22,062 nucleotides of DNA. Origin: a virus. The position numbers and the translations under genes were made by a program. Below the pieces are notes generated by a model. It saw nothing but the letters and a program-made list of their open reading frames with translations. It was not told the origin of the DNA and searched no databases. The stretch lies in IMG/VR virus record IMGVR_UViG_3300042261_001426, positions 1 through 22,062 of that record. One strand, 5' to 3'. Shown here in pieces: positions 1-22,062 of this stretch. Every line of letters begins with the position of its first letter. Positions within the stretch are counted from its first letter, which is position 1.

Positions 1-126
1 CTGCCGTGATGGCAGCCGCCAGCCATCACCAAGGGCAGCGCATGCTGCTATGGCCTCATCCTGAGTGTACACACCTCCAAGGTCTGTCGGGTAGACCTCG
101 ATGTTGATTGTCTGTGTCAGGTTCAT
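1..126 (-). CDS. DUF1566/lectin-like protein, N-terminal part
   Basis: Partial gene; the 3' end lies beyond the window. The 42 visible residues include CAALGDGWRLPSRQ. The pattern C-x-x-L-G-x-G-W-R-L-P-[ST] is typical of DUF1566 and related C-type-lectin or sulfatase-modifying-factor-like folds, which occur in phage and bacterial surface or secreted proteins. The start ATG at 124-126 has a strong Shine-Dalgarno (GGAGGAG) and overlaps the stop codon of the upstream zinc-ribbon gene (ATGA), implying translational coupling. Base composition here is clearly richer in G+C than beyond position 417. The family call rests on one motif, so the function is not assigned. Confidence 0.6.
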   Translation of the reverse strand, partial: MNLTQTINIEVYPTDLGGVYTQDEAIAACAALGDGWRLPSRQ

Positions 127-404
127 ATCTCCTCCCAGTTAAGTTTGCTACCGCAATGGCAACAATAATTCTGTGGATACAACAAAAGTACACCGCAGTC
201 ACAGAAGTAGTCTGCACCGAAATCGTCCTCTTCCAACTTGGGGATGACCACCTCCGGCACCTGCGCCTCAAGCTTAACGATGTGTTCGTTCACAGCTGCC
301 TCGATGCGGTGTAACGACTCGTTGTGAACTTGGTAGTCGTAGGCTCCATCGAGTGTGCGCTGGCCGAGCCACCGCTCTTTGTCGATAATTTCTTTGATGT
401 TCAT
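123..404 (-). CDS. small C-terminal zinc-ribbon protein
   Basis: A 93-residue protein of unknown function. The N-terminal two thirds is charged and probably helical. The C-terminal third carries a zinc-ribbon-like cysteine set, CDCG about 14 residues before CCHCGSKL, as in many small phage proteins that end in a treble-clef ribbon. The start ATG has a clear Shine-Dalgarno (GAGGTG) 5-6 bases upstream, and the TGA stop overlaps the next gene's ATG. Codons are noticeably GC-richer than in the adjacent gene at 417. No catalytic motif was seen. Confidence 0.7.
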   Translation of the reverse strand: MNIKEIIDKERWLGQRTLDGAYDYQVHNESLHRIEAAVNEHIVKLEAQVPEVVIPKLEEDDFGADYFCDCGVLLLYPQNYCCHCGSKLNWEEI

Positions 405-416
405 TCTTTCACCTCG

Positions 417-776
417 TTAATAGATTTCTCCAACCCACTTAATTTCATACTCATCATCCATTAATGGATGCACATGAGTCAAAAATAAATTCAAAAAATC
501 ATTGTGATAACTTGCTTCTATCAGCCAAATCTTATCTCTTTCCAGTTCTTTTTTGAATGTAATTTTACAATTCATTTCATTTTCATAAGATTTTAAGCTA
601 TAAATTTGACTCTCAAAGTCAATTTCCCTTCCATCACAATATTCCATAAAAGATTTGAATAATTCTCTGAATGCTGGTTCTACCATTTCTTCTGATGCAA
701 CAAATAGCTCAGTAGAACTATTTGTTATCACATCAATCATAGAATGAATTTTAATCAAAAAAATATTTTTATCCAT
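417..776 (-). CDS. NSSTE-family phage protein, paralogue 1
   Basis: A protein of about 119 residues, of unknown function. Residues 11-23 read HSMIDVITNSSTE, a block shared almost unchanged with the genes at 769-1263 and 3102-3656. After the block the three diverge, apart from a loosely similar helix (here AFRELFKSF). I chose the ATG at 774-776 because it aligns with the paralogues and overlaps the upstream stop by 8 bases (ATGGATAA); an in-frame ATG at 791 would add five residues and overlap more. There is no signal peptide or membrane segment. It is the second of two tandem paralogues, so local duplication is likely. Confidence 0.75.
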   Translation of the reverse strand: MDKNIFLIKIHSMIDVITNSSTELFVASEEMVEPAFRELFKSFMEYCDGREIDFESQIYSLKSYENEMNCKITFKKELERDKIWLIEASYHNDFLNLFLTHVHPLMDDEYEIKWVGEIY

Positions 777-1263
777 TATATTCTGCATCATGTTCAGGTG
801 AGTATAAAAACTTTTTTATCTTTTTTGCAAGGTCTTCAAATTCCGCACTTTTTGCTGTGATAATAAAATTATTTGTGGGAAGTTTATACGAATATTTGTC
901 TTCTTTTTTCTCTGCTCTCAACATCCAATCTGGTTTGGCAATTTTACCAGAATTTACCTGCTCAACAATATTCAATATAAAGTTATATTTTTCTTTATAT
1001 TCAGTAGGCATATCAGGAAACAATTCTCCAAATACTTTATATTCTGAGTCCGTCATGTTGTCTATATAATCAATATATCCATAAACATCACAGCTTATGG
1101 TAATATAGAAGACATCATCAACATTTTTATCAACTCCAAAAACTTTCAACATTTCTTGAAGCATTTCCTTACATGCACCTACGCTATTATCATACCAAGA
1201 ATAGATTTCAGTAGATGAATTAGTGATTACATCAATCACAGAATGAATTTTAATAGTAAACAT
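769..1263 (-). CDS. NSSTE-family phage protein, paralogue 2
   Basis: A 164-residue protein of unknown function. Residues 7-19 read HSVIDVITNSSTE, immediately after a short beta-like stretch (MFTIKI). The rest is acidic and aromatic, ends in a helical region, and shows no recognised domain. It is the longer upstream member of the tandem pair with the gene at 417-776. The block is also conserved at DNA level between the pair, which supports duplication followed by divergence of the C-terminal parts. The leader is A-rich with no Shine-Dalgarno. Confidence 0.8.
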   Translation of the reverse strand: MFTIKIHSVIDVITNSSTEIYSWYDNSVGACKEMLQEMLKVFGVDKNVDDVFYITISCDVYGYIDYIDNMTDSEYKVFGELFPDMPTEYKEKYNFILNIVEQVNSGKIAKPDWMLRAEKKEDKYSYKLPTNNFIITAKSAEFEDLAKKIKKFLYSPEHDAEYNG

Positions 1264-1289
1264 AATTTATTTAATTTTTAAATGATTTT

Positions 1290-1387
1290 CCTCGTTTCAT
1301 CTGTTCTTTTGCCTGTAGAATTGAAACATAGCTCCCAATAATTGGTAATAGTTACTTAAAACATGGACAAAAGTCCACATTCAAGTT
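1290..1387 (-). ncRNA. possible omega-RNA / 3' end of TnpB element
   Basis: About 120 bases between the TnpB stop codon and the next gene hold no ORF. On the minus strand they start with a hairpin, ATGTGGAC-TTTT-GTCCATGT (1366-1385; 8 pairs including two G-T). TnpB elements normally express a guide scaffold RNA from the 3' end of tnpB into the right end, so this spacer is where such an RNA would lie. The hairpin could instead be a terminator or a transposon-end structure. The guide boundary cannot be placed from sequence alone. Confidence 0.35.
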
Positions 1388-2578
1388 TTAAAGGTTAAAG
1401 AGATTCAACACTTTGGGCTTAACTATAAAAGCCTCTATTCCATCGACATATTCTGTGTTTGGAAATTCTTTTTTTAAAATATTTGCTGCTCCATTTATGT
1501 CAGCATTACAAAGGATTCCTGAAGAAGTCTTAAATAAACCTCTTTTTATTCTCGAACCTTTATATTCTTCATGTTTACAAATTTCTTCATTATCTAAAAA
1601 TGAACATTTACTTGTATAAGATTCTTCTCTTAAAATAAATCTAAGACCTTCTTTTTCACATCTACTTTGGAGTTTTTGTTTAAATTTATAATATGGAATT
1701 TGAACAAAATTTTGATTGGTTTTCTTACCAAGATTTATCTCTTGTTTCCAAGTTTCATTATAACCACAAACAATAGTATTAATTTCTAAACTTAGTGCTT
1801 CCTTAACTATAAATGCAACAGCTTGATTCAGATAATTGTCAATCCATCTTTCTCTTTTGTGAGTTAGAATATCTAACTTTTTAGACCAGTGTTTATTGTT
1901 TTTAGTTTTTAATTCTGACTTTATTTTAGCAATACGTTTGTTGTAAAATTGATTGTATGCCTTTAATGGCTTTCCATTCACGATAAATGAATGTCCAACA
2001 TTACTAAAACACGAAGCAAAATTATTTAAACCCAAATCAATAGATAGATAGTTTCCATTATCAGATTTTAATGGTTCATTCTGTTGTTCGTAGGTAAGGT
2101 AAAGAACAAATTTATTACCTTTCCATTTGATGATTCCCTGTTTAATATTTTTTACGTCATATGAAAATTTTAGTTTTAAATTTTTATAAAGTTTTAAAGT
2201 ATTGTTTTTTACATAAATTCTTGTGTTATCAAAAATGAGATTAAATTTATATCCTCTTTTTCTAAATTTAGGAGTTCTTACTTCAGAAGCATATTGTCCC
2301 TGAAGTTTTTTACGAAGTAAAGAAAAATATGATCTGTAATTTTGATCTACAAGACGAATGATTTGTTGTGCATTAAATGAAGGAATTGCTTTATAATGCT
2401 TATTTAATTGCATCATTTTATCTAAAGCATTATATCCTATATATGTATTAGTTTCGTTGTAATGTTCTTTGACTGTATAAAGAGCACAATTGTACAAACA
2501 ATTTGCATTAACAGAATAATCCTTCAACTTTTGAAAGTCGGATTTATTCAGCTTTAATGTTTGTTTGATAGTTCTCAT
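1388..2578 (-). CDS. tnpB: TnpB-like RuvC nuclease (IS605 OrfB family)
   Basis: A 396-residue protein of the IS200/IS605 OrfB/TnpB family, RNA-guided nucleases that are ancestral to Cas12. RuvC-I is SIDLGLNN with Asp181. RuvC-III is CNADINGAANIL with Asp360. The RuvC-II region reads INTIVCGYNETWKQE and then NQNFVQIP; Gly272 stands where canonical TnpB has its catalytic Glu. The zinc finger between RuvC-II and III is reduced: Cys325 and Cys357 are visible but paired CxxC motifs are not. The N-terminal helical/WED-like part is of normal length, so the ORF is not truncated. No TnpA transposase lies nearby, so this is a solitary TnpB. It could be a transposon relic, a homing-type element or a domesticated regulator. 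Confidence 0.9.
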   Translation of the reverse strand: MRTIKQTLKLNKSDFQKLKDYSVNANCLYNCALYTVKEHYNETNTYIGYNALDKMMQLNKHYKAIPSFNAQQIIRLVDQNYRSYFSLLRKKLQGQYASEVRTPKFRKRGYKFNLIFDNTRIYVKNNTLKLYKNLKLKFSYDVKNIKQGIIKWKGNKFVLYLTYEQQNEPLKSDNGNYLSIDLGLNNFASCFSNVGHSFIVNGKPLKAYNQFYNKRIAKIKSELKTKNNKHWSKKLDILTHKRERWIDNYLNQAVAFIVKEALSLEINTIVCGYNETWKQEINLGKKTNQNFVQIPYYKFKQKLQSRCEKEGLRFILREESYTSKCSFLDNEEICKHEEYKGSRIKRGLFKTSSGILCNADINGAANILKKEFPNTEYVDGIEAFIVKPKVLNLFNL

Positions 2579-2627
2579 ATAATTTTTTATATTGTGTCTT
2601 TATTATATTCATAAAAAAAGAAAATTT

Positions 2628-2768
2628 CTAAAAAATTTGGATAATTGTCTTTAAATGAGTATATTTGTCTATGAAAGATATAAAAGAATTTAATACTGAT
2701 GCCTTTGCAATATTGGGCACACAGTTTCTAAATTTACCATCATCACGAATAAATTCTTTATTTTTCAT
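2628..2768 (-). CDS. small hypothetical protein (46 aa)
   Basis: An ORF of 46 codons starting MKNKEFIRDDGKF and ending in TAG. It overlaps the end of the upstream coiled-coil gene by 11 bases, an overlap style seen repeatedly in this window. The C-terminus is hydrophobic. No family is recognised. It ends 50 bases before the TnpB start codon, so its tail may abut the left end of the TnpB element. Length and composition are compatible with a real gene but not decisive. Confidence 0.4.
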   Translation of the reverse strand: MKNKEFIRDDGKFRNCVPNIAKASVLNSFISFIDKYTHLKTIIQIF

Positions 2769-3099
2769 TTTCTCCATATTTCTTTTTAAGTCTTTCATAC
2801 TCTTTCTTTTCAGACTCTTGCTGTTTCTTTTTTAATTGGGCTTTCTTCTCTTTTGCTTTTTCCTCCGCCTTCAAACGTCTTTCATATTCCTTATCAGTTT
2901 CAAAACGATATGAGGTTAAGAAAAGAGATTCTTCATTTCCACCCCATTCTAGTCTCATTTCAAATATGTGTTTTTCTCCTTCTAATCCATTAGAGAGTTT
3001 GACAATCTCATCAATAACTTCTTCGGGAGAATTGCCGTCAAATAAACTTCGTATAAAAACACGTTCTTCTTTCCCTTTTACCAATATTTTCTTTTCCAT
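2758..3099 (-). CDS. hypothetical protein with C-terminal coiled coil
   Basis: A 113-residue protein of unknown function. Residues 1-70 alternate beta-like and helical segments (for example RVFIRSLFDG, then EVIDEIVKL). Residues 71-113 are almost purely Lys/Glu/Arg/Gln and should form a long charged helix or coiled coil. There is no signal peptide, membrane segment or catalytic motif. It starts 2-3 bases after the NSSTE paralogue at 3102, so the two are probably one transcription unit. Confidence 0.75.
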   Translation of the reverse strand: MEKKILVKGKEERVFIRSLFDGNSPEEVIDEIVKLSNGLEGEKHIFEMRLEWGGNEESLFLTSYRFETDKEYERRLKAEEKAKEKKAQLKKKQQESEKKEYERLKKKYGENEK

Positions 3100-3101
3100 A
3101 T

Positions 3102-3656
3102 TTATCCAAGATGAATGTGATAAGCATTAAGTTTTTTATTTAAAATATCAAAAATTTCGTAAGGAATTGAATTGTCATCAGAACCCTCAATAATAGTTTT
3201 ACCAAGCAGTTTTCTCTTGTATTCTTCCATATGATCATTTAAGAAATTTTCTTTATAAATATCATATGCGTCAAAAGCTTCTCGCATATGTTCCGCATAA
3301 GTTTCCCTTTCATTATCATCTTTGGATAGACAACGGGGTATTCGATAACCAGATACATCCCAACCCTTTTTCCTAAAATAATCATCACAAAAATCAGATG
3401 AATCAATCATATCATCGCACATAACAAGATAATAGTGAGTAGAATCAATGAATTCTTTGATATTATCTTCTGTGATAACATAAATTTTTCCAACTCCACA
3501 ATCCGAATCACAATCAGCATATTGGCTAAGTCCAGCAAGCAATTCTTTAATAGCATCAATAGATTTATCCGTATCTGCTATGAAAAGTTCTGTAGATGAG
3601 TTCGTGATTACGTCAATCAACGAATGAAATTCAGGAATTACAATTATTTGTTTCAT
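3102..3656 (-). CDS. NSSTE-family phage protein, paralogue 3
   Basis: A protein of about 184 residues, of unknown function. Residues 11-23 read HSLIDVITNSSTE, followed by LFIADTDKSIDAIKELL, which resembles the helix after the block in the two paralogues near position 1000. The remainder is acidic, with several Cys/Asp-rich turns (DCDSDCGVG). I chose the ATG at 3654-3656; an in-frame TTG at 3660-3662 would overlap the upstream stop (TTGA) and add two residues. The gene is separated from its paralogues by TnpB and two small genes. Confidence 0.78.
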   Translation of the reverse strand: MKQIIVIPEFHSLIDVITNSSTELFIADTDKSIDAIKELLAGLSQYADCDSDCGVGKIYVITEDNIKEFIDSTHYYLVMCDDMIDSSDFCDDYFRKKGWDVSGYRIPRCLSKDDNERETYAEHMREAFDAYDIYKENFLNDHMEEYKRKLLGKTIIEGSDDNSIPYEIFDILNKKLNAYHIHLG

Positions 3657-3658
3657 TT

Positions 3659-3790
3659 TCAAGTTATTTTGTTTAATGATTCTAAAAATGCTTCTAAAAC
3701 ATATTTCATTTGATCGCTTAGATTGTTTGGTTCTTCTAATTCATTTTCCACCCATTCAATCCATTCAAAAACTTCTTGATCTTTAATCAT
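3659..3790 (-). CDS. small acidic hypothetical protein (43 aa)
   Basis: An acidic helical protein starting MIKDQEVFEWIEWVE. I chose the ATG at 3788-3790 because it overlaps the upstream gene's TAA by 8 bases (ATGATTAA), the same geometry as the pair at 769-776. A longer in-frame start at 3847 would overlap the upstream gene by 65 bases. The TGA stop overlaps a possible TTG start of the following gene. No family is recognised. Confidence 0.5.
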   Translation of the reverse strand: MIKDQEVFEWIEWVENELEEPNNLSDQMKYVLEAFLESLNKIT

Positions 3791-4007
3791 GTTTTTGTTT
3801 TCTATTTGTTTTTCCGAGAACATAACCAGCTTGAAAAGACAATTCAAACAAATTTAGAATATTATTTGTAAAATCTTCCGTGCCCCATTCTGAGAAAATT
3901 ACTTTTAAATCTTCACCCAGAACTTCATCATATATTTTTGAAGAAGATTTATTCAAAGAATTTAATTTTCTTTTTGATATCGCCGCCTTACAATCCTTAA
4001 ACTTCAT
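3783..4007 (-). CDS. small hypothetical protein (74 aa)
   Basis: A protein of 74 residues with a Lys/Ser-rich N-terminal third and a C-terminal amphipathic helix (NILNLFELSFQAGYVLG). Some small phage proteins end in a similar F-x-x-G-Y-x-x-G helix, but I cannot name the family. It lies 34 bases downstream of the gene at 4042 and overlaps the 43-residue gene by 8 bases, so it sits in a polycistronic run. Confidence 0.6.
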   Translation of the reverse strand: MKFKDCKAAISKRKLNSLNKSSSKIYDEVLGEDLKVIFSEWGTEDFTNNILNLFELSFQAGYVLGKTNRKQKHD

Positions 4008-4041
4008 AATAAAAGATAAAAAATTCTACAAAATTTCCAAA

Positions 4042-4659
4042 TCAATCCCAAAGGTTTCTAAAATGTTTTCCAAAAAGGTCTAAACCTTCTTGAATTTTTT
4101 CTTGATATTCCTTCCAAGCGTTAGTATCTAATCTGCCTCTTCCATTGTTGATTTTATCAGCAAAATCAGACCACTTTTTACAATCATCGAAATCTGGTTT
4201 ATCTATCCAGAACTCTTGGTCTGCTTCCTCAAAATTTACAATTTGCTCAAATGACCAAATCATTTTGTCAACAATTTCATTCCAAGCTTGCATCTGTTTA
4301 TCTTCTTCTGCTTCCTCAAGAGGAATATAAGATGTGTCAATGCCGATAGGAACTCCATATCGCTTGCTCTTTCTATACTCAATGAGAACTGGAAGAATCA
4401 CGAGAGCAAGAGTGTGATCAGCACTCCAAATATCCCATTTATCAACCTTTACCGTTACGGTTCTACGCCTTTTGTCATAAATCCACCCAAGAAAATCTGA
4501 TATCCAAGTATTAGATATCCAGTCGCCAAACTTTTCAACCCATTCTGGAAATTGATCATAACCAAATTCATCTTTGGTTTTTGGAGCCCAGAAACAAATT
4601 GCTTCCGATAAATGATATGGCCCAAACCAATCAATATAATTTTTAATCTTGACTTTCAT
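4042..4659 (-). CDS. conserved T4-like-phage hypothetical protein
   Basis: A 205-residue protein starting MKVKIKNYIDWFGPYHLSEA. From memory, this start and the internal pattern KVDKWDIWSADHTLALVILP (residues about 70-90) characterise a conserved protein of unknown function in many T4-like and cyanophage genomes. The sequence is Trp/Asp-rich with no membrane segment. It supports the T4-related assignment of the window. The A-rich leader lacks a Shine-Dalgarno. Confidence 0.82.
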   Translation of the reverse strand: MKVKIKNYIDWFGPYHLSEAICFWAPKTKDEFGYDQFPEWVEKFGDWISNTWISDFLGWIYDKRRRTVTVKVDKWDIWSADHTLALVILPVLIEYRKSKRYGVPIGIDTSYIPLEEAEEDKQMQAWNEIVDKMIWSFEQIVNFEEADQEFWIDKPDFDDCKKWSDFADKINNGRGRLDTNAWKEYQEKIQEGLDLFGKHFRNLWD

Positions 4660-4686
4660 TTTTTGTAAATTTGTTGTTTATTATTC

Positions 4687-4755
4687 TCAATCAATCATCT
4701 CAAAGTAACCAATTATAAGAACAATTACAAGTACTACTGTGAAAATAACTTCCAT
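4687..4755 (-). CDS. single-span membrane micropeptide (22 aa)
   Basis: A tiny ORF. After MEVIF comes a continuous hydrophobic run TVVLVIVLIIGYF that is long enough to span a membrane, then a short polar tail. It fills the gap between two confident genes on the same strand and has the A/T-rich leader (AAATAAATAAAAAA) seen before many neighbours. Phages often encode such peptides, but no homologue is recognised. A membrane location is inferred from composition only. Confidence 0.5.
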   Translation of the reverse strand: MEVIFTVVLVIVLIIGYFEMID

Positions 4756-4763
4756 TTTTTTAT

Positions 4764-5249
4764 TTATTTAAAATTTTTAGAAAACTTCTTGATAAAAAAC
4801 TCAACTATTTTTTTATCTGATTCTTTCATCAACCATTCATGTTGGTGAGATTTAAAATATTTAATTGGCTCGTTGTGATCATAATCGCCTCCTAAATATG
4901 CTTTAGATGCTCCAATCACGTCTGCTGCCATCTCCACTAAATATTTTTCTGGAATAGTACACAACTCAACACGCCCTTCAATGTAATCAACCCAATATTG
5001 CCAGTGATGTTTGTTTCTTCCTTTATGATGCAACCATGCTTCTGAATAACCTTTATCATTCTTTTCCGCTTCAATCGGAGATTTCGTTCCTGAAAAATAT
5101 TTTGCACTTGAAATAAATTCTGCAAAAGAAAATTTTGAAAAATCATGGACAATTGCTTGCCAATAAAGCCCTTCATTTAATAAAATTTTGCCAACAAAAT
5201 ATTTGTGCTTACAAATTTTAACAAAATGTTTGAAATAAATTTTAATCAT
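4764..5249 (-). CDS. DUF5662 family protein
   Basis: A 161-residue protein matching DUF5662, a phage and bacterial family of unknown biochemistry. Seen in order: HDFSKFSFAEF near residues 35-45, then AWLHHKGRNKHHWQYW near 70-85, then EMAADVIGAS with DYDHNEP. The conserved His/Asp clusters suggest a metal-binding helical fold, perhaps HD-like; that is inference. The length is normal for the family. The basic N-terminus (KIYFKHFVKICKHK) has no membrane helix. Confidence 0.8.
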   Translation of the reverse strand: MIKIYFKHFVKICKHKYFVGKILLNEGLYWQAIVHDFSKFSFAEFISSAKYFSGTKSPIEAEKNDKGYSEAWLHHKGRNKHHWQYWVDYIEGRVELCTIPEKYLVEMAADVIGASKAYLGGDYDHNEPIKYFKSHQHEWLMKESDKKIVEFFIKKFSKNFK

Positions 5250-5296
5250 GTTTCTTTTTTTCTAATTCAAAAAATGTCATTTTAATTCATTTTATT

Positions 5297-5482
5297 TTAA
5301 TGTTCTTCATCAATATCATACCAAGCGTAATCACTAATAGTGATTTTTACATCATCATGATATAATATACAACCATTTCCCTCTTCTTCTTTCATATCTT
5401 CAATCTTCTTCACATATCGGAAAACACCAAAGGGAATTATTTCTCCATAATTGAAAATTTCTACTCTGTAATAAGGTTCCAT
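5297..5482 (-). CDS. small hypothetical protein (61 aa)
   Basis: An acidic protein of 61 residues (MEPYYRVEIFNYGEIIPFGV...), probably a small beta-rich fold, ending DIDEEH. No motif or family is recognised. It starts 4 bases after the tyrosyl-tRNA synthetase stop codon, so it is probably co-transcribed with it. It shows no resemblance to the missing C-terminal domain of that synthetase. Confidence 0.6.
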   Translation of the reverse strand: MEPYYRVEIFNYGEIIPFGVFRYVKKIEDMKEEEGNGCILYHDDVKITISDYAWYDIDEEH

Positions 5483-5486
5483 TTTA

Positions 5487-6347
5487 TTAATTTTTTGAAT
5501 TGAATGCGTTATTTATCTGATCAAGAATCTGTTTCGGCATCAAAAGTTTATAATATGTTTGAATAAGATTATCAGGAATCGACATAATTTTTCCATACAT
5601 TTCTTCTGGCGAATCATTAAAGCAAATATCATTTCCGAGAGATTTTGACATCTTATCTACACCTGATGTGCCAACTAATAGAGGCATAGTAATGCAAACT
5701 TGAGGGTTTATGCCCTTTTCTCGTTGTAAATCTCTACCAACTAATAAATTAAATTTCTGATCTGTACCACCAATTTCTATATCATTTTTTAAATGTACAG
5801 AGTCCATGCCTTGTGCAAGAGGATATAAAAATTCATGGAGAGAAATTGGCTCATTAGATTTATATCGTTTTTCGAAATCATCTCTTTCAAGCATTCTCGC
5901 AACTGTATAATGACTCGACAACTTAATAACATCAGAAAAAGTCATCTTGCCAAGCCAATCTGAATTATAACAAATAATAGTCTTATTTGCATCAAGAATC
6001 TTCGAGGCTTGTTCAAAATAACTCTTTCCATTTTCTCTCGTTTCTTCTGCTGTGAGTTGAGGACGAGTTTTACTTTTTCCAGTTGGGTCTCCAATCATGG
6101 CTGTGAAATCACCAATGACTAAAATAGTTTCATGACCTAAATCCTGAAAATCTCGCAATTTACGCAAAACTACAGAATGACCGAGATGGAGATCTGGTCT
6201 GGATGGATCTGCTCCAAGTTTTATCCTCAAAGGTTTACAGGTTTTGATACTATTTTCAATCTTTTTTTCTAGTTCTTTTGTACTCAGAACTTCAACTGTA
6301 TTGTTGAGAATGATATCAAGTTGCTCGTTAATAGATGGAAAATACAT
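5487..6347 (-). CDS. tyrS: tyrosyl-tRNA synthetase, catalytic domain only
   Basis: A class I aminoacyl-tRNA synthetase that would charge tRNA-Tyr with tyrosine. Visible are the HIGH signature HLGH (residues 54-57), the tyrosine-pocket region [15 protein letters not shown] (78-92), the motif GGTDQKFN (193-200), and a perfect KMSKS (232-236). These are the second bacterial TyrRS type (TyrZ-like). The protein ends at residue 286, while cellular enzymes run to about 400-420, so the helical anticodon-binding region is cut short and the S4-like tRNA-binding domain is absent. The stop is followed directly by another gene, and no second fragment is seen nearby. No tRNA-Tyr (GTA anticodon) was recognised in the cluster. 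Confidence 0.93.
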
Positions 6348-6349
6348 AA

Positions 6350-6565
6350 TTATGTTTCTGTATTGTTCTGAAACTTCTGCAAAATTTCTATTAGTTGTGG
6401 GACAATTTTTGCATCAAACTGAACTTTAATATAATCTTCATCTCCATTCTCTGGTTCCCAAAGGAACTTCTTCCTCGGTGGACCAACTGTCATTGAGAAT
6501 AATGTGTCAGTAAGTTCTACAATAGAGTAGACAGAACCATCTGTTCTTACTATCGTTTCTTTCAT
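6350..6565 (-). CDS. small hypothetical protein (71 aa)
   Basis: A 71-residue protein starting [18 protein letters not shown], with a beta-rich first half and a C-terminal helix ([13 protein letters not shown]). No family is recognised. The ATG overlaps the TGA of the upstream cysteine-rich gene (ATGA) and the stop lies 2 bases before the synthetase ATG, so translation is probably coupled along this run. Confidence 0.65.
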
Positions 6566-6780
6566 ATTGTTTTTAACATATTCTTTATTCGTATAAAAAA
6601 CCTTGGTTCATAATCTACACAATCGTTGATGGCATTTTTAGCTGAACAACGAATAAGGCTTTTATATTCACCATAATATGTAGTTATTATTATTGGGTTT
6701 TTCTTACAAGAATCTATTGCTGGACCACCGATGTCGGTGAAGTGCACACAACACTTACAATCTTTACAATATACACCCAT
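6562..6780 (-). CDS. cysteine-rich small protein
   Basis: A protein of 72 residues starting MGVYCKDCKCCVHF and holding three further cysteines (DSCKKN, IRCSAKN, NDCVDY). The cysteine pattern suggests a small metal-binding fold; similar C-x-x-C-x-[CY] starts occur in phage hypotheticals. I chose the ATG at 6778-6780 because a strong Shine-Dalgarno (GGGAGGTGGT) lies just upstream. An in-frame start at 6807 would overlap the previous gene and translate that Shine-Dalgarno. Confidence 0.68.
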   Translation of the reverse strand: MGVYCKDCKCCVHFTDIGGPAIDSCKKNPIIITTYYGEYKSLIRCSAKNAINDCVDYEPRFFIRIKNMLKTI

Positions 6781-6781
6781 A

Positions 6782-7111
6782 TTACCACCTCCCAAACCTA
6801 ACACCAATCTGATGTTCTTTTTCGTTCAAAATCTCGTACTTCACCTTGTAGAAAGCGATGTTCCTATATCCTCGTTCATTTACATCAATAAGAATCTGAT
6901 CACGAATGAACTGTAGTTCAAATCGCTCCTTGTCTTCTGCTCCATCATGCATATCAGCAAACTCTTCTCCATGCATCTTAACTTTCAGAAGAATAGCAGG
7001 AACATTTTCTTGCGCACCAGTTTCATTGATGCGCTCCATAGATGGTCCAGTCATGTTTTCATGTACTGTTAAACCGCACTCAATTAATAGTGGTTTCAGC
7101 TTTTCAATCAT
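6782..7111 (-). CDS. hypothetical protein (109 aa)
   Basis: A protein of 109 residues starting MIEKLKPLLIECGLTVHENM. The acidic middle segment (EEFADMHDGAEDKERFELQF) is followed by beta-like segments near the end (AFYKVKYEILN). No family is recognised. It ends 1 base before the chosen start of the cysteine-rich gene, so the two are probably coupled. Codon use is slightly less AT-biased than in neighbouring runs. Confidence 0.65.
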   Translation of the reverse strand: MIEKLKPLLIECGLTVHENMTGPSMERINETGAQENVPAILLKVKMHGEEFADMHDGAEDKERFELQFIRDQILIDVNERGYRNIAFYKVKYEILNEKEHQIGVRFGRW

Positions 7112-7127
7112 CTCAGTTTTTATAAAG

Positions 7128-7223
7128 TTATTTTAATTCATTCTGTTTTATGACATCCATTATTTGATTACAAACATAATCAAAATTATCTTCTAAAATA
7201 ATCAAATCATTTACCCATCCCAT
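7128..7223 (-). CDS. possible small ORF (31 aa)
   Basis: ORF starting MGWVNDLIILEDNFDYV and ending KQNELK. It lies in a 188-base gap between two confident genes and overlaps the end of the next small ORF in another frame. The acidic, helical composition is plausible for a phage micropeptide, but there is no Shine-Dalgarno and no recognised homologue. Confidence 0.35.
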   Translation of the reverse strand: MGWVNDLIILEDNFDYVCNQIMDVIKQNELK

Positions 7224-7296
7224 TTTCACGTTCATTTGAATTATCAAAGAATATTTCCATAATTTTTGATTTCAATTCTTCATCTGTCAGTTTCAT
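7207..7296 (-). CDS. possible small ORF (29 aa)
   Basis: ORF starting MKLTDEELKSKIMEIF, 3 bases after the DNA ligase stop. The leader contains AAAGGAT, a weak Shine-Dalgarno that lies inside the ligase tail, and the start resembles many short phage acidic-helix peptides. It overlaps the 31-codon ORF by 17 bases. Support is position and composition only. Confidence 0.4.
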   Translation of the reverse strand: MKLTDEELKSKIMEIFFDNSNERENGMGK

Positions 7297-7299
7297 AGT

Positions 7300-8709
7300 T
7301 TATCCTTTTAGAATTTTTTCAAGAGAATCCGCTTCGGTTTTGTCGCCTCTAACAAGTTCTGCAACACGAGGTAGAAATAGACTTTTAGTATCTTTACTTT
7401 CAGAAGTTATTACCTCATTATACTTCACAGTAATGATTTTTCCAAATAATTCCGAAAAATCTTTTTCTCTATCAGCATCAGTCAAACCAGAACCAACATT
7501 TACCTTAAGTTTTTCATCAGAGGAAACACAAATAAGAGAACCAATTTGTCCAATATATTTACCAGTTCCTTCTTCAAATCCAATAATCTTCAAATCACAA
7601 TCATGTTCTGCCTTCATTTTTACTTGATTAGGAGAAGTATGGTTCTTCCAACTTCCATTAAGATTCTTTAGAATAGCACCTTCGTACCCCTTCTCTATCT
7701 GTTCTTTGTAGAACTCTTGTGCTTCTTCCACTGAACTCACTTCTCTTGTTTCAATAAGCCGGAAACAACCATACTCTCCCATTGCTTCCATTGAAACTTT
7801 AAGATGAGCAAGCCTGATGCCATAACTCATATTGTACTCACCTTGTACCCACTCATCATACGGAATAATATCCCATACAACATACTTCAATGAAACATCA
7901 GTGTTAGAATATTCAAGTTCTTTAGTCTCAATTTCGTGATTGAGTTTCGCTGCTGCTCGAAGACTTTTAGCATCTACAGCCTTTACTCGAAGAGATTCCA
8001 GTGTTTGATCTTTCTTGATAAGCGAGTTGATTAGACCATTGCCTTCCTTTCGTGAAATCTCATATCCCTCATCATCAGTAACGAGGAGTTCTCCATTTAG
8101 AACAATACCTTCATCATTAAAGTCCCCAAATTTACCAAACCTCTCAACAACATTTCCTATTTTATCAAGTGAGAACTCCGTCCCATTCCTCGTAAAAAAC
8201 TTCACTTTACCATTTCGAATAACTGCATTGCAAAAAATTCCGTCAGCTTTCCTCTGAATAATTGCAGGATATTTAATACGATCAATTTCCGAGCCACCTG
8301 AACACCTCATATAAGGAACTGTAGGAATCAAATTTGGAAATACTTTATTAATAGATTTTACATTGATTCCACAATCAAGATCACGATTGATAATCTTTGC
8401 AAGAATTTCACGTTCTGCGTAAGGTTCCAACTCTCTTGCAAGTTCAGATAATTCTTCTCGTGCCGCATTACCAGTGACAGTTCTTGAAGAAAGTCTATCA
8501 AGAACTTGAAAGATGTGTTCTTTTGATAGATAAGCTACATTTGGTTCTCTATTCCAGTAAAAATCTTTAACGTAGTAATTAATTAGAGGGGAATATGTAT
8601 ATAGAAGAATCTTCTTTAAGACTTCGTTATCTTTATTCTGCTTCAAAATTTCAATCTTCTCATTAGTGGAAGAAGTATTGGAGATTTTCTCGATGATATT
8701 GTAAATCAT
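7300..8709 (-). CDS. ATP-dependent DNA ligase (T4 gp30 type)
   Basis: Seals nicks in duplex DNA with ATP during replication and repair. At 469 residues it is close to T4 DNA ligase. The nucleotidyltransferase motif I is QRKADGIF with the adenylated lysine at residue 154. Further motifs follow in order: LNGELLV (motif III), YEGAILKN (motif IV) and NQVKMKAEHDCDLKI (motif V), then the OB-fold with KVNVGSGL. The N-terminal helical region (KNKDNEVLKKIL, TGNAAREEL) matches the T4 enzyme's DNA-binding domain. All key residues seem intact. It is preceded by the phosphoesterase gene after a 2-base gap. Confidence 0.95.
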   Translation of the reverse strand: MIYNIIEKISNTSSTNEKIEILKQNKDNEVLKKILLYTYSPLINYYVKDFYWNREPNVAYLSKEHIFQVLDRLSSRTVTGNAAREELSELARELEPYAEREILAKIINRDLDCGINVKSINKVFPNLIPTVPYMRCSGGSEIDRIKYPAIIQRKADGIFCNAVIRNGKVKFFTRNGTEFSLDKIGNVVERFGKFGDFNDEGIVLNGELLVTDDEGYEISRKEGNGLINSLIKKDQTLESLRVKAVDAKSLRAAAKLNHEIETKELEYSNTDVSLKYVVWDIIPYDEWVQGEYNMSYGIRLAHLKVSMEAMGEYGCFRLIETREVSSVEEAQEFYKEQIEKGYEGAILKNLNGSWKNHTSPNQVKMKAEHDCDLKIIGFEEGTGKYIGQIGSLICVSSDEKLKVNVGSGLTDADREKDFSELFGKIITVKYNEVITSESKDTKSLFLPRVAELVRGDKTEADSLEKILKG

Positions 8710-8711
8710 AA

Positions 8712-9497
8712 TTAATTTTTTTTAGCTTCAAAGTAAAAACTTTTTTCAAAAAATACACCATATTCTCCTGGATAACCAACAGGATTACAATAAACTATTG
8801 TTTCTCCAATAGAATATACTTGTGCTTTGTGAATATGTCCACAAATCCAATAATCAGGTTTATGTTCAATAATCAATTTACTCAAATCAGAACAATATGC
8901 TCCATTAAGAGAATCTCCTTTATATTCCTCCTTCACTCCCTTAAAAGACGGATGATGATGAGTAACAACAATCACAGTATAATCTTTTTTCTTGAATTCT
9001 GCAACATCTTCGAATATTTTTCTTTTTTGAATATAATGAAGAGCCATTGCATTTTCCGCCTTGAACTTTGAATATTCAGAACCTTTTTTAATCAAATTAT
9101 AATCGTTCATCCTCATATTAGAATCAAATAATACCATAGGATCTCCATCATCAAAGTCTGTCCAAAGAGTTTTCCCAATTAAAATTATCTTTTCTTCCTC
9201 CAAATCAAAAGTAGAAGTATATAGATTTTTTAAATTTAATTTTTCAATTACTTTTTTCACAGATTGCTTATCAATATTTCCGTGATACCATTCATGATTT
9301 CCTTCAACCCAAAAAACATATTTGTGTCTCGAACACATTTCTTCCACAAAAGATTCGTATGTATACGGTTTTCCAAGCAATCCTATATCTCCTGCCATGA
9401 TAAGACACATTTCTTTCTCATCATCTATAACAGCAAGATCAAAATGTCCACCCGAATAAAATTCGTTGTGGACATCAGAAATAACTCTAAATTTCAT
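8712..9497 (-). CDS. calcineurin-like metallophosphoesterase
   Basis: A 261-residue protein with the full calcineurin-like two-metal signature: SDVHNE (7-12), AGDIG (35-39), GNHEWY (66-71), THHHP (179-183) and CGHIH (219-223). Such enzymes hydrolyse phosphomono- or diesters. In phages they are often assigned to nucleic-acid or nucleotide end processing, but the substrate cannot be told here. The length is that of a single catalytic domain with no signal peptide, so it should be cytoplasmic. Its position directly upstream of DNA ligase makes a repair role plausible (inference). Confidence 0.92.
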   Translation of the reverse strand: MKFRVISDVHNEFYSGGHFDLAVIDDEKEMCLIMAGDIGLLGKPYTYESFVEEMCSRHKYVFWVEGNHEWYHGNIDKQSVKKVIEKLNLKNLYTSTFDLEEEKIILIGKTLWTDFDDGDPMVLFDSNMRMNDYNLIKKGSEYSKFKAENAMALHYIQKRKIFEDVAEFKKKDYTVIVVTHHHPSFKGVKEEYKGDSLNGAYCSDLSKLIIEHKPDYWICGHIHKAQVYSIGETIVYCNPVGYPGEYGVFFEKSFYFEAKKN

Positions 9498-9507
9498 TTT
9501 TATAATT

Positions 9508-10341
9508 TTAAATTCTCATTCCTTTTTCCCAAATAACCATCTTTCCACAATGAGGACAATAATTATGATAATGATATTCATCTTCAAGTGGAGAAGCACA
9601 TTTATCGCATATCCATTTTTTATCTCCTGACAACTTAATTGGTTTCGTGAAATTCATAATAGAATCATTTTCACAATCCAATTTTTCATTTGGATATTCA
9701 TCAGTAGGAGAAAAAACATATTCCGATTCTGGCTTGGTAAATGGAAATGTAATATCAACATGAGAATCTTTTGAGGTAAAATAAACCTTACTCATTTCAC
9801 CATTTTCATTTTTATACCATTCCCAATCTTCACCAGTTAATGGAGCAAGTGGCTCAAGGTTTGCCAATCGTTTAAAAAGATTTATAGCATATGTCGTAGA
9901 ACTACCTGAATGACCTTCTTCTGAAAATGTTTTCAAAAGCCTGACGACTCCTTCACACATTGACTGTTGCATTTCATCGCAGTAATTCCCGTTATTATCA
10001 AGCCAACCTGCTGCTGTAAATTCCATTAAAGCATGTTTTGTATATGTGTCCATTTCTTCTTTTTCGAGAACAGGAATCATGTCCTTTTTGTTATTAAAAT
10101 ATTGCATCTTAATAATAAATCCATCAGTAATTAGTTCATCCTTTGAACCATTTCCATCAACCTTGATTGTTTCTAACCAGAAAATTGGAAACACACTATT
10201 GTTAGATGCGTCTTCTCTCTGTTTTTCAATACCCTCAACTGTAAGGACATCAATATTGTAAGGTTTTGGATAACTATTCCTAAAAGGATATTTTGCAATT
10301 TCTTGTGCAACTATTTCTTTAATTTCTTCAAATGTTTTCAT
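9508..10341 (-). CDS. hypothetical protein with C-terminal zinc ribbon
   Basis: A 277-residue protein of unknown function. The first 230 residues are mixed alpha/beta with no recognised motif. The C-terminus is a clear zinc ribbon, CDKCASPLEDEYHYHNYCPH ending CPHCGK, similar in spacing to the one in the small protein at 123-404. It lies 10 bases upstream of the phosphoesterase gene and probably belongs to the same transcript. It could be a virion or regulatory protein; the sequence does not say. Confidence 0.7.
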   Translation of the reverse strand: MKTFEEIKEIVAQEIAKYPFRNSYPKPYNIDVLTVEGIEKQREDASNNSVFPIFWLETIKVDGNGSKDELITDGFIIKMQYFNNKKDMIPVLEKEEMDTYTKHALMEFTAAGWLDNNGNYCDEMQQSMCEGVVRLLKTFSEEGHSGSSTTYAINLFKRLANLEPLAPLTGEDWEWYKNENGEMSKVYFTSKDSHVDITFPFTKPESEYVFSPTDEYPNEKLDCENDSIMNFTKPIKLSGDKKWICDKCASPLEDEYHYHNYCPHCGKMVIWEKGMRI

Positions 10342-10395
10342 CTTATTTTGGTTTATAGTATTGATCAGTCATTAAATAAGTCACTCTGATTTCGA

Positions 10396-10689
10396 TTACT
10401 CTGTGTCTTCATGCACACCAAAAAGAAGCTCATCAAGTGCGACATACACATTATAAATTCTACTACGAAGTTCTCCAATCATATTAGGAGTTTCTGCGAG
10501 AGTATCAGCAAGGGACATAGAGCGTGGAGGGATATTAACTTCACAATCCTTGTTTTCCACTCCTCTTACTTTATACACAAAAGACTCAAGTCTTTCAATA
10601 GACCCCTCTAATTCACGCACAGCAATATTCACTTTTTCATGAGGAGAAGTCAGGTCACAACCAGCAGGTTTCACATTTTCTTTATACAT
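10396..10689 (-). CDS. small hypothetical protein (97 aa)
   Basis: A protein of 97 residues, mostly helical (VNIAVRELEGSIERLESFVY), with a central SLADTLAETPNMI segment and an acidic tail ending HEDTE. The pattern suggests a small coiled-coil or oligomeric phage protein, but no family is recognised. Its start overlaps the end of the upstream 57-residue gene by 8 bases. Confidence 0.62.
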   Translation of the reverse strand: MYKENVKPAGCDLTSPHEKVNIAVRELEGSIERLESFVYKVRGVENKDCEVNIPPRSMSLADTLAETPNMIGELRSRIYNVYVALDELLFGVHEDTE

Positions 10690-10855
10690 TGTTATGTTGT
10701 TTAAAATTTTCTTTGAATTCTACATAGACATAAACTTCACCTTCAAAAAAACCATGTTCATCTACAGGCGAGTCTATATTTTCTATTGCATATAGAATGT
10801 CTTCTTCAAGATCAGCAATAGTCTCTGCAATATAAGTTTTTTCTAATAATAACAC
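10682..10855 (-). CDS. small acidic protein with GTG start (57 aa)
   Basis: ORF of 57 codons that begins at GTG (10853-10855), eight bases after a good AGGAG Shine-Dalgarno. The protein reads VLLLEKTYIAETIADLEEDI and ends FKQHNNV, acidic with an aromatic beta-like segment. The GTG start and overlap with the next gene make it easy to miss. No family is recognised. Confidence 0.6.
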   Translation of the reverse strand: MLLLEKTYIAETIADLEEDILYAIENIDSPVDEHGFFEGEVYVYVEFKENFKQHNNV

Positions 10856-10871
10856 AATTTACACTCCTAAT

Positions 10872-11063
10872 TTATGTTATGATGAAGTACACAAGCCACA
10901 CCAATAGAATGATAATGGTTGATGCACCTAAACCGAGAAGTGTTACAAATCCATTGATATAACTTGGTTTTGAGTCTTCTATGACTCCCTTCACAAACGG
11001 AATAAGACCAAGAAGACTCAAAAACAGTGCAATAAACAGTTTGATATTTATGATGATATTCAT
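10872..11063 (-). CDS. small two-span membrane protein
   Basis: A 63-residue protein with two hydrophobic segments, about residues 4-26 (INIKLFIALFLSLLGLIPF) and 38-62 (VTLLGLGASTIIILLVWLVY), separated by a charged turn (KGVIEDSKPS). It should sit in the inner membrane as a hairpin. Its ATG overlaps the stop codon of the RNA-ligase C-terminal gene (TAATG), so its translation is probably coupled to it. No family is recognised. Confidence 0.68.
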   Translation of the reverse strand: MNIIINIKLFIALFLSLLGLIPFVKGVIEDSKPSYINGFVTLLGLGASTIIILLVWLVYFIIT

Positions 11064-11767
11064 TACTCTCCTCCTTTGAGCAAAAATTTATTGCTGATCG
11101 CCTTAAAGCTCTTCTCACGAGCATAGGTCTTGAAGACAACTCCTTCCCGTTCTGTATTTGGATTCAATAGAGAAGTACCTTCAGCAAACTTAAGAATGCT
11201 GTCAATGGTGTCATCAGGTTCGAAGTGAAGATGTTCTCCAAGTACAGGTACAGTTTCAATACCAAGTTCCTTACAAATATCAGAAACTGCCCCCCAACCA
11301 AAGAATTTACAATCAGTGATGTTATAAACATTGAAAACAAACATCTTCTGACCTTTCAAATTATACTTATTCTTCTGAATGCCTTCTCCTAAAATCTCAG
11401 ATTGAATAGCAAAATCAACATTGCCATGTTCATGACGAAGTTTTCTCATTTTTGTTTCGAGATCATTTTCCTTGGCAACTTTCCAATATGTATTAGAATC
11501 ATTCTCACGAAGTTCAAGATTGCGAGAACAAACCCCAAATGTATCGCCTTTGATATAGGCAGTGAATGAAGTGCCATCCAACTTCTCAGTAACGAACCAC
11601 GGATCAATTTTCTTCAGTTCATCCCATTCATTGGCAAGATTCTGGCAATTATGAACTAGAATATCATTAGCAAAGAAATTATGATTATCTTCAACAGTTA
11701 TGTCATATCTTTTACTATCGCATTTTATTTTTGTGATAGAGATAACTTCATCAATTATAGTATTCAT
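11063..11767 (-). CDS. IntC split intein + RNA ligase C-extein
   Basis: Downstream half of a fractured gene. Residues 1-40 are a C-intein: RYDITVEDNHNFFANDILVH precedes the terminal Asn, with the penultimate His-Asn and a Cys at +1. This closely resembles C-inteins of the gp41-1/NrdJ-1 split group. The C-extein then runs CQNLANEWDEL to FVTEKLDGTSFTAY, which carries nucleotidyltransferase motif I with the catalytic lysine at residue 62, and continues through the rest of the ligase domain. Alone it lacks the N-terminal OB domain, so activity should need trans-splicing with the product of 12843-13631. I used the ATG at 11765-11767; an in-frame TTG lies 6 bases upstream. Its start overlaps the endonuclease stop. 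Confidence 0.93.
   Translation of the reverse strand: MNTIIDEVISITKIKCDSKRYDITVEDNHNFFANDILVHNCQNLANEWDELKKIDPWFVTEKLDGTSFTAYIKGDTFGVCSRNLELRENDSNTYWKVAKENDLETKMRKLRHEHGNVDFAIQSEILGEGIQKNKYNLKGQKMFVFNVYNITDCKFFGWGAVSDICKELGIETVPVLGEHLHFEPDDTIDSILKFAEGTSLLNPNTEREGVVFKTYAREKSFKAISNKFLLKGGE
11648..11767 (-). other. C-intein half (IntC)
   Basis: Forty residues from the start codon to the splice-site Asn. Block F is NHNFFANDIL and block G is the terminal VHN followed by Cys. The ORF begins with the intein itself, which is what natural split inteins look like. Confidence 0.92.
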
Positions 11768-12764
11768 TTTCAATAAGTTTTTGTTCTACAAGCGAAATTA
11801 ATTCTTCATCTGTTTTTTTTGTTATTTCATTTTCCCATATAGGTATTAAAGTGTATCCATTTTCATTTGCTTTCTTCTTTTTTCTTTCGTCTTTAATCCA
11901 TAAATCTCTTGCTATAATTTTTCCCATTATCAAATCATCAGCCTTATATAATTCTGGATTTGCGTGCCAGAAATCCCCCTGAACTTCTATAATATATTTA
12001 CCAAAAACCATATCATAATTATAATGCCACATGTGTTTATTTGATTCGAAATCAATACCCAATTCAGTCAAACAGAATCTTATTCTTTTTTCCGGCTTTG
12101 AAGAAAAACCTCCTCTTTGTGTGACGGATGCTCTTGCATTTGATGTCCGAGACAATCTTTCTTCATAAGTCCATTTCTCTATTGTTTCTTTTTTTGTTTT
12201 TGCTTTTTTTTCCTTAGCCTCTTTTCCTTGACCAAAATTCTCTTGCCCATATCTCAATAAACATGTTGATTTGCATTTTTCCATTGCATCAAGTTGTATT
12301 GCTGAATCTTTATAATTATTTACATATGATTCCATCATTTTAGTTCTACATTGAGATAAATATTCCTCATATGATCCATAGTTTTTAGCAAATGTTTCTT
12401 CTTTTTTCTTTTGGACGGATTGGACTTGAGACACATTTGTAATATTATCACCATATTTTTCTTGTATGGATGATAGATATTTATCTTTATAGCGTTTAGT
12501 TTTTCTTTCTTCTTTTGAAGAACGTTTTATGCCCATCAAGAAAAGTAATTTTGATATATCAACTGGTAGAGTACTTACGCAATGTTTTTCATTTTTATAA
12601 TCCTCTACAAGAGATTCTACATACTCTTTCCCAAATACAGAATAGACGATATATTCTTCTCTTTCTAAATCATCTTTAAATTCATTTTTATGCATTCTGT
12701 TTATGTGCACAGAAAAACATCTTCTATCTTTAAATTCTTTTTGACAAAATTTACATTTTAACAT
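11751..12764 (-). CDS. Vsr-like (EDxHD) homing endonuclease in intein gap
   Basis: A 337-residue free-standing endonuclease lying between the two split-intein halves. It starts with a C2H2-type finger (CKFCQKEF with HINRMH). The middle region has repeats of the KYG...NVSQVxxV type common in phage homing endonucleases (residues about 103-130 and 171-178). The C-terminus is Vsr/EDxHD-like: IRFCLTELGI (228-237), Asp251 in YDMVFG, EVQGDFWHANP (260-270) and GYTLIPIWENEI (303-314). It presumably cuts the intein-free RNA-ligase allele and drives homing. Its leader holds a hairpin with a late-promoter-like octamer, and a terminator hairpin separates it from the upstream gene. Confidence 0.88.
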   Translation of the reverse strand: MLKCKFCQKEFKDRRCFSVHINRMHKNEFKDDLEREEYIVYSVFGKEYVESLVEDYKNEKHCVSTLPVDISKLLFLMGIKRSSKEERKTKRYKDKYLSSIQEKYGDNITNVSQVQSVQKKKEETFAKNYGSYEEYLSQCRTKMMESYVNNYKDSAIQLDAMEKCKSTCLLRYGQENFGQGKEAKEKKAKTKKETIEKWTYEERLSRTSNARASVTQRGGFSSKPEKRIRFCLTELGIDFESNKHMWHYNYDMVFGKYIIEVQGDFWHANPELYKADDLIMGKIIARDLWIKDERKKKKANENGYTLIPIWENEITKKTDEELISLVEQKLIENEYYN

Positions 12765-12768
12765 TTTA

Positions 12769-12803
12769 ATATGAGTATAGTTAATTAAATTCTATACTTA
12801 TAT
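12769..12803 (-). promoter_or_regulatory. leader hairpin with late-promoter-like octamer
   Basis: On the minus strand ATATAAGTATAG, 11 bases, then CTATACTCATAT form a 12-position stem with 11 pairs. It ends 4 bases before the endonuclease ATG and so covers the ribosome-binding region. The 5' arm contains TATAAGTA (12795-12802), one base off the T4 late promoter TATAAATA. A late start would omit part of the 5' arm and free the start site. The pairing is seen; the regulation is inferred. Confidence 0.5.
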
Positions 12804-12804
12804 T

Positions 12805-12840
12805 CTTAAAAAAGACAAATTCTACTCTGTCTTTTTTAAG
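12805..12840 (-). terminator. hairpin terminator after N-half of RNA ligase
   Basis: A perfect 12-base inverted repeat, CTTAAAAAAGAC and GTCTTTTTTAAG, with a 12-base loop, starting 2 bases after the stop codon of the RNA-ligase N-half. The U-rich 3' arm makes it a plausible intrinsic terminator. It would separate transcription of the N-half from that of the endonuclease. Confidence 0.6.
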
Positions 12841-12842
12841 AA

Positions 12843-13631
12843 TTATTCATCATCAATTATAATAACCCTTTGACCGATAGAAAGATCTGAAACTAATCTA
12901 TAGCTCTTTATATCATCACACCACACTCTATGATTCCCTGTTGCTTTAAGTTTTTTCCCGTTTTTTGTTATAATTTCATACCAATCAGTTGATCCCCTCA
13001 TTATAGAAAAATCAGTAATACTTTTCCATTCTACTGACTGTGTTGCTACGTTATATGATTTAACTTTACATATAATCTTATTCTCACAAATATTTTGTAT
13101 CGTTCTAAATTTGTTATCTTCCACTTCAATCAATGTATCACCTGAAAGACAGCGTTCTTCGTCAGTCTTAGGAATGAATGACGGAAATACTCCCTTTACT
13201 TCACCAGAAAGACACGCAGGAATAGGAGCTTCCCACTTCTGAATTCCAAGAAGTTCTGTAACATCTTCTCCTTCACTGTACAACTCTTCATTAGACTGAA
13301 GAACACCATCATCACAGGTTTTAGGAATGATACCCAACGGCATTATTAAGCCTTGACTGATAACTCCTCTCAGTTTCACAGTCCTTAAAACATGACCTTT
13401 GACATCATTAAACATTCTCGAAGACTTATCAACAAGAAATTGCCACATAGGATTTCCTTCAGGCAAAAACGAGTCAATCTCAAAATATACACCCAATTCA
13501 TTTTCTCTAAACTGATCTTTAGGAACAACTACTTTCCAACCACCGAGAGTTGCAACCTCTATTCTATCAGCTCCTTCAATTGGAGAAATAGCATCAATAC
13601 GGCGAATAGTCGCCATTTTACGTTCACCCAT
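12843..13631 (-). CDS. RNA ligase N-extein + IntN split intein
   Basis: Upstream half of a fractured RNA ligase. Residues 1-160 match the N-terminal OB-fold part of DRB0094/Rnl5-type RNA ligases (MATIRRIDAISPIEGADRIE, then GWKVVVPKDQF and GVYFEIDSFLP) and end FIPKTDEER. Residues 161-262 are an N-intein starting CLSGDTLIEVEDNKF, with block B ATGNHRVW. After splicing the join would read TDEER-CQNLANEW, about 20 residues before the catalytic KLDG. The joined ligase would be about 354 residues, close to the family size. The ATG has a good Shine-Dalgarno (AAAAGGAG). The enzyme would repair or join RNA ends; the substrate is unknown. Confidence 0.93.
   Translation of the reverse strand: MGERKMATIRRIDAISPIEGADRIEVATLGGWKVVVPKDQFRENELGVYFEIDSFLPEGNPMWQFLVDKSSRMFNDVKGHVLRTVKLRGVISQGLIMPLGIIPKTCDDGVLQSNEELYSEGEDVTELLGIQKWEAPIPACLSGEVKGVFPSFIPKTDEERCLSGDTLIEVEDNKFRTIQNICENKIICKVKSYNVATQSVEWKSITDFSIMRGSTDWYEIITKNGKKLKATGNHRVWCDDIKSYRLVSDLSIGQRVIIIDDE
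12846..13151 (-). other. N-intein half (IntN)
   Basis: A 102-residue N-intein from Cys161 to the stop. Block A begins CLSGDTLIEV and block B is ATGNHRVWCDD, both expected for an active splicing domain. No endonuclease domain is inside it; that function sits in the separate ORF downstream. Confidence 0.9.
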
Positions 13632-13653
13632 AATAAATCTCCTTTTAGTTCAA

Positions 13654-13679
13654 TTTGCTTACACTATAATATAAGCAAA
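13654..13679 (-). promoter_or_regulatory. leader hairpin upstream of RNA ligase
   Basis: Perfect 8-base inverted repeat TTTGCTTA / TAAGCAAA with a 10-base loop containing TATTATAG, 23 bases upstream of the RNA-ligase N-half ATG. The TATATTAT sequence could be a -10 element, so this may be a promoter with dyad symmetry or a leader hairpin. It overlaps neither the Shine-Dalgarno nor the start. Confidence 0.4.
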
Positions 13680-13697
13680 CTATTCAAAGATTAAAAA

Positions 13698-14102
13698 TTA
13701 TTTTTCATTCTCACCAAGAGCATTCTTAACTTCAACAATTGTGTCAATCACAAATTTCTTCGAAGTCTGTACGTTTTCATATGTTACTTTACTTGCCAAC
13801 ATCATCTGAATAATAGTGGTTTTTGTAGGCACAAAGATTAAAAACAAGATAGGAATGATAAGAGGTAACGCAATCTTTTTTATTATAGAAATATATGCAT
13901 CTCTTGTATAGTGGCATTTTGCTCTATACTCATCACGATATTCTGCTGCATTCAATCCTAGTTCGTGTTCTACCCAAGCTAGACATGAAAACAATATAAT
14001 AGCACTTCCACCTAAGAAGCTGATTATACCTGCGATAATAGATAGGTTATCAAGAATCTGAAGCCAATAGAAAAACATTGGATCAATAATAGGTGTATTC
14101 AT
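13698..14102 (-). CDS. two-span phage membrane protein
   Basis: A 134-residue protein with hydrophobic segments near residues 16-44 (LDNLSIIAGIISFLGGSAII and onward) and 76-95 (IALPLIIPILFLIFVP), separated by a charged loop. After the second span comes PTKTTIIQMMLASKVTYENV and an acidic helix. From memory, membrane proteins with a V-P-[ST]-K-x-T-x-x-x-M-x-x-A segment after the last span are common in T4-like and related phages, with unknown role. It starts 3 bases after the lipoprotein gene. Confidence 0.75.
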   Translation of the reverse strand: MNTPIIDPMFFYWLQILDNLSIIAGIISFLGGSAIILFSCLAWVEHELGLNAAEYRDEYRAKCHYTRDAYISIIKKIALPLIIPILFLIFVPTKTTIIQMMLASKVTYENVQTSKKFVIDTIVEVKNALGENEK

Positions 14103-14104
14103 TT

Positions 14105-14377
14105 TTACAGCTCCTCGATTGTTATAGTTCCTGAAACACGAACAAGTTTACCATCATCAGTCTTAAAGAACCAACCATCTGATCGTTCTTCTGTTGAAAC
14201 ATATCCTTTTTTAATAGTCCACACATTAACTGCTTTACCACCAGACCATTGTGTGATTTTCATGTCCACTCTTTTAAGATCGGCTCCAATCTTTGTCACC
14301 TCATTATCCCAAGAACCACCGCATCCAACGAGAGATGTAGAAGCAATAAGCAAAATACCAAGTAGAATCTTTTTCAT
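14105..14377 (-). CDS. small phage lipoprotein
   Basis: A 90-residue protein with a typical lipoprotein signal: MKKILLGILLIASTSLVGC, where the lipobox LVGC places the lipidated Cys at residue 19. The mature part (about 70 residues) is small and beta-rich, ending in VRVSGTITIEEL. It should be anchored to the cell membrane; phage lipoproteins often serve superinfection exclusion, but that is only a possibility here. I chose the ATG at 14375-14377 because the signal peptide begins there and the repeated promoter/leader lies just upstream. Confidence 0.8.
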   Translation of the reverse strand: MKKILLGILLIASTSLVGCGGSWDNEVTKIGADLKRVDMKITQWSGGKAVNVWTIKKGYVSTEERSDGWFFKTDDGKLVRVSGTITIEEL

Positions 14378-14407
14378 AATTTTGTTTTTTTTGTTATTCA
14401 AATCACC

Positions 14408-14422
14408 CAACAATTCAATATA
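14408..14422 (-). promoter_or_regulatory. promoter-like repeat TATATTGAATTGTTG, copy 1
   Basis: Minus-strand TATATTGAATTGTTG 30 bases upstream of the lipoprotein ATG. The whole leader, through GAATAACAAAAAAA to CAAAATTATG, is nearly identical to that of copy 2. TATATT fits a -10 hexamer. Confidence 0.55.
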
Positions 14423-14438
14423 ATAAACTTTTCTCAAT

Positions 14439-14837
14439 TTACAAAACAAATCCATCAAAAAAGTCTTGATCATTATCGGCACAGCAAAAAGTATTGAATG
14501 TACTTAAATCAGTATATCCAATACCAAAATAAACTTGAGCACCTTTTATAAAATTTGTAAAATTTTTATTTGGTTGTTTTCCTACAACTATTAACGGAGT
14601 ACTTTCGAATTCTTTTATGGATTCAGAGTATTTGAAATAATCAATTTCATTTGATTTACTACAACTACCTACCCATACATTTTTGTCAAATAAATTCGTG
14701 TTTTCTTCATAGAAAGAATCTCCTTTTAAAATTCTTTTAGTAATATCTGTTTCATCTGGATTCCAATGTGAACACTTCTGACAACATTTTGATTTGATAG
14801 GTAAAATCGAATCCTTTATATTTTTATATTTTTTCAT
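14439..14837 (-). CDS. cysteine-rich hypothetical protein (132 aa)
   Basis: A 132-residue protein of unknown function. A cysteine cluster near the N-terminus (KCCQKCSHWNPDETD, residues 17-31) is followed by GSCSKSNE near residue 58 and TFCCADND near the C-terminus. This could be a zinc- or iron-binding fold; C-x-x-C-x-x-W starts are common in small phage proteins. It has its own promoter-like leader (copy 2), so it is probably transcribed independently of the tRNA cluster. Confidence 0.68.
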   Translation of the reverse strand: MKKYKNIKDSILPIKSKCCQKCSHWNPDETDITKRILKGDSFYEENTNLFDKNVWVGSCSKSNEIDYFKYSESIKEFESTPLIVVGKQPNKNFTNFIKGAQVYFGIGYTDLSTFNTFCCADNDQDFFDGFVL

Positions 14838-14866
14838 AATTTTGTTTTTTTGTTATTCAATTCACT

Positions 14867-14881
14867 CAACAATTCAATATA
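14867..14881 (-). promoter_or_regulatory. promoter-like repeat TATATTGAATTGTTG, copy 2
   Basis: Same 15-base sequence as copy 1, 29 bases upstream of the cysteine-rich gene's ATG and just downstream of the tRNA terminator. The position after a terminator and before a gene supports promoter function. Confidence 0.58.
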
Positions 14882-14892
14882 CCACAAATAAA

Positions 14893-14924
14893 AAAAATCT
14901 CCAAAAAAATATTTGGAGATTTTT
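14893..14924 (-). terminator. intrinsic terminator ending the tRNA cluster
   Basis: A 13-base inverted repeat AAAAATCTCCAAA / TTTGGAGATTTTT with a 6-base loop and a run of T on the minus strand. It lies 18 bases beyond the 3' end of tRNA-Pro, the last tRNA of the cluster. The T run on the other strand makes it potentially bidirectional, but no plus-strand gene ends here. Confidence 0.75.
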
Positions 14925-14941
14925 CGTTTTTTTTATTTTTG

Positions 14942-15013
14942 TAGCCGATGCCAGATTCGAACTGACGTGATCCAATTCCCAAAATTGGAGCGTGACCTCT
15001 ACGCTAATCGGCT
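14942..15013 (-). tRNA. tRNA-Pro(TGG)
   Basis: Canonical 72-base cloverleaf without encoded CCA. Acceptor AGCCGAT/ATCGGCT is fully paired, D stem is GCGT/ACGC, anticodon stem CCAAT/ATTGG encloses TTTGGGA (TGG, G37), and T arm GTCAG-TTCGAAT-CTGGC has one G-T pair. The discriminator is A. This is the last gene of the cluster, just before the terminator. Confidence 0.92.
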
Positions 15014-15018
15014 ATTTG

Positions 15019-15091
15019 TAGCCACGGCAGGATTCAAACCTACGACGTTTGCTTTAGAAGAGCAACATTCTATTCACTGAATTACGTGGCC
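15019..15091 (-). tRNA. tRNA-Arg(TCT)
   Basis: 73-base cloverleaf. The acceptor has six Watson-Crick pairs plus a G1-T72 wobble, T8 and A9 are present, and the D stem is ATTC/GAAT. Anticodon stem TTGCT/AGCAA encloses CTTCTAA (TCT). T arm is GTAGG-TTTGAAT-CCTGC, discriminator A. It reads AGA/AGG, codons frequent in AT-rich phage genes. Confidence 0.9.
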
Positions 15092-15097
15092 ATTATT

Positions 15098-15268
15098 TCA
15101 ATCAATATTAATCAAATCAGATTCTTCTGCTTTTTTCCTTTTCCCATCAGGATAAGAAACAACATAGATATATTTAAGTCCAGTATATTCGACAAACAGA
15201 ATTCTTCCAATTCCACTTGTTCCATTTACATGAACAACATCATTCATTTTAAATTTTGGCTCTCTCAT
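15098..15268 (-). CDS. small KOW/Tudor-like protein (56 aa)
   Basis: A protein of 56 residues inside the tRNA cluster. It reads MREPKFKMNDVVHVNGTSGI and onward to a PDGKRKKAEESDL tail, a pattern typical of small SH3/KOW-like barrels (F-x-x-x-D-x-V...G-x-G-x-I, then hydrophobic strands). The fold guess is inference. Its ATG overlaps the stop of the upstream 59-residue gene (TAATG), so the two are coupled. Confidence 0.6.
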   Translation of the reverse strand: MREPKFKMNDVVHVNGTSGIGRILFVEYTGLKYIYVVSYPDGKRKKAEESDLINID

Positions 15269-15447
15269 TAGTAAATATCAGATCCCTTTCGTTTATTTTC
15301 AGAAAATTCTTCGCATTTTGTGTTATGATCGTAATCAGGAAGATCATTCATAATTTTTTTGAATTCCTCATAACCTTTTTTTGCCAAATCAATTTCGGCA
15401 AAATACGATTCGTTATAACTTTTCTTGTCCCATTCTTTGTTTGACAT
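15268..15447 (-). CDS. small hypothetical protein (59 aa)
   Basis: A charged protein of 59 residues starting MSNKEWDKKSYNESYFAEID, helical in the middle (AKKGYEEFKKIMNDLPDYDH), with an acidic and Lys-rich tail. No family is recognised. The leader is A/T-rich without a Shine-Dalgarno, and the stop overlaps the next start. It follows directly on the permuted tRNA-like region. Confidence 0.55.
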   Translation of the reverse strand: MSNKEWDKKSYNESYFAEIDLAKKGYEEFKKIMNDLPDYDHNTKCEEFSENKRKGSDIY

Positions 15448-15491
15448 AATAAAAAAATTTTTAATTATTGTTGTATATAGTCTAAATTAAC

Positions 15492-15622
15492 AGATTTCTT
15501 TTTCGCTTGCCTCCCCGCTAACCATTTGCGTACACCCCGATGTTTATTTTTTTGTCGGGGTGGAATGGGTTCGAACCATCATACAGGAGTTTCCATTAGC
15601 TTTTTAATGCTGTTAGAAATCT
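15492..15622 (-). tRNA. circularly permuted tRNA-like gene, Ser(GGA)-like
   Basis: On the minus strand the 3' half comes first (15596 to 15555): ATGGAAA, CTCCT, GTAT, then T arm GATGG-TTCGAAC-CCATT, one extra C, then CACCCCGA. After a 14-base A-rich spacer comes the 5' half (15540 to 15511): TCGGGGTG, TA, D arm CGC-AAATGGTTA-GCG, then GGGAG. Joined between GGGAG and ATGGAAA they give a cloverleaf with an 8-base acceptor match, T8-A9, a GG-containing D loop, a paired anticodon stem, T33, anticodon GGA and purine 37. Complementary 8-mers AGATTTCT and AGAAATCT flank the halves (15615-15622, 15492-15499). Odd points are the short variable loop for Ser and the extra base. Two unrelated half-gene remnants remain possible. 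Confidence 0.5.
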
Positions 15623-15630
15623 TTTCAAAA

Positions 15631-15697
15631 TGTGGGTCGTGATCGAACCTACGATTTTCAGATTATTCTGTTGAGTTAACCACTACTATAGTCCCAC
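15631..15697 (-). pseudogene. degenerate tRNA
   Basis: 67-base tRNA-like sequence. Acceptor GTGGGAC/GACCCAC has one A-A mismatch, T8-A9 are present, and the D loop AGTGGTTA is normal with a 3-pair stem. The anticodon arm is unpairable as a 5+7+5 arm, and the T arm (CGTAGG-TTCGATC-ACGAC) lacks about two bases on its 3' side. About six bases are missing overall compared with a normal tRNA, so I read it as a decayed gene. No anticodon is assigned; GAA lies in the damaged region. Confidence 0.6.
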
Positions 15698-15706
15698 TAT
15701 ATTTAG

Positions 15707-15796
15707 CTCCGTCGGGAAGACTCGAACTTCCATAACATCTCTCGATGTATACAAGGGATTAACAGTCCCTCCTCTTGCCAATTAGAGTACAACGGA
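15707..15796 (-). tRNA. tRNA-Asn(GTT) with long variable arm
   Basis: 90-base tRNA. The acceptor TCCGTTG/CGACGGA has one wobble, T8-A9 are present, and D arm CTCT-AATTGGCA-AGAG is canonical. Anticodon arm AGGGA-CTGTTAA-TCCCT gives GTT, T arm is GGAAG-TTCGAGT-CTTCC, and the discriminator is G. T1-A72, G73 and the anticodon loop match bacterial tRNA-Asn. The variable region is 22 bases instead of about 5 and folds as ACATC-GAGA-GATGT, a 5-pair stem with a GNRA loop. Everything else is intact, so this is a class II-like tRNA with Asn identity elements. Confidence 0.88.
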
Positions 15797-15820
15797 ATAA
15801 CATTATTAATTCTATATCAA

Positions 15821-15895
15821 GAGCTTCTGTCCAGTAACGATCTGGCTTCCTCACTTTACAAGAGTGAACATCATCCATTAAATGCTTCAGAAGCT
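15821..15895 (-). tRNA. tRNA-Thr(TGT), atypical T loop
   Basis: 75-base tRNA-like gene. Acceptor AGCTTCT/AGAAGCT is fully paired (the match extends one further pair), anticodon arm is TCACT-CTTGTAA-AGTGA with TGT, and the T arm is CCAG-ATCGTTA-CTGG. The T loop reads ATCGTTA instead of TTCGAAT, so the usual T54-A58 pair is swapped to A54-T58. Position 8 is G rather than T and the discriminator is C. It may be a diverged functional tRNA or an early pseudogene. Confidence 0.65.
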
Positions 15896-15916
15896 TAACA
15901 AATCTATTTATAAAAG

Positions 15917-16004
15917 TTCAGGAGGCAAGGTTCGAACTTGCAGCGAGAGTTTTGCTCTCTCCCCGTCCAAAGCGGGGTGGGGATACCAATTTTCCTACTC
16001 CTGA
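15917..16004 (-). tRNA. class II tRNA with Gln anticodon (TTG)
   Basis: 88-base tRNA with strong stems: acceptor TCAGGAG/CTCCTGA, anticodon stem CCCCG/CGGGG enclosing CTTTGGA (TTG), T arm GCAAG-TTCGAAC-CTTGC, discriminator A. The variable region is 19 bases with a perfect GAGAG-CAAAA-CTCTC hairpin, and the D arm GGA-AAATTGGTA-TCC with three extra bases resembles Leu/Ser tRNAs. The anticodon says Gln, but the body (long arm, 3-pair D stem, A73) looks like Leu. The charged amino acid cannot be decided from sequence. Confidence 0.85.
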
Positions 16005-16016
16005 ATATATCACAAA

Positions 16017-16154
16017 CTACTTCACAACATATTTATCAACCCAACAGCCTCGAAGTTTTTCCGCAATTGCTTTCGCATCTTCTTCTTTAGAAAAAATATC
16101 GTAAATTCGCACATTGTTATCATTATCAACAGCCATCACAACATAAACAATCAT
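16017..16154 (-). CDS. small hypothetical protein (45 aa)
   Basis: A 45-residue ORF between tRNAs. The protein reads MIVYVVMAVDNDNNVRIYDI, then SKEEDAKAIAEKL and a CWVDKYVV strand. This beta-alpha-beta pattern with an acidic helix is common in small phage proteins. The leader is A/T-rich and contains a 10-base inverted repeat further upstream. No family is recognised. Confidence 0.6.
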   Translation of the reverse strand: MIVYVVMAVDNDNNVRIYDIFSKEEDAKAIAEKLRGCWVDKYVVK

Positions 16155-16181
16155 AATTTTATTTATTTATTTTCTCAATAA

Positions 16182-16218
16182 ACTTCTGAATACACTCTAC
16201 ATCAATTCATTCAGAAGT
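16182..16218 (-). repeat. 10-bp inverted repeat in leader
   Basis: ACTTCTGAAT and ATTCAGAAGT are perfect complements separated by 17 bases, about 28 bases upstream of the 45-residue gene. This could be a terminator for the upstream 60-residue gene or a leader hairpin. No T run follows, so a terminator is less likely. The rest of the 105-base spacer holds only a 12-codon ORF that I do not annotate. Confidence 0.45.
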
Positions 16219-16259
16219 TCTCGAAAAATTCTTTCTCATTTTCATTCATTACAAAACTT

Positions 16260-16442
16260 TTAATAGTTTTCATTAATTTCATCTTTAATATCCTGAAGCT
16301 GCTTAATAATATCATCCAAAGATTCTATCACAAGTACTTTTTTTGTTTCAGAAGTTACCTGAAGAGCAAAGTCATCAATATGAAGATGCAATCCAGAAAA
16401 CGGAGCATATGGCTCGAAAATGTAGGAAAACTTAATATTCAT
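16260..16442 (-). CDS. small hypothetical protein (60 aa)
   Basis: A 60-residue protein starting MNIKFSYIFEPYAPFSGLHL with a beta-rich N-terminal half and a C-terminal helix (SLDDIIKQLQDIKDEIN). No family is recognised. It has its own promoter-like repeat 27 bases upstream (copy 3) inside the tRNA cluster, suggesting separate expression. Confidence 0.62.
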   Translation of the reverse strand: MNIKFSYIFEPYAPFSGLHLHIDDFALQVTSETKKVLVIESLDDIIKQLQDIKDEINENY

Positions 16443-16469
16443 GTTATAATTTTTTGTTTATTAATATCT

Positions 16470-16484
16470 CAACAATTCAATATA
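16470..16484 (-). promoter_or_regulatory. promoter-like repeat TATATTGAATTGTTG, copy 3
   Basis: Identical 15-base core to copies 1 and 2, at 27 bases from the ATG of the 60-residue gene. The near-constant spacing to the ATG in three copies (27-30 bases) supports a shared promoter or leader. The 84 bases from here to tRNA-Glu hold nothing else that I recognise. Confidence 0.55.
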
Positions 16485-16568
16485 CAAAACAGTTATCAAA
16501 CTTCCAAATTTTTTTTGTTAAAATGTTTTAAAAATTATGGTTTACTCCTGAGATATAGTGTAATATAG

Positions 16569-16643
16569 TGACCAGTAGGGGATTCGAATCCCTGAAATGC
16601 TGGTTAGAAAGACCAGTGCCGCGAACCACTTGGCTAACGGGCC
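16569..16643 (-). tRNA. tRNA-Glu(TTC), imperfect stems
   Basis: 75-base cloverleaf. D stem is GCC/GGC and anticodon arm CTGGT-CTTTCTA-ACCAG gives TTC. The T arm is AGGGA-TTCGAAT-CCCCT with an A-C mismatch next to the loop, and the acceptor GGCCCGT/ACTGGTC has one C-T mismatch and one wobble. Discriminator A. The first 10 bases are shared with the 3' end of the homing endonuclease ORF, whose TAG stop is T8-A9-G10 of the tRNA. Confidence 0.75.
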
Positions 16644-17407
16644 ATGTTATATTGTATTTTATTTGCTGACTTGCCAGCACATTGTCGTGAACAATATTTC
16701 CTTTCTGTATTTCTTTTTCTTTTTGTAGAAAATTCTTTACCACATAAAGAACAAGTATAAGTAAATAAATTCACCTTTGAATCGTCATACAATTCCTCCA
16801 AATATCTATATTCATAATTATCTTTTACCCAATCGAATTCTCTTTTTAAATCACTTTTATATAGAACATCAATAGTATATCCATTATTAATTGCCAGTTC
16901 ACATTTCTTATCAACCAATTCAGCCCAAAACCCCTTTATCTCATATATATGTTTCTTTTCCACAAAGTCTGGATAATATTTTATCCCCTCTCCTTCTATA
17001 TACCCAGGGAATCTTTCAACTAATAAATCATTATCAAGTCTATATATAACCCAAACTAATTCATATGTTGAACCACAATAAATACCTTTATAATATCCGG
17101 AGTGTGATCTGCCAGAACCATTTCTATAACCACCTGTGTTTGTCTTATCATGCCCTTTATCAGCACATTCTTTAGAACAAAACTTCCTGTCTTTATATGA
17201 TACAAACTCTTTATTACAGTATTTGCATATTAAATTAAATTGTTTCCTACTATTGCCTTTGTTCCACGGAACATTTCCTTTCAATGCCTCTGATATTTTT
17301 TTCCTAACTTCTTTAGTTCTAACTCTTGATTTTGCGCAAGAGATAGAACAGAACCTACCAGTGCCATAAGAACCATCATGTTCTTTTCCGCATTTTTCAC
17401 ATTTCAT
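16634..17407 (-). CDS. PD-(D/E)XK homing endonuclease in tRNA cluster
   Basis: A 257-residue free-standing endonuclease. Three zinc fingers of the C-x-x-C...C-x-x-x-C type lie at residues 3-24, 61-81 and about 218-243. A NUMOD3-like DNA-binding motif (RKKISEALKGNVPWNKG, residues 35-51) follows the first finger. The nuclease core is GSTYELVWVIY (112-122) and YYPDF with EIKG (Pro146, Asp147, Glu156, Lys158), a PD-(D/E)XK signature. Its last codons and stop overlap the 5' end of tRNA-Glu, and a tRNA-like fragment lies directly upstream, so the cluster itself is the probable target. Its leader hairpin contains a T4-late-promoter-like octamer. Confidence 0.85.
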   Translation of the reverse strand: MKCEKCGKEHDGSYGTGRFCSISCAKSRVRTKEVRKKISEALKGNVPWNKGNSRKQFNLICKYCNKEFVSYKDRKFCSKECADKGHDKTNTGGYRNGSGRSHSGYYKGIYCGSTYELVWVIYRLDNDLLVERFPGYIEGEGIKYYPDFVEKKHIYEIKGFWAELVDKKCELAINNGYTIDVLYKSDLKREFDWVKDNYEYRYLEELYDDSKVNLFTYTCSLCGKEFSTKRKRNTERKYCSRQCAGKSANKIQYNMAR

Positions 17408-17412
17408 ATTAT

Positions 17413-17463
17413 TTCGGTTTAGTTATAAAATACATCTGTTATACGTATTTATAAAAAACCGAA
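17413..17463 (-). promoter_or_regulatory. leader hairpin with TATAAATA late promoter
   Basis: Minus-strand TTCGGTTT pairs with AAACCGAA (8 pairs), and the inner arms GTATTTATAA / TTATAAAATAC (plus-strand view) add 10 pairs around one bulge, leaving an 11-base loop. The 3' arm ends 5 bases before the endonuclease ATG, covering the ribosome-binding region. The 5' arm contains TATAAATA (17446-17453), the exact T4 late promoter. Initiation about 6 bases downstream would fall in the loop and remove the 5' arm. Confidence 0.65.
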
Positions 17464-17515
17464 CCTCTAATGAAAACCTTGGTTTATCATCTTAACCAAT
17501 TCGCCTACAGGAGCT
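17456..17515 (-). pseudogene. tRNA fragment truncated at T loop
   Basis: A tRNA-like 5' part: acceptor strand AGCTCCTG, TA, D arm around AATTGGTTA, an unpaired or rearranged anticodon region, then AGAGGTTCG, where the sequence switches to the endonuclease leader (GGTTTTTT). The D-loop to T-loop distance is about that of a tRNA. No CAGGAGCT acceptor strand follows. It looks like a tRNA interrupted at the T loop by the endonuclease cassette, but decay without insertion is possible. Confidence 0.45.
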
Positions 17516-17525
17516 TAAAAACAAG

Positions 17526-17597
17526 AGCACGTGGAGAATTTCGAAATCTCGACCACTTGTTTGGAAGACAAGGACTCTGCCTCTGAGTTACACGTGC
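17526..17597 (-). tRNA. tRNA-Gly(TCC)
   Basis: 72-base cloverleaf. Acceptor GCACGTG/CACGTGC is fully paired, with T8-A9, D stem ACTC/GAGT, and anticodon arm CTTGT-CTTCCAA-ACAAG (TCC). T arm GAGAT-TTCGAAA-TTCTC has one T-T mismatch. Discriminator T, as usual for Gly. Confidence 0.9.
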
Positions 17598-17603
17598 TTT
17601 TAA

Positions 17604-17711
17604 TCAAAAATTATCATTAAGATAATTCATTAAGAACACTCCAAAAATTATTCCCAAACTGAAAATGCCTATGACACTTCCTAAAGCAGAAAGCTGAATT
17701 GTAATATCCAT
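17604..17711 (-). CDS. single-span membrane micropeptide (35 aa)
   Basis: ORF between two tRNAs. The peptide MDITIQLSALGSVIGIFSLG continues IIFGVFLMNYL, one long hydrophobic span with a short polar tail. The ATG has an AAAGGA Shine-Dalgarno close upstream. It lies 23 bases from the next tRNA and resembles the other membrane micropeptide at 4687 in design. No homologue is recognised. Confidence 0.5.
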   Translation of the reverse strand: MDITIQLSALGSVIGIFSLGIIFGVFLMNYLNDNF

Positions 17712-17734
17712 ATTCCTTTTTCAAATTTTGTTTG

Positions 17735-17816
17735 CGGAGGATGAGAGATTCGAACTCCCATAGGTTTTATCCCGGCGGTATTCAAAGCAGCTGCAATACC
17801 ATTATGCGAATCCTCC
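17735..17816 (-). tRNA. tRNA-Ser(TGA)-like, weak anticodon stem
   Basis: 82-base tRNA. Acceptor GGAGGAT/ATCCTCC and T arm GGGAG-TTCGAAT-CTCTC are good, and D arm GCA-TAATGGTAT-TGC is normal. Counting a 7-base loop gives TTTGAAT with anticodon TGA, but the stem GCTGC/ACCGC has two mismatches. The variable region of about 15 bases and G73 fit Ser. The anticodon call is uncertain and the gene may be decaying. Confidence 0.6.
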
Positions 17817-17823
17817 TTATAAG

Positions 17824-17898
17824 TACCTCCGGCAGGATTCGAACCTGCAAAACTTCTGGGCCTAAACCAGACGACTTTTCCAATTTGCCCACGGAGGC
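17824..17898 (-). tRNA. tRNA-Leu(TAG) with short variable loop
   Basis: 75-base cloverleaf with well-paired stems: acceptor GCCTCCG/CGGAGGT (one wobble), anticodon arm TCTGG-TTTAGGC-CCAGA (TAG), T arm GCAGG-TTCGAAT-CCTGC, discriminator A. The variable loop is AGTTTT, 6 bases, whereas bacterial tRNA-Leu has a long arm. The D loop is long and A-rich. The amino acid is taken from the anticodon only. Confidence 0.82.
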
Positions 17899-18011
17899 AT
17901 ATTATTGAATTATATTACTTTTCAGTTTTCAGTTTAATGGAAATGTTCTGTTAATGCGAAAACCGAAATCATAACATTTATTCAGATGATTTGAAAATCT
18001 TTGGCTATCTG
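17899..18011. other. tRNA spacer, no feature seen
   Basis: 113 bases between tRNA-Leu and tRNA-Ile. I see no ORF of useful length, no clear hairpin and no tRNA remnant. Confidence 0.4.
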
Positions 18012-18085
18012 TACAGGAGGTAGGACTCGAACCCACTGACTCAGAGATATAAGCTCCGCGCAGATACCACTTTTGCTTCTCCTGC
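18012..18085 (-). tRNA. tRNA-Ile(TAT)
   Basis: 74-base cloverleaf. Acceptor GCAGGAG/CTCCTGT has a G-T end pair, D stem is GCA/TGC, anticodon arm CGGAG-CTTATAT-CTCTG has anticodon TAT and one wobble, and T arm is GTGGG-TTCGAGT-CCTAC. Discriminator A. Position 8 is A instead of T. A TAT anticodon for AUA is uncommon in bacteria, which usually use a modified CAT; it would suit an AT-rich phage rich in AUA. Confidence 0.82.
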
Positions 18086-18089
18086 ATAA

Positions 18090-18212
18090 AAAAATCATAA
18101 TTCGCAACACAAGACGGTTATCAATCATGGCGATTCCGTTCTTCGGGTAGAGTAAAGGTTCGACGGCCCGATTAAGTGTTCTTTCTATTACTAATCAAGA
18201 ATTATGATTTTT
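18090..18212 (-). ncRNA. structured inverted-repeat spacer RNA
   Basis: Perfect 14-base inverted repeat AAAAATCATAATTC / GAATTATGATTTTT closes a 123-base element that exactly fills the space between two tRNAs. Inside are AACAC/GTGTT (18106-18110 with 18176-18180), ACGG/CCGT (18114-18117 with 18136-18139) and CGGG/CCCG (18144-18147 with 18167-18170), which can form a three-way junction. It is not a tRNA that I can fold. It could be a small RNA, a processing element or the remnant of a rearranged tRNA. Confidence 0.45.
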
Positions 18213-18213
18213 G

Positions 18214-18291
18214 TGGATCAGCAGAGAATCGAACTCTGGTCCGGCAAGCTCCATGTAGGTTTTTCTTACCGTCAACACACCTGTCTGACCC
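18214..18291 (-). tRNA. non-canonical tRNA-like gene, anticodon unresolved
   Basis: 78-base gene with good ends: acceptor GGGTCAG/CTGATCC (one wobble), T arm CAGAG-TTCGATT-CTCTG (perfect), discriminator A. The 46 bases between do not give a normal D plus anticodon arm. Two competing folds are visible: AGGT...ACCT as a D stem with an 18-base loop, or CGGTAAG/CTTGCCG as a 7-pair arm with a 16-base loop. The first gene of the cluster, it starts just after promoter copy 4. Confidence 0.55.
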
Positions 18292-18293
18292 AT

Positions 18294-18308
18294 CAACACT
18301 TCAATATA
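18294..18308 (-). promoter_or_regulatory. promoter-like repeat, copy 4 (tRNA cluster)
   Basis: TATATTGAAGTGTTG differs by one base from the other three copies. It lies 3-17 bases upstream of the first tRNA and downstream of the polymerase gene, the right place for the tRNA-cluster promoter. Confidence 0.58.
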
Positions 18309-18337
18309 CGATTTTTTCTAAAAGTACCAAAATATTT

Positions 18338-20845
18338 TTAGAAAAAATCTTCGAAGGTAGTTTTCTTTTCTATTTTCCAATTAATTGCATCAAAAATACT
18401 TTCCAAAGGACTCAAAAAAGTTTTTTCAAACTGAGTATCATAATCAATATACTCCTTTAAATAATTAAATTCTTCTGGTAAATAATCTTTAAATCCAAGA
18501 ATATTTTGTTTAGAAGGATTTGGAAGTTTCAAATATACAAATTTTATCTTATCTCCATCCTTGATCAATTCATATTTATCTTGAAGTTTTTTTGATTCAA
18601 TTAAAGAATTATAATTTAGTGCTGCTCTAACATGAATTGGAGTGCCAGTTTGGAGAACTCCATTTACATAAAAAAATTTAGTTATATCTGTAATGCCACG
18701 AGGGAAAGAAATATTCGTGATATCTTCATTATAAAAAATTTCTTTAAATTTCTTGATAAACTTTTGAGTTTCTTCTTCGTTAGATTCAAGAATTACCTTA
18801 ACAACTTCTTTAAGATAACCACGCACAATTTCTGGTGTAGAAGATCTAACTATTTCCAATCCTTTAACAATAAGTTTTGGTTCCTGATAAACCACTTTTT
18901 CTTTGCTCAGAACATTCATTGCGTATTTCTTTTTCGCAACAATAAAACCTCGTTTAACAATCATTTCTCGTTTGAAATGAATTTTATTCTGATAAAAGTT
19001 TACGTAATCAGAAAATTCTTCAAATACTTTTTGAAGTAAAGGATCAAATCTTTCTTTAGAAACTTTATCGATAAATGTGTTTATATTTTGATCTGATATT
19101 TTATATTTATTAATAATTTCTTTTAATTCAATAGCACAAGAATCTGTATCGGAAAAAACAGTATAATCCACATTATTTGTACCGACAATTTCGTTAACAT
19201 ATTTATTCAGGGCAAATTCTGCTGTTTGAACGACAGTTTGACCTGTTTGAGTAATAGCTTCTGCAATATCAATATTATTGTATCTGAAATATTCATTACA
19301 CATTGAGCCATAGAGTGAGTTCATCAAAATTTTAATAGCTTCCTGAAAAACATTATATTTTTTGACAAGATTTTCATCTCCTCCTTCATTTTCGAGTTTA
19401 AACATCAAATTTTTATACGAACTTCTCTCGTCAAATAATTTCTGAATAAGGTCTACAATAAGTCCTCTTTTATTTCTATTAAACAATGCTCCATTAGACG
19501 CTATTGCATAATTTTTTTCTTTAATATAAGAATTATCAAACTTTTTCTCCAAAATATCAATCTCATTCACATCAATTTTACCAACGAATGTTTCAGGACT
19601 AATATTTAAGCTCAACATAACACAAGGATAAAGAGATGTTGCGTCAAATGTTACTGTAGATTCTACAAAACCAATTTTTGGGTCTTTTACTCTACCACCA
19701 ACGTTTGATCTATCCTTTTCTGCAAATTGTCTTCTTGGAATGGCAATACCATTATCGTAAAGATAATTATATATCATGACATCCCATACTCTAACAGGAC
19801 TAAATACATCCTCATAATTGACCTTTGCAATATAAGCAACCCGAATAATAAGTTCCAACAATTTTAGTTTATCTTCTAATTTATCAAGAAGAACTGTATC
19901 CTTGATATTATAATCAATAAATTTTTCCCAATTGTTTTTATATAAATCATGAAGACTTTTATATTCACTATAATCCAACTTTTTTTCGTCCAATTCTATA
20001 TGAGATATATTATTCAGACTATATGATTCTCTTGTCACATACGTAAATTTCCTATATGCTTCCATCCAATCGATCATAGCAACGCCATAAATCTGATATG
20101 TAGTAATTTTTGCTCCACCAAGAAATTTATTTGCCTTCTGAATCTTTCTTGGACTCAAACCAAAAGGACTGAGCTTTTTCAGCCAATCTTTTTTATACTC
20201 ATTTTCTGTTCTGGATATAATATACGCCCAATCAAACGCATTAGAATTATATCCAGAAAAAATATCTGGCTTTTCTTCATGAACAAAATCAAAAAAACGT
20301 TTCAATAGATTTTGTTCTGTTTCACAATACACATATTTTTTGTCTGAATGAACTTCAGAAAAATTGTCATATTGTTTTAAACCAAAAGTTGTATATGTTC
20401 TGTGAGAACCAACTCTTATAGACGCAGTAATAGCAAGAATTTTTTGTTTCGGATTATCTACTTTAGGAAACTGATCTGACTCTGTTTCAATATCGATAAA
20501 AAGAATTTTTATTTTATTCTGATCATATTCTACTTCTTCCCTAAAAGTTTCCGTGACAAATTGGTATGCAAAATCATTTCTGTCTACTGTATGTTCGGAA
20601 AATCCAATCCCATGAGCACGATTCCTCCGTGAAGATATAAATTCTCCTAATTGATCTGTAGAATCAAAATATTTCTTTTTTACATTTTGATTTTGATTAA
20701 ATAATGTCTTGAAATCTGTTTCTTCCGATGTTTCTTCGAAAACATAGGGAGAATAAGAACGACTCCCTATAATTTGGGAGCCGTTGTCATCATAACCTTT
20801 GAAAAATATTTTGTTGTCTTTAAAAATTACGTTTGTGTAAAACAT
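18338..20845 (-). CDS. DNA polymerase, family B (T4 gp43-like)
   Basis: Replicative DNA polymerase of 835 residues. The 3'-5' exonuclease motifs are FIDIETESD (Asp118, Glu120), FSGYNSNAFDW (197-207) and DYNIKDTVLLD (311-321). The polymerase motifs are TFDATSLYP (A, Asp401), KILMNSLYG (B, 505-513) and FSDTDS (C, 564-569). All catalytic residues are present and no intein or frameshift is seen. The length is slightly below T4 gp43. Its ATG follows the TAG of the small upstream gene directly, with GAGGT as a possible Shine-Dalgarno inside that gene's end. Confidence 0.96.
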   Translation of the reverse strand: MFYTNVIFKDNKIFFKGYDDNGSQIIGSRSYSPYVFEETSEETDFKTLFNQNQNVKKKYFDSTDQLGEFISSRRNRAHGIGFSEHTVDRNDFAYQFVTETFREEVEYDQNKIKILFIDIETESDQFPKVDNPKQKILAITASIRVGSHRTYTTFGLKQYDNFSEVHSDKKYVYCETEQNLLKRFFDFVHEEKPDIFSGYNSNAFDWAYIISRTENEYKKDWLKKLSPFGLSPRKIQKANKFLGGAKITTYQIYGVAMIDWMEAYRKFTYVTRESYSLNNISHIELDEKKLDYSEYKSLHDLYKNNWEKFIDYNIKDTVLLDKLEDKLKLLELIIRVAYIAKVNYEDVFSPVRVWDVMIYNYLYDNGIAIPRRQFAEKDRSNVGGRVKDPKIGFVESTVTFDATSLYPCVMLSLNISPETFVGKIDVNEIDILEKKFDNSYIKEKNYAIASNGALFNRNKRGLIVDLIQKLFDERSSYKNLMFKLENEGGDENLVKKYNVFQEAIKILMNSLYGSMCNEYFRYNNIDIAEAITQTGQTVVQTAEFALNKYVNEIVGTNNVDYTVFSDTDSCAIELKEIINKYKISDQNINTFIDKVSKERFDPLLQKVFEEFSDYVNFYQNKIHFKREMIVKRGFIVAKKKYAMNVLSKEKVVYQEPKLIVKGLEIVRSSTPEIVRGYLKEVVKVILESNEEETQKFIKKFKEIFYNEDITNISFPRGITDITKFFYVNGVLQTGTPIHVRAALNYNSLIESKKLQDKYELIKDGDKIKFVYLKLPNPSKQNILGFKDYLPEEFNYLKEYIDYDTQFEKTFLSPLESIFDAINWKIEKKTTFEDFF

Positions 20846-21055
20846 CTAAACCTCTGTTTCTTCTATTATTTCTTCTTCATCAAGATAATCAATTTTCTGC
20901 GGTTTCGCAATAGGATTCACATCAATAATGTATCTTTGTTTACTTTCATCAAAAATTATTTTAAAATCTTTATGAATTTCTTTATTAGAAACCATTTTTC
21001 GAAGATTTTTCCAAATAATATATTTTGTGTATAATCTATTAAATAATTTGATCAT
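20846..21055 (-). CDS. small hypothetical protein between exonuclease and polymerase
   Basis: A 69-residue protein with a basic, aromatic N-terminal half (MIKLFNRLYTKYIIWKNLRK) and a very acidic tail (DYLDEEEIIEETEV). No family is recognised. The start overlaps the end of the exonuclease gene by 4 bases and its TAG directly precedes the polymerase ATG, so the three genes form one coupled unit. A polymerase-associated role is possible from context only. Confidence 0.68.
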   Translation of the reverse strand: MIKLFNRLYTKYIIWKNLRKMVSNKEIHKDFKIIFDESKQRYIIDVNPIAKPQKIDYLDEEEIIEETEV

Positions 21056-21981
21056 ATTGATGGTTTTATATTTTCTCTATTCAAAAGGATGTTAACTCTT
21101 CCCCTAAACCATTTGCCACATGAATTACATTGATAAGTTTCAAACAGAGAAACATTTGTTGGAAATAATTTATCTGTTTTAGAAATATCATCACTTGCGC
21201 AACAAGGGCAAAGAATATCAAAACTTTCATTATTATAAACCTGAAGATTTGGATGTGATTTATCCCAAGGTCTTAGTTTTATATAAAGTTGCTCTAATAT
21301 AACAGAATCTTGAATATTGTATTCAATCATTTTTTGCATAGATTCTTCATCACCGAACATATATCCTCGCCAAAGTTTGAATCCACCAGTTTCCAATTTT
21401 GTATCCAAACCAAGATATTCACACAATGAAGCCAACTTATTAGAAGGAAATTTGAAAAACTTTCTTGCTATTAAAAGTGTGTCCATAATTCTGAATGGAG
21501 AAGGAGGAGTAAACCCATGATAAATCATTCTCGTGTTTATAATTTTTATATCAAACTCTCTCCCATTATGCCCAACAACCAAATCTGCTCTATCTAAAAG
21601 ATCATAAATTTCACCAACAATCCTTTTATCGTTTTCTTCCCTAACTTCTTCAAAAGATAATGCTCCAAACATCACATTATCATCATATAACCATTTTGCA
21701 GAATATGTTAAAATAAAAGATTCAGAGATAACTTGATCTTGCGAAATATTCACATCGTATCTTTTCCAAACCATAGCCAAAGATGGAGATGTCTCAATAT
21801 CTATAAATAAAATTTTAGCTTTATTTTTTATAGCATCATCTTCATTCGGTGTGCGCAAAAAATCTCCAACAGTGCTTTTCCTACTTTCCCTACCAAGAAT
21901 ATCTCTCGCTATTTTTCTATTACTATATCCATCCAAATGCATTTTTTTAATCGCATTTTTTTCATCGTTTGTTAATTTCAT
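21052..21981 (-). CDS. DEDD-type 3'-5' exonuclease with HTH and zinc ribbon
   Basis: A 309-residue protein separate from the polymerase but sharing the RNase H-like exonuclease fold: ILFIDIETSPS (Asp61, Glu63), VVGHNGREFDIKI and YNIQDSVILEQL give the DEDD acidic set. The N-terminus (NAIKKMHLDGYSNRKIARDI) looks like a helix-turn-helix. The C-terminus has a zinc ribbon, CPCCASDD and CNSCGKWF. I chose the ATG at 21979-21981 because the upstream gene ends at 21992 and the A-rich leader fits the window's style; an in-frame ATG at 22032 would overlap that gene. It probably trims DNA or RNA 3' ends in replication or repair. Confidence 0.85.
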   Translation of the reverse strand: MKLTNDEKNAIKKMHLDGYSNRKIARDILGRESRKSTVGDFLRTPNEDDAIKNKAKILFIDIETSPSLAMVWKRYDVNISQDQVISESFILTYSAKWLYDDNVMFGALSFEEVREENDKRIVGEIYDLLDRADLVVGHNGREFDIKIINTRMIYHGFTPPSPFRIMDTLLIARKFFKFPSNKLASLCEYLGLDTKLETGGFKLWRGYMFGDEESMQKMIEYNIQDSVILEQLYIKLRPWDKSHPNLQVYNNESFDILCPCCASDDISKTDKLFPTNVSLFETYQCNSCGKWFRGRVNILLNRENIKPSI

Positions 21982-21991
21982 TATTTTTAAA

Positions 21992-22062
21992 TTAAATATT
22001 TTGGTCTTCATCAAATTCTTCTCTTCGACCACATTTAGGACAATAAAAAACAGTTTTTTTAT
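21992..22062 (-). CDS. C-terminal end of a zinc-ribbon protein
   Basis: Partial gene; the 5' part lies beyond the window. The visible C-terminus KKTVFYCPKCGRREEFDEDQ then NI and TAA contains half a zinc ribbon (CPKCG). It precedes the exonuclease by 10 bases. Nothing can be said of the rest. Confidence 0.6.
   Translation of the reverse strand, partial: KKTVFYCPKCGRREEFDEDQNI

What the first reader, a model, noticed from the sequence alone, without database searches (positions are those of the whole stretch)
15492..15622. Candidate circularly permuted tRNA gene
Seen: on the minus strand a T arm plus acceptor 3' strand (CACCCCGA) comes before an acceptor 5' strand (TCGGGGTG), T8-A9 and a D arm, separated by 14 bases. 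Joining GGGAG (end of the second part) to ATGGAAA-CTCCT (start of the first) gives a full cloverleaf with anticodon GGA. The flanks carry complementary 8-mers (AGATTTCT / AGAAATCT) that would bring the ends to be ligated together. Known: permuted tRNA genes are described in some algae and archaea, and permuted tmRNA genes in bacteria. I do not know of a phage example. Inference: the RNA ligase encoded about 2 kb downstream could seal the joint. The short variable loop and one extra base before the acceptor strand are weak points.
Basis: partly seen in the sequence, partly recalled or inferred. Interest (0 to 1): 0.85.

Follow-up and report, generated by a model that had tools for sequence, protein, structure and literature searches.

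The report
Permuted phage tRNA gene, intron-like flanks
A phage tRNA gene whose two halves are stored in swapped order is real: it belongs to a previously unnoticed family of dozens of such genes that share one small RNA signal with equally unnoticed short tRNA introns, implying a tRNA splicing route in bacteria and their viruses that nobody has described.

Summary
On the minus strand, 15622-15492 holds a tRNA 3' half followed by its 5' half, enclosed by a complementary flank helix. Searching phage contigs for that motif next to a T arm found a family of about 43 distinct permuted tRNA genes of many isotypes with the same flank helix. Its stems covary (26 of 28 pairs change on both sides). A covariance model built without the window finds it at 60.5 bits, E 1.5e-9. 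Joined halves give an ARAGORN-callable tRNA in 42 of 43 members, against 19% for mismatched halves; the window needs a relaxed threshold. The same hairpin-plus-TAACAGCA unit also occurs, closed by a G-starting loop, as a 36-57 nt intron inside ordinary-order tRNA genes (33 found; 0 for five control motifs). The permuted genes are therefore a natural permuted intron-exon arrangement of an undescribed short tRNA intron. There is no BHB, no group I/II match, no tRNA-splicing endonuclease, and phage RNA ligases are not universal, so the splicing agent is unknown. Function in this phage is inferred, not shown.

The parts
15616..15622 (-). P1 flank helix, 5' strand AGATTTC
   Evidence: Pairs with 15498-15492; P1 shows 7 of 7 pairs with double-sided changes in 32 relatives.
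15608..15615 (-). Conserved element TAACAGCA (bulge next to P1)
   Evidence: Same 8 nt at the same place in L017 and the pattern-search family.
15590..15607 (-). Linker and 3' part of the anticodon loop; ATGGAAA at 15596-15590, anticodon GGA
   Evidence: Sequence; 3' half begins near 15596/15595 (inferred).
15585..15589 (-). Anticodon stem 3' strand CTCCT
   Evidence: Pairs with 15515-15511 in the MFE fold.
15564..15580 (-). T arm GATGG-TTCGAAC-CCATT
   Evidence: Sequence and fold; covariance alignment.
15555..15562 (-). Acceptor 3' strand CACCCCG and discriminator A; extra C at 15563 lies before it
   Evidence: Pairs with 15539-15533.
15540..15554 (-). Intervening spacer between tRNA 3' end and 5' end
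   Evidence: Sequence; T15540 can also pair with A15555.
15533..15539 (-). Acceptor 5' strand CGGGGTG
   Evidence: 7 of 7 Watson-Crick with 15562-15556; acceptor covaries in relatives.
15516..15532 (-). T8-A9 and D arm CGC-AAATGGTTA-GCG
   Evidence: Sequence, ARAGORN model.
15511..15515 (-). Anticodon stem 5' strand GGGAG, end of the 5' half
   Evidence: Pairs with CTCCT.
15499..15510 (-). Linker GCAAGCGAAAAA before P1' (family consensus AAAAT)
15492..15498 (-). P1 flank helix, 3' strand GAAATCT, followed by the conserved G15491
   Evidence: Family comparison; first loop nt is G in 31 of 33 intron forms.

Best explanation
15622-15492 (minus) is a circularly permuted tRNA gene flanked by the two halves of an undescribed short tRNA intron. 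Shown by sequence: the transcript can fold so that P1 holds its ends together, with TAACAGCA bulged next to P1 and the broken anticodon arm stacked below it; many phage relatives keep this fold through compensatory changes; the same P1 plus TAACAGCA unit, with P1 closed by a G-starting loop, is a 36-57 nt intron in normal-order phage tRNA genes. Inferred: the splicing activity that removes the intron joins the end of the 5' half (near 15511) to the start of the 3' half (near 15596), giving a circular RNA and releasing both flanks; RNase P and 3'-end processing then remove the 15540-15554 spacer and leave a linear tRNA with anticodon GGA. The gene type probably arose by tandem duplication of an intron-containing tRNA gene and loss of the outer halves, a natural permuted intron-exon arrangement. 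Unknown: whether cutting and joining is done by the RNA itself or by proteins.
For: Held-out covariance hit 60.5 bits, E 1.5e-9; in 1.24 Mb of other phage loci rich in tRNAs the best hit apart from L017 is 43.6 bits. 26 of 28 pairs change on both sides, covariation score 0.681 against 0.195 in shuffles and at most 0.157 when slid. Test free of circularity: of 84 distinct hits to a pattern that asks only for TAACAGCA, AAA and a T arm, 46 have the exact complement of the preceding 7 nt downstream, 0.58 expected when swapped; acceptor partner downstream 22 against 1.32. Joined halves are called tRNA in 42 of 43, swapped halves in 77 of 400. Intron form: 33 genes against 0 for five control motifs, 31 of 33 called tRNA after splicing, 0 of 33 before.
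Against: No RNA data. The window member is one of the weaker ones: extra C15563, 3-bp D stem, relaxed ARAGORN threshold only, and a Ser-type anticodon without the long variable arm of bacterial tRNA-Ser. Exact splice points are inferred; in 12 of 42 joined relatives the loop lacks U33. No splicing enzyme identified.
Confidence: 0.78

Rival explanations
1. The unit is self-splicing: P1, the conserved G at its apex and the UAACAGCAA bulge form a new small ribozyme of about 50 nt that cuts and joins, or cuts for a host ligase. (This and the next rival are alternative agents for the best explanation, not alternatives to permutation.)
For: Strong sequence conservation of a bulge inside a covarying helix. 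Spread over contigs from very different phages and a few Clostridia/Bacilli assemblies. No phage RNA ligase needed: G012 (302 kb) and G028 (208 kb) lack PF09414, PF09511 and RtcB.
Against: No known self-splicing RNA of this size; a protein-recognised hairpin would look the same; host ligases are not excluded.
Confidence: 0.3
2. A protein nuclease, host or phage, recognises the P1-bulge unit and a ligase (host RtcB or phage Rnl) seals, analogous to archaeal and eukaryal tRNA splicing.
Against: No tRNA_int_endo domain in 18 phage records; RtcB in 1 of 28 records and Rnl families in only some; no BHB motif.
Confidence: 0.45
3. The window copy is a decaying pseudogene of a real family: structure inherited, product not functional.
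For: Extra C15563, weak D stem, identity conflict; another tRNA-like sequence nearby looks degenerate (15626-15692).
Against: P1, motif, acceptor 7 of 7, T arm and anticodon stem are all intact, and U33 is present; 60.5 bits.
Confidence: 0.25
4. Chance juxtaposition of a terminator-like hairpin and two unrelated tRNA fragments.
For: Permuted-looking scores arise at 12 in 22,292 shuffles, and tandem tRNAs give R1 scores up to about 47 bits.
Against: Exact TAACAGCA at the family position, covarying flank helix, no complete tRNA on either side using these halves.
Confidence: 0.02

Closest known systems
Circularly permuted tRNA genes of Cyanidioschyzon and other algae and of Thermofilum pendens (PMC3978253, PMC3218864)
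   Same: 3' half precedes 5' half with a short spacer; termini pair; a circular intermediate was demonstrated in algae and is inferred here.
   Different: Those use a BHB motif and the tRNA-splicing endonuclease. Here there is no BHB; the junction is in the anticodon arm with a P1 helix plus UAACAGCAA bulge. The 2014 review counts 34 genes in six algae and one archaeon and does not contain the word phage.
Introns in Lak megaphage tRNAs (Devoto 2019, PMC6784885)
   Same: Introns in phage tRNA genes, called enigmatic and not reported before.
   Different: Lak-A2 has no match to the AACAGCAA plus T-arm pattern; no permuted genes or conserved element of this kind were found in the passages read.
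Permuted group I intron-exon (PIE) circularisation constructs
   Same: Intron halves flank an exon in swapped order and splicing gives a circle.
   Different: The unit here is about 36-57 nt and has no Rfam group I or II match.
Theta (HDV-like) ribozymes next to gut-phage tRNAs (PMC10879173, title and abstract only)
   Same: A processing RNA element associated with phage tRNAs.
   Different: No Rfam ribozyme match here; the element brackets the tRNA halves or interrupts the anticodon arm.

Membership tests
Circularly permuted tRNA gene (general) | 3' half upstream of 5' half, both from one tRNA | tested here: met
   acceptor covariation 7 of 7 pairs in relatives.
Circularly permuted tRNA gene (general) | Joined halves form a tRNA cloverleaf | tested here: met
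   42 of 43 relatives at ARAGORN default; window at -ps80 and -ps50 only.
Circularly permuted tRNA gene (general) | Circular intermediate and mature product in RNA | not testable with these tools
   No RNA data.
Algal/archaeal permuted tRNA | Bulge-helix-bulge (3-nt, 4-bp, 3-nt) at the junction | tested here: not met
   By inspection of the MFE fold: a large asymmetric internal loop between anticodon stem and P1, no 4-bp helix between 3-nt bulges.
Algal/archaeal permuted tRNA | tRNA-splicing endonuclease present | tested here: not met
   PF01974 in 0 of 18 phage records, found in 4 control archaea; the host of this phage is not known.
Group I or II intron / PIE | Conserved catalytic core recognised by Rfam models | tested here: not met
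   No such match at E up to 1 (window) or 0.5 (7 intron/permuted loci).
New P1-UAACAGCAA tRNA intron family (proposed here) | 7-bp covarying helix followed directly by TAACAGCAA | tested here: met
   Window has AGATTTC/GAAATCT then TAACAGCAT (last base deviates).
New P1-UAACAGCAA tRNA intron family (proposed here) | G right after the 3' strand of P1 and A-rich stretch before it | tested here: met
   GAAAAA|GAAATCT|G in the window.

The most novel reading that the evidence does not exclude
Phage tRNA genes carry a new class of very small (36-57 nt) self-splicing intron, built of one hairpin and a conserved UAACAGCAA bulge; by permutation it makes circular tRNA precursors in bacteria without any splicing protein.
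Probability: 0.27. Interest if true: 0.98.

Novelty: new variant of a known kind. Interest (0 to 1): 0.92.

Why it matters
Permuted tRNA genes were known from algae and one archaeon, always tied to BHB splicing, which bacteria lack. A family of permuted and intron-bearing tRNA genes in phages with its own conserved RNA signal means bacteria-infecting viruses have a separate tRNA splicing route, self-catalysed or protein-based. It would also mean that standard tRNA finders miss a set of phage tRNAs, and it offers compact natural parts for making circular RNA. A cultured Vibrio phage (6E35.1a) has a tRNA-Asn that looks like a divergent member, so the question can be tested at once.

Tried and rejected
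Exact-pattern scan with the window's own acceptor bases found nothing. DNA BLAST of permuted precursors against cultured phages finds only halves matching ordinary tRNAs, e.g. the 3' half of L153 at about 84% to phage tRNA-Tyr. Closest protein relatives (L002, L003, L004, L006, L007) hold no tRNA array to compare. RNA ligase, RtcB and tRNA endonuclease as universal partners: rejected as general requirements. Lak-phage introns as the same element: not supported for Lak-A2. Rfam ribozyme or intron identity: none. The 735-kb phage candidate at L005 about 16675-16760 has swapped halves but no P1 or motif; it lies between tRNAs and was left aside. BLAST of the L213 introns against phages gave nothing. 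A second helix P2 inside the motif is common but not universal (seen by eye, not counted).

Full report
Observation. Neither Rfam nor ARAGORN sees the gene in the window. ARAGORN models the joined halves as tRNA-Ser(gga), 72 nt, only at lowered thresholds. In 22,292 dinucleotide shuffles of the window, 12 contain a permuted tRNA scoring at least as high, so the bare pattern is unlikely but not impossible by chance. Relatives decide the matter.

Finding relatives. A home-made scan for T arm, acceptor 3' strand, then acceptor 5' strand and D arm in phage loci fetched for other reasons found a candidate in L017. Set beside the window, both have TAACAGCA directly after the 5' strand of the flank helix and 26 nt from the end of that strand to the anticodon stem, although the helices differ in sequence. 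A scan of IMG/VR for TAACAGCA, then AAA, then a T arm, with no request for permutation or pairing, gave 100 loci (the list may be capped at 100).

Test free of circularity. Of 84 distinct hits with full context, 46 have the exact reverse complement of the 7 nt before TAACAGCA downstream of the T arm; swapping 7-mers between hits predicts 0.58. For the acceptor 3' strand the partner followed by a D-arm-like stretch lies downstream in 22 (1.32 expected) and upstream in 17 (1.06 expected).

Covariation and held-out model. 32 permuted precursors without the window were aligned. 88.2% of cells pair, 26 of 28 pairs change on both sides, and the covariation score is 0.681 against 0.195 in shuffles and at most 0.157 with slid partners. 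All 7 P1 pairs and all 7 acceptor pairs show double changes. P1 and acceptor pairing were used to select members, so the percentage paired is partly by construction; the sequence changes are not. The model from this alignment scores the window 60.5 bits, E 1.5e-9, full length. In 1.24 Mb of other phage loci the best hit besides L017 is 43.6 bits, E 1.3e-4. Tandem ordinary tRNAs are the main background, reaching 46.8 bits in phage PAU.

Do the halves make tRNAs? Joining own halves with an anticodon stem of at least 4 of 5 pairs and a 7-nt loop gives an ARAGORN default call in 42 of 43 members; joining halves of different members gives it in 77 of 400. Many loops are textbook (CTGCAAA, CTTGTAA, CTGATAA, CTTCTAA) with the junction inside the 5' strand of the anticodon stem. 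In another group, which includes the window, the junction is in the anticodon loop; 12 of the 42 lack U33 as joined, so exact splice points or extra processing remain open. The window is the single member not called at default.

Intron form. Pattern hits without a downstream 5' half turned out to have the 5' half upstream: normal-order tRNA genes interrupted in the anticodon arm by a short segment with the same order of parts, A-rich stretch, P1 strand, loop, P1 strand, TAACAGCAA. A first scan listed 43; a stricter scan found 33, while five reversed, complemented or scrambled control motifs found none. 31 of 33 give an ARAGORN tRNA after splicing and 0 of 33 before. Inferred lengths are 36-57 nt with one at 28, P1 has 29 distinct sequences, and the first loop base is G in 31 of 33. 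Permuted genes keep that G just after P1' in nearly all members, the window included. The simplest reading is that the permuted genes are the intron form opened at the P1 loop with the outer halves lost.

Distribution. AACAGCAA plus T arm matches 21 of 23 element-bearing records with no reversed-pattern match, and none of five phage contigs with ordinary tRNAs nor Lak-A2. Both forms also turn up in a few bacterial assembly contigs (Clostridium, Bacilli, Sarcina sp. DSM 11001, Lachnospiraceae), possibly phage sequence. The 735-kb huge phage LR756501 has a divergent intron form (TCACAGCAA, tRNA-Arg). The cultured Vibrio phage 6E35.1a carries a pseudogene-flagged tRNA-OTHER that splices by eye to tRNA-Asn(GTT) around a similar hairpin followed by CTACCGCA; this is a weaker, single case.

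Mechanism. Shown: sequence and structure conservation. Inferred: splicing, circle, RNase P and 3' trimming. RNA ligase families PF09414 and PF09511 occur in only some element-bearing contigs and RtcB in one; contigs of 302 kb (G012) and 208 kb (G028) lack all three, though contigs may be fragments. The archaeal-type endonuclease is absent in 18 records. So the ligase near the window may help but is not a general requirement.

Known work. Permuted tRNA genes: algae and Thermofilum, BHB-dependent. Phage tRNA introns: reported as enigmatic in Lak phages. Full-text searches found no phage permuted tRNA; no bioRxiv collection and few subscription papers are held, so a recent report could be missed.

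Noticed in passing
window 18211-18291 (-): tmRNA-like molecule of 81 nt: Rfam tmRNA 38.5 bits, E 2.3e-12 (below the gathering score), matching model 1-374 with the middle missing. Acceptor, T arm, GACGG motif and a GGTAAG/CTTGCC helix but no room for a tag reading frame.
   Followed up: partly
window 11063-13631 (-): RNA ligase gene split into two ORFs carrying intein N and C parts, with a Vsr-like nuclease ORF (11751-12764) between them: looks like a fractured gene with a split intein.
   Followed up: partly
window 15706-15796 and 15916-16004 (-): tRNAs with anticodons GTT (Asn) and TTG (Gln) that carry a long class II variable arm, unusual for these isotypes.
   Followed up: no
window 15626-15692 (-): Degenerate tRNA-like sequence (acceptor GTGGGAC/GACCCAC, off-register T arm) just upstream of the permuted gene; not called at default thresholds.
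   Followed up: no
window 16545-17508 (-): A tRNA-like 5' part (GCTCCTG...GGTTCG) breaks off in the T loop before a NUMOD3 homing-nuclease ORF; a matching acceptor strand CAGGAGT lies beyond it. Possible broken tRNA.
   Followed up: no
L005 about 16675-16760 (-), LR756501: A second kind of permuted candidate without P1 or motif, fitted between two tRNAs; neighbours' processing would leave CTAT and AAA, together a 7-nt anticodon loop.
   Followed up: partly
L292 2994-3103 (Vibrio phage 6E35.1a): tRNA flagged pseudogene/OTHER in a cultured phage; removing about 40 nt gives a proper tRNA-Asn(GTT). Hairpin followed by CTACCGCA, a possible divergent form of the motif.
   Followed up: partly
L159 706-803, L165 3414-3512, L186 1982-2107: P1 plus TAACAGCA elements enclosing a T arm and a small hairpin but no clear 5' tRNA half: truncated or different cargo.
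   Followed up: no
L294 1615-1757 (Sphingomonas phage PAU gp8): tRNA-Ser annotated with an intron in a cultured phage; no AAC[AT]GCAA motif in the stretch read.
   Followed up: no
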